Assembly: GCF_002078015.1 (NCBI RefSeq)
Contig: NZ_LWBP01000214.1
Coordinates: forward strand, 1 to 60,734
Direction: 5' to 3'
DNA from: Niastella populi
Lineage (GTDB): Bacteria; Bacteroidota; Bacteroidia; Chitinophagales; Chitinophagaceae
Length of the DNA stretch: 60,734 nucleotides
Positions 1 to 60,734 of this stretch are shown here, in pieces. Numbering within the stretch: position 1 is the first letter of the stretch; each line of letters opens with the position of its first letter. The notes under the pieces are model-generated. The model saw only the letters and a program-made list of their open reading frames with translations. It had not been told where the DNA came from and did not search any database. The translations under genes were made by a program, and so were the position numbers.

Positions 1-34
1 AGCATTCCTCCCGCGGGAGGAATGCTTTATTTTA
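1..34 (+). terminator. Palindromic hairpin plus T-rich tail, probable terminator
   Basis: Positions 1-26 form a perfect palindrome with 13-nt arms (AGCATTCCTCCCG and its complement), followed by TTATTTTA. This is what a Rho-independent terminator of a gene to the left of the window would look like. It also argues that the in-frame ATG at 22, inside the hairpin, is not a start codon for the next gene. Confidence 0.6.
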
Positions 35-105
35 CAACCCGGGGTATAGGGGAGGTATACATACATATTTTGGGTATTATTCCCCTTTACTTTATATTGA
101 CAAGC

Positions 106-720
106 ATGAAAATTTGGTATTGTTTATTAGTATATTTTTTTGCCTCTGGATGCGTTGGCATAAATACAACCCGAAGATTGACGACGGACATAAAGCAGAA
201 TTTCACGAACCGTCTTGAAGGGAGGAGCACAGGTTTATTCAATAAGATAGAGATCAATGGATGTTATCGTTTAGCATTTCCATTGGTTTCAGGTTTCATA
301 AATCTTTGGGTGCCATTTGCTGATTATTTTAACACCAGGGTCAGCAATATTATCCTTGACGCCGACAACTGGAAAATTTTGAATGTTATGGCTGGCGGAT
401 TTTATCAAATCCCAATCAATAACAAGTTAAATATCAAATCGCAAATACTGGCAGGTATCAGTAGTTCGAAAAAACCTGCATATAAAGTCACCTTAAAAGA
501 CTCGCAAAATGACCTTACTTATTTTGGAAATGATCTAAAAACTGTCTTTTGCTATCGTTTAGGAACTGAATTTAACTATTCATTATATAGAAGCATTTAC
601 TTGCTTGCTGATATAAATTATTTCAGTACCAGCGCGGCAAAAGCTTCGAATAGTAATGACATAAGCGCTTATCGTTATTCCTCGCTTAATATGTCAGCAG
701 GAGTTGGGTTTGGGTTTTAA
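106..720 (+). CDS. Outer-membrane beta-barrel-like protein
   Basis: About 204 residues. The ATG at 106 was chosen because the earlier in-frame ATG at 22 lies inside the upstream terminator hairpin. The N-terminus is hydrophobic and ends in ASGC (Cys16), a possible lipobox. The rest alternates short amphipathic strands, for example GGFYQIPINNKLNIKSQILAG and IYLLADINYFS, and ends in LNMSAGVGFGF, the pattern of the small outer-membrane barrels common in Bacteroidota. This protein probably sits in the outer membrane. No specific function can be read. It lies directly before a permease stump, so it may have been inserted or duplicated there. The class is fairly sure; the start and any lipidation are not. 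Confidence 0.6.
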   Translation: MKIWYCLLVYFFASGCVGINTTRRLTTDIKQNFTNRLEGRSTGLFNKIEINGCYRLAFPLVSGFINLWVPFADYFNTRVSNIILDADNWKILNVMAGGFYQIPINNKLNIKSQILAGISSSKKPAYKVTLKDSQNDLTYFGNDLKTVFCYRLGTEFNYSLYRSIYLLADINYFSTSAAKASNSNDISAYRYSSLNMSAGVGFGF

Positions 721-790
721 CTAATCAACTTCCATAATAACGCCCGTCGCTTAGTGAATCATGAATAGATATTTTATATATTTTATTTAG

Positions 791-1006
791 GTTGACACGG
801 GGAATGGGGGTTACCCGGTAACACCCTGGTTGTTTATTGCATTTGCCACTTTTTACCTGGTAAGTACTATTGTTAATGATGTTGGCAATTATATCAACGG
901 CCTGGTACCCGTCATCAATTCATTGTTGGGATTGGCCGTTACGGCATTGGGTATTCCGGTGTACTATTATTATAAAAGAAAGAAATTACTAGCGTCTAAG
1001 TTTTAA
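791..1006 (+). pseudogene. C-terminal remnant of an APC-family amino-acid permease
   Basis: An open frame that starts right after a TAG (788-790) and has no start codon encodes about 71 residues. It reads GGYPVTPWLFIAFATFYLVS, then a second hydrophobic stretch LLGLAVTALGIPVYYYYKRK, and stops at TAA 1004-1006. The GYPVxPxLFI opening and the GIPVYYYxKR ending are the last two membrane segments of APC-superfamily amino-acid permeases of Bacteroidota. Roughly 400 upstream residues are missing, so this is a stump left by a deletion or an insertion. The neighbouring barrel gene occupies the place where the missing part would lie. Confidence 0.7.
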
Positions 1007-1120
1007 GTTCTCAGTTCCGCACTTTTCGTTGTATTTGCTTGCGGGGTTCGGTCACTTCTCCCATGCCCGCCCCCAGCCAAACAACCCCCGCCAAAAAGCT
1101 GGTGAGAAAACTTATCTGAA

Positions 1121-1627
1121 TCAGATCGTCAATTCTTTTATTAACGGGGCATGCGCAGGGTAGGCCGCGGTCAATTCATCCTGCCTGGCCAGTTCAAAAT
1201 CGACAAAATCGAAACCGGGGGAAACGGTGCAGCCCACCAGGGCATATTCGCCGCCAGGCGCTAACCGCGCAGCAAACCAGTTGCCTGCGGTTATTACACA
1301 TTGAAAGGTTTCATCATTATCGGCATCGCAGCCGAGGCGGTGTTCTATCATGCGGCCCTGTTGATCTATTTCATACACGATCAATGCATCGCCATAATAG
1401 AAATGCCATACTTCATCGCTTTTGATCTTATGAAAAGCCGAGAACTGGTGCTGTTGCAGTAAAAAATAAATGCTGGTGCAGAAGTTACGGTCGCCCGTAA
1501 AGGCAGAAGGAAGTGCCGCCACAGGCGCCATAACCGGCGAGCGGTAGATCTCCCTGAAAGCACCCCCTTCTATATGGGTAGCCAGTTGTAATTTGTTTAT
1601 CCAATATGCTGCTGTTCGTTTACTCAT
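1121..1627 (-). CDS. Cupin family protein (DUF985 type)
   Basis: 168 residues. The sequence opens with AAYWINKLQLATHIEGGAFREIYRS and contains the cupin signature FSAFHKIKSDEVWHFYYGD, followed by APGGEYALVGCTVSPGFDFVDFEL. These are hallmarks of the DUF985 cupins: single-domain beta-barrel proteins, about 160 residues long, with His/Glu positions able to hold a metal. The substrate is unknown; relatives include sugar-epimerase-like folds. Length and both ends fit the family. It lies about 130 nt downstream of the HU-domain gene, separated by an inverted-repeat block, so it is probably transcribed separately. Confidence 0.85.
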   Translation of the reverse strand: MSKRTAAYWINKLQLATHIEGGAFREIYRSPVMAPVAALPSAFTGDRNFCTSIYFLLQQHQFSAFHKIKSDEVWHFYYGDALIVYEIDQQGRMIEHRLGCDADNDETFQCVITAGNWFAARLAPGGEYALVGCTVSPGFDFVDFELARQDELTAAYPAHAPLIKELTI

Positions 1628-1757
1628 ACTTAACGCTTAATGCTGAACGCGAAACGCGGAACGCTATATCCTGAATTTCAGGCTTTCCGAAATTATTCGG
1701 AATGAACCTAAATCGGAGGGCGGCGTTGGGCCTTAAGCGTTTAGCGTTTAGCGGTAT
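1628..1757. repeat. Self-complementary intergenic word repeat (ACGCTTAA/TTAAGCGT type)
   Basis: The left block (1628-1663) is built of words such as TTAACGCTTAATGC and GAACGCGAAACGC. The right block (1732-1752) carries the complementary words TTAAGCGTTTAGCGTTTAGC. Between them lies a tight hairpin, TTCCGAA-atta-TTCGGAA (about 1685-1702). The whole gap can fold into an imperfect stem. It sits downstream of the minus-strand HU-domain gene, where it may end transcription. Confidence 0.6.
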
Positions 1758-1760
1758 TTT

Positions 1761-2765
1761 TTATTCTATCGTCACCTTCTTATCTCTCGCACCCCAGTAC
1801 CAAAAACGTAATGAATCTTTTATGCGGGTAGTATCGGCCGGTGTTCCGGGTAAAGAAATAACAATTTTGAATAATACGGAGTCGGCGGTTTCAAGCTGCA
1901 CTTTTGGTTTCAGCCTGTTCAGCATATTCACCGCGGTTGTTTGTGACCGGGTTGTTTGAAGTACATATTTGTACATTTTTGAAGGACCGGCAGCAGCGGA
2001 AGTCGTTGTTGTGGTAGCCTGCGCAAAATCATTCCCGGTATCGGCTTTGGCCGCTTCATGAAGCAGAATACTGTCTTTATTTATAACGTTCTCCAATTGT
2101 TTTTTGGGATCGTTGATGTTCGACAGGTAGGAAGAAGCCTGCGGTTGTGTGTCCTCAGCATTGGCGGTTGACGCGGTAACCGTTTTAGGGTCGGTCTTCA
2201 CTTTATTCGAAAACAAACTGTAGCCACCCCACACAATGATACCAACGCCCACGATCACCCCAATTACAATGGCCACGCGGCGGATCTGTGCGTTGCGGGC
2301 CTCATTGGGATCGTCATCGAAAACAGATTTCTTTTTAGGTTTATTTGCTGAATCGAGATGTTCTGCGTTCGTCAATGGCGGCGGCGGTTCAAGGCGTTGC
2401 ACAACAGGATGGCCGGGTGTAAATTCATAAACGCTTTCGCGGTTCTTTTGTAAAGTGCCGATGCCTTCTATATGAAATGGCTTGCCGATATTCAGCATCA
2501 GTTTGCCGTCGGCAACAAATGTTTCAAGGTCCGATTCTGCCAGCGGCCTGATCTTACCGGTATGTTTCCTGATAAAATCGATCAGTTCTTCATCGGGACG
2601 GGCAATGTTTTTTTGTGCAAAATGAATGTGGTCAAGAAGATCGTTTGAATTTTTATCTATATTCTGAACGTCAACGGCGACATCGAGATAAAATGTGCCT
2701 ATACCAGGTAAGTTCAGTCTCTTATTCTGGTAAAAATACTGTGCTACTAGAACCGAAATTTTCAA
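1761..2765 (-). CDS. HU/CCDC81-type envelope protein with SPOR-like C-terminus
   Basis: 334 residues. Residues 1-125 (ISVLVAQYFYQNKRLNLPGIGTF, then FHIEGIGTLQKN) show two GIGT(F/L) turns, typical of the paired HU-like domains of the Bacteroidota CCDC81-like family. Residues about 168-188 form one transmembrane helix (VAIVIGVIVGVGIIVWGGYSL). A low-complexity linker follows. The last 75 residues (YKYVLQTTRSQTTAVNMLNRL to KKVTIE) resemble a SPOR peptidoglycan-binding domain. The likely topology is a cytoplasmic HU part and a periplasmic SPOR part, which could link nucleoid or cytoplasm to the cell wall; that role is inference. Divergent from the small membrane protein at 2881. Confidence 0.75.
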   Translation of the reverse strand: MKISVLVAQYFYQNKRLNLPGIGTFYLDVAVDVQNIDKNSNDLLDHIHFAQKNIARPDEELIDFIRKHTGKIRPLAESDLETFVADGKLMLNIGKPFHIEGIGTLQKNRESVYEFTPGHPVVQRLEPPPPLTNAEHLDSANKPKKKSVFDDDPNEARNAQIRRVAIVIGVIVGVGIIVWGGYSLFSNKVKTDPKTVTASTANAEDTQPQASSYLSNINDPKKQLENVINKDSILLHEAAKADTGNDFAQATTTTTSAAAGPSKMYKYVLQTTRSQTTAVNMLNRLKPKVQLETADSVLFKIVISLPGTPADTTRIKDSLRFWYWGARDKKVTIE

Positions 2766-2835
2766 GAGATTAAGGATTTTTGGCGTAAGTTAAGTATTAT
2801 TTATCGCTGCCACAATACACGAATACGGAAGTTAT

Positions 2836-2843
2836 TACTTTTG
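2836..2843 (+). promoter_or_regulatory. -7 promoter element TACTTTTG
   Basis: TACTTTTG matches the Bacteroidota -7 consensus TAnnTTTG and lies 37 nt before the ATG at 2881. No clear TTTG box is visible 19-21 nt upstream. Confidence 0.45.
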
Positions 2844-2880
2844 CGGGAAGTTTATTCGATTGTGGATTAATTTATTATGC

Positions 2881-3219
2881 ATGCTTACGGAATCAGAAAA
2901 GCGGTTTTTGGCGTACTGGGAAGCTAACCGGTTACGCGAAAAAAAGATCAATAAACAGTTGTTATTGGGCCTGCCCATAGGGCTGCTGTTTGCAGTTCCC
3001 GTATTAATTTTATTATTTTCAGGCCGGTTATGGTACCAGCGTGCCAGTATGGAGGCAAATAGCCAAAGCAGTCCGGTCGTACTAATTATTGCTATCATAT
3101 GTATTGCTGTTTTTGTGGCTTTATTTTATAAACGCCATCAGTGGGACCAGCGGGAGCAGCATTATCTGGAATTGAAGGCTAAAGAGCAGGAAGAATCAAC
3201 AATAAGCAATAGACAATAA
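2881..3219 (+). CDS. Small two-helix membrane protein, Bacteroidota-conserved
   Basis: 112 residues from the ATG at 2881. A TTG at 2860 is in frame, but the ATG fits better between the -7 box at 2836 and the conserved LTESEKRFLAYWEANR opening. An amphipathic N-terminus is followed by two membrane segments, LLLGLPIGLLFAVPVLILLF and SPVVLIIAIICIAVFVALFY, and a charged tail WDQREQHYLELKAKEQEE. Proteins with this layout are frequent in Chitinophagaceae but have no assigned function. Confidence 0.7.
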   Translation: MLTESEKRFLAYWEANRLREKKINKQLLLGLPIGLLFAVPVLILLFSGRLWYQRASMEANSQSSPVVLIIAIICIAVFVALFYKRHQWDQREQHYLELKAKEQEESTISNRQ

Positions 3220-3365
3220 GCAAAGGGAGATTCGCGATTAATAGGGAACCCTGAAAAGCGGCAATTCTTGCCAATTGCAAATTGCCGATTGCCAATTGGT
3301 TAAAGCAGCAAACATCTCTATATCATTGTCTTTTACCTGGCTAATCATAAACAAATCAATTTCTA

Positions 3366-3854
3366 ATGAGAAATCTTGTTTGGGGTTTTCTGTGCTTTGT
3401 CCTTTTTTATAGCTGTAAAAAAGAATCGGGTTGCGGTTACGGCGACCATAACATTGTGGCTCCGGCGAACGAACAACAGGATGTAGAAACATATCTTACT
3501 TCTAATAATATTTATTCGGTGGGTAAAGACGCAAGCGGTTTGTATTACCAGGTCTTCGATCATGGTGAAGGCAACAGTAATCCCGGTCTTTGTTCGCAGG
3601 TAGAATTGACGTATACCGGCAAACTCACCAACGGAACCGTCTTTGAACAGAAAAGTACCGCATTTACACTGGGTTCCTCCATTGAAGGATTTCGAAAAGG
3701 GATTCCGCTTATTAAAAAAGGCGGACATATGAAACTGTATATTCCACCCGCACTGGCTTATGGTTCAAAAGAAATAAAGGATGAAAGCGGGAAGGTCATC
3801 ATTCCGGCCAATTCCATTCTTGTCTTCGATATCTCGCTCACTTCGTTCTATTAA
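3366..3854 (+). CDS. FKBP-type peptidyl-prolyl isomerase lipoprotein
   Basis: 162 residues. The signal peptide ends in a lipobox, FYSC (Cys17), so the protein should be lipid-anchored outside the cytoplasm. The FKBP domain spans about residues 70-160. It shows VELTYTGKLTNGTVFEQ (VxVxYTGxLxDGxxFD type), EGFRKGIPLIKKGGHMKLYI, PPALAYGSKEI and the closing NSILVFDISL. This fold isomerises X-Pro bonds and usually assists the folding of exported proteins. The usual Ile-Pro (IP) active-site motif appears as IPANSIL, typical of FKBPs. It stands alone, 69 nt before the TTG start of the serine dehydratase gene. Confidence 0.88.
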   Translation: MRNLVWGFLCFVLFYSCKKESGCGYGDHNIVAPANEQQDVETYLTSNNIYSVGKDASGLYYQVFDHGEGNSNPGLCSQVELTYTGKLTNGTVFEQKSTAFTLGSSIEGFRKGIPLIKKGGHMKLYIPPALAYGSKEIKDESGKVIIPANSILVFDISLTSFY

Positions 3855-3899
3855 CGCTTTAACAGCATTACGGTTAAACTAACATTTGTTATTTTCACC

Positions 3900-3907
3900 T
3901 ACATTTG
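3900..3907 (+). promoter_or_regulatory. -7 promoter element TACATTTG of sdaA
   Basis: TACATTTG matches TAnnTTTG exactly and ends 16 nt before the proposed TTG start at 3924. The messenger would then have a leader of only about 10 nt. No matching -33 box is visible at the usual distance. Confidence 0.4.
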
Positions 3908-3923
3908 CCCAAAATGCAGCCCT

Positions 3924-5351
3924 TTGCCACACGAAGCAATTTCCGTATTCGACATATTTAAGATCGGTGTAGGTCCATCCAGCTCCCATACGCTTGGCCC
4001 CTGGCGGGCCGCCCTTTTATTTTTACAATCCCTTGAACAGAAGCACCAGTTGTTACAGGTAACCTCATTACAGGTGCTGTTGTATGGCTCGCTTGCCAAA
4101 ACAGGCAAAGGGCATGGTACCGATGTGGCCGTGCTGATGGGTTTAAGCGGCGAAGATCCTGTAACCTGCGAGGTAGCACTTATCGATGAGAAAGTACAGC
4201 GCATCCGCACTACCAAAAAACTGTTGCTGCAGGGCAAACATGAAATAGATTTCGACCCGGCAACGGGTGTTGAGTTCCTGTTCACTGAATCATTACCCTA
4301 TCATCCCAATGCATTAACATTCATGATCACCCTCGTTAACGGCGAACAGCATGCCGCCACCTATTACTCGGTGGGCGGTGGTTTTGTACAGCAGGAAGGC
4401 GAGCAGGGGGCGGCAACCGCTTCGGTGCAGTTGCCTTTTCCTGTTAACAATGCCGGCGACCTGTTGCACTGGTGCCGTAAAACGGGGTTAAGCATTAGTG
4501 AAGTGGTAATGGAAAATGAGCATAGCTGGCGCAGTGAGGAAGAAACCCGCAAGGGCGTTTTGAAAATATGGCAGGTGATGAAAGAATGTATGTACCGCGG
4601 ATGCCATAGCCACGGAATGCTGCCCGGTGGCCTGCAGGTAAAAAGAAGGGCCGCAGACCTTAATAAAAAGCTATTGCAGGGCAAAACGTATGAGGATTAT
4701 GATTCATGGATAAAGGCAATTCGCGCCGGTGGCAGCGATTTTAAATACATTCTGGACTGGGTGAGCTGTTTTGCGCTGGCCATTAATGAAGAAAATGCCT
4801 CTTTTGGCCGCGTGGTAACGGCGCCTACCAACGGCGCGGCCGGTGTAATTCCGGCAGTATTGCATTACCTGGTGGTGTTCTGCGACGGGTATAATGATGA
4901 AAAGATCCTGCAGTTCATGTTCACCGCTTCTGAAATAGGCAGCATATTCAAAAAAGGCGCTACTATTTCGGCTGCCATGGGCGGGTGCCAGGCTGAAATT
5001 GGCGTATCCTCTGCCATGGCCGCTGCCGGGCTTACAGAAGTACTGGGTGGCAGCCAGCGCCAGACGATGATGGCGGCGGAAATTGCCATGGAACATCATT
5101 TGGGATTAACCTGCGATCCCATTGGCGGACTGGTTCAAATTCCCTGTATTGAAAGAAATACCATGGGCGCCATAAAAGCCATTACCGCGTCGCAACTGGC
5201 GCAGCAAAGCACGCCCGATTTTGCCAAAGTATCGCTCGATAACGTTATAAAAACCATGTGGGATACGGCCATTGACATGAGCCATAAGTATAAAGAAACT
5301 GCCGAGGGCGGGTTGGCGGTGAATATACCGTTGAGTTTACCGGAATGTTAA
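3924..5351 (+). CDS. sdaA: L-serine ammonia-lyase (iron-sulfur L-serine dehydratase)
   Basis: 475 residues. The start is TTG at 3924; no in-frame ATG lies between the upstream stop (3852) and the conserved [20 protein letters not shown] opening. This single-chain enzyme deaminates L-serine to pyruvate and ammonia in the cytoplasm. The N-terminal beta domain (about 1-150) carries the SSSHT motif. The alpha domain carries [31 protein letters not shown] and the family Cys residues that ligate the oxygen-sensitive 4Fe-4S cluster. Length is typical for the one-chain form. It appears monocistronic, with its own -7 box at 3900 and a repeat block downstream. Confidence 0.95.
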
Positions 5352-5528
5352 ATACAGCTGTAAGCAAATACAGAATACAGCTGCAAGCTTCAAGCTATAA
5401 GCTGTAAGCGAATACAGATACAGCTACAAGCTGCAAGCGAATACAGCTGCACGCTACAGGCGAAGACTGCCTTAAGCTTAGCTTACAGCTTTTGTATTTG
5501 CTTATAGCTTACGGTTTAAAGCTTATAG
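5352..5528. repeat. Intergenic word repeat (AATACAGCTGCAAGCTT type) with complementary halves
   Basis: The left part repeats words such as AATACAGCTGCAAGC and AAGCTATAAGCTGTAAGC. The right part (about 5470-5526) carries the complement: CTTAGCTTACAGCTTTTGTA, TTGCTTATAGC. The gap lies between the convergent genes sdaA (+) and mqnE (-), so the folded block could end transcription from both sides. Confidence 0.65.
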
Positions 5529-6698
5529 CTAATTCAATCCCGGTTTCACATCGATCTGCGCAACATCCAGGTCACTGTAATCGTGTAATACGTTGTACAA
5601 GGTATCGCGTTCAACGGGTTTTCTTTTTGCCTGTTTTATCAGGGTTACCAGTTGGGCAGTGCTCATAGCCGGGTTTTGTTCTTCTGAACCAGCCATGGAG
5701 TATATTTTGGTAGAATCGTCGATGGTGCCGTCGATATCATTCACCCCGAACGATAAAGTAAGTTGTGCATTATGACGTCCCAGCATTGGCCAGTAGGCTT
5801 TCAGGTGCGGGAAGTTATCCATATACAGGCGGGCAATGGCGTACATACGCATATCCTCGATAACACCCGATTCGGCCACGTCGCTCATGTCGTTCTGCTT
5901 ATTGCGGAATTTAAGCGGAATGAATGTATTGAAACCGCCCGTTTTATCCTGCAACTGGCGCAGGCGTTCCATATGGTCTATGCGGTGTTGGTATGCTTCT
6001 ATATGACCATACAGCATGGTGGCATTGCTATGCATGCCGAGGCTGTGCGCCGCTTCATGAATTTCGAGCCAGCCGTTGGCATCTACCTTATCGGCGCAGA
6101 TCTTTTCCCTGATCTCAGGTGCAAAGATCTCGGCGCCGCCGCCGGGTAAAGAATCCAGTCCGGCCTCGTGCAGGTATTTCATGCCTTCGGCTGCGGTTTT
6201 CTTTGCTTTGCGGAACATATAATCCAGCTCAACGGGGGTAAAACCCTTGATATGCAGTTCGGGCCGGTGCGCTTTTATTTTGCGCAACAGATCGGCAAAG
6301 AACTCAAGGTTCAGTTTGGGGTGAACGCCGCCTACGATATGCACCTCGGTAACCGGTTTGCCATCATAGCTTTTCACGATGTTCAGCATTTGATCGGTGG
6401 TAAGTTCCCAGCCTTCCTCACGGTGCGCATACAGGCGCGAATAGGAGCAAAAGGCACAGGCGAACACACACACGTTGGTGGGCTCTATATGAAAATTTCT
6501 GTTGAAATACGTTGTATCACCATGCAGGCGCTCGCGTACAAAATTGGCCAGGGCGCCTACAAAGGGCAAACCGCCTTTTTCGAACAATAACAACCCGTCT
6601 TCAGGGGAAATACGTTGTTTGTTTACTATTTTTTCGCCGATAACACGAAGGGCGGGGTCTTTTTCTGCTGCTATAACCTGCTGAATGTTAGTACTCAT
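5529..6698 (-). CDS. mqnE: Aminofutalosine synthase, radical SAM enzyme of the menaquinone futalosine pathway
   Basis: 389 residues from the Met at 6698; an in-frame Met 14 codons upstream precedes no conserved sequence. The radical-SAM motif is C77-xxx-C81-xx-C84 (in TNVCVFACAFCSYSR), which binds the 4Fe-4S cluster. HIVGGVHP, LPGGGAEIF, HSNATMLYGHIE and GGFNTFIPLKFRN are typical of MqnE rather than the cyclase MqnC. The enzyme joins 3-[(1-carboxyvinyl)oxy]benzoate to SAM, giving aminodeoxyfutalosine. Other mqn genes are not in the window. The gene is flanked on both sides by word-repeat blocks and is probably monocistronic. Confidence 0.9.
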   Translation of the reverse strand: MSTNIQQVIAAEKDPALRVIGEKIVNKQRISPEDGLLLFEKGGLPFVGALANFVRERLHGDTTYFNRNFHIEPTNVCVFACAFCSYSRLYAHREEGWELTTDQMLNIVKSYDGKPVTEVHIVGGVHPKLNLEFFADLLRKIKAHRPELHIKGFTPVELDYMFRKAKKTAAEGMKYLHEAGLDSLPGGGAEIFAPEIREKICADKVDANGWLEIHEAAHSLGMHSNATMLYGHIEAYQHRIDHMERLRQLQDKTGGFNTFIPLKFRNKQNDMSDVAESGVIEDMRMYAIARLYMDNFPHLKAYWPMLGRHNAQLTLSFGVNDIDGTIDDSTKIYSMAGSEEQNPAMSTAQLVTLIKQAKRKPVERDTLYNVLHDYSDLDVAQIDVKPGLN

Positions 6699-6740
6699 TT
6701 GATAGGGATTTGCTTCCGTATGTAACAATAAAACGGGCAC

Positions 6741-6967
6741 AAAGTTACGGGAAAACAGCTACAAGCCCCAAGCTGATAGCTGCAAGCAAATACAGAATAC
6801 AGGGGAAAGCGGAAGGCCTAAAGCCTAAGGCAAATACAGAAGACAGCCGAAAGCTGATACAAAATACAGTCTAAGCAGGCATAGCGGAATGCCAATCGCA
6901 GCAGGTTGATGCGTAATCACGAGCAATGTATTTCATTATCACATTATCTAATTATCACATTATCAAA
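6741..6967. repeat. Intergenic word-repeat block
   Basis: The first half repeats ACAGCTACAAGC, AAATACAGAA and related words of the type seen at 5352-5528. The second part (about 6931-6967) consists of TTATCACATTATCTAATTATC words, complementary to the GTGATAATGTGATAATG run at 27850-27878. It lies downstream of nupC (minus strand) and upstream of mqnE (minus strand). Confidence 0.6.
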
Positions 6968-8263
6968 TTACATTAAAGCCCCTGCTATCGTTCCGCACAT
7001 CAAACATGCAATAGTACCGCCGATAAGCGCCTTAACGCCCAGTTCGGTAAGGTTGCGGCGCTGGTTGGGCGCCAGCTGGCTGATGCCGCCGATCTGAATG
7101 CCGATGGAAGCGAAATTGGCAAAACCACACAACGCATAGGTGGCTATCAGGATCGATTTGGGATCGGTTATTTGTCCGGATGATTTCATGCTGCCGAAAG
7201 AAATATAGGCAACAAATTCATTGAGGATGGTCTTCTCGCCCAGTAGCTGCCCTACCTGTACCATCTCCTGGCTTTTGACGCCAATAAGCCAGGCAACGGG
7301 GGAGAACACATAGCCGAGGATCATTTGCAGGGATAATGAATCGTAGCGGCCGTTGGTTACGCGGGCAATATCGTCATTGATACTGAACCAGTAACCAACC
7401 GATCCCAGGATCCAGTTGCACAAATACATTAAGGCGGTAAATACGATAAGCATAGCGCCTACGTTCACGGCCAGTTTAAGGCCGTCGGTTGTGCCCAGGG
7501 AAATAGCGTCGAGAAAGTTATCACCTATTTTTTCTTTAGGCACCTTCAGCTCCCTGATGAAGGTTTCGTTCTGGGGAAATAATATTTTAGAAACAACGAT
7601 GGCGGCGGGGGCGCTCATGATGCTCTGGCTCAGCATATGCAATGCGAAATACTTTTGCTGCACGATATCGTTACCGCCGAGGAAACCAACATAGGCAGCC
7701 AGAACGCTGCCGGCGGTATTGGCCATGCCACCCACCATGATGCAAAGCATTTCGCTGCGGTTCATTTTATCGAGGAAGGGCCTGATCATCAGCGGCGCTT
7801 CCGTTTGACCGAGAAAAATATTGGCAGCCGTAGAAACGCTTTCAGGACCGGAGATACCCAATTTCTTCAGCATCCAGGCGAACACATACACTATTTTTTG
7901 CAGAATGCCGAGGTAGTATAACATGGCCGAAAGGGCGGCAAAGAAAATGATATTGGGCAACACCTGCACGGCAAACACATATGCCCAGCTGCCCGTAGGA
8001 TCGGCCAGTTTACCAAAAATGAATTCTATACCCTTATGACCTATATTGATAAGCTCAACGAATTTATCGCTCACCCAGCCAAAAACGATCTTGATAAAGT
8101 TGACTTTCAAAACACCCAGCGCAAAACACAACTGGGCCACCACGCCAATGCCCACCAGTTTCCAGTTGATCGCCCGCCGGTTATTGCTCAGCAAAAAACA
8201 CACGAAGATGAGGAAGAACATACCTAATGCACCGCGCGAAATGTTTTCAAGTACCGGGGTCAT
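6968..8263 (-). CDS. nupC: Concentrative nucleoside transporter (NupC/CNT family)
   Basis: 431 residues, all membrane-spanning in character. It shows the family signatures VQVLPNIIFFAALSAMLYYLG, GISGPESVSTAANIFLGQTEAPL (the conserved G-Q-T-E-A-P-L loop) and VGGMANTAGSVLAAYVGFLGG in the middle. The last third carries GTTDGLKLAVNVGAMLIVF and the terminal pair of helices. CNT proteins import nucleosides with sodium or protons across the inner membrane. Length is typical. A 17-nt-arm dyad (8311-8354) lies about 50 nt upstream of the start and may control it. Confidence 0.92.
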   Translation of the reverse strand: MTPVLENISRGALGMFFLIFVCFLLSNNRRAINWKLVGIGVVAQLCFALGVLKVNFIKIVFGWVSDKFVELINIGHKGIEFIFGKLADPTGSWAYVFAVQVLPNIIFFAALSAMLYYLGILQKIVYVFAWMLKKLGISGPESVSTAANIFLGQTEAPLMIRPFLDKMNRSEMLCIMVGGMANTAGSVLAAYVGFLGGNDIVQQKYFALHMLSQSIMSAPAAIVVSKILFPQNETFIRELKVPKEKIGDNFLDAISLGTTDGLKLAVNVGAMLIVFTALMYLCNWILGSVGYWFSINDDIARVTNGRYDSLSLQMILGYVFSPVAWLIGVKSQEMVQVGQLLGEKTILNEFVAYISFGSMKSSGQITDPKSILIATYALCGFANFASIGIQIGGISQLAPNQRRNLTELGVKALIGGTIACLMCGTIAGALM

Positions 8264-8310
8264 AATGATGTTTTGGTGTAGTTGAAATTTTTAAGGTATA
8301 TAAATTTACA

Positions 8311-8354
8311 ATGGTTCGTGTGTATTCCGCTACTGCAGAATATACGCGAACCAT
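8311..8354. promoter_or_regulatory. Long dyad in the nupC leader
   Basis: Arm one (ATGGTTCGTGTGTATTC, 8311-8327) and arm two (GAATATACGCGAACCAT, 8338-8354) are complementary at 15 of 17 positions around a 10-nt loop. It lies between the terminator of the upstream lipoprotein gene and the nupC start, with no T-tract, so an operator or leader structure is more likely than a terminator. Confidence 0.45.
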
Positions 8355-8455
8355 GGCCAGCTGTTAGGGTATGAGTAGCAATATAACGGAATAATTTTAA
8401 TTCGCAATAATACAGCTTAATTATCAATGTAAATGGTGATCATAGGCATACAATG

Positions 8456-8485
8456 AAAAAGCGACCCTGTAACAGGATCGCTTTT
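8456..8485 (-). terminator. Terminator of the lipoprotein gene at 8519
   Basis: AAAAGCGA (8457-8464) pairs with TCGCTTTT (8478-8485) around CCTGTAACAGG-like inner pairs. The stem ends in T-tracts on both strands. It begins 34 nt after the stop of the minus-strand gene. Confidence 0.8.
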
Positions 8486-8518
8486 GAGTATCGTTGAATG
8501 CTTTGCTTAATTGCAGGG

Positions 8519-10276
8519 TTATTGTTTTTGTGCCCTGAACGTCAGATTTAGTGGCGCGGTTGAAAAAGAGTCAGCCACTTTACCGGTTAAATTACCTGCC
8601 ATGAACCCGCCGCTGCCGGCCGTCCATTCAGTAATGTTTACCGTGATGGCTCCTGAAGCCCTGTAATATTTCGAACCTTCAGTGATGTTAATTGAACTTA
8701 AAGGTGTACTGCCCGTTCCGGTGGCGGTAAAGGTGAAATAAACATCTTCATTCGCCTGGTTCTTGCGGGTAGCCCACACTGTATAGGTATTATTGCCCCC
8801 GTTTTTGTAGGCAAGAACAGAGTCGGCAGGATATGTATAATTTTTAGGCACGCCGTTTAAGGTGTAATTCACGAACTGGGTAAGTGAAGTTCCGCAGGCG
8901 CTTAACTGGCCGGCATTTACAGTGGCCGACGATACGGTTATTGACGATGAACTTCCGCCCTGGTTATTGCCGAGGTCATAGGCGATTACAGATGCGTTTA
9001 CCGGTAAAACATTGTTACAACGGCTGATGGTTATACTGAAGTTGCCGTTGGTAACAGTTGCACGGTTAAACATACTATCGAGGTATACTTCAACATATCC
9101 ATTGGTAACTGCGCCGGCTGAACAATTGATAACAGTGCCTGAAATGGTAACCGATCCTGTAGCCGGGTTAGTGATCGTTACAGTGCCCAGGTCGGCATCG
9201 GCATTGAAAGGACCGATATCTTTTGTGTACACAAGCGCATTGCATTTGTTGTAGATCTTCATCTGCAAGGCTTTGCCTTTGGGTACATAACCGCCTACCC
9301 GGCCGGTGGCATCGGTGTATCCTGAGCCATTGGCGTTAACGGCATCGCTGGTAACCTGAATAGTTACACGAGCCGATGAAAAAGGGTTGCCGTTCTGGTC
9401 TTTTACGATCGCTTTAAAATGAATGAAGTTGACCGGTACATCGCAGTTCCAGAAAGAAAAATGGCTTACCGTACCTACGTAGTTTGATCCCTGTTTGGTG
9501 GCCGTGCCTTCTTCGTTCCATAAACCGGTGCTATCGTTGAAGCTCCATAAAGGAATGGTATTGGGCGCCTGTGATAACATGGCTGGTGGAATGGGGAACG
9601 TGAGTGTGGCCGTTTTGCCTGCAGCCAGTTGTAACTTTTCGCCGTTGGCGCCGGTAAGCTCCACCGCCATCATGCCAAAAGATTGTAAACCGGTTTGGTC
9701 ATTGCCGGTAGTGATGCCGCGCAATGTACCCGGCATAATTTCGTTGAAATTGGAAGCGGCAGGGTTCAACAGGAAGGTGCTTACCGAAACGGTTCCGGTA
9801 TAAGCGCTGTTTCCTGCAGTGTTTACAAAACTGTTGCCTGTAAATACAATGCTGCCACCGCCCTGAACGGCAATATTACCGCCGCTGCTGCCATTCACCG
9901 TGCCCGATACCGTTCTTTTGATCAGTTGCAGCGAGATGTAATTTACCACGCCTTCGTTTACCACTATGGTGCGGCTGCCCTGGAAGAAACCGTCTTTTTC
10001 TACTTTGATAAAACCGGCATTTTTATCGAGGCTTGCGTTGTTGATGCTAAAGTTACCATTGATATCGGTAGTGGCTGTAAGCGATCCGGCTTTTACCACG
10101 GCGCCGCTTACCGGTTGTTGATTCTCATCGAGTATGCGGCCGGCAATGCTGGCGGTCACTATCTCTTTTTCATTGTTTGGCGTATCGGGGCCGTTGGTGG
10201 CCGATTTTTGACAACTGACAATAATGAGCAGGGCCAGTAAGACGGCTGAAAATCCAAAGGTGAGGACCTTTTTCAT
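8519..10276 (-). CDS. Surface lipoprotein with carboxypeptidase-regulatory-like domain
   Basis: 585 residues. The signal peptide ends in IIVSC (Cys22 lipobox). Residues about 40-110 form a CarboxypepD-regulatory-like beta-sandwich (IAGRILDENQQPVSGAVVKA, then TDINGNFSINNASL). The long Thr/Asn/Gly-rich remainder contains at least one similar module (AIVKDQNGNPFSSARVTIQV, then TDATGRVGGYVP). Such proteins are exposed at the Bacteroidota cell surface and probably bind or scaffold polymers. No catalytic motif is visible and no SusC/D pair lies nearby, so a specific substrate cannot be proposed. It is followed by a clear terminator. Confidence 0.75.
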   Translation of the reverse strand: MKKVLTFGFSAVLLALLIIVSCQKSATNGPDTPNNEKEIVTASIAGRILDENQQPVSGAVVKAGSLTATTDINGNFSINNASLDKNAGFIKVEKDGFFQGSRTIVVNEGVVNYISLQLIKRTVSGTVNGSSGGNIAVQGGGSIVFTGNSFVNTAGNSAYTGTVSVSTFLLNPAASNFNEIMPGTLRGITTGNDQTGLQSFGMMAVELTGANGEKLQLAAGKTATLTFPIPPAMLSQAPNTIPLWSFNDSTGLWNEEGTATKQGSNYVGTVSHFSFWNCDVPVNFIHFKAIVKDQNGNPFSSARVTIQVTSDAVNANGSGYTDATGRVGGYVPKGKALQMKIYNKCNALVYTKDIGPFNADADLGTVTITNPATGSVTISGTVINCSAGAVTNGYVEVYLDSMFNRATVTNGNFSITISRCNNVLPVNASVIAYDLGNNQGGSSSSITVSSATVNAGQLSACGTSLTQFVNYTLNGVPKNYTYPADSVLAYKNGGNNTYTVWATRKNQANEDVYFTFTATGTGSTPLSSINITEGSKYYRASGAITVNITEWTAGSGGFMAGNLTGKVADSFSTAPLNLTFRAQKQ

Positions 10277-10361
10277 GGCGTGTAGGGGTTTAAATGTTTA
10301 AGGTATCAGAAAGGTAGCTAAACTTACGCAGATGTAAAAGCGGTGGTTGGGAGCGGCAGGC

Positions 10362-10394
10362 AAAATAAAAATGCCACGTCTTCGAAACGTGGCA
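10362..10394 (-). terminator. Terminator of the signal-anchored thioredoxin gene
   Basis: TGCCACGT (10372-10379) and ACGTGGCA (10387-10394) form a perfect 8-bp stem with a 7-nt loop. On the minus strand it is followed by TTTTTATTTT. Confidence 0.85.
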
Positions 10395-10430
10395 CTCTTA
10401 CCGGTTGCAAATAACCTTTATGTGATAAGT

Positions 10431-10847
10431 TTATTTAAGCTGTTCTATCTTTTTAACCAGGTTTTTCCTGGGATGTGCGCCTATCAGCCTGTCAACCACT
10501 TTCCCGTTCTTGATGAACAGGATAGTAGGAATTGAAGTAATGTTATACTTCATGCAGGTGTTCGGGTTTTCATCAACGTTCAGTTTGCCGATGTTCACCT
10601 TTCCGTTGTACTCTTTGGCCAGGTCTTCCACAACGGGTCCTACAGCGCGGCAGGGGCCGCACCATTCTGCCCAGAAATCAACTACGGTAAGTTTGCCCGA
10701 ATTCAGCGCTTTGCTCTGAAAGTTGGCATCGGTAAATTCTACCGTACCGCCTTTGACACTACGGTTATCGGGTGCTCTGAAGCCATCGATTATAAACAGG
10801 GTTACAGAGATAACCGCAAAATATAAAAGGCCTGATGCTGCTTTCAT
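10431..10847 (-). CDS. Signal-anchored thioredoxin
   Basis: 138 residues. Residues 1-22 (LLYFAVISVTLFIIDGF) form a signal peptide or membrane anchor. The thioredoxin domain follows, with DFWAEWCGPC (redox cysteines C63 and C66), the cis-proline loop SIPTILFIKNG and the closing helix. It is close in sequence to the cytoplasmic thioredoxin encoded just upstream and is probably a duplicate redirected to the periplasm, where it could reduce disulfides. The two genes are co-oriented but separated by a terminator (10943-10983), so each is likely its own transcription unit. Confidence 0.85.
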   Translation of the reverse strand: MKAASGLLYFAVISVTLFIIDGFRAPDNRSVKGGTVEFTDANFQSKALNSGKLTVVDFWAEWCGPCRAVGPVVEDLAKEYNGKVNIGKLNVDENPNTCMKYNITSIPTILFIKNGKVVDRLIGAHPRKNLVKKIEQLK

Positions 10848-10942
10848 AAAGTATTAGTTGATTGTTATTCGGTTTGTAAGATATACAAAGATGATTATAT
10901 ACGCCAATCCGAATTGATAGTATGGTGTTAAAAAACAGCCAT

Positions 10943-10983
10943 AAAAATGGTGGGCCGTCGGCCAACCGGCCAAACGACCCACC
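10943..10983 (-). terminator. Terminator of trxA
   Basis: GGTGGGCCGT (10949-10958) pairs with ACGACCCACC (10974-10983) with one mismatch. Inner CGGCC/GGCC pairs extend the stem. On the minus strand it is followed by ATTTTTATGG. Confidence 0.75.
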
Positions 10984-11006
10984 TCAGGATCTTTATATCT
11001 GGGACA

Positions 11007-11324
11007 TTATATGTGCTGTTCGATCTTTTTTACGAAGTTGCTTTTAGGTTGCGCACCTACCAGCTTGTCTACCACTTTACCATCTTTTATGAAAAGGATG
11101 GCAGGGATAGAAGTAACACCGTAGTTGATTGATAACTGCGGGTTATGGTCAACGTTTACTTTACCTACGTTTATTTTACCATCGTATTCTTTTGCCAGGT
11201 CTTCAATTACCGGTCCGATCGCACGGCAGGGTCCACACCACTCAGCCCAAAAATCTACTACTGTTAATTTATCTGAGGAGAGGACCTTGTCCTGGAAATT
11301 TGTGTCTGTGAATTCTAAAGCCAT
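11007..11324 (-). CDS. trxA: Thioredoxin
   Basis: 105 residues, the standard length of cytoplasmic thioredoxin. It shows DFWAEWCGPC (C30, C33), the Lys of the GKINVGKVNVD strand, the cis-Pro loop SIPAILFIKDGK and the final KIEQHI helix. It is reduced by thioredoxin reductase (not in this window) and supplies electrons to ribonucleotide reductase, peroxiredoxins and methionine sulfoxide reductase; an MsrA is encoded at 23050. The signal-anchored paralogue lies directly downstream. Confidence 0.93.
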   Translation of the reverse strand: MALEFTDTNFQDKVLSSDKLTVVDFWAEWCGPCRAIGPVIEDLAKEYDGKINVGKVNVDHNPQLSINYGVTSIPAILFIKDGKVVDKLVGAQPKSNFVKKIEQHI

Positions 11325-11361
11325 AAAGTATATATTTTAAAAGTGTAAAGTTTATGAAAAA

Positions 11362-11470
11362 GTTTTAAGTTGTAAGTTTTAAGTTGTAAGTAGTTGAATT
11401 TTAAAGCTCATAATTAATAGTAACCCTCAAATTTTCTGAACTTAAAACTTAGAACTTAAAACGTACAACT
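11362..11470. repeat. Inverted word repeat (AAGTTTTAAGTTGTAAG / CTTAAAACTTAGAACTT)
   Basis: The left arm (11362-11392) is two and a half copies of AGTTTTAAGTTGTA. The right arm (11438-11469) is the near-complement ACTTAAAACTTAGAACTTAA. Arms of about 30 nt could form a long AT-rich hairpin. It sits 120 nt after the dnaE stop and before trxA, both on the minus strand. Confidence 0.65.
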
Positions 11471-11590
11471 AACTCGTCGAATTCTGTGCCATTCAAATTG
11501 CTTTACCATTCCTGTCAGTGCCGGCCCTGCTTTATGCTGTTCTCTTAAGCTTCCTTTAACAGAACCCGTTGAATTTATGGCGTTTAAGAC

Positions 11591-15232
<3,642 letters not shown>

Positions 15233-15696
15233 TTGTTCTTCTAATGAATATGTTTTTAGTTGATTCTTTGCTGGTGTTAGTTGAATGAAGTAAGTTGACG
15301 GGTTAACAGGTTAACAAGGGGCCTTCTTACTTCGGTTTCTTAAAAATCGTGGTTTTGCCTTATTCTCTTAATCGCCTCATTTCCAATATTAAACTTCATC
15401 CAGTAAAAACACGAAATTGTGGTATAAAGTTCTTTAATCAATAGTGAACGGGATAAAATTTTATAAACAGCATCTGAATAAAAATAATTGCTGCCGAATG
15501 CAGAACGCCGAATGCTAAAGGCCCGAAGTGCCGGCTTGCAGCCATTTCGAATGTCAGGAGGCTGCGTTATGCGTTTTGCGTTAAGCGTTTAGCCTTCGTC
15601 CTAATTGCATTTTAATGTTTTACTGGCAATGTATTTGCTACTTTTGGTGCCAAGCTGGCTGCGCTTCGATAAAGCAAGGCAATAGTCAGGGTCAAA
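15233..15696. other. Divergent intergenic region with word repeats
   Basis: This 464-nt gap lies between dnaE (-) and the NlpC/P60 gene (+). The block 15484-15600 again holds words (GAATGCAGAACGCCGAATGC on the left, GCGTTATGCGTTTTGCGTTA on the right) that are roughly complementary. At 15293-15317 there is a GTTGACGGGTTAACAGGTTAAC run whose complement recurs at 28366-28380. No gene was recognised in it. Confidence 0.5.
15639..15646 (+). promoter_or_regulatory. -7 promoter element TACTTTTG
   Basis: TACTTTTG is an exact TAnnTTTG match, 50 nt before the ATG of the NlpC/P60 gene. The -33 region is not canonical. Confidence 0.4.
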
Positions 15697-16506
15697 ATGG
15701 CGTTGACGGAGCAGCTAATTAAATTTTCCAGACCTGTGAAGTATCTGATTATCATTATATCCGTCCTGCTTACGCATGCTTTTCCGGCTGCGGCGCATTA
15801 TCCGTTCAACCCTGCGGGGCCGGCGGGTGACACTGCTGTTTACCCGGTAAACGGTCCCGAATTCCTTGACCATATTGTGGCCGGGGCCAATGAAGACGAT
15901 GACCTTACGCAGGACAAAAAGAAAAAAGGCTCCAAAAGCACTACCGCCTCCGGCACCAAATCGAAAAGAGTAACCAGTCCCACCCAGAAGCTGGCAGCCC
16001 TCACTCCCGATGAGGAGAACATGATCAAGGACCTTTCACACAAAAAAAGCACAAAAGCCATAGGGATAGAATATAGTGCGCCTTTACAGTTCAAATATGC
16101 CATTTTGCTCGATATGCCGGTAGAGACGATCAATGACGGCAAGTTGCTGGAACTGATCGAAAGCTGGTATGGCACCAAATACAAATATGGTGGTGAAACC
16201 AGGCAGGGAGTCGATTGCAGTGGCTTTTCCAAAGCGTTCATGAGCTCCTACTATAATATCACGCTTACAAGAAATTCGGCCGACCAGTACAAGCAATGCT
16301 CAACGAAGGTTAAAAAGAAAAAATTAAAGCAGGGCGATCTGGTTTTCTTCAAAACCCGCGGCTCAAAAGGCGGTATTACCCATGTGGGCGTTTATCTCTG
16401 CAATAATAAGTTTGTGCATGCCGCTACCAGCAGTGGGGTAATGATCAGCGACCTCGATGAGGATTATTACAAGACCAGGTTTTATGGGGCGGGGAGAGTT
16501 AAATAG
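15697..16506 (+). CDS. NlpC/P60 family cell-wall hydrolase
   Basis: 269 residues. A signal peptide (YLIIIISVLLTHAFPAAA) is followed by a Lys/Ser-rich linker of about 80 residues. The NlpC/P60 domain starts near residue 145 (LLELIESWYGTKYKYGG). The catalytic triad is visible: Cys174 in GVDCSGFS, His229 in THVGVYL and His241 in FVHA. Enzymes of this fold cut the gamma-D-Glu to diamino-acid bond of peptidoglycan stems in the periplasm. There is no SH3 or LysM domain, so targeting may rely on the basic linker. It has its own -7 box and a strong terminator. Confidence 0.9.
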   Translation: MALTEQLIKFSRPVKYLIIIISVLLTHAFPAAAHYPFNPAGPAGDTAVYPVNGPEFLDHIVAGANEDDDLTQDKKKKGSKSTTASGTKSKRVTSPTQKLAALTPDEENMIKDLSHKKSTKAIGIEYSAPLQFKYAILLDMPVETINDGKLLELIESWYGTKYKYGGETRQGVDCSGFSKAFMSSYYNITLTRNSADQYKQCSTKVKKKKLKQGDLVFFKTRGSKGGITHVGVYLCNNKFVHAATSSGVMISDLDEDYYKTRFYGAGRVK

Positions 16507-16562
16507 TTCACAGTTCATAGTTCACAGTTCACAGCTCATAGTTCACAGTTCATAGTTCATAG
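16507..16562. repeat. Tandem repeat, 8 x TTCAYAG
   Basis: Eight consecutive 7-bp units, TTCACAG or TTCATAG (one begins with C), directly follow the stop codon of the NlpC/P60 gene. The short uniform unit and the lack of spacers rule out a CRISPR array. Confidence 0.85.
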
Positions 16563-16624
16563 TCCTTATGTTCGGGACTTAAATGTTATTACAGCCTCGC
16601 TTTTTGCCTGCGGCCATAAACGAG

Positions 16625-16652
16625 AAAAACCTGTTACGGGTAACAGGTTTTT
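16625..16652. terminator. Bidirectional terminator
   Basis: Perfect 12-nt arms, AAAAACCTGTTA and TAACAGGTTTTT, surround the loop CGGG. The arms give T-tracts on both strands. It lies between the convergent NlpC/P60 (+) and HATPase (-) genes. Confidence 0.92.
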
Positions 16653-16798
16653 GTTCGAGTTTTTCAGTTATTGAGTTATGGAAAGTTTAAATAAAATCAG
16701 GCCTTACAGGGTGAATGAATTCACGCGGGCATCGGATCTATATTACAAATTACACTTTAATATTTCACGTTTCAGGACAGCATTTCAACGGTGAGTTA

Positions 16799-17239
16799 TT
16801 ATGCAGCTACTGAGAGCGTGATCACCGTTCCTTCGTGCTTTTGGTTATAAATATTGATAGTGCCGCCCATACTGCGGGCTGCGGCCAGCACTTCAGAAAA
16901 ACCATGGGCTACGGTGCTGTAAAAATTGGCTCCATTATTCTTTACGCGAACCTCAACGCCGGTGGTATGTTTCACGGCTTCTATTCTGATGCAAACGGCA
17001 TTTGAACTGGAGATGGCGTTGTTCAACAGGTTGCCTACGATAAAGGCCAGTACCTGTTCATCGGTATGCAGCTGAAATGAATCGTCTACATCGTTAATGA
17101 TAAAACTTTTTTTGGCAACGGCCAGCGGGCAAAAACTCTGCATGAGCCGGCTTACAAGTTTGTGAAGTGATACAGGAGTTGGATTACTGTGTGTGCTGAC
17201 TACCGGCGCGGGGTTGAGTGTGGATGACAAGCTTTTCAT
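16799..17239 (-). CDS. Stand-alone HATPase-like (histidine-kinase ATPase) domain protein
   Basis: 146 residues. Residues about 50-145 resemble the HATPase_c fold. An N-box-like helix, LAFIVGNLLNNAIS, is followed by IRIEAVKHTTGVEVRVKNNG and a C-terminal GGTINIYNQKHEGTVITLSV. The G1 box, normally DxGxG, reads NNGANF, so ATP binding may be weak. There is no HisKA dimerisation or phospho-acceptor domain and no receiver gene beside it. It could be an anti-sigma-type or orphan kinase module; the function is open. Confidence 0.6.
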   Translation of the reverse strand: MKSLSSTLNPAPVVSTHSNPTPVSLHKLVSRLMQSFCPLAVAKKSFIINDVDDSFQLHTDEQVLAFIVGNLLNNAISSSNAVCIRIEAVKHTTGVEVRVKNNGANFYSTVAHGFSEVLAAARSMGGTINIYNQKHEGTVITLSVAA

Positions 17240-17741
17240 AAATGGACTATTAAATGATGAACGAAAAAGGAATTGAGAACAGTGTTCAAAGGGATACGAA
17301 CTAAAAACGGAGTTGACGCTACGGACCTTATGCTTTCAAAGGGTATTTTCTGTTTTCATCTGGTACTTCTCAGGATCGTCTGCATTGCTTGCTGTAATGC
17401 TGAAACAAAGTAACGATGCTAAACATGCTTCAGCATCAACAGAGATCTTGTTATCATAAAAAATATACTAAAGCATAAATAGCCACTAAATGTTTTCCTG
17501 TAAAAACCAACTGTTTTTAAACGTAAGCGGTTACAACAATCGATTGCGTTAAATGAGTTTTTTACACTTATTTGGGTGTAATTGACGTTTATTGTTAAAG
17601 CTTTGTGAATGAGTGCGGGTTACAGGGAGAAAATCATCGCGTTGCTAAAAAAGTTTTGCGAATGAGTGTTAGCTGAAAGTTGACAAAGTTGATAGGGTTA
17701 TCGGGTTTATACTAAATGGCAGAGCTTGCATATTATTCAGC
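17240..17741. other. AT-rich gap without a recognised gene
   Basis: About 500 nt between the HATPase gene start and the flippase stop, both on the minus strand. It holds a small dyad, TTACAC...GTGTAA (about 17563-17580), and a distant ATGCTGAA/TTCAGCAT pair (17397-17404 and 17429-17436). No coding sequence with recognisable features is seen. Confidence 0.4.
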
Positions 17742-19238
17742 TTATGCCGGCCGAAGGCGCTTCCTGACCGACTCGAGTACCGGCAATACATCGGGCGAAA
17801 TTTTCAAAAACAATACACCTGCTGCAAACAATGCAATGAACGCTGTACTGCGCAGAACGATCCAGCCAAAGCCCAGAAAACTGTTGAAAGCAAAATAGCA
17901 AATGCCAAAACATACAATTGCCAGCAGCAAAGCATACACCGATTTTACCGTAAACGGCTGCATTTTGAATTTACGCAACAGGAAAAAGTACCGGATGCCA
18001 TTGTAAACTATTATGGCAAATAAGTTGGCAATGGCGGGCCCTATTACTCCAAGATATACGGTAAGAAAATAATTCAGGGGCAGTGTAAGCGCCAGCAAAA
18101 TAATACCGCTTACAAAATCCACTTTCCAGTAAATGCTGGTTCCAATAATCTGTGAATTTACGCCGGTGCCCATGTCAACGATCTTTGTGATGCCAATGTA
18201 CAGGAAAATGATACGTGCATCGAGATAGCCGGGTTTTAAATGAAACGTGAGCACACCGTCGGTAAAGTTCAGCAGGATCAGTGCAAACATGGCAAGCGCA
18301 AATAATAACTGGTTAATGCTGCTGCGCTGGTAAATACGATTGATTTTGTCGTAATCTTTGTCTTTCCATGCCTGCGACAGCGGCGGAATGGTAGTCGAAA
18401 CAATGGCCCTTTGGGGGGCATTCACCAGGCTCGACATGTTTTGCGCCAATGTATACAAACCCACGTTTGCCATACCGCTGGCTACTACGGCCCCAATTAC
18501 CAGCGTATCGAACACTTGTGCAAGATTGAATACCAGTGAGCCGCCCCAGATAAACAGCGCTACACTGGCTATTTTTTTAAAGAATTTTTTAGTAACCCGG
18601 CTTATTGAAAAAGTAATGTGCAATTGACGGGTTGCCATTAAATAGATCAGCAATGCAAGTGCAATGGCAATATAGGTGAACGCATACAGTTTGATGAAGA
18701 GGTTAAAATCTTTAATAACCTTCAGGAAAAAAAGAACAATAAGAATAGTGGCTAACAGCCGGAATAATATTTCCTTCAGGAAATTGGTGAGCACCGATTT
18801 GCGCAACTGCCAGGCGAATGCTTCCAGAATGGAATAAATGGAAAGGCCGAATCCAAACGGAAACAGCCAGTAATAATAGTAGATGAGCTCGGGCGAATTG
18901 GCACTATACTTTCTGATGACAAAATCTTTGAACACGAAACCAATGATCATCACAAAAGCGAACATGCAAATGCTGACTACCAGCGCCAGCGTGATCATGT
19001 CGTTTTTCTTTGGGGGCAGATTATCGTTATAGTAAGGATAGAATTTATAGATATAAAATGTTAAGCCTACATTCGAAACGGAGAACATCAGGTTGGCGAA
19101 AGCCACAAATGCACCCTGCACCAGTCCGTATTCCGCCTCGGCAAATCCTCTTGCATACAGGTAAGTATTCAGCAGGCCCACCGCAAATCCTATATACACC
19201 AAAATGGAAGAAATAATACTTTGCCTTCTTATACTCAT
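17742..19238 (-). CDS. Polysaccharide flippase-like membrane protein (Wzx/MOP superfamily)
   Basis: 498 residues. Regular hydrophobic segments suggest 12-14 membrane helices, starting with IISSILVYIGFAVGLLNTYLYARGF. The pattern matches the polysaccharide-biosynthesis (Wzx-like) branch of the MATE/MOP superfamily: an N-terminal GLLNTYLYARGF motif, a QVFDTLVIGAVV helix and paired C-terminal helices. Such proteins flip undecaprenyl-linked oligosaccharides across the inner membrane. No glycosyltransferase or wzy gene lies next to it, so it is an isolated flippase and its substrate cannot be read. Confidence 0.82.
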   Translation of the reverse strand: MSIRRQSIISSILVYIGFAVGLLNTYLYARGFAEAEYGLVQGAFVAFANLMFSVSNVGLTFYIYKFYPYYNDNLPPKKNDMITLALVVSICMFAFVMIIGFVFKDFVIRKYSANSPELIYYYYWLFPFGFGLSIYSILEAFAWQLRKSVLTNFLKEILFRLLATILIVLFFLKVIKDFNLFIKLYAFTYIAIALALLIYLMATRQLHITFSISRVTKKFFKKIASVALFIWGGSLVFNLAQVFDTLVIGAVVASGMANVGLYTLAQNMSSLVNAPQRAIVSTTIPPLSQAWKDKDYDKINRIYQRSSINQLLFALAMFALILLNFTDGVLTFHLKPGYLDARIIFLYIGITKIVDMGTGVNSQIIGTSIYWKVDFVSGIILLALTLPLNYFLTVYLGVIGPAIANLFAIIVYNGIRYFFLLRKFKMQPFTVKSVYALLLAIVCFGICYFAFNSFLGFGWIVLRSTAFIALFAAGVLFLKISPDVLPVLESVRKRLRPA

Positions 19239-19419
19239 TTTTGATACTTAGGTTTTAGCTCACTACTAATTGCAGCCTGCACGTTTAATGCTTAACGCTG
19301 AAGGCTTAACGCTTAACGCACCCCCGCAATGGACGCTTCCCGAATAAACTCAGCGTACTCAAAGTCAGGGTAAGCCTTCAGCCTTTAGGGTTCTGCGTTC
19401 AGCTTTCGGCGTTCCGCAT
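19239..19419. repeat. Intergenic word repeat (AACGCTTAA / GCGTT type)
   Basis: The left part (19282-19320) repeats AATGCTTAACGCTGAAGGC and TTAACGC. The right part (19373-19419) has loosely complementary words such as GCCTTCAGCC, GCGTTCAGC and GCGTTCCGC. It lies between the flippase start and the M1 peptidase stop, both minus-strand, and runs right up to the peptidase stop codon. Confidence 0.6.
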
Positions 19420-21123
19420 TTAGCCTTCTTTCAGCTTTTTAGTGGTGATATAAAAATTCTTATCCACGCTGAAGCTGCCCGTATTGCTGTTGCCCGAAAT
19501 TATGGTCCAGTCTTCCTGCGCCCTGATCCATTTCTCCTCATTGCCCAGTTTTACTTTTACCGGCATCCCAAACCCTTTTACACAATTGGTGAAACGGAAC
19601 CGCAGGTCTTTTCCTTTCAGACTGTATTCCAGTACCGGTATCTGTGTGGTGCGAAGGTATTGATCAAAAACCTTTGAAAGATCGATGCCCGCCTGGCGGC
19701 TAATATATTTTTCCACTTCTTTTGAGGTAACTGTCTGGTGGTAGAAAGTTTTGTTCAGTCCGCGTAAGATATTGCGGAAGACAGAATCGTTGTTGATGAT
19801 CTGCCTTACGAGGTGCAACAGGTTGCCGCCTTTGGGGTACATATCGCCGCTGCCTTCCTGGTTCACCCCATACGCACCGATGATAGGAATATCGTTCTTT
19901 ATACCGCTACGGGTGCCAATGCAATAGGCATTACCGGCTTCAACGCCATATTCGCAGGTAGTGAACAGGGTTTCCGAATAGTTGGTAAAGCCTTCATGCA
20001 CCCACATATCGGCAATATCGTTCGTTGTGATGTTGTTGGCAAACCATTCGTGCCCGCTTTCATGCACAATAATAAAATCCCATTTGTTGCCCCAGCCGGT
20101 TTCCGACAGATCGCGGCCCAGGTAACCGTTCTGAAAACCGTTGCCGTAAGCTACCGCGCTCTGGTGCTCCATGCCGAGGTGCGGCGCTTCAACCAGTTTG
20201 TAGCCGTCTTCATAAAAAGGGTAGGGACCGAACCAGTATTCAAAACACTTCAGCATGGGCGCTACCTGGGTAAATTGCTTTTTGGCTTTTTCAAGGTCGT
20301 AATCGAGCACCCAGTAATCGCAATCGAGTTTGCCATTTTCGCCCGCATAGTCTTCATGCCATGTTACGTATTTGCCAATGTAAGGGACGATATTGTAATT
20401 ATTGATAGGGTTCTTTACTTCCCAGGTATAGGTGGCAGTGCCGTTGTTATTGGCGGTTTTATGCTGAAGCCGGCCATTGCCAACGGCAACAAGTGAATCG
20501 GGAACGGTGATGCTCAGGCTGGCGCCGTTATCGGGCTCATCGCTCTGGTGATCTTTACAGGGATACCAAACGCTGGCGCCCAGCCCCTGGCAGGCTACGC
20601 TCATCCAGGGGCGGCCCTGTTTGTCCTTACTCCAGATCCAGCCGCCATCCCAGGGGGCGCGAACGGCCTCCCGCGGTTTGCCATGGTAATTTACTTCAAG
20701 GGTTTGTATACTTTTAACGGGCAGCGAAGGCATGGTAACGAACCAGGCATTTCCATCCCGCTGAAAGGCGAGTTGTTGGCTACTGCCGGATTGTGCCGCC
20801 AGCGAAACCGCGGTTATGACCAAAGGCTCCTGCAGATCGATCTGCAGTTTATCGCCTGCTTTCAGAATGGAGATGGTAATGCGGGTGGTTCCCTGAATTG
20901 ATTTTTCCCTGTAATCAGGTGTCACCTGAACATCGTACCGCAATACGTTCCACCAGGCCCGTTCAGGCGTAATGGTTCCCCGCAGGGTATCCTGGTGTGT
21001 AAACTGTTTTTTACTGCTTAACGGTTGTGCAGCGCAGGAAGACGCCACGAAAATGAGAAATGAGAAATGAAAAATAAGAAATGAAAAAGTCTGGGATATG
21101 CGGCGATCTTTTACTTTAATCAC
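19420..21123 (-). CDS. M1 family zinc metallopeptidase
   Basis: 567 residues from the GTG at 21123; a TTG at 21147 is an alternative, and no ATG precedes the conserved part. The signal region is unusual: FSFLIFHFSFLIFVASSC is encoded by an AT-rich tandem word (see findings) and ends in a possible lipobox. The catalytic site is complete: HESGHEWFANN (HExxH) followed by WVHEGFTNYSE with the third zinc ligand. The GxMEN substrate loop is replaced by GMEHQSAVAYG. M1 enzymes are aminopeptidases acting on peptides; here the site is outside the cytoplasm. Upstream is a small hairpin repeat (21150-21172). Confidence 0.88.
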   Translation of the reverse strand: MIKVKDRRISQTFSFLIFHFSFLIFVASSCAAQPLSSKKQFTHQDTLRGTITPERAWWNVLRYDVQVTPDYREKSIQGTTRITISILKAGDKLQIDLQEPLVITAVSLAAQSGSSQQLAFQRDGNAWFVTMPSLPVKSIQTLEVNYHGKPREAVRAPWDGGWIWSKDKQGRPWMSVACQGLGASVWYPCKDHQSDEPDNGASLSITVPDSLVAVGNGRLQHKTANNNGTATYTWEVKNPINNYNIVPYIGKYVTWHEDYAGENGKLDCDYWVLDYDLEKAKKQFTQVAPMLKCFEYWFGPYPFYEDGYKLVEAPHLGMEHQSAVAYGNGFQNGYLGRDLSETGWGNKWDFIIVHESGHEWFANNITTNDIADMWVHEGFTNYSETLFTTCEYGVEAGNAYCIGTRSGIKNDIPIIGAYGVNQEGSGDMYPKGGNLLHLVRQIINNDSVFRNILRGLNKTFYHQTVTSKEVEKYISRQAGIDLSKVFDQYLRTTQIPVLEYSLKGKDLRFRFTNCVKGFGMPVKVKLGNEEKWIRAQEDWTIISGNSNTGSFSVDKNFYITTKKLKEG

Positions 21124-21149
21124 TCTGATAAATTTTAAATTTAGCAAAA

Positions 21150-21172
21150 CTTGTCCCGATATTTGTCGGGAT
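21150..21172. repeat. Small hairpin repeat, CTTGTCCCGA-loop-TCGGGAT
   Basis: CTTGTCCCGA and TCGGGAT surround a short loop. The same 23-nt layout with the same arms occurs at 59263-59285, where it interrupts an RHS gene. Here it lies in the divergent gap between the M1 peptidase and the peptide-binding lipoprotein. Confidence 0.65.
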
Positions 21173-21270
21173 CGGCAAATCCAGACAAATGGGGGCTCTG
21201 AAAATTGCCCGCCATCTGGCTGTTACGGCCTCCGCGGTTTATACGGTAGGGCATTACTAATTTGCACATT

Positions 21271-22896
21271 ATGAATGGTAAAGTTATATTTTTTGCGGTC
21301 TTTTCCGGCGCTATTTTGTTCAGTGCCTGCGGCAGCCGTACAAACGGTAATAAGCAGGTGTTCCACTATAATGAAACTACAGGAATTGCCACCCTCGACC
21401 CGGCTTTTGCCAAGAACCAGAGCATCATCTGGGCGGTGCATCAGTTGTACAATACGCTGGTAGAAACCAACGACGCCCTGCAGATCGTTCCTTCCCTCGC
21501 ATACAGCTGGGATGTATCGGCCGACCGAAAAGTATATACGTTCCATTTGCGGCCCGGGGTGTTTTTTCACGATAACGATGCTTTTCCCCAGGGTAAGGGC
21601 CGCCGCCTCACGGCCTTTGACGTGGAATACAGCTTTAACCGCATCATCGACCCGGCCACGGCCAGCAGCGGCGCCTGGATCTTCAATGACCGCGTGAACG
21701 ATGACCATGGTTTTAAGGCATTGGACGATTCTACCTTTCAATTGACGTTAAAAGTGCCTTTTGCGCCCATTTTAGGGCTGCTGAGCATGCAATATTGCTC
21801 TATAGTGCCCAAAGAAGTGATCGCAAAGTACGGGGCCGATTTTCGCAGCCACCCCTGCGGAACGGGGCCCTTTCAATTCAGGGCCTGGGAAGAAGGGCAG
21901 GCAATGATACTGCAGAAAAACGAGCACTATTTCGAGCGCGACAGCGTGGGTAAGCCCCTGCCGTATCTCGATGGGCTCAAGATCACCTTTTACGACAGCA
22001 AGGCCACGGAATTCCTGTTGTTCCAGCAGGGTAAACTCGATTTCATAAACGATATCGACCCTTCTTTCAAGGATGAGATCCTTACCAAAAAAGGCGAGTT
22101 GCGGAAAGACTGGCAGGGTAAGATCATTTTATCGAAACACAGTTATCTCAATACCGAATACCTTGGCATATTGATGGAAAAAGATAACCCGTTGGTGGTC
22201 AATTCGCCCCTGCGCATAAAACAGGTAAGACAGGCCATCAACCACGGGTTCGACCGCCGCAAGATGATCATGTACCTGTACAATTCGAAAGGCATGCCGG
22301 CTGAAAGCGGGTTTATTCCGGCCGGGTTGCCTTCCTTCGATTCAGGTGTTGTAAAGGGATATAAGTATGACCCGGCCAAAGCACGGGAGTTATTGCGGCT
22401 GGCCGGTTTTCCCGATGGCGAAGGATTACCTGAAATAAAACTGCTTACCATTCCCATTTACAGTGATATAGCCAGTTTTATTGCCCGCCAGCTCGAAGAG
22501 GTGGGAATAAAGCTACAGGTGGAAGTGATACCGAAAAGTTTGTTGCTTGAGCATACCGCTAAGTCGGAAGCATTGTTTTTCAGGGGAAGCTGGATAGCCG
22601 ATTTTCCGGAAGCGGAAAACTACCTGAGCGTGTTCTACGGCGATAATCCGGCCCCGCCTAATTATACCCGTTACAACAATCCGCAATTCGATGCCCTGTA
22701 CAACCAGGCAATGGTAACCGAAAACGACAGCGTGCGGTATAAATTATATCAGCAAATGGACCAGATGGTGATCGACGATGCGCCGGTTGTACCACTGTGG
22801 TACGATGAGGTGATTCGTTTAGTACAACCGAATGTACAGGGATTCCATCCTAACGGACTTAATTTGCTCGAATTGAGGCGAACGTATTTTAAGTAA
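21271..22896 (+). CDS. Peptide-type ABC transporter substrate-binding lipoprotein (SBP family 5)
   Basis: 541 residues from the ATG at 21271. The lipobox is FSAC (Cys20). Family-5 features follow: TLDPAFAKNQSIIWAVHQLY, PSLAYSWDVSADRKVYTFHL, RPGVFFHDN, DVEYSFNRIIDP, GTGPFQFRAWEEGQ, NHGFDRRKMI and PVVPLWYDEV near the end. Such proteins capture di- or oligopeptides (or nickel or heme in some members) and hand them to an ABC importer. No permease or ATPase gene is adjacent, so the partner must be encoded elsewhere. Length is typical. Confidence 0.88.
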   Translation: MNGKVIFFAVFSGAILFSACGSRTNGNKQVFHYNETTGIATLDPAFAKNQSIIWAVHQLYNTLVETNDALQIVPSLAYSWDVSADRKVYTFHLRPGVFFHDNDAFPQGKGRRLTAFDVEYSFNRIIDPATASSGAWIFNDRVNDDHGFKALDDSTFQLTLKVPFAPILGLLSMQYCSIVPKEVIAKYGADFRSHPCGTGPFQFRAWEEGQAMILQKNEHYFERDSVGKPLPYLDGLKITFYDSKATEFLLFQQGKLDFINDIDPSFKDEILTKKGELRKDWQGKIILSKHSYLNTEYLGILMEKDNPLVVNSPLRIKQVRQAINHGFDRRKMIMYLYNSKGMPAESGFIPAGLPSFDSGVVKGYKYDPAKARELLRLAGFPDGEGLPEIKLLTIPIYSDIASFIARQLEEVGIKLQVEVIPKSLLLEHTAKSEALFFRGSWIADFPEAENYLSVFYGDNPAPPNYTRYNNPQFDALYNQAMVTENDSVRYKLYQQMDQMVIDDAPVVPLWYDEVIRLVQPNVQGFHPNGLNLLELRRTYFK

Positions 22897-22897
22897 A

Positions 22898-23043
22898 AGT
22901 TTGTGGTTTGTGGTTTGTTGTTGCTTCGCGCCAGGGCACTCAAAACAAATTTCAAACATCCTCTGCCGCATTCGACCGGTTAAAATGTAGTCATGAGTTT
23001 CGAATTAAAGAACCATAAACAACAAACCATAAACCACAAACTG
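22898..23043. repeat. Inverted word repeat between convergent genes (TTTGTGGTTTGTGG / CCACAAACCATAAAC)
   Basis: GTTTGTGGTTTGTGGTTTGT (from 22901) right after the SBP stop is matched by AACAAACCATAAACCACAAA (to 23040) just before the msrA stop. The arms of about 25 nt are nearly complementary across a loop of roughly 90 nt. It may end transcription from both genes. The word ACAAACCACAAAC recurs at 25650-25682. Confidence 0.75.
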
Positions 23044-23049
23044 TATAAT

Positions 23050-23736
23050 TTAATGTTTCAGTTTGTCTTTAAAGACTTTCTTAAACTTTTCAACTTTCGG
23101 CCTGATCACTATATTACAATATGGTTGTGAGCCGTTCTGATTGTAATAATCCTGGTGATAGTTTTCAGCCACATAGAATTTTGAGAAAGGAGATATCTCC
23201 GTTACTATGGGGTTGTTAAAGGCGCCGCTTTTATCGAGTTCCCCCTTATATTTTTCGGCTTTTTCTTTTTGCTCGTTATTGTGGTAAAAGACCACGCTGC
23301 GGTATTGCGGGCCTACATCATTGCCCTGGCGGTTGAGTGTGGTAGGGTCATGTGTTTGCCAGAATACTTCCAGTAACTCATCAAAGGTGATCTTTTTGGG
23401 ATCGTACACTACCTGTATCACTTCGGCATGACCTGTTGTGCCGGTACATACTTCTTTATAGGAAGGATTGTTTACATGCCCGCCGCTATAACCCGACGTA
23501 GCTGAATACACCCCATCCAGTTGCTGAAAGATGGCCTCGGTACACCAGAAACAACCGGTACCAAAGGTAGCGGTATCGGTAGGGGTGTTTACAGAACCAT
23601 TTGTGTTTGTTGTCATATCCTTATTTATATTCTTTTTAGCATTTTGTTTTTGTGCGCAGGAGAAAAGGGTAGCCATTGTCACCAGCACACCGGTAAATAC
23701 CAGCTTCACTCCATGTTGTTTTAACAGATGTATCAT
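23050..23736 (-). CDS. msrA: Peptide-methionine (S)-S-oxide reductase, lipoprotein
   Basis: 228 residues from the Met at 23736. The lipobox is LFSC (Cys27), so this MsrA is anchored outside the cytoplasm. The catalytic motif GCFWCTEA has its nucleophile at Cys62. GYSGGHVNNPSYKEVCTGTTGHAE and FWQTHDPTTLNRQGNDVGPQYRS are typical, and the C-terminal region keeps AENYHQDY. It repairs the S-form of methionine sulfoxide in exported proteins. The reductant could be the signal-anchored thioredoxin at 10431; that is inference. Confidence 0.93.
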   Translation of the reverse strand: MIHLLKQHGVKLVFTGVLVTMATLFSCAQKQNAKKNINKDMTTNTNGSVNTPTDTATFGTGCFWCTEAIFQQLDGVYSATSGYSGGHVNNPSYKEVCTGTTGHAEVIQVVYDPKKITFDELLEVFWQTHDPTTLNRQGNDVGPQYRSVVFYHNNEQKEKAEKYKGELDKSGAFNNPIVTEISPFSKFYVAENYHQDYYNQNGSQPYCNIVIRPKVEKFKKVFKDKLKH

Positions 23737-23787
23737 TGTATTGTTTTTAAAAGAACACACTATATACGCCGGGTGTGCTGCGCGGGA

Positions 23788-24035
23788 TGTTAACGATTAG
23801 CTAATTTGATAATTAGCTGATGTGCTAATTGAATGCAATTTAGTGAATGCTTAGGCGTAAGCAATGGTTATGCGGGGGCAACGCTGATGCCTGAAAATAA
23901 GAAACTGCATTCGCCGGGCGAACGCAGTTTAAACTATACCTGGGATATTCAAAATTAATTAGCTAATCTGTCCATGCGATAATGTGCTAATGAAATACGG
24001 GAATACAATTAGCGAATTAGCAAATTAGCTAATTG
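23788..24035. repeat. Intergenic word repeat (TTAGCTAAT / ATTAGCTAA) around a terminator
   Basis: Words of the type GATTAGCTAATTTGATAATT (from 23795) reappear in complementary form near the right end (TTAGCGAATTAGCAAATTAG, about 24007-24030). The terminator at 23902-23930 lies between them. The same TTAGCTAAT word occurs after the mutS2 stop at 27832. Confidence 0.6.
23894..23930 (-). terminator. Terminator of the gene at 24040
   Basis: AAACTGC/GCAGTTT and TTCGCC/GGCGAA stack into a near-perfect stem with one mismatch and a one-base tip. On the minus strand it is followed by TTCTTATTTT. Confidence 0.75.
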
Positions 24036-24039
24036 GCTT

Positions 24040-24903
24040 TTACCTTCTCCTACGACGAACCGTTGTGGTAGTGCGTGTATATTTTCTGCCATGCCGGCCC
24101 TGAACGGTAGTTGTTTTGCGGGTAACGCGGTAATTGTTAACGGCTACATGATGGCGGGTTCTTACCGTTACCGAGGTTACGCGCATCGGTTTGTAAATGC
24201 GGGGGGCCACTACCACCCGGCGGGTGGTAACTACTGCATAATGCGGGCGATAGCGGAAGCGCAGCGGGCGGTAAACGGTATAGGGCATCGGGCGCCAGGG
24301 ACGGTACCAAACCGGGCGGGCGCGCCAGGTGAAAGGTGAAACCCAAACTACGTAGGCTGGCGCATATACATAACGAACGCAGGGCCAGCCCCAAACGTTT
24401 ACCACGATCCCATTTACGGCGAATTCGGCATCCGGCCCGGCGCCAGCGCTGAACCTGTTTACATTGTACGCATTACCCTGGTTATCCTCAGGTTCTACAA
24501 TGATCTCTTCGCCAAAAATATCTTCATCACCTGCAATATCGATAACGGCGTTTTCAGAGCCGGTTTTTTCCAGTTCAATAACGGCAATATCCTGGCTTTC
24601 ATTCTCTGACACCAACGCCTGCAAAACAAAGATCTGCACATCGTTCTCGCGTTTGCTTACCACTTTAATATAGTCGGTATGGCCGTCTTCGTTGAGGTCG
24701 AGGTTATTTACTTTACTATCTTCTGTATTGAGCAGTTTTTCAAACTCTTCCGGCGAACCTGCTTTTTTGAACAGGTCGAGGGCGCCCTGCAGGCTGAAAT
24801 TATCGCCGGGTAAAGCGGCAGAGTCGGGGGTCTGGTGCTGGGCCTGTACTTTTAAAGTACTGATGGTTAAAAGCATAAGCACTCCGGGTAAAAGATACTT
24901 CAT
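24040..24903 (-). CDS. Secreted protein with strongly basic C-terminus, function unknown
   Basis: 287 residues. Signal peptide MKYLLPGVLMLLTISTLKVQAQ. Residues about 30-140 are acidic and contain LDLNEDGHTDYIKVV, an EF-hand-like calcium-binding loop, followed by VQIFVLQALV. A hydrophobic Trp/Tyr/Pro-rich part follows (VWGWPCVRYVYAPAYVVWVSP, RPVWYRPWRPMPY). The last 60 residues are rich in Arg, Thr and Val and end in RRRRR. The charge split (acidic head, very basic tail) suggests binding to a polyanion or another envelope protein. The layout recurs in other Bacteroidota, but no function is known to me. Confidence 0.65.
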   Translation of the reverse strand: MKYLLPGVLMLLTISTLKVQAQHQTPDSAALPGDNFSLQGALDLFKKAGSPEEFEKLLNTEDSKVNNLDLNEDGHTDYIKVVSKRENDVQIFVLQALVSENESQDIAVIELEKTGSENAVIDIAGDEDIFGEEIIVEPEDNQGNAYNVNRFSAGAGPDAEFAVNGIVVNVWGWPCVRYVYAPAYVVWVSPFTWRARPVWYRPWRPMPYTVYRPLRFRYRPHYAVVTTRRVVVAPRIYKPMRVTSVTVRTRHHVAVNNYRVTRKTTTVQGRHGRKYTRTTTTVRRRRR

Positions 24904-25150
24904 ACTGATTCAATTGATTTGTTTTTTCAGACAGGTTAAGGGAAAGAAGGTTTAAAACGGGTAAACAGGTAATTATGATATATCATATTTCGTAAATATA
25001 TTAACTGTTGTTGCCGGCCGGGCACAGTCAATTATTGATTCATCCCCTTTTTCTTCTACCTGATCTTCCGGGTTAGTTTTTATTGCAGGAAACCAACGGC
25101 GGGGCTGCAATAAAAAATTGCATTGGCGCGTTCGGATAGCGTTGTTTTAT

Positions 25151-25597
25151 ATGAAAAAAGTCGAAAATCTCCTTTTCTGGCCTGTACTGGTATTGATCTT
25201 CTGCAGTATCTCAAAGTATGGCGATACACCTACCGATATTCACTGGAACGATACCTTCTATGTAATAAAGAACTCAATTATTACGGGCTGCTTTTTAGCA
25301 TGGCTGCTTGTGGTAATTATGGTGTTTAAGGTTATCAGGCGGCGGCATCAAACGATACATACAAAGTTTGCGATTGCTTATATGGTGCTTACTATCCTGC
25401 TATTCGGTATTTCATGGGCAAGCGGGTTTTTGGGCGGCGGCTCTGCGGCCGGGTATTCAGATAGCCAGCTCGACAAACTGATGTTTTACGACCAGGTGCG
25501 GGTGATCACCGCCTCAGGGTTCCTGGTAACCCAGGTTATTTTTCTGGGATATTTTGTTGTTCAGCTATTGAAAAAGCCTGCGCATTACAATATGTGA
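25151..25597 (+). CDS. Four-helix membrane protein of unknown function
   Basis: 148 residues from the ATG at 25151; an earlier in-frame start at 25118 lacks conserved sequence. Hydrophobic segments: LLFWPVLVLIFCSIS, IITGCFLAWLLVVIMVF, FAIAYMVLTILLFGISW and ITASGFLVTQVIFLGYFVVQL. The motif DIHWNDTFYVI between helices 1 and 2 resembles the DIHxHDTYFV loop seen in small haem-copper-oxidase-like proteins of Bacteroidota, but the second His is Asn here. A link to respiration is therefore only a hint. Confidence 0.6.
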   Translation: MKKVENLLFWPVLVLIFCSISKYGDTPTDIHWNDTFYVIKNSIITGCFLAWLLVVIMVFKVIRRRHQTIHTKFAIAYMVLTILLFGISWASGFLGGGSAAGYSDSQLDKLMFYDQVRVITASGFLVTQVIFLGYFVVQLLKKPAHYNM

Positions 25598-25689
25598 GGC
25601 GCGGAAAATCAACAGGTTGAATTTTATTTTGCGACCCGGGGAAAGGGAGTAACCACAAACAATAAACCACAAACCACAAACTTTCTTTT

Positions 25690-25697
25690 TACCTTTG
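25690..25697 (+). promoter_or_regulatory. -7 promoter element TACCTTTG
   Basis: An exact TAnnTTTG match, 22 nt before the ATG of the MutS2-like gene. It directly follows a block of ACCACAAAC words (25650-25682). Confidence 0.45.
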
Positions 25698-25719
25698 CCG
25701 GTTCGAGAGGAATTATTAT

Positions 25720-27831
25720 ATGAAGTTTTTCCCTGAATCGGCGTTATCACAGCTGGAGTTTGATAAAGTAAAGACATTGCTGGAAGAGCATTGTAAAACG
25801 GAGTATGCGAAAAGTAAAGCGCTTGATCTGCGTATTCATACCCGCAAAGAGTTTATTGAACTGGAGTTACAGCAAAGCCACGAATACAAATTACTGATAG
25901 AGCACAGCATGTATTTCCCTAACGACCACGTGCTCAATTTATCAAAAGAATTACGGTTACTCGCTATTCCCGGCGGTGTGCTCACTGGTGAACAGTTTAT
26001 GCAGGTGCGTAAACTGGCGGAGAGCATGCAGAACATTTTCCGCTGGTTCGATAATGACCGGCGGCTGGCATATCCCGCACTGGTAAAAGTGATCGGTGAC
26101 ACTTATTATGAAAAAGTGATCATGGAGCTCATCGATGATGTGTTGCTTGAAAATGGCGAAGTGAAGGACAGTGCATCGGAGGACCTGGCACGTATTCGCG
26201 CCACCCTGTACCGGCGCCGTACAGAGTTGCGCCGCATGTTCGATAAGATCGTTCAGAAATTGAGCAAAGCAGGTTACACCGCCGATATCGACGAAGCCTT
26301 TCTGAACGGCCGTCGCGTTGTGGCGATCGTAGCAGAGCAAAAGCGCCAGGTAAAAGGTATTTTACATGGCGAAAGCGATACCCGCCGCACTTCGTTCATA
26401 GAACCGGAAGAAACGATCGAGCTCAACAACGAGATCTTTTCACTGGAAAATGAAGAGCGCCGCGAAGTATACCGCATTCTGCAGCAACTGACCGCCCGCC
26501 TGGCCATGTATGCCCCATTGCTGAAAACCTGGCACGGGATGCTGGGTGAATTTGACTTTATACGGGCAAAGGCCAAACTGGCGCTTGATATGAATGGCGC
26601 TTATCCTTTGATCAACGATAAAGCGCATGTGCATCTGGTACAGGCTTATCATCCGTTGTTGTACCTGTACAACCAGAAATCGAAAAAGCCAACCATACCA
26701 ACCGATCTCACGCTCGATGAAAAACGGCGCATCCTGGTTATTTCCGGCCCCAATGCGGGTGGTAAAACCGTTACCATGAAAACGGTTGGTTTGTTGCAGT
26801 TGATGATCCAGAGCGGTTTGCTGGTACCGGCGCACCCCACATCGGTATTTGGTATTTTTAAACAGCTCATGATCCATATCGGCGATACGCAAAGCATCGA
26901 GTTTGACCTGAGCACCTACAGTTCGCACTTATTGCACATGAAACATTTTATGGAAAATGCGAATGGGAAATCCCTGTTCTTTATCGATGAGCTGGGCAGC
27001 GGCAGCGACCCTCATTTGGGCGGCGCATTTGCCGAGGTGATCATGGAGGAGCTGGGCCATAAACATGCCATGGGCATTGTTACCACGCACTACCTGAACC
27101 TTAAAGTGATGGCCAACAAAACGCCGGGTATCATCAATGGGGCCATGCAGTTCGATGAAAGGAACCTGATGCCGCTATATAAGCTTACTATTGGAAAACC
27201 GGGTAGCTCGTATACCTTTTCCATTGCCGAGCGCATAGGGCTCGAGGCCAGGTTGATAAACCGCGCCCGCGCCCTTGTAGATGAAGACCATTTCAAGCTC
27301 GATAAACTGTTGAACCGCACCGAGCAGGACCTGCGTGAAATTGAAAAGAAGGAAAAAGAACTGGCAAAGCTGATAAAAGAGAATGAGAAACTGCATAAGG
27401 AAATGCAGCAGACCATCAACCAGGAACGGCACCGCCAGCAGGTAGAGTTGCTGAAGCATCAGAACCGCATAACCGAAGACCGCATCGCTTACCTGAAAGA
27501 TATGGAGCGCAAGCTGAAACAGCTGGTGTTCGACTGGAAGAAAGCCGAGGCGCAGGAAGATAAGAAAGAGCTGTTAAAGCAAATGCAGGCCCTGTTGTTC
27601 AAACAGCACCAGAAACAGAGTACCGAAAAAGTGAAAAAGAAACTGAACTCAAAATATGATGAAGTAGGCGGTGAAGTGCAGGTGGGCGATAAAGTACTGA
27701 TGAAAAAGAACCACCAGGTAGGCGAGGTAAAAGAGCTGCGGGGAAAGAAAGCGGTGGTGCAACTGGGGCTTATGCCTATTACCGTATCGGTAGATGACCT
27801 GGTTGTGGTAACGGAGAAAGCGGAAGAGTAA
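25720..27831 (+). CDS. MutS2-like ATPase without Smr domain
   Basis: 703 residues. The MutS core ATPase is complete: Walker A GPNAGGKTVTMKT (about residues 341-353), then STYSSHLLHMKHFM, Walker B FFIDELGSGSDP and TTHYLNLK. Before it lies the MutS2-type lever/clamp region (RIRATLYRRRTELRRMFDKI, RRVVAIVAEQKRQVKGILHG). After it a long Lys/Glu coiled coil (about 510-620) leads to a small KOW/SH3-like end (VGDKVLMKKNHQVGEVKELRG). The C-terminal Smr nuclease domain of classical MutS2, normally 75-80 residues, is absent. MutS2 acts on recombination intermediates or collided ribosomes; without Smr this one should not cut nucleic acid by that route. Confidence 0.85.
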   Translation: MKFFPESALSQLEFDKVKTLLEEHCKTEYAKSKALDLRIHTRKEFIELELQQSHEYKLLIEHSMYFPNDHVLNLSKELRLLAIPGGVLTGEQFMQVRKLAESMQNIFRWFDNDRRLAYPALVKVIGDTYYEKVIMELIDDVLLENGEVKDSASEDLARIRATLYRRRTELRRMFDKIVQKLSKAGYTADIDEAFLNGRRVVAIVAEQKRQVKGILHGESDTRRTSFIEPEETIELNNEIFSLENEERREVYRILQQLTARLAMYAPLLKTWHGMLGEFDFIRAKAKLALDMNGAYPLINDKAHVHLVQAYHPLLYLYNQKSKKPTIPTDLTLDEKRRILVISGPNAGGKTVTMKTVGLLQLMIQSGLLVPAHPTSVFGIFKQLMIHIGDTQSIEFDLSTYSSHLLHMKHFMENANGKSLFFIDELGSGSDPHLGGAFAEVIMEELGHKHAMGIVTTHYLNLKVMANKTPGIINGAMQFDERNLMPLYKLTIGKPGSSYTFSIAERIGLEARLINRARALVDEDHFKLDKLLNRTEQDLREIEKKEKELAKLIKENEKLHKEMQQTINQERHRQQVELLKHQNRITEDRIAYLKDMERKLKQLVFDWKKAEAQEDKKELLKQMQALLFKQHQKQSTEKVKKKLNSKYDEVGGEVQVGDKVLMKKNHQVGEVKELRGKKAVVQLGLMPITVSVDDLVVVTEKAEE

Positions 27832-27878
27832 TTAGCTAATTAGCTAATGTGATAATGTGATAATGTGATAATGGAATA
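27832..27878. repeat. Short word repeats TTAGCTAA and GTGATAAT
   Basis: Directly after the stop come AATTAGCTAATTAGCTAAT and then three copies of GTGATAAT. Related words occur at 6931-6967 (complementary) and 23795-24030. Confidence 0.6.
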
Positions 27879-27894
27879 CAAATAAAAATAAGCC

Positions 27895-28248
27895 ATGCGT
27901 AATTTCATTGTGGGTTTAATGTTGCTTGGGGCGGCGGCCTGCGGTTATCAGCCTGCTAAAGATACCGTAGTGGAAGTACCGGTATCGGACAGCACTGCTC
28001 CTGATGAAGACAGTACTTATTTATCTGTAACCATACTGGATAGTACGTTTAAGTTAAAGGTGCAGGACAGGGCCGCCACTGTAAGGGATGCGGCAGGGGT
28101 GAATGCATTTATTGCAGCGAACAGGGCCATGATCGATTCAGACCGCATAACGATCCATACCGGCAATGTGCCATTTGAGAAATATAAACCGGTAATTGAG
28201 GTAATGTCGAAGCATGGATACAGAAAATTCAGGATGGCGAGGAATTAA
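27895..28248 (+). CDS. Small lipoprotein with ExbD-like periplasmic domain
   Basis: 117 residues. Signal peptide with lipobox GAAAC (Cys16). After an acidic linker, residues about 45-117 read as beta-alpha-beta units (YLSVTILDSTFKLKV, VNAFIAANRAMIDSDRITIH, YKPVIEVMSKHGYRKFRMAR). The order, spacing and the closing (Y)xxVIxxMxxxGxxKFxM resemble the periplasmic domain of ExbD/TolR, but without the membrane helix and proton-carrying Asp. It might bind a TonB-type or peptidoglycan partner; that is inference from fold resemblance only. It may be co-transcribed with the mutS2-like gene (63-nt gap). Confidence 0.55.
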   Translation: MRNFIVGLMLLGAAACGYQPAKDTVVEVPVSDSTAPDEDSTYLSVTILDSTFKLKVQDRAATVRDAAGVNAFIAANRAMIDSDRITIHTGNVPFEKYKPVIEVMSKHGYRKFRMARN

Positions 28249-28252
28249 GACG

Positions 28253-28324
28253 AGTTATTAAGTTATTGAGTTATTGAGTTATTGAGTTATTAAGTTATTG
28301 AGTTATTGAGTTATTGAGTTATTA
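28253..28324. repeat. Tandem repeat, 9 x AGTTATT(A/G)
   Basis: Nine 8-bp units, AGTTATTA or AGTTATTG, follow the lipoprotein stop codon. The last base runs A G G G A G G G A, so the 8-bp unit has itself been duplicated as a 32-bp block. A single related sequence, TCAGTTATTGAGTTATG, lies at about 16664. Confidence 0.9.
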
Positions 28325-28341
28325 GGTTGCTGCCTTGTCAA

Positions 28342-28358
28342 CCCCGACTTCATCGGGG
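28342..28358. repeat. Hairpin CCCCGACTTCATCGGGG
   Basis: A 6-7-bp stem, CCCCGA/TCGGGG, with a short loop, preceded by CCTTGTCAA. It shares the CCCGACTTC core with the inserted hairpin at 59263-59285 and may be a diverged copy. Confidence 0.45.
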
Positions 28359-28427
28359 GCAGGCTTTGTTAACCCGTCAACTCGCCATCAGCGTTTCACA
28401 AATAATCACAAATATCAATTAAATAGC

Positions 28428-28453
28428 AAGCCCCGTTTAACCTAACGGGGCTT
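28428..28453. terminator. Bidirectional terminator
   Basis: AAGCCCCGTT (28428-28437) and AACGGGGCTT (28444-28453) form a perfect 10-bp stem with a 6-nt loop. It lies between the convergent ExbD-like lipoprotein (+) and CBS (-) genes. Confidence 0.85.
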
Positions 28454-28495
28454 TACATTTGCAGTGTCTTCTCAAAAAGGAATAGCCCGCCGGCT

Positions 28496-28933
28496 TTATA
28501 AGCTGGAGTGCAGGTAATCTTTTAACTGGCTGATTGTTTCCTGTTGCGACAGGATGGTTTCTTTAACCACATCATTGATGGAAAGAATGCCTGTTACCTG
28601 GTTATCGTCGAACACGGGCAGGTAACGAATGTTTTTGTCTGACATTAACTGCATGCAATAGTCAATAGTATCGTTGGGAGTAACCCGCGGCAGATCGGAG
28701 CTCATGATCTCCGTTACCTTGGTGTCGGTAGACGATTTTCCAAGAAGAACAACCTTGCGCGAGTAATCACGTTCAGTAACAATGCCCAGGTAGTGGCCAT
28801 CTTCCAGAACCATCACGGAACCGATATTTTGATCGGCCATGATGCGCAGTGCTTCCAATACGGTGGTATTGGTTGTAACAGTAGTAATATGGCTTCCTTT
28901 ACGAAGCAGAACATCGGCCACTTTTTTAGTCAT
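28496..28933 (-). CDS. Two-CBS-domain protein
   Basis: 145 residues consisting of one CBS pair. CBS1: SHITTVTTNTTVLEALRIMADQNIGSVMVLEDGHYLGIVTERDYSR. CBS2: MSSDLPRVTPNDTIDYCMQLMSDKNIRYLPVFDDNQVTGILSINDVV. Such stand-alone pairs bind adenine nucleotides and act as energy sensors in the cytoplasm. No effector domain is attached and the partner is unknown. Confidence 0.9.
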   Translation of the reverse strand: MTKKVADVLLRKGSHITTVTTNTTVLEALRIMADQNIGSVMVLEDGHYLGIVTERDYSRKVVLLGKSSTDTKVTEIMSSDLPRVTPNDTIDYCMQLMSDKNIRYLPVFDDNQVTGILSINDVVKETILSQQETISQLKDYLHSSL

Positions 28934-29288
28934 ACAGCAATGTTTTGGTGAACAATCATTTATCGGAAATTACAAAAAATGGTATGGAAAACCAAGGCTG
29001 GACGGGCTTTTTATGGCAAAAGCGGGAATTTTTCTGTTTAAATAACCGCAGCCGGGGGAAATATTGACGAATATCAGATAGGAGATCGTACCGCTTTAAA
29101 ATAATGCGTTAACCCGGAAAGGCGATAATATCCTGCAAAATGCGTATTCATCCCTGATTTCCAGAATATTGGCAGGCGGGGACAATATTACGGCAGTATG
29201 GTGAACCACATGCTGCGGGCTGAATGCGTTTTGAGGACTGACAATAAAAAAGAGGCGGTTTCTTCAAATCTAGAGACTCTTCTTTATT
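28934..29288. other. Gap without a recognised gene
   Basis: About 355 nt between the CBS gene start and the serine-hydrolase stop, both minus-strand. The left end of the hydrolase transcript may be closed by a weak AAGAG/CTCTT stem with a T-tract at 29249-29281. Nothing else was recognised. Confidence 0.35.
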
Positions 29289-30734
29289 TTATTCAGCCCT
29301 GGCTTTTAGCGATATGTTACGCTTGTTGGTTATATCCCGGGCATTGAAATCAACACTATCGTTATCAAAAATGAAAGTAAATTTGTACAGGTTGATGCCG
29401 GTGAGGCTATTGTATTCAACATGAAGTTTTTCTTTTACCCAACAACTCCTGAGTGCAACGGGTAAACCAAACAGATGTTCACGGGAGATCACATACCGGT
29501 TACCCATTCCCATCGCCAGTTTTTGTTTGCCGCCATCTTCCATGTCAAGAATTAGATAGTGATCTTTACTGCCCTTTTCGAACCGGAAAGCAGTTATCTC
29601 AAGGCCATTTTTTTCCAGGCGGAAGGTTTTATTGAGCATACCCGTTGAAAAATTGTTTTCAGGGCTGCTACCGGTGTCAGGCAACCGGATCTGCTTTACC
29701 TGCTGCAGTAATTCGGTATAGTGGTTCTCTTCCGGCTTATAGGCTGCTATGGCATTCATTACCAGGTTGTCCATTTCGCCGGCATCAAATCCGCCGCCTG
29801 TTGTTACGATAACCACATTTTTGTCTTTCAGCACGAACAACCGCTGCCCGCCTCTTCCCATAGCCTGTATTTCATGTGGGTTCTCACTGTCGAGCCACCA
29901 GCCATACCCATACGATTCTGTTTTGTGTACATAATATAAGGGTTGGATCTTTTGTATCCAACTTGCAGGAACAACCTGTTTCCCTTGCCATTTTCCTTCC
30001 CGCAATAACAAAGAACCGATCTTAGCCAGATCATAAGGACGCATATAGAGATCGCCCCAGCCATGATTGACGCCTTTTTTGTTTTTGTCCCAGTATGTTG
30101 TATTAAACTGAAGTACATCGAACAGGTATTTCCTTGCGAAATCGTGGCAGTTCATTTTCGTGGCCCTTTGCAGGATCTCTGCAAGCAGGTAGAAATTGCC
30201 GCTGCAATAAGAAAATTTTTCGCCTGGTTTTGATGAGAAGGGAAGACCGAGCATAAACCCTGCCCAGTCTGCCTGGTCCTGCATATGCTCCAGTTCTTTT
30301 TCTCCATTGGCCCAACTGCATTGGAAGCCCGATGCCATATTCACCAGGTCTTTTATGGTCAGGAGTTTGAGCGTGCTGTCTTTTACAGGATGTTCCGGAA
30401 AGTAATTGATTACCGTATCATGCTCACTCCCGATAAATCCTTTGTCGATAGCAATGCCGGTCAGGAGCGACACAACACTTTTGGTAACCGACGCCAGATC
30501 ATGTGCATACTGTTGCCGGTAAGGATAAAAAGCGGCATCGAGCACCACATGGTTGTTCCTGATGATTAAAAGGCTATGGATATTTGTGCCGGCCTGTTGC
30601 AGATCCCTGATACCACTTGATAGTGACAGCGAGCTCATTCCCTGTGATTCAGGTGTAGCTATTTTCCAGGGAATTTGCTGACCGTAACAATTCACGACAC
30701 TAATTAGAAGGAGCAGGTGCAAATGTTTTTTCAT
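29289..30734 (-). CDS. Serine hydrolase of the beta-lactamase (class C/PBP4-like) family
   Basis: 481 residues. A signal peptide (HLHLLLLISVVNCYG) indicates export. The SxxK motif is in LASVTKSVVSLLTG, the second motif is YCSGN (Tyr-x-Asn type: FSYCSGNFYLLAEIL), and MGRGGQRLFVLKDKNVVIV holds the third, HxG/KTG-like, position. About 130 extra residues follow the core. These enzymes cleave ester or amide bonds of beta-lactams, peptides or D-amino-acid stems; the substrate here is unknown. Its start codon overlaps the stop of the GlxA-type regulator by 4 nt (30731-30734), so the two are translated together. Confidence 0.85.
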   Translation of the reverse strand: MKKHLHLLLLISVVNCYGQQIPWKIATPESQGMSSLSLSSGIRDLQQAGTNIHSLLIIRNNHVVLDAAFYPYRQQYAHDLASVTKSVVSLLTGIAIDKGFIGSEHDTVINYFPEHPVKDSTLKLLTIKDLVNMASGFQCSWANGEKELEHMQDQADWAGFMLGLPFSSKPGEKFSYCSGNFYLLAEILQRATKMNCHDFARKYLFDVLQFNTTYWDKNKKGVNHGWGDLYMRPYDLAKIGSLLLREGKWQGKQVVPASWIQKIQPLYYVHKTESYGYGWWLDSENPHEIQAMGRGGQRLFVLKDKNVVIVTTGGGFDAGEMDNLVMNAIAAYKPEENHYTELLQQVKQIRLPDTGSSPENNFSTGMLNKTFRLEKNGLEITAFRFEKGSKDHYLILDMEDGGKQKLAMGMGNRYVISREHLFGLPVALRSCWVKEKLHVEYNSLTGINLYKFTFIFDNDSVDFNARDITNKRNISLKARAE

Positions 30735-31651
30735 TGGTCTGTATTTTTTAAGATTCGCTGAAGCTGCCTGGCGGTTTTGAATCCGCAGCGGGAAGCAATA
30801 TATTCAATGGTGAAATCAGGGTTATTGAGCATGGTTTTCGCCAGTTCTAGTCTCAATAACGTCAGGTATTCGAGTATGGTAGTACCGGTCTTTTCCTTAA
30901 ATACCCGGCTCAGGTTTCTCGGGCTCATGGCAACCATTTTCGCCAGGTTGTCAATGGAGTTTTCTTCTGCGAGATGTTCAATAAGATAGTCCTGTACCGT
31001 ATGTATGTTTGGATTAATATGGTTGCGGTAATCGAGGTAAACACTTTGCTGTGAATGGTGCTGGCTTCTGCGGTGGTACACAACCAGCCCACGGGCTACC
31101 TTATGTGTAAACAGGGCGCCCTTCAACTCTTCGAGGATAGCCAGCGAAAGGTCGATGCCGGCGCTGATGCCTGCGCTGGTATATACGTTGTTGCTTTTTT
31201 TATACAGAATATCAGTTAGTACTTTTGCTTCCGGGAAAGTTTGCTGAAGCGTTTCTATTCTTCTCCAATGCGTAGTGCACTCGGTGTTTTTCAGCAGGCC
31301 CGCATAACCTAAGGCAAAGGCGCCGTTACAAACCGCGCAAATAAAAGTGCCTTCACCGGAACATTGTTTCAGCCAGTTAAAGAATGCATGCTGCGTTTTG
31401 AAAGCACTGCTGCTGACATATTGAAAATCCATGCCAGGCACAAACAGATAGTCCCCGTTCAACAGGTTAGCTTCACTGAAGTGGCTGACTTTACCAAACG
31501 GAAGCCCTGAGGAACTTACGCTGGTTTCTTCCAAACAATAAAATTCAAGCTCCACTTCGAAGCCATAGTACCTTGCTTCGGTAAATACCTGCACGGGCCC
31601 GGCCAGGTCAAGTATTTCAACAAATGGAGGTACTATAAACGCTATTTTCAT
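30731..31651 (-). CDS. GlxA-type transcriptional regulator (DJ-1/PfpI plus AraC domain)
   Basis: 306 residues. Residues 1-180 form a DJ-1/PfpI-like domain (IAFIVPPFVEILDLAGPVQV, ICAVCNGAFALGYAGLL with the elbow Cys, and TSAGISAGIDLSLAIL). Residues about 215-306 carry two AraC-type helix-turn-helix units (ENSIDNLAKMVAMSPRNLSR, ending FKTARQLQRILKN). GlxA-family proteins sense a small metabolite through the PfpI-like domain. The 4-nt overlap with the downstream serine hydrolase suggests that the hydrolase is its regulatory target or partner. Confidence 0.9.
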   Translation of the reverse strand: MKIAFIVPPFVEILDLAGPVQVFTEARYYGFEVELEFYCLEETSVSSSGLPFGKVSHFSEANLLNGDYLFVPGMDFQYVSSSAFKTQHAFFNWLKQCSGEGTFICAVCNGAFALGYAGLLKNTECTTHWRRIETLQQTFPEAKVLTDILYKKSNNVYTSAGISAGIDLSLAILEELKGALFTHKVARGLVVYHRRSQHHSQQSVYLDYRNHINPNIHTVQDYLIEHLAEENSIDNLAKMVAMSPRNLSRVFKEKTGTTILEYLTLLRLELAKTMLNNPDFTIEYIASRCGFKTARQLQRILKNTDQ

Positions 31652-31750
31652 AAAACAGGCTTGTTACAACAAAAATACCAACGTTTGAGGGGAACTGGCA
31701 GACACCGGGGCGTCAGAAACGGACATAATGGGCGCAGGCTGCATAACCGG

Positions 31751-31777
31751 AAAATAAAAAGGCCCCGGGGCGGGGCC
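31751..31777 (-). terminator. Terminator of the TolC/HlyD/ABC operon
   Basis: GGCCCCG (31761-31767) and CGGGGCC (31771-31777) form a GC-rich stem with a 3-nt loop. On the minus strand it is followed by TTTTTATTTT. Confidence 0.88.
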
Positions 31778-31862
31778 ATATAATATCAGTTAGCGGAAAA
31801 TTCCATTTTCATGTAAGCGTTGAATGTTTACACGTTTCACAGGTAGTCAGATGTATACCGTG

Positions 31863-33299
31863 TTACTGTGCTGCCATCATCCCGGCCGACCATTGTATGC
31901 CGTAAGCGGCTTTACGATACTTCACCTGCAGTTCTACCACTTTCTGTTGCATTTCAAGGGTTTTATTTTCCCTGGCATTGATCAGAAAGAGGGAACTTTC
32001 ACCCTGCTGTAACTTCAACTCTTCATTACGCAAAAGGAAGTCATAGGCTTTATTCATTTCGCGGGCCGCCTGCAGCTGCCCCTGCAGCTGAATGGCCTCA
32101 TTGTAATATTTTCTTATTTTATTCTGCAGGTCCCATAATTTATTATCCAGTTCCAGGTTGTTATCCCTGATCTTCAACAATACATTCCTGTATTCGCCCC
32201 GGTTCTGGCGCCATAGCAACGGCACTTTTACATTGACACCCAGCTTATAATTATTTTCAAGATAATATGATGACATGCCCTTGAACTGGTAATAGTCTTT
32301 GCTAAGCAGATTGGCCTGGAGGGTAACAGCAGGCAGAAAGTTCTGTAATTTAAGTTTGCGTTCGGTTTCCAGTGCGCTGACTTTGTAACGGGTTATCTGC
32401 AGCGCCGGGTGCGCGGAAATAGTTTGTGCCAAAAGGGCGCTTGTATCGGGTAACATTATAGGGCCTGTGAACCGGAGGGTATCTGGTATATAGTCATCCG
32501 GAAGCAGGTAGGGTTCTTCGCCTGCCGTCCAGAGGTAAGCAGACAATTCCAGCTTTTTCCTGGTCAGCTCGAGCATGGCCTCATTCTGCAACAATCGCAT
32601 GTTTTGTAACTGGGCCCAGGCTTCAATTGTATCGGCCATGGCGCGGTCGCCGTTCATAAAGGCGATGTTTACAAGGCGCGCCCTTTTTGCTGCAACGTTC
32701 ACGTTGCCTGAATAGATCTGGTAGGTATACCATGCGCCGGTCCATTCCCAATAAGCGGTGTAAGCATTGAACAACAGGTCGTTGATCGTTGCAAGCCGTT
32801 CCTGTTCGCTTTGCCGCAGGTATATTTTTGCCTGTTGAAGCGTGGTGCGCTTCCTGTCGGTCAATAGCCCGTTCAACAGCGGTATTTCCATACCCAGGTA
32901 ACTGGCCACCCCTCTGGTACGCTCGGGACTTATGTACTGCCCGCTGCTTTTTTCGTACCCACCTTTAATACTAACGCCAATGCCGGTGGGAAGTTTGATC
33001 TCAGGGTTGGTGTACCGGTAATAGTTAGTTCCATCGAGCGTTTTTGCAGCAGAAGCCGCATCAATCACCGGGTCGAAAGCGCCCCGGGCGGTCAGCAGGT
33101 CTGCTTTCGCCTTTTCGGTAAGCAGATCAGCCTGTTTTGCCACCGGGTGATATTGCTTTACCTGTTGGGCAAACGCTTCAACCGTTAACAGGTATTTATG
33201 CTGCGCCCGGCTTTTCAAACAGGCTGCCGGTAATATTATGAGTGACAGGGTGGTGCATAAAAAGCGCCGCACGCCAATGCCGAATGTTGTGTTGATCAT
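31863..33299 (-). CDS. TolC-family outer-membrane efflux protein
   Basis: 478 residues with an N-terminal signal region. Long heptad-like helices dominate (LLTEKAKADLLTARGAFDPV, AALETERKLKLQNF-type segments, MNKAYDFLLRNEELKLQQGE), split by beta-strand-like parts (GVNVKVPLL, YLGMEIPLL). The two half-repeats and the length fit the OEP/TolC family, which forms trimeric outer-membrane channels. Its start overlaps the stop of the HlyD-like gene by 4 nt, so it is the last gene of a three-gene exporter operon. Confidence 0.88.
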   Translation of the reverse strand: MINTTFGIGVRRFLCTTLSLIILPAACLKSRAQHKYLLTVEAFAQQVKQYHPVAKQADLLTEKAKADLLTARGAFDPVIDAASAAKTLDGTNYYRYTNPEIKLPTGIGVSIKGGYEKSSGQYISPERTRGVASYLGMEIPLLNGLLTDRKRTTLQQAKIYLRQSEQERLATINDLLFNAYTAYWEWTGAWYTYQIYSGNVNVAAKRARLVNIAFMNGDRAMADTIEAWAQLQNMRLLQNEAMLELTRKKLELSAYLWTAGEEPYLLPDDYIPDTLRFTGPIMLPDTSALLAQTISAHPALQITRYKVSALETERKLKLQNFLPAVTLQANLLSKDYYQFKGMSSYYLENNYKLGVNVKVPLLWRQNRGEYRNVLLKIRDNNLELDNKLWDLQNKIRKYYNEAIQLQGQLQAAREMNKAYDFLLRNEELKLQQGESSLFLINARENKTLEMQQKVVELQVKYRKAAYGIQWSAGMMAAQ

Positions 33300-34645
33300 T
33301 TTTTTTCCTTTTGCCGGGTTTCCTGCAGTTGATAATATTCAGGGGGAAAGCCATTTATATTTCGCCATAGCTCGTAATAAACCGGCACATCTTTCAATAA
33401 CATGATGCCTTCAGCGCCGGTGCCTATGCGCAACTGCGCCGGCCATTTACTATCCGCCGCATCTTCAACTACCAGCACACGAAACCTGCCATTGGCGCTT
33501 ACGGAATTTTCAACAGCTATTACCCGACCGCCGAATGTACCGTAACTGCCGCCGGGCCAACCGCTGAACACGATGGCGGGGAAGCCGTCAAAAACGAATC
33601 TCACCTTTTGTCCCTGGCTGATCAGCGAGAGGTCCATCGGCTTTACAAAAAGTTCAATTGCATACTGGATCTTATCGGGAACGATCTCCACGATCATATC
33701 GCCTTCTTTCAGGAATTCGCCTATACCGGCTTTCCTGGCTTTAATAACCTGGCCGCTTTGGGGAGCCACGATATAATATAATTTGCTGCGGGCATCGTAG
33801 TTGGCCAGTTGGTTCTGCAGTTTCGACAGCTCGGCTTCCGAACCGGCGGCGTCGGACAGGGAGGAATACCGGTCGCCCCGCACTTTGGCAATTTTATCGG
33901 CATACTCCTGCAGGGAGGCCTGCTGCTCGATGCGCAGGTTGGTAAGCTCCTGGCGGCTTTGTTGCAATTTATTGTCGGCGCTGTTCAATTTTGCAAGGCC
34001 ATTCTGATAGTTTATTTTCCTTTTTTCCAGCTCTGTGAGGGATATAGCGCCGCTGTCGTACATAATGCGGGCTGCATCGATCTGCCGTTGATATGCCTGC
34101 AATTCATTGCTTACCGCTACGAGGTCGGCCTCCTCCGTGCTGATCTTCAATTGCTGTTGGGCAATCTTGTTCTCAATTGATCTCAGCTTCAGTTCGCGTG
34201 CCTGTTCAAGGGCCTTTGATTGCATTGAAGTGGCCGATGCTTTGTTCCTGTAGCCGTCAATGCTTTGTTGTTTTGCCGTTATCTGGTCCTTTGTCCGCTG
34301 CAATAGTTGCGGATCGAAATACTCTACTTTAACTTCACCCAATTGTAGAAGGGTGTCGCCGGCGTTAACAAAATCGCCTTCCTTCACATGCCATTTGGCA
34401 ATACTGCCGGCAATAACCGTATTCACCTGTTGCGGACGTTGCTCCTGGCGCAGCGTGGTTACGGTTCCTTTGGCCCTGATGTTCTGCGTCCATGGTAAAA
34501 AGAGTACAGCGATCAGTACCAACAGCATACCCCAAAGCCATTTACTGATATGGCTCCTTCGGTTATACAGGTATATCTTTGAAAAGCATCCGGGGCTGTT
34601 CGATGTCGCCGTTTTTTCAAAATCTGTGTATAGGTACCGGTCCAT
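33296..34645 (-). CDS. HlyD-family membrane-fusion (adaptor) protein
   Basis: 449 residues. One transmembrane helix near the N-terminus (WLWGMLLVLIAVLFLPW) anchors it in the inner membrane. The first lipoyl/barrel half is seen at GSIAKWHVKEGDFVNAGDTLLQLG. Two long coiled-coil helices span about residues 110-270. The second half is at YIVAPQSGQVIKARKAGIGEFLKEGD, and a beta domain closes the chain (GQKVRFVFDGFPAIVFSG). It connects the ABC pump to the TolC channel. It lies 39 nt downstream of the ABC gene and overlaps the TolC-like gene. Confidence 0.92.
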   Translation of the reverse strand: MDRYLYTDFEKTATSNSPGCFSKIYLYNRRSHISKWLWGMLLVLIAVLFLPWTQNIRAKGTVTTLRQEQRPQQVNTVIAGSIAKWHVKEGDFVNAGDTLLQLGEVKVEYFDPQLLQRTKDQITAKQQSIDGYRNKASATSMQSKALEQARELKLRSIENKIAQQQLKISTEEADLVAVSNELQAYQRQIDAARIMYDSGAISLTELEKRKINYQNGLAKLNSADNKLQQSRQELTNLRIEQQASLQEYADKIAKVRGDRYSSLSDAAGSEAELSKLQNQLANYDARSKLYYIVAPQSGQVIKARKAGIGEFLKEGDMIVEIVPDKIQYAIELFVKPMDLSLISQGQKVRFVFDGFPAIVFSGWPGGSYGTFGGRVIAVENSVSANGRFRVLVVEDAADSKWPAQLRIGTGAEGIMLLKDVPVYYELWRNINGFPPEYYQLQETRQKEKK

Positions 34646-34684
34646 ATATAGCTGATTTTATATTGTCGATCATGCATTTGTTAG

Positions 34685-36340
34685 TTAACTTAATTTGCCT
34701 AGCGTTACCACCCGGTTGCAGTAAGTTCCGAGTTCCTGATCCTTTGATGCGATCAGTATGGTGGCGGCAATCTCTTTGCTGATATACCTGATCACTGCGG
34801 TTTTATTGTCGGGTGAAAGATGTGCGAACGGTTCTTCCAGTAAAAGCATACGTTGATTGGCCGCAAGCGCTCTTATCAGCAGTATATTTTTACGAACATT
34901 CTCCGGCAGTTTATTCCCCACGGGTTGCAGTAGTGTATCATAACCTTTCGAAGAAGCTTTTACAAAGGCGGTAAGACCGGTTATCTGGCAGAGTTGGTTG
35001 ATCTCTTCCATACCAATGGCAGGATTGCCCATGGTAAGGTTATCCCATAGCGTGCCATGAAAAATATCCTGGCTGCCCAGCAGGATACCGGTATGTTTAC
35101 GAAGGCTGGCCACCTCGTAATTTCCGATGGGGACATTGTTCAGTAAAATATTGCCGGTGTAGTTCTTAAATGCGCCGGTAAGCAGGCGCAGCACGGTAGA
35201 CTTGCCTGTACCCGATTCGCCCCTGATCTGCACCATTTGACCAGGTTCAATTGCAAAGCTGATGTCGTTCAATACCGGCCTGTTATTGCCATAGGCAAAC
35301 GTCACGTTCTTAAATTCCACGGCCACGCCTTCCTTCAGGTCATCCAGTTGCAGGCTGCCGCTTTGTTCCGTTTCCGCATCGGCAATAACGCTCAGTTTTT
35401 CCACTGAAACAATTGCGTCGTAAACAACGTCGAGGTTAGTGATCAGTTTTTCGATGGATATAATGATGGCGATGATGACGATATCGGCGGCAATGAACTG
35501 GCCCACGTTGATCTGTTGATTTACCAGCAGGTATGCGCCGATTATAAGCATTGCGGTAGTGATAAGCACTTTAAACGAGATCAGGCTCCAGAACTGGGTT
35601 AACAGAACCCCGAAATAACTTGTGCGGTACCCGAGGTAATCACTCACCAACACATCGGTTCTGTTGAGGTGAAAGGAGGTACCTTTTGAATATTTGAATG
35701 TTTTGATCGATCGGGCGATCTCCTGTAACCAGGCGGCTACGGCGTATTTGTAAGTGCTGGCCTTATACGCGGCCTGCAGGCCCCGGCCTGAGGATGCCAG
35801 GATGATAGTAAGCACAATGGCGATCAACACCAGGCCGAATGCAATAAACACCGGATGATAAAAAGACAATAAGAGTAGCCCAAGCAATATCTGGATAACC
35901 GCAGCCGGCAGTTCCAGCATCAGTTTGTCGATGCCCTTCTGCAGCGTAATACTGTCGAAATAACGGTTAACCAGCTCAGGCAGATATTCATTGTCAAGAG
36001 GTTCGATATTCAGTTTGGGCAGTCGGTCGGCATATTCAAGCGAATAGCGAACAAAAAGTTTCTGCTTAACTTTTTCAATGATCTGCAGTTGCCTCACCTG
36101 TAACAGGCCGTTGATGAATACGCCAAAAACAACCATGCCGATCAATACGACAATAGATGTGGAAATGGTACCGGCCATAACAAAGCTGATTATCGACTGA
36201 ATGCCCAGTGGAAGGGAGAGCTGCACAAGTCCCGCCAAAAGGGCGAACAGGCAGGCTGTGGCAAAATCTTTCCGGTCGCGGAACAGAATGCTGTTGAGCT
36301 TAACCAGTGACGGTAACAGAGAAATGGATTGGTGTGCCAT
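34685..36340 (-). CDS. ABC exporter (peptidase-less) with non-canonical ATPase motifs
   Basis: 551 residues. Six membrane helices form the N-terminal half (LFALLAGLVQLSLPLGIQSIISF and others) and an ABC ATPase the C-terminal half. Walker A GESGTGKST is intact (about residues 378-386), and Walker B LLLEEPFAHLSPD is recognisable. The signature normally written LSGGQ reads LPENVRKN. The H-loop His is replaced by Lys in ILIASKDQELG. With HlyD- and TolC-like partners it forms a type-I-like exporter. No C39 peptidase domain and no cargo gene are visible. The relatives I remember from Bacteroidota share the odd signature, so it is probably a family trait. Confidence 0.87.
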   Translation of the reverse strand: MAHQSISLLPSLVKLNSILFRDRKDFATACLFALLAGLVQLSLPLGIQSIISFVMAGTISTSIVVLIGMVVFGVFINGLLQVRQLQIIEKVKQKLFVRYSLEYADRLPKLNIEPLDNEYLPELVNRYFDSITLQKGIDKLMLELPAAVIQILLGLLLLSFYHPVFIAFGLVLIAIVLTIILASSGRGLQAAYKASTYKYAVAAWLQEIARSIKTFKYSKGTSFHLNRTDVLVSDYLGYRTSYFGVLLTQFWSLISFKVLITTAMLIIGAYLLVNQQINVGQFIAADIVIIAIIISIEKLITNLDVVYDAIVSVEKLSVIADAETEQSGSLQLDDLKEGVAVEFKNVTFAYGNNRPVLNDISFAIEPGQMVQIRGESGTGKSTVLRLLTGAFKNYTGNILLNNVPIGNYEVASLRKHTGILLGSQDIFHGTLWDNLTMGNPAIGMEEINQLCQITGLTAFVKASSKGYDTLLQPVGNKLPENVRKNILLIRALAANQRMLLLEEPFAHLSPDNKTAVIRYISKEIAATILIASKDQELGTYCNRVVTLGKLS

Positions 36341-36369
36341 GGCTTGTTGTGGCTTAATAGGTTTGGATG

Positions 36370-36377
36370 TAAATGTA
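36370..36377 (-). promoter_or_regulatory. Candidate -7 element TACATTTA of the exporter operon
   Basis: On the minus strand this reads TACATTTA, one base from TAnnTTTG, 30 nt before the ABC gene start. The double palindrome sits just upstream of it. Confidence 0.35.
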
Positions 36378-36384
36378 TACTAAA

Positions 36385-36415
36385 ACTATCAGTTATGATA
36401 GTAATACTATCATAA
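36385..36415. promoter_or_regulatory. Compound operator: two overlapping perfect palindromes
   Basis: Palindrome one (36385-36402) is ACTATCA, spacer gtta, TGATAGT. Palindrome two (36393-36415) is TTATGATAGTA, one central A, then the exact complement. They share the middle half-site, giving three regularly spaced TGATAGT-type half-sites next to the presumed promoter of the exporter operon. This is the layout expected for a dimeric repressor of the TetR, MarR or HxlR kind. No such regulator is encoded next to it. Confidence 0.7.
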
Positions 36416-36522
36416 AAAGATGTAAAAGTATTATTAATTAAAGTATTGATACCGGCCTGGCTGCCTGCCGGCGAAAATGTTCTTTTGAATTGGGCGAAAC
36501 AGAAAGGGGGGAGGGGGCCTTA

Positions 36523-38067
36523 TCAGGCATGCAGTGAATGGGCAACTTCTACTGCCTTAATTCCAATGAGATGTAATTCAATATGCCTGTCTTTTGCTTT
36601 TGTCGTAAACTCGCTTATCGTTTCCAATATGTCGTAGTCTATAAAATTACAGTTGCTTCCATCGATCGTGAGGGCCGTATAAGGAGAAACTTCATCCAGC
36701 GTTTTTTTAAGTTTTACTTTATTTAAGAACGTAACGTTGCTGTTTAATTTTATCAGTTCAGTTTCTATTCCGTGTATCACCGTGCGGGTGATCCTGTATT
36801 CCGCTCTGAAATTATTTTGTATTATAAAATAAATGGAAAACAGGAGGCCTATACTCACTCCGATCAAAAGGTCGGTTGCCAGGATCACAATGATAGTCAA
36901 TACGAAGGGCAGGAATTGTTTCCAGCCCAGGCTAAACATGTTTTTGTAAAGTTTTGGTTTTGTTAAGTTATATCCCGTAACCAACAGGATGGCCGAAAGA
37001 GATGCGAACGGGATCAGGTTGAGGATGAATGGGATCAGCAATACAGCCAGAAGTAATAACACTCCATGTGTAATGGCAGCCGTTTTGGTACGCGCGCCGG
37101 CGTCTACATTGGCCGCACCCCGCACAACAACGGCTGTTAAGGGTATTGCACCCAGCAGGCCGCAGGTAATATTGCCGATGCCCTGTGCAATCAGTTCCCG
37201 GTTCACCGGTGTTATGCGGTTATGTTTGTCGAGCTTGTCCACCGCTTCTATACACAACAGCGTTTCCAGGGAAGCCAGTAATCCGATAACCACGCCGTCT
37301 TTCCAGATCTGCGTGTTGGAGAAGAGCTGATCAAACGCCGGAAATGAGATGTTTGAAAATAAGCCGGCAGGGATATTGACAAGTTGGTCTGGTTTAAGCG
37401 TTAACACGCTGTTTGTGTTAATAAATATAACTGAGAACACGATGCCCGTGGCTACTACAAATAATGGCGCGGGAGTGTTAGCCAGCTTTTTAGCAAAAGG
37501 CCGTTGCAGCAGCACGAGGAGGGCCAGCGAAAAAAGCGTAATGATTAAAGAGCCTTTACTTATATGCTGAGTTAAGGCCTGATATTTTTTTGGTGAGAAC
37601 AGATCATGCAGGCCGCTCGTCCAGAAATCAGGTTGATCATACCCGATTGACAAAGGGAGCTGTTTTGCAATTAACATTATGCCAATGGCTGCCAGCATTC
37701 CTTTAATTACTGCGGAAGGAAAATAATTGGCGATGCTTCCCAGTTTTAGCAAACCAAGTAGCAGTTGAAACGCTCCTGCAATAATTACCGCCAACAGGAA
37801 AACATGGTAGTTACCTAGTGTAATGATTGAGCCGGCTACTACGGTTGTTAACCCGGCTGCCGGTCCTGATACGGCCAAAGGCGAGGCGCTGATGGATGCT
37901 ACCATGATGCCGCCGATGATGCCCGATAAAAGGCCTGCATATAAAGGCGCCCCCGATGCCAGGGCGATGCCGAGGCATAACGGTAATGCAACCAGGAATA
38001 CAGCCAGCCCTGCTGCAAGATCATGCCGCAGCCACATGATGCGATAATATTTAAATGTTCGTTTCAA
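36523..38067 (-). CDS. SulP-family inorganic anion transporter
   Basis: 514 residues. About 11-12 membrane helices begin with WLRHDLAAGLAVFLVALPLCLGIALASGAP, the SulP signature, and continue with FVVATGIVFSVIF-type segments and LLASLETLLCIEAVDKLDKHNR. The end (about 420-510) is a STAS domain: NVTFLNKVKLKKTLDEV, YTALTIDGSNCNFIDYDILE. SulP proteins carry sulfate, bicarbonate or similar anions across the inner membrane; the substrate cannot be read here. It is 165 nt downstream of the methyltransferase/GcvH-like cassette, behind a terminator, and has no carbonic anhydrase neighbour. Confidence 0.9.
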   Translation of the reverse strand: MKRTFKYYRIMWLRHDLAAGLAVFLVALPLCLGIALASGAPLYAGLLSGIIGGIMVASISASPLAVSGPAAGLTTVVAGSIITLGNYHVFLLAVIIAGAFQLLLGLLKLGSIANYFPSAVIKGMLAAIGIMLIAKQLPLSIGYDQPDFWTSGLHDLFSPKKYQALTQHISKGSLIITLFSLALLVLLQRPFAKKLANTPAPLFVVATGIVFSVIFINTNSVLTLKPDQLVNIPAGLFSNISFPAFDQLFSNTQIWKDGVVIGLLASLETLLCIEAVDKLDKHNRITPVNRELIAQGIGNITCGLLGAIPLTAVVVRGAANVDAGARTKTAAITHGVLLLLAVLLIPFILNLIPFASLSAILLVTGYNLTKPKLYKNMFSLGWKQFLPFVLTIIVILATDLLIGVSIGLLFSIYFIIQNNFRAEYRITRTVIHGIETELIKLNSNVTFLNKVKLKKTLDEVSPYTALTIDGSNCNFIDYDILETISEFTTKAKDRHIELHLIGIKAVEVAHSLHA

Positions 38068-38119
38068 TATTCAGTCTGCTTTAGTAAGAGATATCGATGC
38101 TTCATGTTCGCCAGTGGAT

Positions 38120-38192
38120 CAAAAAAGTTTGGAGGGCTGTATCCATTCGATATTGGGCCAGAGGAGGCTTAACCAGCCAGCCCTTCCAAACT
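38120..38192 (-). terminator. Large terminator after the methyltransferase cassette
   Basis: AGTTTGGAGGGCTG (38126-38139) and CAGCCCTTCCAAACT (38178-38192) pair with a single bulge. A 38-nt loop separates them and is itself able to pair in part. On the minus strand it is followed by TTTTTT. Confidence 0.75.
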
Positions 38193-38232
38193 ATAGGGCG
38201 GAAACGCTATTTGTATAGGGAACGGAAAAAAA

Positions 38233-38841
38233 TCACATTTTTATCCAGCATTTCAACAGGTCATTGAAATGCATTTCAGCCATCTGGTAAGATGGTGGAA
38301 TCTCATCGCCCCAACTGCAATAAGTGACAACTCTTGTTCCCCGCGGCATTTTTTCAAGTTGGTTATACAGGTAAATACTGTAATAGTTATAGAGTTCATT
38401 TGAATACACTATTTCATTATCTATCTTTTCGGTACCAACGAGATTTTCAAAAAATGCGTTATAGAAATAAAAATGATCATAGTCTTTTAAATCGAGTTGG
38501 GTAAAGTTCCTATGGATAAACTGAACATTGGGAAGTCCCAATCTTTTTCGGGCGATTTCCGCATGTTCTATCAGGCTTTTTCGTTGCTCAACACCGGTAA
38601 ACAAAATGGATGGTTTGTAAAAAGCACCGGCCAGACAAAATTTGCCGGCCCCGCTGCCTATGTCGAGGATTTTCACTTTGTCATTTACCCCCAGGTAAGA
38701 AACGGCTTTTTGAGTAATGTGTAATGGCGACCAATGCATCCGCGCCAGTGATCTTATTGATTCAGGGTATAACTGGTGTAAGGTAGCATCGGCACTAAAC
38801 CAGTTTTCCAGATCAGGCATTGATTTTGCTGAGGGCTTCAT
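38233..38841 (-). CDS. SAM-dependent methyltransferase, cassette copy 2
   Basis: 202 residues from the Met at 38841, chosen because it gives exactly the length and opening of the paralogue at 39296-39904 (xxxWFxxDxTLxxLxPxSIxSLAxxHWxPLHI). The class I SAM fold shows motif I as KILDIGSGAGKFCLAGAFYK, then GVEQRKSLIEHAE, NVQFIHRNFTQLDL and YDHFYFYNAFFENL. The DIGSG...GVEQ...F(Y/F)N layout recalls DOT1-like protein methyltransferases. The substrate is unknown. It is the third gene of the cassette, 34 nt after the GcvH-like stop, and is followed by a strong terminator. Confidence 0.8.
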   Translation of the reverse strand: MKPSAKSMPDLENWFSADATLHQLYPESIRSLARMHWSPLHITQKAVSYLGVNDKVKILDIGSGAGKFCLAGAFYKPSILFTGVEQRKSLIEHAEIARKRLGLPNVQFIHRNFTQLDLKDYDHFYFYNAFFENLVGTEKIDNEIVYSNELYNYYSIYLYNQLEKMPRGTRVVTYCSWGDEIPPSYQMAEMHFNDLLKCWIKM

Positions 38842-38875
38842 GGTGTGTGATGGATGTTTTATTGTTTCAGTTCTT

Positions 38876-39274
38876 CTATCGATGATTGTTTCGCATTTTA
38901 TACTCATCTAACGTCAGCAGGCCTGATTTATCATTTAAGCTGCCTGGTACCACCAGGGCGATCCAGCCGTTGGTTTCAGGTTGTTGAAGTAAGATGTTTT
39001 TTTCTTCTGTCAGCAACAGGTCGTTTATACTGATGATCTTACCGTTCACTGGCATATGAACCAACACATGGTAATCGTCGAATTGAATACTGCCGATAAT
39101 TTCGCCCTGCTTTATCTGCGCTGATATTTCCTCAAATTCTATCTTGTGAATTTCTTTAAACCCCGAAAGCTTAAACCGGCATACACCAATGTAGGCTACC
39201 GAACCCTGGAAGTCTATCCACTCATGATCGTTGGTATAGTATAAGTTTCTCTTTATTAAATTTTGGGTTTCCAT
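38876..39274 (-). CDS. GcvH-like protein lacking the lipoyl lysine
   Basis: 132 residues. The sequence follows glycine-cleavage H protein from start to end: YYTNDHEWIDFQGSVAYIGV, a lipoyl-domain core, MPVNGKIISINDLLLTEE and NGWIALVVPGS. The hairpin that normally reads ESVKAxSDxYxPVSG and carries the lipoylated Lys reads GSIQFDDYHVLVHMPVNG. No Lys lies in it, so it cannot be lipoylated in the usual way. No other glycine-cleavage gene is near. It is encoded between two paralogous methyltransferases (21 nt and 34 nt gaps), so it may act as a scaffold, substrate or regulator for them. Confidence 0.8.
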   Translation of the reverse strand: METQNLIKRNLYYTNDHEWIDFQGSVAYIGVCRFKLSGFKEIHKIEFEEISAQIKQGEIIGSIQFDDYHVLVHMPVNGKIISINDLLLTEEKNILLQQPETNGWIALVVPGSLNDKSGLLTLDEYKMRNNHR

Positions 39275-39295
39275 AGCTGCTGAGTCATGTGAGTG

Positions 39296-39904
39296 TTATA
39301 ATTTTATCCAGAACTGTAACAGATCGCCTGCCTGCGAATCAACTAAATGATATTCCGGAGGAATTTTAATGTTCAGGCAATGGAAAGTAGCAGCCCTGGT
39401 TCCTGAGGGCATTGCTGAAAGTTTTTTATACAATTGCTTATGATAATAATTATATAGGAAAGTGGAGTGCTTTACCTTGTCATCTATTTTATCACGGTCC
39501 ATCAGGTTTTCATAAAAGGAATTGAAGAAATAAAAATGGTCATATTGGCCGAAGTCCAGTTCGGTTATATTGCCATGTATAAAATGTACATTTTTCAGTC
39601 CCAGTTTATTTCTTGCATTTTCTCCATGGGTTATAAGATGTTCCCGTTGTTCAACTCCGAAAAAAGAAGCGTAGGGTTTATAATAAGCACCGGCGAGGCA
39701 AAATTTGCCAACACCGCTGCCAATATCCAGGACTTTAACGCCGGGATGTGTAACCAGAAAGGGAGTTACCATTTGAATAATATGCAACGGTGTCCAATGT
39801 CTGTTAGCCAAAGATTGAATAGAGTCAGGAAATAATCTGTTTAATGTTGAATCTGTACGAAACCACTTATGTATCGGGTCCGAGGCGGTATTTGCTGATT
39901 GCAT
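39296..39904 (-). CDS. SAM-dependent methyltransferase, cassette copy 1
   Basis: 202 residues, the same length as the paralogue at 38233. N-terminal IHKWFRTDSTLNRLFPDSIQ and HWTPLHIIQM are followed by motif I, VKVLDIGSGVGKFCLAGAYY, then GVEQREHLITHGENARNKLG, NVHFIHGNITELDFG and YDHFYFFNSFYENL. The end, DLLQFWIKL, matches DLLKCWIKM of copy 2. It is the first gene of the cassette. A -7 box (39910-39917) sits immediately before the ATG and a perfect dyad (39948-39967) behind it. The upstream neighbour is a Crp/Fnr regulator in the same direction. Confidence 0.82.
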   Translation of the reverse strand: MQSANTASDPIHKWFRTDSTLNRLFPDSIQSLANRHWTPLHIIQMVTPFLVTHPGVKVLDIGSGVGKFCLAGAYYKPYASFFGVEQREHLITHGENARNKLGLKNVHFIHGNITELDFGQYDHFYFFNSFYENLMDRDKIDDKVKHSTFLYNYYHKQLYKKLSAMPSGTRAATFHCLNIKIPPEYHLVDSQAGDLLQFWIKL

Positions 39905-39909
39905 CGGTG

Positions 39910-39917
39910 CAAAGTTA
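39910..39917 (-). promoter_or_regulatory. -7 promoter element TAACTTTG of the methyltransferase cassette
   Basis: On the minus strand this reads TAACTTTG, an exact TAnnTTTG match ending 6 nt before the ATG. Transcription would then begin at or next to the start codon, giving a nearly leaderless messenger. Confidence 0.5.
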
Positions 39918-39947
39918 CCAGGTTGGTTAATCGGTAACTGTTAACCT

Positions 39948-39967
39948 TGTCACTTAAAAAAGTGACA
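39948..39967. promoter_or_regulatory. Perfect dyad TGTCACTT-aaaa-AAGTGACA, candidate Crp/Fnr site
   Basis: Eight-nt arms around four A residues. The centre lies about 52 nt upstream of the predicted start of transcription of the methyltransferase cassette, a position used by activators. A Crp/Fnr regulator gene is the immediate upstream neighbour. Arm sequence and spacing resemble, but do not equal, the classical Crp (TGTGA-N6-TCACA) or Fnr (TTGAT-N4-ATCAA) sites. Confidence 0.6.
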
Positions 39968-40058
39968 TTTGTCAATTTTAGTGAGAACGATCTTTCCGGC
40001 TGGCCGGTTATATAATGGGGGAGAGCGCGGGTGAAAGACCATCTGTCGGGCTGAACGG

Positions 40059-40766
40059 TTATTTATAATTGGCTATTTTAATCAGCTGTTTAACGTCATG
40101 AACGATGATCTTCCGGCCCTTTGTTTCAACTATGCCTGCTTCTTTGAATTCGGTAAGTATGCGCACAGCCCGCTCACGAACCGTTCCAACCAGGCTGGCC
40201 AGGTCGTCACGGCTGATATTTATTTCGACCGGCATCCCCGGTTGAAAATTCTGTTTATACTTTTCCCGAAGCACAATTAATTGTAAGGCCAGTCTTTCCC
40301 TTACCGATTTTTGAGCAAAAACCGACAGGCTGTTAGCCAATACGGCAAATTCATGGCTTAGGGTCTTAAGTAACCGTTTACTTAAGACGGATGATTGTTG
40401 TATTGTAAGTAGAAAATCTTCTTTTGGTATAAAGGCAATTTTGCTTTTTTCCAATGCTGAAGCCGAATCGGGATACCGGTCTTCTGAAAGAATTGCATGA
40501 TAACCTATCAATTCTCCCTTGTTGGCAACATAAATGATATGTTCTTTTCCGTCTTTGTCTACTTTATATTTCTTTACCTTTCCATCAATGATATAAAAAA
40601 TACCGGAAGGGTAGGCTGCTTCCCTGAAAATGATCTCTCCTTTTGAATATTCCTGTTCAGTTTTATTTGCTGTCAGTAATTCAAAATCTTCGGCAGGCAG
40701 ATCCTTTAAAATAGATTCGCTTTTAAAATCCCACTTATCAATAGGAAATATGCCATGTAAACTCAT
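40059..40766 (-). CDS. Crp/Fnr-family transcriptional regulator
   Basis: 235 residues from the Met at 40766; the reading frame extends 40 codons further up but would run through the -7 box at 40808. An effector domain of cNMP-binding type spans residues 20-140 (YSKGEIIFREAAYPSGIFYIIDGKVKKYKVDKDGKEHIIYV). No N-terminal Cys cluster for an Fe-S sensor is visible. The DNA-binding part follows a long helix (SVRERLALQLIVLREKY) and reads ISRDDLASLVGTVRERAVRILTEFKEAGIVETKG. It probably controls the methyltransferase cassette directly downstream. Confidence 0.9.
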   Translation of the reverse strand: MSLHGIFPIDKWDFKSESILKDLPAEDFELLTANKTEQEYSKGEIIFREAAYPSGIFYIIDGKVKKYKVDKDGKEHIIYVANKGELIGYHAILSEDRYPDSASALEKSKIAFIPKEDFLLTIQQSSVLSKRLLKTLSHEFAVLANSLSVFAQKSVRERLALQLIVLREKYKQNFQPGMPVEINISRDDLASLVGTVRERAVRILTEFKEAGIVETKGRKIIVHDVKQLIKIANYK

Positions 40767-40807
40767 GAGTAGCTGCAAATTTACTTTTAATTTTCCTATT
40801 GGCCCCG

Positions 40808-40815
40808 CAAATATA
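40808..40815 (-). promoter_or_regulatory. -7 promoter element TATATTTG of the Crp/Fnr gene
   Basis: An exact TAnnTTTG match on the minus strand, 41 nt before the chosen start at 40766. It lies within the longer open frame, which supports the shorter start. Confidence 0.45.
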
Positions 40816-40902
40816 ACAGGTATGTAAAGCAGGCTGCGACCAAACGTTGCATGCAGAATTACATATTTAAGGATATAGATATACACAACAGCGCTATAAA
40901 TA

Positions 40903-40910
40903 TAGGTTTG
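40903..40910 (+). promoter_or_regulatory. -7 promoter element TAGGTTTG
   Basis: An exact TAnnTTTG match on the plus strand, 24 nt before the ATG at 40935 of the small divergent gene. Confidence 0.4.
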
Positions 40911-40934
40911 CGGTCAAAGCCCTATCTTGTGCCA

Positions 40935-41186
40935 ATGGAAGAAAGTTTTGAGATACCGGTAACTTACAAGAATAAAGAATTCATTTTCACAGCTGTATTG
41001 CAGCGCTCTGGTTATTCTTACCGTATTGTTGTCAACCTGGAAGAAATATCGATCTGTTTTGAACCGGATGAAGAACGAAACTTCAGGGTAGTGATGATGC
41101 CCGGCCAGCCCGAACGAGCCATGGATCGTATTGACAAAGCATTGGTGGCGGTGTTGCACGACCGGTTAGTCGAACTTCTGCGTTGA
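40935..41186 (+). CDS. Small conserved Bacteroidota protein, function unknown
   Basis: 83 residues from the ATG at 40935, placed by the -7 box at 40903; the frame is open further up. It reads as beta strands followed by a helix: FEIPVTYKNKEFIFTAVLQRSGYSYRIVVNLEEISICFEPDEERNFRVVMMP..., ending in the helix IDKALVAVLHDRLVELL. It has no signal peptide, membrane helix or catalytic motif. It is divergent from the Crp/Fnr gene and may share regulation with it. Confidence 0.65.
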   Translation: MEESFEIPVTYKNKEFIFTAVLQRSGYSYRIVVNLEEISICFEPDEERNFRVVMMPGQPERAMDRIDKALVAVLHDRLVELLR

Positions 41187-41515
41187 AAATTATCGGGTCA
41201 TTCCAAATATTATTCCATTGAATGTATGCGTACAACAATTGCAAAATGGCGACATATCAGCTGCTTTCAGGTTTGGGTTTACAATTTGTAAAATCCCGTT
41301 ATTATCAACAAATAAACCGGAAGTCGATCGCATTAAAATTCAATTGTTTAGCTTTCGTTGGCAACTTTTAATGTTTTATCCTTCTTAATTATTAAGCCTG
41401 CCTGTAAGTTTTTGATCAATTGCGCAACAAACCGGAGGAGCAGTACATTATGCACCGGATAATGATTACTTTTTGTGGAAAAAGAACAGGTGCATTTTTT
41501 CAACAAAAAATAATT
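41187..41515. other. Gap without a recognised gene
   Basis: 329 nt between the small conserved gene and the ECF sigma gene, both plus-strand. It should contain the sigma operon promoter, but no exact TAnnTTTG box was found. A promoter recognised by the sigma factor itself is possible. Confidence 0.3.
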
Positions 41516-41992
41516 ATGGACCAGTCGCAGTTTTTAGCGTTGATTGCTGAGCACCAGGGGATCATTCTTAAAATTTGCAGAATATACAGGAACACAAAGG
41601 AAGACCGCGATGACCTGTTTCAGGAAATCGTATTCCAGCTTTGGAAGTCTGCCCCTTCTTTTGAAGGCCGGGCAAAATTCAGTACATGGATGTACCGGAT
41701 AGCGCTTAGCACCGCAATTGCTACTTACCGTAAAAAGAAACCTGCAATTCATTACACAGCTGTGTTGCCTTATGCACAGGAGGAGCAGGTAGACAACGGA
41801 GAACAAAGAGAACGATTGTATGAGGCGCTTGCCAGGTTGAATGACGCCGACAAAGCGCTCATTACCCTATACCTTGAAGATCTAAGCTACCAGGAGATCG
41901 CAGCTATAACCGGATTAAGCGAAAACAATGTAGGCGTAAAACTCAACAGGATAAAAAATAAAATACAACAACTTTTAAATATCAAAAAATGA
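41516..41992 (+). CDS. ECF-type RNA polymerase sigma factor
   Basis: 158 residues from the ATG at 41516; upstream codons of the frame lack conserved sequence. Region 2 is seen at FLALIAEHQGIILKICRIYRNTKEDRDDLFQEIVFQLWKSAPSF, with STWMYRIALSTAIATYRKKK. Region 4 is LNDADKALITLYLEDLSYQEIAAITGLSENNVGVKLNRIKNKI. ECF sigma factors redirect RNA polymerase in response to envelope or other signals. The stop overlaps the next start by 4 nt, so sigma factor and membrane protein are coupled, the usual sigma/anti-sigma arrangement. Confidence 0.92.
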   Translation: MDQSQFLALIAEHQGIILKICRIYRNTKEDRDDLFQEIVFQLWKSAPSFEGRAKFSTWMYRIALSTAIATYRKKKPAIHYTAVLPYAQEEQVDNGEQRERLYEALARLNDADKALITLYLEDLSYQEIAAITGLSENNVGVKLNRIKNKIQQLLNIKK

Positions 41993-42534
41993 ATGATGAT
42001 CTGTTAAAATCGGCATGGCAGGGTATGGTTGGCGAACCCAAAAGTGATGCAACCATAAAAAATATGATGCAGGAAAGGGCGCACCCTTTGCTCAGGCGTA
42101 TCCGCATACAACTGATCATAGAAATAGCAGCTTTCACGGTATTCCTTATTGTTTATTACGATTTCTTTGATGGAGACCGGAAACCGTTGTATGCAAACGT
42201 CATATTGGTAATGGGCCTTCTGTTTGTTATAACGCATAATTTGATTGGTTATATCGTAAACAGGAGATCGGTAACCGGCAATACCATTAAACAATCGCTT
42301 GCCAGGCATGTTGCCAGGATAAAAAATTTCGCCATCGTGTCAGTTAGTACCCGTGTGCTGGCGGCAGCCTGTTTACTGCTCTTCTTTACCAGCACAGTTA
42401 CATTAACTGAAAACAAACGCTGGATACTGGCAGTCATTATATTGATCTTTATTATCCAAATTGCTTTATTGTTAAGAATATGGATAAAAAGGATCGATGC
42501 GCTAAAAGGCACTGTCAATGATTTCAATGAGTGA
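41989..42534 (+). CDS. Four-helix membrane protein, putative anti-sigma or partner of the ECF sigma factor
   Basis: 181 residues. A cytoplasmic N-terminus (DDLLKSAWQGMVGEPKSDATIKNMMQER) is followed by membrane helices IIEIAAFTVFLIVYYDFF, YANVILVMGLLFVITHNLIGYIV, VLAAACLLLFFTSTVTL and WILAVIILIFIIQIALLLRIWI. It overlaps the sigma gene by ATGA. It lacks the zinc-type anti-sigma motif, so anti-sigma function rests on the operon position. A terminator follows directly. Confidence 0.7.
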   Translation: MNDDLLKSAWQGMVGEPKSDATIKNMMQERAHPLLRRIRIQLIIEIAAFTVFLIVYYDFFDGDRKPLYANVILVMGLLFVITHNLIGYIVNRRSVTGNTIKQSLARHVARIKNFAIVSVSTRVLAAACLLLFFTSTVTLTENKRWILAVIILIFIIQIALLLRIWIKRIDALKGTVNDFNE

Positions 42535-42563
42535 TTTAACCGGGAGGCCGTTACATACAAAAT

Positions 42564-42598
42564 AAAAACTGCTACCATCGGGGATAGTAGCAGTTTTT
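42564..42598. terminator. Bidirectional terminator
   Basis: AAAAACTGCTAC (42564-42575) and GTAGCAGTTTTT (42587-42598) form a perfect 12-bp stem. It lies between the convergent sigma operon (+) and the T9SS surface protein (-). Confidence 0.92.
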
Positions 42599-42626
42599 AA
42601 TATTTTATGATTGTATTAAAGAGCGC

Positions 42627-44744
42627 CTATTGCACTATAAACTTTTCAGTGGTACTTCCCGTTTGCTTAATAATTTTCATAAAATACATTCCTTTCCTAA
42701 GATTGATTGTTTCAATTTGGCGGAAGGTATCAGTTACGTCCGTCCACTCCTGCAGTAACTGACCGAATGAATTGTAAAGCCGCCCGGTATAGCGTTCCTG
42801 AGAGGTTGATGCGCCGGCAAAAAGTGTTACAGGCTCGCCTGCCGTTACTTGTGTTGGCCGTACTGTGGATGATACATTTTTTTCAAAGTTAACGGTGCGA
42901 ACCTGGCTATACTTGAAACGGCCATCATTGTCGATAATTTTTAAACGGTAGACTCCCGTTTTGATTCGATCTCCTGCATTTGCATCCGTATAATAATAAG
43001 TACCGGATGTACCATTGTTTACAGGAACGGTGCCAACGGTTGTATAAGAGACAGGCGACAGGGAAGAACGTTCTATTTCAAACCTGTTCACATTGTCCTG
43101 ATCGGCTGTTTTCCACGTTAATTGCGCATTTCCCTTATGGGCAATGGCCGTAAACGAAAGAAGCTCCAGCGGTAAAGTGGCATTTGGAAATACAAGCAGG
43201 TACAGCGTCGCATTGGTACAGGCAGCAGGTGAACCATTATCGCAGGTCTGGTAAGTATAATTTATCGGGCCATTAAAACCACTAACCGGAGCAAAAGTAT
43301 AATTACCATTCGATAAAAGCGTCAACGTGCCTTTGCCGGGTGTGGTGGTGGTTTGTGCGGTAATAGTCTGGGTATTGTTTTCCGGGTCGCTGTCGTTGTC
43401 TTTTATATTACCCGATACGTTTGTATTTAGCGGAGTACTGTTATAATCATCTGCAGCCAGTGTTGAATTTGTGGTGGCAGCAGGAATAATTGTAATTATC
43501 TGATAAGCGGTTGCACATTGCGGTGTGGGCGACTTCGTATCGCACACCTGGTAGGTTAGTGTATCATAACCCGTATAGCCAGTGGTGGGGGTATAAGTGA
43601 TGGCGCCGGTGCTGCTGTTCACACTTGTAGTGCCGTGAAGCGGCGCTGCTGTAACAGCCACCGAAGCAGGATTCAGCGTAACGGAAGTATTATTACCCGC
43701 TTTGTCGTTTGCCAAAGTATTTAACGTAACGGCTGTATTGATGGGAGTTGCAGCCAGATCCGTATTGGCAAAAGGTTTATTGGTAAAACCGGCTGCATCG
43801 CTTACCGTTATGGTTAAATTTATATTTGCACAGTCAGGGTTCACAACGCTGCCCGGGCACATAGGTACTGTAAATCTGAAAATGCCTGCAACCGCAGAGG
43901 TAAAGGTATAAGTACCGTCGGAGTTAATAGTGGGTACCGCCGGGCCGGGATTGCCGGGAAGTGCGGTTGCAGTTCCATAGGTTGTTCCGGTCGGTTGTGT
44001 ATCGTTGGTACCTACATTTCCGGATACGGAAGTGTTCACAAAGGTGGCGTTGATATCCGGTCTTACTTTTATGCAGCGTGTGTATGAAACAGAAGTGAAT
44101 CCCAGGGTAACGGTGCTGGTTGAATTAATCGATTTACCGCTGGTCATCACAATTCTTGTTACCGGGCCGGGGATCGTTAATGTAATACGGTTGGTGGTAA
44201 CTCCCGTACCGCCGGCGGTGTTGGTGCCGGTAATAGTATTGCCGCCAGAAATCGTAATACTGCCTCCATTCCCGGGGTCGGCAACATTATCGCTGAAGTT
44301 AGCTGCGCTTATAGTGATCGGAGTAGCATCATTAAATGCGGTGATCCTTAGTTGATCATTATTATTGAGACCTGCGCAACGCAAACTGAAGTTGGTAACC
44401 GCCTCGGCAAATTGAAAGGTATAGGTGGCAAAGTTGGCTGGGGTGGTACTTGGGGCATTGGTCGGCTGCACAAAAATATAGTTCCCAACAGTAGGGTCGT
44501 TTTGGATCTGCACACCTGCCGACCAGGTGGCTGTACCGGATACGGTAGCCGAAAATGTAAACATTCCACTGCTTAAATTGGAGATAGTTGCCGCTGCAGT
44601 TGAATTGGAATTAAAATTTGAATTCAAGGCGTAACCCGGTGTATTGATCGTGGTCGTTGATCTTACCGTTGCAGATATACATTGAGCGAATAGGGTATGA
44701 CTAAAGCAAATAAAGAATCCCAGCAAAGGGTACAGTTTTTTCAT
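42627..44744 (-). CDS. Large T9SS-secreted surface protein with Ig/cadherin-like repeats
   Basis: 705 residues from the Met at 44744. Signal peptide KLYPLLGFFICFSHTLFAQ. The N-terminal part is Thr/Asn-rich (SLRCAGLNNNDQLRITAFND). The middle contains three or four repeats of the type ANTDLAATPINTAVTLNTLANDKAGN ... GAITYTPTTGYTGYDTLTYQVCD, typical of cadherin/Ig-like adhesion domains. A fibronectin-like segment follows (LLSFTAIAHKGNAQLTWKTA). The end, LRKGMYFMKIIKQTGSTTEKFIVQ, is a type IX secretion sorting tail. It is probably exported and attached to the cell surface, with a role in adhesion or gliding. Confidence 0.88.
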   Translation of the reverse strand: MKKLYPLLGFFICFSHTLFAQCISATVRSTTTINTPGYALNSNFNSNSTAAATISNLSSGMFTFSATVSGTATWSAGVQIQNDPTVGNYIFVQPTNAPSTTPANFATYTFQFAEAVTNFSLRCAGLNNNDQLRITAFNDATPITISAANFSDNVADPGNGGSITISGGNTITGTNTAGGTGVTTNRITLTIPGPVTRIVMTSGKSINSTSTVTLGFTSVSYTRCIKVRPDINATFVNTSVSGNVGTNDTQPTGTTYGTATALPGNPGPAVPTINSDGTYTFTSAVAGIFRFTVPMCPGSVVNPDCANINLTITVSDAAGFTNKPFANTDLAATPINTAVTLNTLANDKAGNNTSVTLNPASVAVTAAPLHGTTSVNSSTGAITYTPTTGYTGYDTLTYQVCDTKSPTPQCATAYQIITIIPAATTNSTLAADDYNSTPLNTNVSGNIKDNDSDPENNTQTITAQTTTTPGKGTLTLLSNGNYTFAPVSGFNGPINYTYQTCDNGSPAACTNATLYLLVFPNATLPLELLSFTAIAHKGNAQLTWKTADQDNVNRFEIERSSLSPVSYTTVGTVPVNNGTSGTYYYTDANAGDRIKTGVYRLKIIDNDGRFKYSQVRTVNFEKNVSSTVRPTQVTAGEPVTLFAGASTSQERYTGRLYNSFGQLLQEWTDVTDTFRQIETINLRKGMYFMKIIKQTGSTTEKFIVQ

Positions 44745-44988
44745 GCGTAAAAGATTTTCGCTAAAGTACAATATAAGGGCAAATACTTAGCCTTTAAAAA
44801 TTACAATACACATAAATTTCCGGATCAATTTCTTATAAAGTTTAATTTTTTAATGGTGTTTGGGTATAGAAGAAAACACGCATATGATATAAACGTAATG
44901 GGTGCCCTAAAACAGCGGCTATACCTCCTGTTTATCGCCATTGTAATGAAGGTGCCCGGGGAAAAGCTATTGTCTCGTTTATCATTTT

Positions 44989-45246
44989 ATGAGGGGTGAT
45001 ATAACAAAGAACTACGAACTGATAAAAAATGAATTGCTTTCACCGGGTATTCCGAAATCAATTACCAAAACCAACGCTCTGCTTATTGAAAGATGGAGCG
45101 ATGGATGGGGACTAAGTTGGGAAGGAAAGACCCGAATGATAAAACATCTTTCTACCGGCATTTATCTGATGAAGGGTCCGGCGCTACAGCAGGTGTACAA
45201 TTCATACAGGGCCGTAACAACCATTAAATTGTATGACCTAGATTAA
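44989..45246 (+). CDS. Small protein of unknown function
   Basis: 85 residues from an ATG at 44989. It is not recognised. The composition is ordinary and soluble (LIERWSDGWGLSWEGKTRMIKHLSTGIYLMKGPALQQVYNSYRAVTTIKLYDLD). No signal peptide or membrane helix is seen, and no clear ribosome-binding site. It could be a genuine small gene or a chance open frame in a 740-nt interval. Confidence 0.35.
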   Translation: MRGDITKNYELIKNELLSPGIPKSITKTNALLIERWSDGWGLSWEGKTRMIKHLSTGIYLMKGPALQQVYNSYRAVTTIKLYDLD

Positions 45247-45488
45247 AGCTGGAAATATGGGCAAAAAGTAAGAAAAGCGGGCTGCAGGTTACAGCTTTTG
45301 GACGGGTATGACTACTATGAGTAATATTGTTATTTTATAATATGTATCTGCTCGTTCCTGATCGACTACCACGGCCAAACCCAACACCATATATACATTT
45401 TTCCTTGCATACAATTATCAGGCCATTCAGGGCCTGAGAATGAATCAGTGGCAAGCGTTTTTATGAAGAAGAATGAAACTGACAGCAG

Positions 45489-46277
45489 ATGAATCATAAA
45501 TTATCCGGAGAAAGGAAAAGACTGCTAACTTCCTTCGATAGACTGCTCGAAGGGCCGATGATATTCCTGGGATTTGTATGGCTGCTCTTGCTGATCGTCG
45601 AACTGGTTTGGAGGCTGAATCGTCAACTTGAACTGCTGAGCCTTGTTATATGGATCATTTTTATCTTCGATTTCCTGGTAAAGTTTGTTTTAGCTCCGGA
45701 AAAACTGCGTTTCCTGCGAGCGAATTGGCTTACAGCGGTTTCGCTTATCGTTCCGGCCCTGCGCGTTTTTAAAGTGTTCAGGATTTTCAATATGCTACGC
45801 GGATTAAGGGGAATACGGCTTTTGCGCCTCGTTTCATCACTCAACCGCAGCATGAAAAGCCTGGCATCAACAATGCGTAGAAGGGGCTTTTTCTATGTGT
45901 TCCTGCTAACACTGGTGGCCACTTTTGCGGGCGCCGCAGGCATGTATGCCATCGAGCGACCAAACCAGGGTTTTGAAAACTATGGAATGGCCTTGTGGTG
46001 GACAGCCATGCGGATCACCACGGCGGGTAGTGATTACTGGCCGCAGACAGCTGAGGGCCGCAGCCTGGCGTTTCTGCTTGCTGTATTCGGTTATGCGGTG
46101 TTCGGATACGTTACCGCTACGCTTGCGACCTTCTTTATAGGGCGCGATGCCGAAGAAAAGAATGCGCCCGTGGCAGGTTCAAAAGAGATCGCAGCGCTAA
46201 AGCGGGAAATCACTGATCTTAAGAGACTGATCATGGAGTTAAGGGACGGAAGTAAAGAAACGAGGAACAAAGGCTAA
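45489..46277 (+). CDS. Voltage-sensor-type ion channel with atypical selectivity filter
   Basis: 262 residues. Membrane helices S1-S3 (MIFLGFVWLLLLIVELVW, LLSLVIWIIFIFDFLVKFVL and following) lead to an S4-like segment with a positive charge at about every third residue (LRVFKVFRIFNMLRGLRGIRLLR). S5 is FFYVFLLTLVATFAGAAGMYA, and S6 contains LAVFGYAVFGYVTATLATFF. The pore loop reads MRITTAGSDYWPQTAEG in place of the potassium filter TVGYGD. A short cytoplasmic coiled coil ends the chain. A monovalent-cation channel is likely; selectivity is open. Regulation and partners are not visible. Confidence 0.85.
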   Translation: MNHKLSGERKRLLTSFDRLLEGPMIFLGFVWLLLLIVELVWRLNRQLELLSLVIWIIFIFDFLVKFVLAPEKLRFLRANWLTAVSLIVPALRVFKVFRIFNMLRGLRGIRLLRLVSSLNRSMKSLASTMRRRGFFYVFLLTLVATFAGAAGMYAIERPNQGFENYGMALWWTAMRITTAGSDYWPQTAEGRSLAFLLAVFGYAVFGYVTATLATFFIGRDAEEKNAPVAGSKEIAALKREITDLKRLIMELRDGSKETRNKG

Positions 46278-46391
46278 GAACACATCATTTGCAGTTATTT
46301 TACTTCGCTGGTTCGACAGCCTTCGCTATGAGTTGATGAACCTTAAAAGGTGTATGCCGAATACTCTATAGTTTGTTAATTTTTGATAAAA

Positions 46392-46553
46392 ATGAAGTTA
46401 ATAAGTCAAGTGTCGAAGGATACCAAGATACCTATTGCAACAATCCGGTCCTATGAAAGATCTGGTTTCATCCTTTCCATTTTACTAAGTTCACGAACAG
46501 CCGAAAAATGGCGCCCCACCGTTATCATTTTTTTTTCTGCATTTTCTTTTTAA
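46392..46553 (+). pseudogene. N-terminal stump of a MerR-type regulator
   Basis: A 53-codon frame opens with KLISQVSKDTKIPIATIRSYERSGFI, which matches the winged-helix start of MerR regulators (SKxTGIxxATIRYYExxGLI). After about 28 residues the similarity ends in unrelated sequence (LSILLSSRTAEKW...), and the frame stops inside the 3' end of the HD-domain gene on the other strand. The dimerisation and effector parts are missing, so it is a remnant. Confidence 0.55.
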
Positions 46554-47127
46554 GCAATGCGATATTTTTTTCCTTTCCTTCAGTGAGAAGATTTCGGCAA
46601 TAATCTGTAAAATAGAGATGTGATTGCAGGAAATGTAACGACTGTTTGACAGGGTTATCTATTTGAGTATTGGTATATAATTTCCGCTCCTGCCATACTA
46701 GTGCATCGAGGTGTTCAAAATCGGTCGTTCCCAGGTGATAGGTATCTGCGTCACACAGTATTTGCTCAACCAGGCTAACTGGTTTAACCGGCATTTTCGT
46801 TGCCATTATACATTTGCCTGCCTCATACTGCAAATGCGCTTCAACATTATATTTATCTAAAAATAATCGCATTACGTCAACACTGGTTTCTTCGTGTCTC
46901 TCCACTTCACCCAATAAATAACCTGTATCATGAAACCAGGCCGCAGTTTGTAATACAAATCTTTCCTGATCGTTTAATTGGTAATGATCTGCTATCTCAG
47001 AAACATGCCGAACCACAGCTTGTGTATGCTCAAGGTTATGGTATACAAGGTGGGGGTTGCCATGGTTGTAAAATAATTTTTCTACATGCAAAGGCATCTC
47101 AGTGATAATATTTACAGGGTAGTCCAT
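46525..47127 (-). CDS. HD-domain metal-dependent phosphohydrolase
   Basis: 200 residues. The HD motif is clear: HNLEHTQAVVRHV, then ERFVLQTAAWFHDTGYLL and later VEQILCDADTYHLG. These His/Asp residues bind one or two metal ions. The HD family hydrolyses nucleotides or cyclic nucleotides, and small stand-alone members such as this are usually uncharacterised. It ends in a Lys-rich tail. The last 29 nt overlap the MerR stump on the other strand. Confidence 0.82.
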   Translation of the reverse strand: MDYPVNIITEMPLHVEKLFYNHGNPHLVYHNLEHTQAVVRHVSEIADHYQLNDQERFVLQTAAWFHDTGYLLGEVERHEETSVDVMRLFLDKYNVEAHLQYEAGKCIMATKMPVKPVSLVEQILCDADTYHLGTTDFEHLDALVWQERKLYTNTQIDNPVKQSLHFLQSHLYFTDYCRNLLTEGKEKNIALLKKKMQKKK

Positions 47128-47697
47128 CGCTTTTTTCGCTATTTAAAAATGTTCAATTCCTCATTATAAACCATAACCTTGTATGCCCAAATTTTTAAAA
47201 CACTCTTTTCGGGTCTTTATTTACAGATCTGTTTCAGCCCGGAGTTCCTCTTTGTGTTTTCAATCAGCGTGATAGTTTTTTCCTATATTATCAAAACCCA
47301 GGTAGCTTATGATAATGGTGATATTTTCGGCTAAAGTATTTTTTTGTTGGCCCCGCATACTTTATTATATACAAAACGTCTTACTTTATATATTAAAGCA
47401 GCCTTTACATCTAGGTAAATAAATCGCACACTAAGAATTAAGTGAAAGAAGCTGGATTGTAAAAACAAATTTTTACTGAGTGAAAACTTATGTAGCGCCA
47501 TCTGAAGGTGATCGCTTAACGGCCTTCTGTTTCGGCGCACACGTTGCTAAAGCCACACAGCGCTGGATAGGGCAAGCTGTTTACCCGACAGGGCGACACA
47601 ATGAAGAAAAATGGAAACTTACAGAAAAGGAAAGAGTAGGCACAATAGACATTATTGAAGCTGGTAAGGTACTCCGTAATTAGACCGATGTTCGTTT
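47128..47697. other. 570-nt gap, no convincing gene
   Basis: A GTG-started frame at 47480-47683 (67 codons) has no recognisable similarity and a Lys/Arg-rich composition. No terminator, promoter or known repeat was recognised. Confidence 0.35.
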
Positions 47698-47907
47698 TTA
47701 CGTGTCTACCTTTTTGGCTTTTAAATTACCGCCAATGATCACCGGAACGTCCGGATACATCATTTCACATTCAAAATCGCCTCCTGCAAATAACCGGCGG
47801 CCCTCCACGTTGGAAGCATGTCCCTGAACCGTGAGATTACCTGTTACCATAAGTGAACGGATCTTTAAACAGCGCATACGGGAAATTTTGCAGGTAAGCT
47901 TTCTCAT
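47698..47907 (-). CDS. Small beta-rich protein, translationally coupled
   Basis: 69 residues. It reads as short hydrophobic beta strands with regular Gly turns (LMVTGNLTVQGHASNVEGRRLFAGGDFECEMM...VPVIIGGNLKAKKVDT), as in bactofilin-like or other beta-solenoid proteins, but it is far shorter than a bactofilin. Its start overlaps the stop of the upstream gene by ATGA (47904-47907), the main argument that it is real. Confidence 0.45.
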   Translation of the reverse strand: MRKLTCKISRMRCLKIRSLMVTGNLTVQGHASNVEGRRLFAGGDFECEMMYPDVPVIIGGNLKAKKVDT

Positions 47908-48431
47908 ATCGGAGTAGGATACGGGTTAGCATAAATTTTAAATAAAAGATTGCTATTGTTCCAATTCAGGTCATCATAACGGCTAATTGCATTTTCTGTC
48001 TTAGAATAAGAATCAAAGAATTTCTTTGTTACACGTTTTGTTTTGGGCATTTTCGAGGTTGGCGATACAGAGTCGTTAACAGAAATAATCTGCTGAGTAA
48101 TGTCTTCATAGGTGTCACCCAGCCTTCGAATATAAAATTGGTCAGGAGCTGTCCTGGCTTTTAGCGATTTGTCAAATTGATCAATCTTCTCTTTTAGATC
48201 TTTATAAATTTCGGGAGAGATATAGTTACCGTTTTTATAGTTTTCAATTAATTTGTTCGCGTTCTTATGAAGTTTGTTTAAAGCGTGCTTCAACGTTTCC
48301 AAACGCTCCTGTCGCAATTTTACCGTGTCCTGGGAAAACAGCTTTGTGCTTGAACTGAGAAATAAAGAGCAGAACAGTAAATTTTTAAAGCCAGTAATCA
48401 TAAGCCGGGTAAAGTTGGTGTGGCTTTTCAT
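47904..48431 (-). CDS. Secreted alpha-helical protein, function unknown
   Basis: 175 residues from the Met at 48431; a longer frame to 48494 would precede the signal peptide with polar residues. Signal region LLFCSLFLSSSTKLFSQ. The mature part is mostly charged helices with coiled-coil spacing (TVKLRQERLETLKHALNKLHKNANKLIENYKNG, then YKDLKEKIDQFDKSLKA). No catalytic motif or lipobox is seen. Translationally coupled with the small beta-rich protein downstream. Confidence 0.55.
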   Translation of the reverse strand: MKSHTNFTRLMITGFKNLLFCSLFLSSSTKLFSQDTVKLRQERLETLKHALNKLHKNANKLIENYKNGNYISPEIYKDLKEKIDQFDKSLKARTAPDQFYIRRLGDTYEDITQQIISVNDSVSPTSKMPKTKRVTKKFFDSYSKTENAISRYDDLNWNNSNLLFKIYANPYPTPI

Positions 48432-48627
48432 GTGAATGTTATTAAACAATTGAACTAAAATCATGCATACATCAAATGCATCTATCCGTTTCATATTATT
48501 TCGATTGATCAGTTGATTTAGTTTGGTTTTTTAAAAAAGACAACTTTTTCGACCGCTTCATCATCATCCAGGCAGCAAAAATATTACAATGCCGATAATT
48601 CCAGCTATTATCATTTCGGACCGATTC

Positions 48628-49740
48628 TTATACTCTTAGAAACCATTTAACCGGCCTTCTTAATGAAACCGGGTCAGGGTAGTTTTTTACATATCCCGTC
48701 CTCAATAGAAACTGTATCTTTCCGTTTATACCGGTTGATTGATTGACGGGGTCAGTTGCCGGGCTCTCTTCGAGGATTTGCGTCATGGGATGAAGACCGA
48801 TCCCCTTATCCCGGACTTTCAGGAAAAGCCGTTGCATGAGTTTACCGGTTTCAATAAGGTCAGCGACAGCATTATCATTACTTGTAATAATAATCCATCC
48901 GCCGGAATGCGACACTTGTTCTTTAACTCTATCAATTCCCTTTTCACGAAAACTATTTTTCAATGCACTTGATTTTCTAAAGAAGTTGCGGACAACCCAG
49001 CCTGTCATTCCTTCCATTTCCATGCCCGCAGTGGTAAGTCCGTCGCGATAACTCTGAGCGTCCTTACTTGAAAAACGTATCCATTCAGCCAGTTCTTTCT
49101 GTGCATCATCCCGGTAAGCCTGTATTCTATTGGCCTCGATGGTTTGTTCATTGAGCCATCGATATTCTTTTGATGTATTGGGAAAATAAAAAAAATGGAG
49201 GTCATCAGCCAACAAATACGCAAGGTCAGCTTTTCTCAGGGCTGCATCAAAGTACCCGTTTCGAAGCGTTCTGCGGCGCTTGATCCTTGAAATATCATAA
49301 CCGGGAACTGATCCCGTTTTTATAAGTCTTACTTCTGCAATATTTTCATCCTCATTCGTAGCAGCTATAACATTCCAGCGGCAGACATAACCCCAATGGG
49401 AAGCTGCATACTCCAGATTTTGCATGAATGCACCTATGGATAAAATTGTTTCCCGATGTGAGGGATCTACAGCAGGCAGCCACTTCCTTTTATCATTGCC
49501 GATAATCCAATGATAAGGTTCAATGTATTTTACAAACCATGGCTGAGTATTGTGGCCGCTTGGAGCAAGAGAGGCGAGGTAAAGTATTTCATGTTCATCA
49601 GGGCGAGGAGTAATATCGCTTACAGGCTCGTCCTTTACATCGCTGCGGATAAAATTTCTCTTGTCGCTGAGTAAATAAAAAATACCTCCGGCTGCGAGAA
49701 TAGTTCCACCCGTTATCTTAAAAAATTTTCTTCTATTCAT
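48628..49740 (-). CDS. Nitroreductase-fold protein (Acg/Tat-nitroreductase-like)
   Basis: 370 residues from the Met at 49740. The N-terminus, MNRRKFFKITGGTILAAGG, resembles a Tat-type or simple signal anchor (RRKFFK). The domain shows LYLASLAPSGHNTQPWFVKYIEP, the FMN-binding opening of nitroreductases, and later GLHPMTQILEE. It resembles the Acg-type Tat-exported nitroreductase branch, in which FMN binding is often kept and reductase activity lost. It directly follows, and may have replaced, the end of a membrane-protein gene. The substrate is unknown. Confidence 0.7.
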   Translation of the reverse strand: MNRRKFFKITGGTILAAGGIFYLLSDKRNFIRSDVKDEPVSDITPRPDEHEILYLASLAPSGHNTQPWFVKYIEPYHWIIGNDKRKWLPAVDPSHRETILSIGAFMQNLEYAASHWGYVCRWNVIAATNEDENIAEVRLIKTGSVPGYDISRIKRRRTLRNGYFDAALRKADLAYLLADDLHFFYFPNTSKEYRWLNEQTIEANRIQAYRDDAQKELAEWIRFSSKDAQSYRDGLTTAGMEMEGMTGWVVRNFFRKSSALKNSFREKGIDRVKEQVSHSGGWIIITSNDNAVADLIETGKLMQRLFLKVRDKGIGLHPMTQILEESPATDPVNQSTGINGKIQFLLRTGYVKNYPDPVSLRRPVKWFLRV

Positions 49741-49762
49741 TTCTGTGTTGTTCTGTATGTGG

Positions 49763-49948
49763 CTATGATAGAATAATTGCATTCGCAATAGTTCCAAACT
49801 TTGCATCCTGCCAGGTTTTAAAAATAGGATACTGAGAAATGACTATAGCGAATACGGCAGGAATCCACCACCATCCTTTTTCAAAGTAGAGCGTAACGGC
49901 CAGGTGGCAATAAATCCTACCATTTCTGCTATATGCCTGCTGAACCAA
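49763..49948 (-). pseudogene. Fragment of an integral membrane protein
   Basis: A frame of about 61 residues reads YCHLAVTLYFEKGWWWIPAVFAIVISQYPIFKTWQDAKFGTIANAIIL and then stops, 22 nt before the nitroreductase-like start. The segment LYFEKGWWWIPAV...YPIFKTWQDAKFGTIANAIIL resembles part of a larger membrane protein; the upstream and downstream parts are missing or out of frame. A deletion at its 3' end is likely. Confidence 0.4.
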
Positions 49949-50012
49949 CCACAGATAAACTGTTTATCCGACATAAAATTGCGGATTGTGCAGCACAGTG
50001 GTCCAGCTTGCC

Positions 50013-50210
50013 CTACAACGCTATCTGTATCCCACGCTTTTTCATTTCTCCAGCCAACTTTCCTGAAATCTTCCTGCATCCGCAATGCTTTTGGTGTTCC
50101 AGGTGCCATTCAATTCTTTGTTCAATAGTAGGGTTTTTTGGCATAAGATGGGCTTTATGCCAGACAGCATTGAGTTTGGGAGGCTTCGATTTCATAAATA
50201 CTTTCTTCAA
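50013..50210 (-). CDS. Small conserved His/Cys-containing protein
   Basis: 65 residues (a Met at 50144 is an alternative start). The sequence KLNAVWHKAHLMPKNPTIEQRIEWHLEHQKHCGCRKISGKLAGEM contains WHLEHxxHCGCR, a compact His/Cys pattern I recall from small proteins of many bacteria. The pattern could bind a metal. No function is assigned. Confidence 0.6.
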   Translation of the reverse strand: MKKVFMKSKPPKLNAVWHKAHLMPKNPTIEQRIEWHLEHQKHCGCRKISGKLAGEMKKRGIQIAL

Positions 50211-50501
50211 ATATTTATTATAAGTCCCTATCTGGAAATGACGCTCGTCACAAGGAGAAATGAGAGTGGGCAGCCTGAATTTTTACGATCCGTTTAATAT
50301 GGATATCATATCCGGCGACAGTGTTGCGGTTATATCGCTTGCAAATTTCAGCTTTATCGGGACTATCCTTCGCCATTTATCTTCGATCTTCTTTACGAGG
50401 AATTTTCCAGCCCAATACATTCCTTATGAGTCAGTAAACAAAAGTACAGCACTCGCAAAGGAGTCCGTTGAATGATCTGGCTGGCCTGATTCCGTTGCTA
50501 T
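50211..50501. other. Gap without a recognised gene
   Basis: About 290 nt between the small conserved gene and the XRE regulator. A minus-strand stretch, GKFLVKKIEDKWRRIVPIKL, is open for about 45 codons, but I could not assign it. Confidence 0.25.
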
Positions 50502-50702
50502 TCAATCATCCTTTTCTAATTTAAAAATCTCGTTGACAGTTGTTTTAAAAACCTCAGAAATTTTTATCGCAAGAACAGTTGACGGAACATACCTTTCTGC
50601 TTCAATAGAGTTTATTGTTTGACGAGAGACACTTACTTTATCTGCTAATTCCTGTTGTGTTATATTCAGCTTTGCCCGTTCGACTTTTAATGTATTTTTC
50701 AT
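50502..50702 (-). CDS. XRE-family transcriptional regulator (small, single HTH)
   Basis: 66 residues: one lambda-repressor-type HTH, ERAKLNITQQELADKVSVSRQTINSIEAERYVPSTVLAIKISEVF, followed by VNEIFKLEKDD. This small type (YozG-like) usually accompanies a membrane protein and controls its own operon. The start codon shares its first base with the stop of the membrane-protein gene, so the two are co-translated. Confidence 0.9.
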   Translation of the reverse strand: MKNTLKVERAKLNITQQELADKVSVSRQTINSIEAERYVPSTVLAIKISEVFKTTVNEIFKLEKDD

Positions 50703-51115
50703 TACCTGCCCCGTTTTTGGAAATAATACATCATCAAATAGAAAAAGAGCATACTCATGACAACTTGTCGACCAGTTATATTTGCAATAGGATTTTTGAA
50801 AAGCAAATCAATAAAAGGTACGATAATAACGCAGAGCACTGCCGATGTGAAAGTCAAGGCCATTGCTTTTAATCTTATAAAGACGGTCATTTCATCTTCA
50901 ATCTTATCTTTTGACCATGCGACAAATAGCAATCCTAAAATGAATGCATTTAAAGTAAAGACATGGAATAGTTCTTTTTGAGATTGAATCATTTCTACAC
51001 TCATTGCCTTAATTATGATAGCAGGCACAAATGCCGAAATCATTACGACCAGACCAACTTTTTTAAAATACTCAGGTAGCAAGAAAGGTTCTTTTTTGCA
51101 TTTTTTGCTTTCCAT
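50702..51115 (-). CDS. Four-helix membrane protein paired with the XRE regulator
   Basis: 137 residues with membrane segments VGLVVMISAFVPAIIIKAM, VFTLNAFILGLLFVAWS, LTFTSAVLCVIIVPFIDLLF and VVMSMLFFYLMMYYF. The charged loop KDKIEDEMTVFIRLKAMAL between helices 2 and 3 is typical of the DUF2178-like partners of small XRE regulators. It is preceded by a textbook promoter (51142-51172). The pair is a common two-gene unit of unknown physiological role. Confidence 0.8.
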   Translation of the reverse strand: MESKKCKKEPFLLPEYFKKVGLVVMISAFVPAIIIKAMSVEMIQSQKELFHVFTLNAFILGLLFVAWSKDKIEDEMTVFIRLKAMALTFTSAVLCVIIVPFIDLLFKNPIANITGRQVVMSMLFFYLMMYYFQKRGR

Positions 51116-51141
51116 TTTGACAAGTTTATTTTTCTTAAAGA

Positions 51142-51172
51142 CAAATATACTTTACATTTTGAAGCAACCAAA
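51142..51172 (-). promoter_or_regulatory. Canonical Bacteroidota promoter TTTG-N19-TATATTTG
   Basis: On the minus strand TTTG (51169-51172), exactly 19 nt, then TATATTTG (51142-51149). Both boxes match the Bacteroidota sigma consensus. The predicted start is about 51138, giving a 23-nt leader before the ATG at 51115. Confidence 0.85.
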
Positions 51173-51446
51173 AAAATTATGGAGGCTTAAAGAAAACAGG
51201 GAGAATAAAAGGGCAGTAAAAACAGGTATGTCTAAAAAGCAAAAAAACTGCGGATCATTGATCTTGCTGGTTTTATTACTTTAAGTTTATCATTTAACTG
51301 ACGGTTGCGTGCACTGCTCCGCCGGATCTGTTTTAGATATCTGTATGGTAGATCCTTGCACATTAAAAGATGTTATACAAACAAAAGCAATCGGGTATCG
51401 GTAGCTTATTTTTAACTGTCAGGCAGAAGTTGACAAAAATTGCTAA

Positions 51447-51507
51447 ATTCTCAAACGGCAAGTTAAAAAGATATATAAGCCGGTGATGAGGATCGGGTTC
51501 GAACAAA
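51447..51507. repeat. Dispersed repeat copy A
   Basis: It shares ATTC...CAAAC...ATATAT...CGGTGATGxGGA...GTTCGAACAAA with copy B at 57796-57854, with mostly matching spacing over about 60 nt. Both copies border decayed genes. Confidence 0.5.
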
Positions 51508-51574
51508 TGTACAATTTGATAAAAATACCTTTCATGGAAAGTTGTGCGGTCGTCAGCAAAACTTCAGTCTTACT

Positions 51575-52639
51575 TTACTGTGCTTTATCTGCATAAACCA
51601 GTGCCTCATCAATTCCGTTTAAATAGTTTTTTACCGAATAAGTAATGGATACATCTGGCTTAAGTGGCCCATCATGCCCTTTCCAGTTTTCCCAATACCT
51701 GGTAGAATAGCCAATGATAATTTTGGTATGAGGTAACCTGAAGCCCCTTACTTCCCCATAATGATTCACACTGCCGCTGGTTGATTCGCCTACCAATGTG
51801 GCATTGGTGCCCCGTTTAAGTTCAATTGCATTCATTATAGCCGATGAGAAGGTTTGCTTGCCAATTAGAACGATCAATTTTCCTTTGCTGTTCAAATAAC
51901 TTTGCCTGATGCGTTCGATAAAGGGATTTAAAATAGCAGAATTACCGCCACTATTGTAACGCAGGTCAACCACGAGGTGCTGCGGTTTTTGTTTATCAAT
52001 CACAGTAAAAAGTTCATCATTAAATGCGGAGAACGGATGAGCATCCTGTTCCTTGCACTTATTGTAGTTAAAATAAAGGGTGCCGCTTCCCGAATTATAT
52101 GCGTACCAGTAATATTTCTCCCTCTGTTGAGAAAGCGGCCTGTTTTTTATAACTACCAGGGGAAGGTTATCGGCGTTTGTACCAGCTACAGACTTGATGA
52201 CACGTTTAATAGTTTTGCCATCGGGGGAGGTTAAATCAAAAGTGGTTTCGTTTGTACTGTGCGTGATCTGCAAGCCTTTTAAAATAACCGGGTTACTAAT
52301 AAAATGCAGCAACCCCGCATCAAAATAGGATGGGTTCTTACTTTGAATGATTTCTTTGAAAAGGCTGGTTACTTCAGTGATGGTATGATCGTTTATGCCG
52401 GTTAGCCGATATTGTAGAATATCAGTATTATTTGTGTCAGTTGCAGTCACGAATATCCCTTCCGTGAATTTATTAAACCTGATGGGTATCACTTTGGTAA
52501 AGACGGGTTCTATGTGTGTATGCTCATCGCCAATGGCAACCGTAAGTTTAAAAAGTTCAGCTATAAATTGCTCATCATCTGGAGTAGTTAACCGGGATTG
52601 GATTGCAGTGATGGTTTTATCAAAATCTACTTTATTCAT
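51575..52639 (-). CDS. S41-family peptidase, main part (gene frameshifted)
   Basis: 354 residues. The S41 (C-terminal processing protease) core is visible: AYNSGSGTLYFNYNKC, LVVDLRYNSGGNSAI, KLIVLIGKQTFSSAIMNAIEL with the nucleophile Ser in TFSSA, and GESTSGSVNHYGEVR. The normal N-terminus (signal peptide and helical start) is in another frame just upstream (52636-52782). One missing base in an A-run explains the split. The Met at 52639 overlaps the upstream stop by ATGA, so internal restart is possible, but the product would lack a signal peptide. Confidence 0.75.
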   Translation of the reverse strand: MNKVDFDKTITAIQSRLTTPDDEQFIAELFKLTVAIGDEHTHIEPVFTKVIPIRFNKFTEGIFVTATDTNNTDILQYRLTGINDHTITEVTSLFKEIIQSKNPSYFDAGLLHFISNPVILKGLQITHSTNETTFDLTSPDGKTIKRVIKSVAGTNADNLPLVVIKNRPLSQQREKYYWYAYNSGSGTLYFNYNKCKEQDAHPFSAFNDELFTVIDKQKPQHLVVDLRYNSGGNSAILNPFIERIRQSYLNSKGKLIVLIGKQTFSSAIMNAIELKRGTNATLVGESTSGSVNHYGEVRGFRLPHTKIIIGYSTRYWENWKGHDGPLKPDVSITYSVKNYLNGIDEALVYADKAQ

Positions 52640-52782
52640 CTTCGCAAACAGGTTAATATGCCTTTTGGAAGCGTGTCTTTTAAATATTGTAAGTCTTCAA
52701 GATAATCGGCCCTGGATAATTGCTGAGAAAAGCCTAAGGTGCTGTGAAGCAGGGTCAAAACAAGGATAACTGTAGTTTTCAT
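52636..52782 (-). pseudogene. N-terminal part of the S41 peptidase, out of frame
   Basis: It reads KTTVILVLTLLHSTLGFSQ (signal peptide), then QLSRADYLEDLQYLKDTLPK, and shifts frame. Adding one A to the AAAA run at 52663-52666 (TTTT on the plus strand) would give PKRHINLFAKMNKVDFDKTI, joining the main part exactly. Confidence 0.75.
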
Positions 52783-53128
52783 CATATACCTATAAAAGAT
52801 ATTGCCAGTCGTTAAATGTTGCATGGCTGATACTTTGAGTCAAACAAAAAGTACGAACGTCGGTTTTCACTGAGGGCACAATGTACGTCATTTTTAGTGC
52901 AGTAAAAGCGCTGCACCGTTGCACAAACATGGATGCAAAGTAGTATAAATGCCGGCGGCTACGCTTGCGCAGCGAACCGAACGCTTTAGTGTACCTGAGT
53001 AACCCGGCAATGCCCCAACGCTAAATTGGCCTTATATTTGAGATTCATATACCCTAATTTAATTAGAACCAGGTTCTCCGGCTCCGTTCTGGCTTTGGTT
53101 GAGGCAAATACTTTAAAAGTACTTGCAT
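52783..53128. other. Divergent gap with small dyads
   Basis: It contains GTGCAG...CTGCAC (52897-52916), a -7-like TATATTTG on the plus strand (53033-53040) and the palindrome AGAACC-a-GGTTCT (53065-53077), which lies 51 nt before the GH74 gene. No gene was recognised. Confidence 0.4.
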
Positions 53129-55390
53129 ATGACTAGAATACACTCAATCAAACGCTTTCTGCTTCCCGTCTTTTTAACCATTACAGCAAATACATGGGCT
53201 CAGTCTTATAATTGGCAAAACGTAAAGATCGGGGGCGGAGGTTTCGTCACCGGCCTCGTTTTTAATCCCTCTCAAAGCAATTTATTATATGCGCGTACAG
53301 ATGTAGGTGGCGCTTACCGCTGGGATGCAGCTACCGGTAAATGGATACCCCTGACAGATTTCATGGGACAGGATGAGGAAACCTATTCAGGAGTATTAAG
53401 TATAGCTACCGATCCCGGTGACGTGAACAGGGTATATATGGCCGCCGGATTGTATACAGCTTCCTGGGCCGGTAATGGTGCAGTGTTTTCATCAACTGAT
53501 AAAGGGAGTACATGGACGAGGCACGATCTCACCATTAAACTGGGTGGTAATGAAGACGGCCGGAATAGCGGCGAGCGGCTGGTAGTCGATCCAAATTCAG
53601 GTAACATGCTGTTCCTTGGGTCCAGTAAAGATGGTTTATGGAGTAGTATCAACTATGGCAGCACCTGGAGCAAGGTAAATAGTTTTCCTGTATCCACATT
53701 CAGCGGGGCAGGGGTATCGTTTGTGCTTTTTGACAAAAGCACAGGGACAGCCGGTAATGCAACACAAACCATTTATGTAGGTATAATGCAAACAGGTACC
53801 AACCTGTATAAAAGTACAAATGGAGGTGTAACCTGGACTGCTGTGCCTGGTCAGCCCACTACGCTTATGCCTTTGCAGGGTGTACTGGCATCAGATGGTA
53901 ATATGTACATCACGTATGCTGACAATCCGGGGCCAAATAATATAACAACGGGTACCGTATACAAACTTAATACACCAACTAATTTATGGACGCAACTGCC
54001 TCTTCCGGCAGGCCAGGGAGGTTTTTCAGGAGTAAGCGTCGATGCCTCCAATGCCAACACTATATTGGTCAGTACCTTAGATCGCTGGTGGCCGCGAGAT
54101 GAAATATACCGTAGTACCGACGGCGGTAATACCTGGACGGCCCTGCTCACCACAGCTACCTGGGATCAGTCTTCGGCCCCTTATACCTCCGGTTATACAG
54201 CGCACTGGATCGGAGATGTTGAAATTGACCCTTTTGATAATACAAAGGCATGGTTTGTTACCGGTTATGGCGTATATCGTACAAACAATATTACCGCTGT
54301 ACCGGTTACATGGACGTTTCAGAACAATGGGCTGGAACAACTGGTAGCCCTGTCACTTGCAAGTCCCGCATCGGGCGTACCGTTGTTAAGCGCCGTTGGC
54401 GACCATGACGGTTTCAGACATATAGATCTGGCTATCTCTCCGGTGGCCGGAAAGTATAATCCATCTTATGGCACCAACGGTAGTATTGATGTAGGGCAAA
54501 GTAATTCAGATTATGTAGCTAGAACTCACTACAACAGCGGTGTTAATTTCGGCGCTTATTCAACAAACCAGGGTCTCAGCTGGACAAGTTTCGGCAGCTA
54601 TCCGGCAGGTACGAACGGGCCGGGAAGTATCGCTTTATCCGCCAATGCAGCAACAATGCTGTGGTCGCCCAATGGAGCAGCGGCAGTTTATTACTCAACC
54701 AACAATGGCACTACGTGGACGGCTGCTACCGGCATCAGCAATGGCGAGGCTATTACAGGTGATAAGGTAAACAGTAATAAATTTTACGGGTATAATGCTA
54801 CAACGGGCGTCTTCCATGTAAGCACCAATGCAGGCATATCATTCTCCAATGGCGCAACCGGCCTGCCAACATTGCAAAGCTGGGAGTTGTGGATGGCACA
54901 GGCAAGCGCTGTTTTTGGTGTTGAAGGAGATGTTTGGATTACCAGCGGATATAACGGTTTGTATCACTCGGTGAACAGCGGCGCTTCATTTACAAAAATA
55001 AGTGGTGTGGATGCAGCCTATAAAGTGGCATTTGGCAAAGCAGCAACTGGCGCTACCTATCCCGCCATTTATATACAGGGTAGAATTGCAGGTACGTACG
55101 GCTTTTATCGCTCCATCGATGGTGGAAGTACTTGGGCCCGCATCAATGATGCCAGTCATAACTATTTAGGTGTTCGTTCCTTTACAGCTGATCCTAAAAC
55201 ATTTGGCCGTGTTTATATAGGCACCAGCGGCCGCGGTATCATCTACGGTGATGATCCCGTTGCATTACCTGTGTTATTTTCTTCTGTTAGTGTTACAACG
55301 AGAACCGCAATCAATACCACATATGCTGATATAAAATGGAATACTTCCTATGAAAACAATGTCGCTTGGTTTGCTGTAAAAAAAGCATAG
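53129..55390 (+). CDS. GH74-type glycoside hydrolase (xyloglucanase-like), split by a frameshift
   Basis: 753 residues from the ATG at 53129. A signal peptide (FLLPVFLTITANTWAQ) is followed by two seven-bladed propellers with repeated SxDxGxTW (BNR-type) motifs: SSTDKGSTWTR, SINYGSTWSKV, STDGGNTWTAL and others. The GH74 catalytic acids are in place: Asp in ARTDVGGAYRW and Asp in WIGDVEIDPFD. Such enzymes cut xyloglucan or related beta-glucans outside the cell. The frame stops at TAG just after an A7 run; the T9SS tail continues in the -1 frame (55384-55833). No SusC/D genes are adjacent. Confidence 0.85.
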   Translation: MTRIHSIKRFLLPVFLTITANTWAQSYNWQNVKIGGGGFVTGLVFNPSQSNLLYARTDVGGAYRWDAATGKWIPLTDFMGQDEETYSGVLSIATDPGDVNRVYMAAGLYTASWAGNGAVFSSTDKGSTWTRHDLTIKLGGNEDGRNSGERLVVDPNSGNMLFLGSSKDGLWSSINYGSTWSKVNSFPVSTFSGAGVSFVLFDKSTGTAGNATQTIYVGIMQTGTNLYKSTNGGVTWTAVPGQPTTLMPLQGVLASDGNMYITYADNPGPNNITTGTVYKLNTPTNLWTQLPLPAGQGGFSGVSVDASNANTILVSTLDRWWPRDEIYRSTDGGNTWTALLTTATWDQSSAPYTSGYTAHWIGDVEIDPFDNTKAWFVTGYGVYRTNNITAVPVTWTFQNNGLEQLVALSLASPASGVPLLSAVGDHDGFRHIDLAISPVAGKYNPSYGTNGSIDVGQSNSDYVARTHYNSGVNFGAYSTNQGLSWTSFGSYPAGTNGPGSIALSANAATMLWSPNGAAAVYYSTNNGTTWTAATGISNGEAITGDKVNSNKFYGYNATTGVFHVSTNAGISFSNGATGLPTLQSWELWMAQASAVFGVEGDVWITSGYNGLYHSVNSGASFTKISGVDAAYKVAFGKAATGATYPAIYIQGRIAGTYGFYRSIDGGSTWARINDASHNYLGVRSFTADPKTFGRVYIGTSGRGIIYGDDPVALPVLFSSVSVTTRTAINTTYADIKWNTSYENNVAWFAVKKA

Positions 55391-55833
55391 AGGGGGGTGA
55401 ATGGAAGGAATTAGGCCGGGTTAACAGTAACCTGCTTCATTCGTATATGTACAGCGATGATATTACTACATTAAACGGGTCGGTATTTTACCGGATCAAA
55501 GAAGTGGCTTATGATAATACATTTAAATATAGTTCTGCTGTTTCATTGCGCCGTACCGCAGTAAGCTATACCAAAGTGAGTATAAGCCCTAATCCGCCTG
55601 CAGGCAATGTAATAAAAATAACTATTAGCAGCCCTGCGACCCAATCTATAGTCATCCGATTACTGGATGTAACCGGGCGAATTATCCATTCAAGTTCCCT
55701 TATTGGCATTTCAAATGGAAATAATGTTATTGAATTGCCTCCCATCCCGTCTGTTAAAGGAAGTATAGGTTTTATTGAAGTGTTGAATGCAGCACAAAAC
55801 AAACGAATAGAGGTGATCAAACTTGTTTTTTAA
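55384..55833 (+). pseudogene. C-terminal T9SS sorting part of the GH74-type protein, -1 frame
   Basis: In the -1 frame the text continues from AVKK into SIEGGEWKELGRVNSNLLHS, then a fibronectin-like segment, VSISPNPPAGNVIKITISSP and the sorting tail ending RIEVIKLVF. A -1 shift on A-AAA-AAA-G at 55378-55385 reads straight into it. Either a base is missing (mutation or sequencing) or the full-length protein is made by slippage. Confidence 0.75.
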
Positions 55834-56270
55834 AAGCAGGGCGTTGAGTTTCTGAAAAACGATCGCTTCGTGATATAATTTATTTAGTTGCGCATCTGTA
55901 GTGAACCAGTGATTGGAAATTGGTGCCGTTGGCCTTTTCCATTTTCTGCTCATTCAATGGTTTGAAAATTACGCCAAACCAGAGACTCTCAGAATTAGTT
56001 AACGAAGAGGATTTTTTAGTAAGCAGATGCTTTGGCTGTTGATAGAATGTGTAATAGCCATGATTTTTTCTTTATTGTATTGGAAGTTTACCAGCCAATG
56101 AGAACCGGGTGTTCTCCAAACATAGCTCTCCCTGATAACTTTTGACAGCGCATTTCGCCAGCAATGTTTTTGTTGGTGGAAATGCGCCCGCACAGTCATC
56201 GATTGAGACTTTAAGATGTAAGTTCCGGAATGTTTATAGTCCGAAACTTACAATCGGTTTTAGTAATTAT
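55834..56270. other. Gap with methyltransferase remnant
   Basis: 437 nt downstream of the GH74 gene. It contains the N-terminal stump of a third cassette-type methyltransferase (55846-55953, minus strand). The rest (55954-56270) has no recognised gene. Confidence 0.45.
55846..55953 (-). pseudogene. N-terminal stump of a third methyltransferase of the 38-40 kb family
   Basis: The minus-strand frame from the ATG at 55953 reads ISNHWFTTDAQLNKLYHEAI and QKL. The two cassette methyltransferases open with IHKWFRTDSTLNRLFPDSIQ and LENWFSADATLHQLYPESIR, so W-F-x-x-D-x-x-L-x-x-L-x-x-x-(A/S)-I and the spacing are shared. After about 35 residues the similarity ends at the 3' end of the GH74 gene; the SAM-binding core is gone. 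Confidence 0.55.
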
Positions 56271-57092
56271 CTATTGCTGTATGAATTCCAATATATCTTT
56301 GTTGATAGTTTCTGCCTCTGTTGTAGGCATTCCATGTGAATATCCTGGATAAGTGATCAGTTTACCCTTCTTAAGCAATGTTGCTGCTTTTAAAGCCGTG
56401 GTTTTATACGGGACGATCTGATCGTCTTCGCCATGCAGAATCAAAACCGGAATGTCTATATTTTTCAGGTCTTCTGTAAAATTGGTTTCAGAGAAAGCTT
56501 TAACACAGTCGTAATGGGCTTTAATACCCCCCATCATTCCTTGTCTCCACCAATTGTCCTGAATGCCTTTTTTAACGTTTGCACCTTCACGGTTATAGCC
56601 ATAAAAGGGGTAAGTAAGGTCTTGATAAAACTGCTGTCTGTTATGTGCCGTATTCTTTCTGATGTCATCAAAAACAGCTAACGGCACACCGTCGGGGTTG
56701 TTTTCATCTGCTATCATATAAGGTGTTACAGCGCTTACCAATACGGCTTTTGCTGCTTTCCCTTTACCGAATTTATTTATATAGCGAACCACTTCACCAC
56801 CGCCTGTTGAGTGTCCTACATGTATAACATTTTCCAATTTGAGATACGCAACCAGTTGGGCGACATCTGATGCGTAGGTATCCATTTCGTTTCCCTGATA
56901 AGTTTGAGTAGAACGCCCATGTCCTCTTCTGTCATGTGCAATTACTCTAAATCCTTTTTCAAGGAAGAAAAACAGTTGAGCATCCCAGTCATCGCTGCTA
57001 AGTGGCCATCCATGGTGAAACATAATAGGCTGTCCTGTTCCCCAGTCTTTGTAAAAGATCTCTGTACCGTCTTTTAATTTTAATGTGTTCAT
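56271..57092 (-). CDS. Alpha/beta hydrolase (non-haem chloroperoxidase/esterase type)
   Basis: 273 residues, the normal length. The nucleophile elbow is GHSTGGG (Ser95), the acid is the Asp of ILHGEDDQIVPY, and the His is YSHG (His253). The oxyanion region reads FHHGWPLSSDDW, and AHDRRGHGRS follows the family pattern. These cofactor-free enzymes act as esterases, and many can also perhydrolyse acids; the true substrate is unknown. No signal peptide is seen. It is divergent from a Crp/Fnr stump, with a perfect palindrome in between. Confidence 0.92.
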   Translation of the reverse strand: MNTLKLKDGTEIFYKDWGTGQPIMFHHGWPLSSDDWDAQLFFFLEKGFRVIAHDRRGHGRSTQTYQGNEMDTYASDVAQLVAYLKLENVIHVGHSTGGGEVVRYINKFGKGKAAKAVLVSAVTPYMIADENNPDGVPLAVFDDIRKNTAHNRQQFYQDLTYPFYGYNREGANVKKGIQDNWWRQGMMGGIKAHYDCVKAFSETNFTEDLKNIDIPVLILHGEDDQIVPYKTTALKAATLLKKGKLITYPGYSHGMPTTEAETINKDILEFIQQ

Positions 57093-57277
57093 GATGTTTG
57101 ATTTAAATTTACCTGTTAAGTTAGGTTGTTTTTGATTTTAAATTATTCCTGCCAATTTATTCCCTCCCGAAACTGTCGGCAAGATGTCGCGTGCAGAGAT
57201 GAAAGTGTCCGCAGATCCGGATCGTGCTGCCGGCCGGGTAAGGGGATACTCGCCTGGACCAGTTAGTATTGTCATTT

Positions 57278-57293
57278 TTTACCATATGGTAAA
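57278..57293. promoter_or_regulatory. Perfect 16-bp palindrome TTTACCATATGGTAAA
   Basis: A perfect palindrome without spacer, 34 nt before the start of the Crp/Fnr stump and 186 nt before the divergent hydrolase start. It is likely an operator. Confidence 0.6.
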
Positions 57294-57326
57294 TGTTTTC
57301 CCTGAAATTATTGTGATCTTTATTAC

Positions 57327-57506
57327 ATGCAAGAGCTCCTTGATTATTTACAGCAATTCGATACCCTGAATGAACAGCAGGCGGAACTCGTGACCAGCAA
57401 AGCCAACCTCCTCGAACTTCCGAAAGAGACCTACTTTTCCGAAGCAGGCAAAATGCCTAAGCAGATCGGCTTCAGCACAATAGAAAATCAACTCCAACGG
57501 CAATAG
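57327..57506 (+). pseudogene. N-terminal stump of a Crp/Fnr-family regulator
   Basis: A 59-codon frame reads LLDYLQQFDTLNEQQAELVTSKANLLELPKETYFSEAGKMPKQIGF and then diverges and stops. The pattern LxxYxxLxxxExxLLxxxxxxxxLxKxxxFxxAGxxPxxIGF is the opening of Bacteroidota Crp/Fnr regulators. The rest of the effector domain and the HTH are missing. Confidence 0.65.
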
Positions 57507-57672
57507 CGGTTTTGTTGCAGCAAAGGATATAGACGTAGTACATGGCAAACTATGTTTGATTCACAAAATGCTACTATGCCTTTATTTGTTTAGCGGACTG
57601 CGTCCGTGCACCGACGCTGAAGCTCTGGCGTAAGCGTCCGAAGCTCGCCGGGAAATCAGTGGGTTCGTGATT

Positions 57673-57718
57673 AAAAGAAAAACCCGCCTACGTCGGCTTT
57701 GGCGGGCGAAGGCGGGCT
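57673..57718 (-). terminator. GC-rich hairpin with T-tract (minus strand)
   Basis: CCCGCC (57683-57688) can pair with GGCGGG at 57701-57706 or 57711-57716. On the minus strand it is followed by TTTTTCTTTT. This kind of CCCGCC...GGCGGG word occurs as a repeat in many Bacteroidota genomes. Confidence 0.45.
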
Positions 57719-57795
57719 GTAGGTTACAACTTTCGAACCGGTTTGTCGCTGATCTTAATAAAATTTTAAATTTTTACAATGAGTATTTGGCAAAG

Positions 57796-57854
57796 ATTCA
57801 AACATCGACGTGATAAAAATATATGTGCGGTGATGGGGACTGTGTTCGAACAAA
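57796..57854. repeat. Dispersed repeat copy B
   Basis: It matches copy A at 51447-51507 in ATTC, CAAAC/AAACA, ATATAT, CGGTGATGxGGA and GTTCGAACAAA. It lies just before the RHS pseudogene. Confidence 0.5.
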
Positions 57855-57869
57855 AAAATAATTCTAAAC

Positions 57870-60054
57870 AGGGACAGTTCCAGTTTTATTAACGACGTCG
57901 TTTCCGATCGGCCAAAAGATTAGGTGATCATTGAACAAACCGTTGAAAATGCCCGCGCCAGCCATGCACTACTGCGTTTGCCAGCTATTATAACCAGCAG
58001 CAGCAAACCAGTTATACCTGGTCGCAAATCGACAGCGTATATGCTTCTAAAAATCTAACGCTGAATATTTGTGATTCGTCAGCCCAATTACTTACGCTTT
58101 GCGGTAAAACCGAACCGGTATTTGCACCCGCAGTTTTAAACCAGCATTCGAATTGTGATGACAGTACTTTGTTTGCGCATTCAACCGGCACGGTGCTGTA
58201 CGACGCTTACCGCGATTCATTAATAAGCAGTTTCAACGACCGGTACCTGGCCAAATGTTTGAACGCCCGCTACAATGAAACGTTCACTGTATACCAGCCC
58301 GTCAACGAATATCACCACACACTTTATTATTACGATCAGGCCGATAATTTGATAAAAACGGTACCGCCGGCCGGCATCGATATAAGCAAGTTTGCTTATG
58401 CTCGTGCTTGGTCCGATTCGGTAATTGTCGCCAGGCGCAACAAACAAATGCTAACGCCGAACCATACGTTACCAACGCAGTACCGGTACAATACCTTAAA
58501 CCAGGTAATTGCACAGCAATCACCCGATGGCGGATTGTCGGAATTCTGGTACGACCGGTTAGGCAGGTTGGCTATCAGTCGTAATGCCAGGAAAAAAGGA
58601 GCCAGTGCAACAGAGGAAGGACGTTTATACAGTTATACAAAGTATGATTCACTGGGCCGTATTACGGAGGTAGGGCAGGTAAAAAACACCAGCGGTAACG
58701 GCGCCATGACGGACGCCATCAGCCGCAACCAGCCGGTGTTGGACAGTTGGATGGCAACATTATATAATCGCAGGGGCCAGATCACCAATACGGTTTATGA
58801 TCTGCCTTATCCGGGTTTTATTGGTATTGGCGATCCCCGGCTGGTTATTGAGCAAAAGAACCTGCGCAACCGGGTAAGTTATACCACGCTCACCGATATG
58901 GGTACCAGCAATGCCCATAACCAGGGCACGTTTTATACCTACGACATATTGGGTAATGTAGGCTGGCTGTTGCAGGACTACGGCAGTGACAGTTACACCG
59001 CCATGGCCAATGTAATGAATAAGAACGGCAACCGCTGGAAAAAGACCGGTTATAAATATGACCTCATCAGCGGTAAGGTGAATATGGTCATGTACCAGTA
59101 TGGATGGGGTGATGGATTTTTTCACCGGTACAGTTACGATGCCGAGAACCGTTTAACGCTGGTAGAAACCAGTAAAGACAGCCTGGTATGGGAAAAAGAA
59201 GCCCGCTACGAATAATACCGGCATGGACTATTAGCACGCGTAACCCTCGGAGAGCAACATAGCTTGTCCCGACTTCAGTCGGGATACAGGGAATTGACTA
59301 TGCCTATACACTGCAAGGCTGGTTAAAAGGCATCAATAGCACAGGCGGCACGGATCCATTCGACATGGGCGGGGATGGAAGGTACAGCAGCCTCAACCGC
59401 TTTACCGCCAAAGACGCTATTGGGCTTTCACTCAACTATTTTGGCAATGACTATACGGCCTTAAACGGTACACCATTCCCTGGTTATAGCGGCTACCTAT
59501 CAACCAGTTTCCGGCGATTGTACAATGGGAACATGAGCAGCAGCAGTGTTTATCAACGCAAGTTCGATGGTGAGCCGGGCGGGCCGTTGATCTTTTATAA
59601 TTACAAATATAACCAGTTAAACCGGTTAACGGGGCAGGATGCGTACAATGGATATAACAGCACAACAAACAGTTGGGCCGAGCTAACGGTGATGGGGGAG
59701 AACCTGAAAGAACGGATCTCTTATGATGCCAATGGAAATATTCAAAAGCACCTGCGTAAGAGCATCACCGGTACGGCGGCGCATATGGATAGCCTTCGGT
59801 ATTACTATTATGGAGGCACCATTAAATTAAAACGGATCACAGATAGCGTACCAACGAATGGTTATACGCACGCTGATGGTTTTATAATAGATATCGATGG
59901 CCAGCCCGATAACAATTACGTATACGATGCTATTGGCAACCTGATAAAAGACAGTACCGAAAAGATCACAGCCATAAAATGGAATGTGTATGGCAAAATA
60001 ACGGAGATAACCCGAATACCCACTGCGCAGGTACCGGTTGCGTTTACTGGATAA
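57870..60054 (+). pseudogene. RHS-repeat surface protein gene, multiply broken
   Basis: Three readable parts. About 57870-58168 carries a stop codon near 57921 and an apparent one-base loss near 58020 (QQQQTSYT / SQIDSVYASKN). 58169-59215 is the main frame with RHS-like YD repeats (YRYNTLNQVIAQQSPDGG, YDRLGRLAISRN, YDSLGRITEVGQ, YDAENRLTLVE). 59365-60054 continues with YNQLNRLTGQDAYNG, YDANGNIQKH and YDAIGNLIKD. Between the last two parts, codon 59213 is TAA where TAT would give the expected EYYRHG, and a 26-nt hairpin is inserted at 59261-59286. The RHS core and any toxin tip are absent; sequence ends abruptly after 60054. Confidence 0.8.
59261..59286 (+). mobile_element. 26-nt hairpin insertion inside the RHS gene
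   Basis: The reading frame ...GEQH (to 59260) continues at 59287 as QGIDYAYTLQGWLKGINS if these 26 nt are removed. The inserted text is AG, CTTGTCCCGA, CTTCAG and TCGGGATA, a hairpin like that at 21150-21172. It is a clean small insertion of a repeat element. Confidence 0.65.
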
Positions 60055-60162
60055 AGACTACAACTATGTATTTTCCGCTCATCTTTATTTGCAAATTGCT
60101 AAAACTATCGAACACCCCACTATAGTCATAGATATTGTAGATTCCTATCAAAAGCGATATTA

Positions 60163-60734
60163 TTATAGAGCCGTTAATTGGGGGCGCACACTTTTAGTTT
60201 GTTTCAAAATTAGCAATGGTCTCAGAGAAATGGAGCAATATATCGAAGAGCCATCAGGGCTATATGACACAGCCAGATTTCTGCCTTCAATTTTTCTTTT
60301 ACCCCCAACACCTATAGCTATATAGGGTCCAACGCCAAAAAAGAAATTTGATTTAAGTGATTCAAGGGGTATTTTTATTGCGACATTAACCAGAATCTCT
60401 ATGTAAAAAGCGTTGGCTGTAACTTTATAGTAGAAATTATCATTTGTATTGCCGCTTTGAATTTTTGAGCCTTTGCCAGTAAACAAGATCCCTGGTTGAA
60501 TTGCCAAAACCTTTGCAAGACTTATATCACCCATAATACCTACATGAAATGAAGTTAACATGGTAGCTTTATCTACTTCACCATTTTTATTATAAGATAC
60601 GTTGGCAAAATTAACACCACCTTTTAACCAGGCAGCATCGGTTTGAGCGAATAGGGGAAGGCTAAAGCAACTGATGATATAAAAATTAATTACTGTTTTT
60701 AAAAGTATATTTAATTCTATTTTGTCAAATTCGT
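60163..60734 (-). CDS. Outer-membrane beta-barrel protein (PorT-like), 5' end outside the window
   Basis: The frame is open to the right edge. A signal peptide (LLKTVINFYIISCFSLPLFAQ) is followed by DAAWLKGGVNFANVSYNKNG, SFHVGIMGDISLAKVLAIQPGILFTGKGSK, NAFYIEILVNVAIKIPL and FFFGVGPYIAIGVGGKRK. This is the strand pattern of PorT-family outer-membrane proteins (GGxNFAxxS, IQPxILFTxKG, GxGPYIAxGxGGK). The last 30 residues (YCSISLRPLLILK...) do not fit a closing beta strand, so the C-terminus may be damaged. No start codon is visible before the edge. Confidence 0.7.
   Translation of the reverse strand, partial: EFDKIELNILLKTVINFYIISCFSLPLFAQTDAAWLKGGVNFANVSYNKNGEVDKATMLTSFHVGIMGDISLAKVLAIQPGILFTGKGSKIQSGNTNDNFYYKVTANAFYIEILVNVAIKIPLESLKSNFFFGVGPYIAIGVGGKRKIEGRNLAVSYSPDGSSIYCSISLRPLLILKQTKSVRPQLTAL

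Follow-up and report, generated by a model that had tools for sequence, protein, structure and literature searches.

The region analyzed here, called the window throughout, is a stretch of 60,734 nt from Niastella populi (assembly GCF_002078015.1, contig NZ_LWBP01000214.1, positions 1 to 60,734). On its minus strand, positions 38233-40766 carry, in this order, genes for a Crp/Fnr-family regulator, a methyltransferase (MT1), a protein resembling the H-protein GcvH (GcvHL), and a second methyltransferase (MT2), followed by a gene for a SulP-family anion transporter (Table 1). An earlier sequence-only reading had described a Crp/Fnr gene and two paralogous methyltransferases of 202 aa placed around a GcvH-like protein, with gaps of 21 nt (MT1 to GcvHL) and 34 nt (GcvHL to MT2). 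The coordinates, the spacing and the Pfam assignments all agree with this description. An alternative upstream ATG for MT2, at position 38907, would give an overlap with GcvHL.

Table 1. Genes and control elements of the cassette in the window
Feature	Positions	Strand	Basis
Crp/Fnr-family regulator, 235 aa	40059..40766	-	Pfam cNMP_binding 71.1 bits, HTH_Crp_2 55.1 bits
Operator TTGAC-AAAT-GTCAC in the upstream region, centred 51 bp ahead of the -7 box	39962..39975	-	Motif comparison across loci
Weaker second site GTGAC-AAGG-TTAAC, centred 22 bp downstream of the operator above	39940..39953	-	Sequence reading
-7 promoter box TAACTTTG, with 5 nt between it and the MT1 start codon	39910..39917	-	Sequence, pattern match
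MT1, class I SAM methyltransferase, 202 aa	39296..39904	-	Pfam, tree clade
GcvHL, 132 aa, H-protein fold with D67 in place of the lipoyl lysine	38876..39274	-	Pfam GCV_H, structure model, Foldseek
MT2, 202 aa, class I SAM methyltransferase paralogous to MT1	38233..38841	-	53% identity to MT1, separate clade, structure model
Terminator-like long-loop hairpin and T-run in the MT2/SulP spacer	38121..38192 (hairpin 38126-38192)	-	Stem common to loci L046 and L008
SulP-family anion transporter, 514 aa, start codon TTG	36523..38067	-	Pfam Sulfate_transp; conservation

The identity between MT1 and MT2 extends over 200 alignment columns, and both proteins exceed the Pfam cut-off for Methyltransf_31. 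Each belongs to its own well-supported clade in the methyltransferase tree, with 10 rows bearing three genus labels for MT1 (support 99/98) and 11 rows for MT2 (support 100/97). A SAM motif, D[IV]G[SC]GxGKFC, is present in 82 of 86 methyltransferases (MTs), and an N-[SAP]-F-[YF] motif in 73 of them. The Pfam matches, a structure model of MT2 (pLDDT 85), its fold neighbors and the motif together identify these enzymes as class I SAM methyltransferases, with a Rossmann fold. The Pfam scan returned methyltransferase models only and no additional domain; DOT1 scored 14.4 bits on MT1, under its cut-off of 23, and was not listed for MT2. The best NCBIfam match of both proteins is TrmB, at about 33 to 35 bits and far under the cut-off of 112.65. 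Fold neighbors include PrmC, TrmN, aKMT and Dot1L, with Trm11, Trm14 and TrmR also among the close folds, and this structure comparison singles out no one methyltransferase family. Relative to DOT1L, aKMT, PrmC and TrmN, sequence matches of the MTs to solved chains concentrate on the SAM-binding part.

GcvHL scores 54.9 bits against Pfam GCV_H (cut-off 22.2) but falls short of both NCBIfam GcvH cut-offs (65.3 vs 117 bits and 60.9 vs 115.85 bits). Its structure model (pLDDT 88) aligns with H-proteins in Foldseek at a TM of about 0.8. The sequence-only reading considered it a degenerate lipoyl-domain protein, and the comparison of 25 homologues bears this out: the lipoyl lysine is replaced by D67 in the window, and the residue found there among the homologues is D (20), E (3), R (1) or K (only 1). 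The residue beside it is Y in 20 of the 25. Position 32 is Cys in 16 homologues and S, G, A or H in the other nine. GcvHL is under purifying selection. Its dN lies far under dS in three of five pairs, which are those with finite values (for example, 0.077 vs 0.591 for L003-L046), and its HEW and FKLxG motifs are kept across genera. At locus L008, the GcvHL open frame is short and its N-terminal part is missing. A true GcvH (145.5 bits) is encoded elsewhere in the window's own genome, and each of the 20 genomes with GcvHL carries at least one additional GcvH-type match, taken to be the true GcvH.

Conservation was examined in 244 genomes of Chitinophagaceae, using thresholds of at least 97 bits for GcvHL, an E value of 1e-30 for MT and E values of at most 1e-72 for the Crp/Fnr protein (Crp). 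MT is found in 60 of these genomes and GcvHL in 20, the latter count being dependent on the 97-bit cut and valid for genomes of this family only. All 20 GcvHL genomes possess MT, compared to 60 of 244 overall (Fisher, 4e-14), and the two genes are adjacent in 19 of them. In the exception, genome G006, they lie about 2.4 kb apart on opposite strands. Two lower-scoring GcvH-type matches each were seen in nine more family genomes (G047, G050, G051, G066, G084, G103, G196, G207 and G239). A Crp match occurs in 45 of the 244 genomes, among them all 20 with GcvHL; 42 of the 45 have MT, compared to 18 of the 199 genomes without a Crp match (Fisher, 3e-29). The three genomes with a Crp match and no MT include G050 and G076, and in G076 the match starts at a contig end. 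Because the Crp match is confined to 45 of 244 genomes, 42 of which have MT, the regulator is a dedicated one, not a global one. Co-occurrence and gene order likewise reject the idea that the genes are chance neighbors, and the cassette passes the neighborhood test that the sequence-only reading had proposed for it.

To view gene order, loci were fetched with about 20 kb around them, comprising the GcvHL loci, 40 MT loci without GcvHL, and 11 MT loci from other families. The resulting set of 75 MT loci is not random, since 24 of them were chosen for holding GcvHL and the set is hence enriched for this gene. Absent from the counts are L005 and L007 (which share their contigs with L044 and L045), L003 and L011 (both on short contigs), L012 (which shows Crp, GcvHL and MT), L051 (where MT is present under a longer overlapping ORF), L013 (26% identity, not GcvHL) and L063 (a true GcvH); the MT loci of genomes G049, G092 and G206 lie outside the locus set. 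At 45 of the 75 loci, the Crp/Fnr gene is no more than 400 bp away from MT or GcvHL. At 39 of these it is divergent, at three it is upstream and co-directional as in the window, and at three it is divergent with over-long ORF starts. MT lies within 110 bp of GcvHL at 23 of 25 GcvHL loci, and several of these pairs overlap by some bases. When named genomes were scanned for GcvHL, 11 loci were recovered, and 10 had an identity of at least 42%. Nine of these 10 have the same Crp/Fnr gene and nine have MT in the available stretch; L011 ends within GcvHL, and no Crp is seen at L008.

These loci change the outline of the unit. The earlier proposal of two methyltransferases flanking a GcvH-like protein does not hold as a general arrangement: most of the 75 loci have a single MT, and 40 of the 60 MT genomes are without GcvHL. 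The SulP gene, which had been left outside the unit, is found near MT both with GcvHL (13 of 24 loci) and without it (18 of 40 loci) in the family set. Because of these two observations, MT can hardly depend on GcvHL as an obligatory substrate or scaffold. Moreover, the presence of GcvHL requires 17 changes on the MT tree, of which at least 11 are forced by well-supported branches. Since it comes and goes in this manner, GcvHL is an accessory component. The core unit consists of the dedicated Crp/Fnr regulator, MT and, often, SulP. Further genes recur in the stretches fetched for 66 loci, irrespective of their position there and with each family named from one scanned member. They encode a small protein that matches no Pfam model (15 loci), DUF983 (14), DUF1275 (5) and a PhnA/YjdM-like protein (4).

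Outside the family, MT was found in 11 genomes among 295 of the class. True GcvH reaches about 92 bits on the broader GcvH profile used there, so GcvHL may also occur beyond the family. In a phylum sample of 247 genomes, it was found only in the window's genome and in G354, which is one of those 11. Two of the other-family loci (L104 and L105) have the order Crp-MT-SulP. At L112, Crp and MT occur together with two GcvH-like genes, and at L114 with the small protein noted above and a hydrogenase-4-like complex. The remaining seven have MT without this Crp or SulP.

Both regulator domains listed in Table 1 exceed their Pfam cut-offs, which places the protein in the Crp/Fnr family. Members of the FNR subgroup sense oxygen with an Fe-S cluster held by cluster-binding cysteines. 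The 235-aa translation has no cysteine, so that these residues are absent, and therefore the regulator is not an Fe-S FNR protein. In agreement with the Crp/Fnr gene that the sequence-only reading had placed in front of the cassette, a TGA-N6-TCA dyad with the form AAATTGAT-N4-ATCACTTT recurs upstream at 35 of the 45 Crp-flanked loci, compared to a mean of 3.1 and a maximum of 7 in 100 shuffles. The centre of this operator lies 50-52 bp before a TAnnTTTG (-7) box at 22 of the 35 loci, and the remaining 13 have a different spacing or no box. The box previously noted before the first methyltransferase gene is indeed present. The dyad reported along with it, TGTCACTTTTTTAAGTGACA, is real but does not constitute one site, as it combines the right half of the operator at 39962-39975 with the left half of the weaker site at 39940-39953. 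A GTGAT half-site at the offset of the second site is visible in several other loci (uncounted).

The usual promoter structure of Bacteroidota allows a transcription start to be placed relative to the -7 box. On this basis, the operator would be centered about 62 bp, and the weaker site about 40 bp, before the predicted start, a geometry that resembles that of activators binding upstream. Within the 8.6-Mb genome, an extended operator pattern has a single site with zero mismatches, at the cassette. Allowing one mismatch gives 44 rows vs 28 in a reversed control, and weaker operator sites are therefore indistinguishable from noise. We also considered and rejected a low-oxygen regulon of this Crp. 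The operator-plus-box pattern gave 34 hits in 15 MT-bearing genomes, nine of which are the cassette itself (4 in the reversed control), and some hits precede genes for universal stress proteins (G000, G074, G085 and G163) or a nitroreductase (G141). However, 15 genomes without a detected Crp or MT also gave 14 hits (5 in the control), and promoters of this kind are therefore not necessarily under this Crp.

Between MT2 and SulP, the sequence-only reading had recognized a strong terminator. A hairpin with a T-run is present, and its stem recurs at the same position in L046 and L008, where one T-A pair is replaced by C-G, a compensatory change. The loop is long, which keeps the hairpin off the list of a simple scan with a loop limit of 8, and the 168-nt spacer as a whole shows no better folding than shuffled sequences (z -0.70; 40 of 200 shuffles equally good). 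No Rfam family was matched at the hairpin position. The hairpin was also considered as a dispersed repeat, and this was rejected: the exact pattern occurs once in the window's genome and is absent from 116 others, a search from which the genomes of the related hairpins (L046, which is G209, and L008) were left out.

The window's SulP protein scores 195.7 bits against Sulfate_transp, which assigns it to the SulP family, and 18.0 bits against STAS (cut-off 22.6). A SulP gene lies within 1.5 kb of MT at 33 of the 75 loci, on the same strand in all 33, and by this conservation it belongs to the module. Among 34 SulP genes, four share at least 60% identity with that of the window and 30 share less than 40%. 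The slot is filled by two distantly related SulP types. The second is a 550-aa type, of which one scanned protein scores 506.6 bits against the DauA model (cut-off 614) and 385.6 bits against the sulP model (cut-off 380.45). At L044, L047 and L114, a hydrogenase-4/NADH-dehydrogenase-like membrane complex with NuoD-like subunits replaces SulP after MT, the families having been scanned on L044 only.

These data give good support to the module, to its dedicated regulator and to its promoter. As for its function, our favored reading, held with a little less than even confidence, is that it couples a signal-switched methyltransferase to anion transport, with GcvHL serving as an optional, lipoyl-free partner. 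Under such a mechanism, the Crp/Fnr-type regulator would bind its upstream operator and the weaker site and turn on an operon for one or two methyltransferases and, often, SulP. The methyltransferase would probably methylate a nitrogen of a protein or other macromolecule linked to anion transport or energy state. GcvHL, whose gene directly precedes MT in one third of the MT genomes, with overlapping frames at several loci, would most likely act as a docking or regulatory partner of MT, making contact through its hairpin tip, where Asp-Tyr replaces the lipoyl lysine. A more specific version, which we regard as doubtful, is that the lysine-less H-protein is an adaptor or on-off subunit of the methyltransferase, and that MT, under its private Crp/Fnr signal, methylates a target controlling transport by SulP or by the NADH-dehydrogenase-like complex.

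Several other explanations must be weighed against this proposal. It is conceivable, if somewhat unlikely, that the methyl acceptor of MT is a small metabolite, either anionic or a thiol, and that SulP moves the substrate or product, such that the system serves metabolite handling or detoxification and GcvHL buffers or presents an intermediate. The pairing of MT with anion transporters of two distantly related types, including the 550-aa one scored against the DauA and sulP models, would suit such a role. However, the hydrogenase-4/NADH-dehydrogenase-like complex that takes the place of SulP at three loci fits a single metabolite transporter poorly, and GcvHL is missing the lysine of a carrier. 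We consider it quite improbable that MT is instead an RNA methyltransferase that tunes translation under the Crp signal, with a transporter that is co-regulated and mechanistically separate. Close folds such as TrmN, Trm11, Trm14 and TrmR, along with the sub-threshold TrmB matches, speak for this possibility, but Pfam detects no domain beyond the methyltransferase models, and the link to the transporter is recurrent.

The remaining alternatives concern GcvHL itself. Little credence can be given to the idea that GcvHL is still a carrier by means of another residue, with MT acting on the carried group. Cys32 would be the candidate given its frequency, yet the position accommodates four other residues and lies outside the lipoyl hairpin. 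Least plausible of all, to the point of being nearly negligible, is that GcvHL is a decaying copy of true GcvH in a neutral arrangement. The truncated frame at L008 and the many gains or losses implied by the MT tree are what decay might produce. This explanation is contradicted by dN values well under dS in the finite pairs and by co-occurrence, GcvHL always being accompanied by MT at the score cut used; the motifs conserved across genera also oppose it.

The component families of the cassette are known, and a search of the open-licence literature for the cassette and for its parts found no description of their union, in line with the statement in the sequence-only reading that no described system has this make-up. 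GcvHL resembles GcvH in fold and length but differs in its absent lipoyl lysine, its NCBIfam scores, and the lack of gcvT or gcvP beside its gene. A parallel may be found in SirTM operons, where a GcvH-L gene is located beside genes for a sirtuin, a macrodomain protein and a lipoate ligase. This GcvH-L is reportedly a lipoylated H-protein relative recruited to a modification operon outside glycine cleavage, a placement that GcvHL would share. In contrast, GcvHL is found beside Crp/Fnr, MT and SulP, its lysine is gone, and no sirtuin, macrodomain or lipoate ligase genes are its neighbors in the window. The GcvH-L structure (PDB 5a35) appears in the Foldseek comparison of GcvHL, and the paper associated with these SirTM/macrodomain operons (PMC4518038) concerns ADP-ribosylating sirtuins.

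The transporter also has a studied relative in DauA of E. coli, for which we know of no methyltransferase or Crp/Fnr partner. Like DauA, the proteins encoded beside MT are SulP transporters, and the 550-aa type of related loci scores on the DauA model, though under its cut-off, whereas the window's SulP is of another type whose STAS match is under the cut-off. DauA is presented as a signal transducer in the title of one report (PMC5703999). Compared to these systems, what sets the cassette apart is the combination of a regulator nearly confined to MT genomes, two distantly related SulP types that occupy one slot, and a carrier protein that has lost its carrier residue. The cassette thereby offers a compact, testable system for roles of non-lipoylated H-proteins and for possible control of bacterial anion transport through methylation; if the adaptor reading were true, membrane transport would be controlled through methylation. 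That these genes have remained neighbors in numerous species of a single bacterial family points to an uncharacterized, signal-controlled system.

A terminator-like hairpin in the spacer between the second methyltransferase gene (MT2) and the gene for the SulP anion transporter is also found in two loci from other genomes, L046 and L008. Comparison of the window with these loci reveals a compensatory change from T-A to C-G in the hairpin. In the window's lineage, SulP may be expressed by read-through of this structure, or from a promoter of its own.

Judging from the sequence, translation of the window SulP seems to begin at a TTG codon 5′ of the first ATG, and its homologues in loci L003, L008, and L009 likewise seem to use a V-coding start 5′ of the first ATG. 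The upstream placement rests on the conservation of the residues preceding that ATG.

In L044, L047, and L114, the usual SulP position is occupied by a hydrogenase-4/NuoD-like membrane complex. The NuoD-like subunit of L044 is truncated where the available sequence stops, and the part that was read shows no CxxC pair.

In the window, genes for TolC-like, HlyD-like and ABC-transporter proteins form a row beside SulP. Farther along are a long gene with a secreted-looking, BNR-like product, which appears split by a frame change, and an RHS/YD-repeat-like coding sequence spread over separate ORFs.

Features and their coordinates
Feature	Location	Assigned by
MT2-SulP hairpin	window 38121-38192	
SulP	window 36523-38067	
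TolC-like, HlyD-like, ABC-transporter row	window 31863-36340	eye, eye, Pfam
BNR-like gene	window 53123-55833	eye
Frame change	window near 55366-55390	
RHS/YD-repeat-like sequence	window 58169-60054	eye
Membrane complex	L044 1-8494	
GcvHL with flanking Crp/Fnr genes	L060 8809-10932	

At L060, the gene for the GcvH-like protein (GcvHL) is flanked by two Crp/Fnr genes, both of the cassette regulator's family. The Crp/Fnr-type operator and -7 box seen upstream of the cassette also precede universal stress protein and nitroreductase genes (L145, L161, L164, L143, L146, and stretches L171-L177). This pattern is found in genomes without the cassette's Crp as well.
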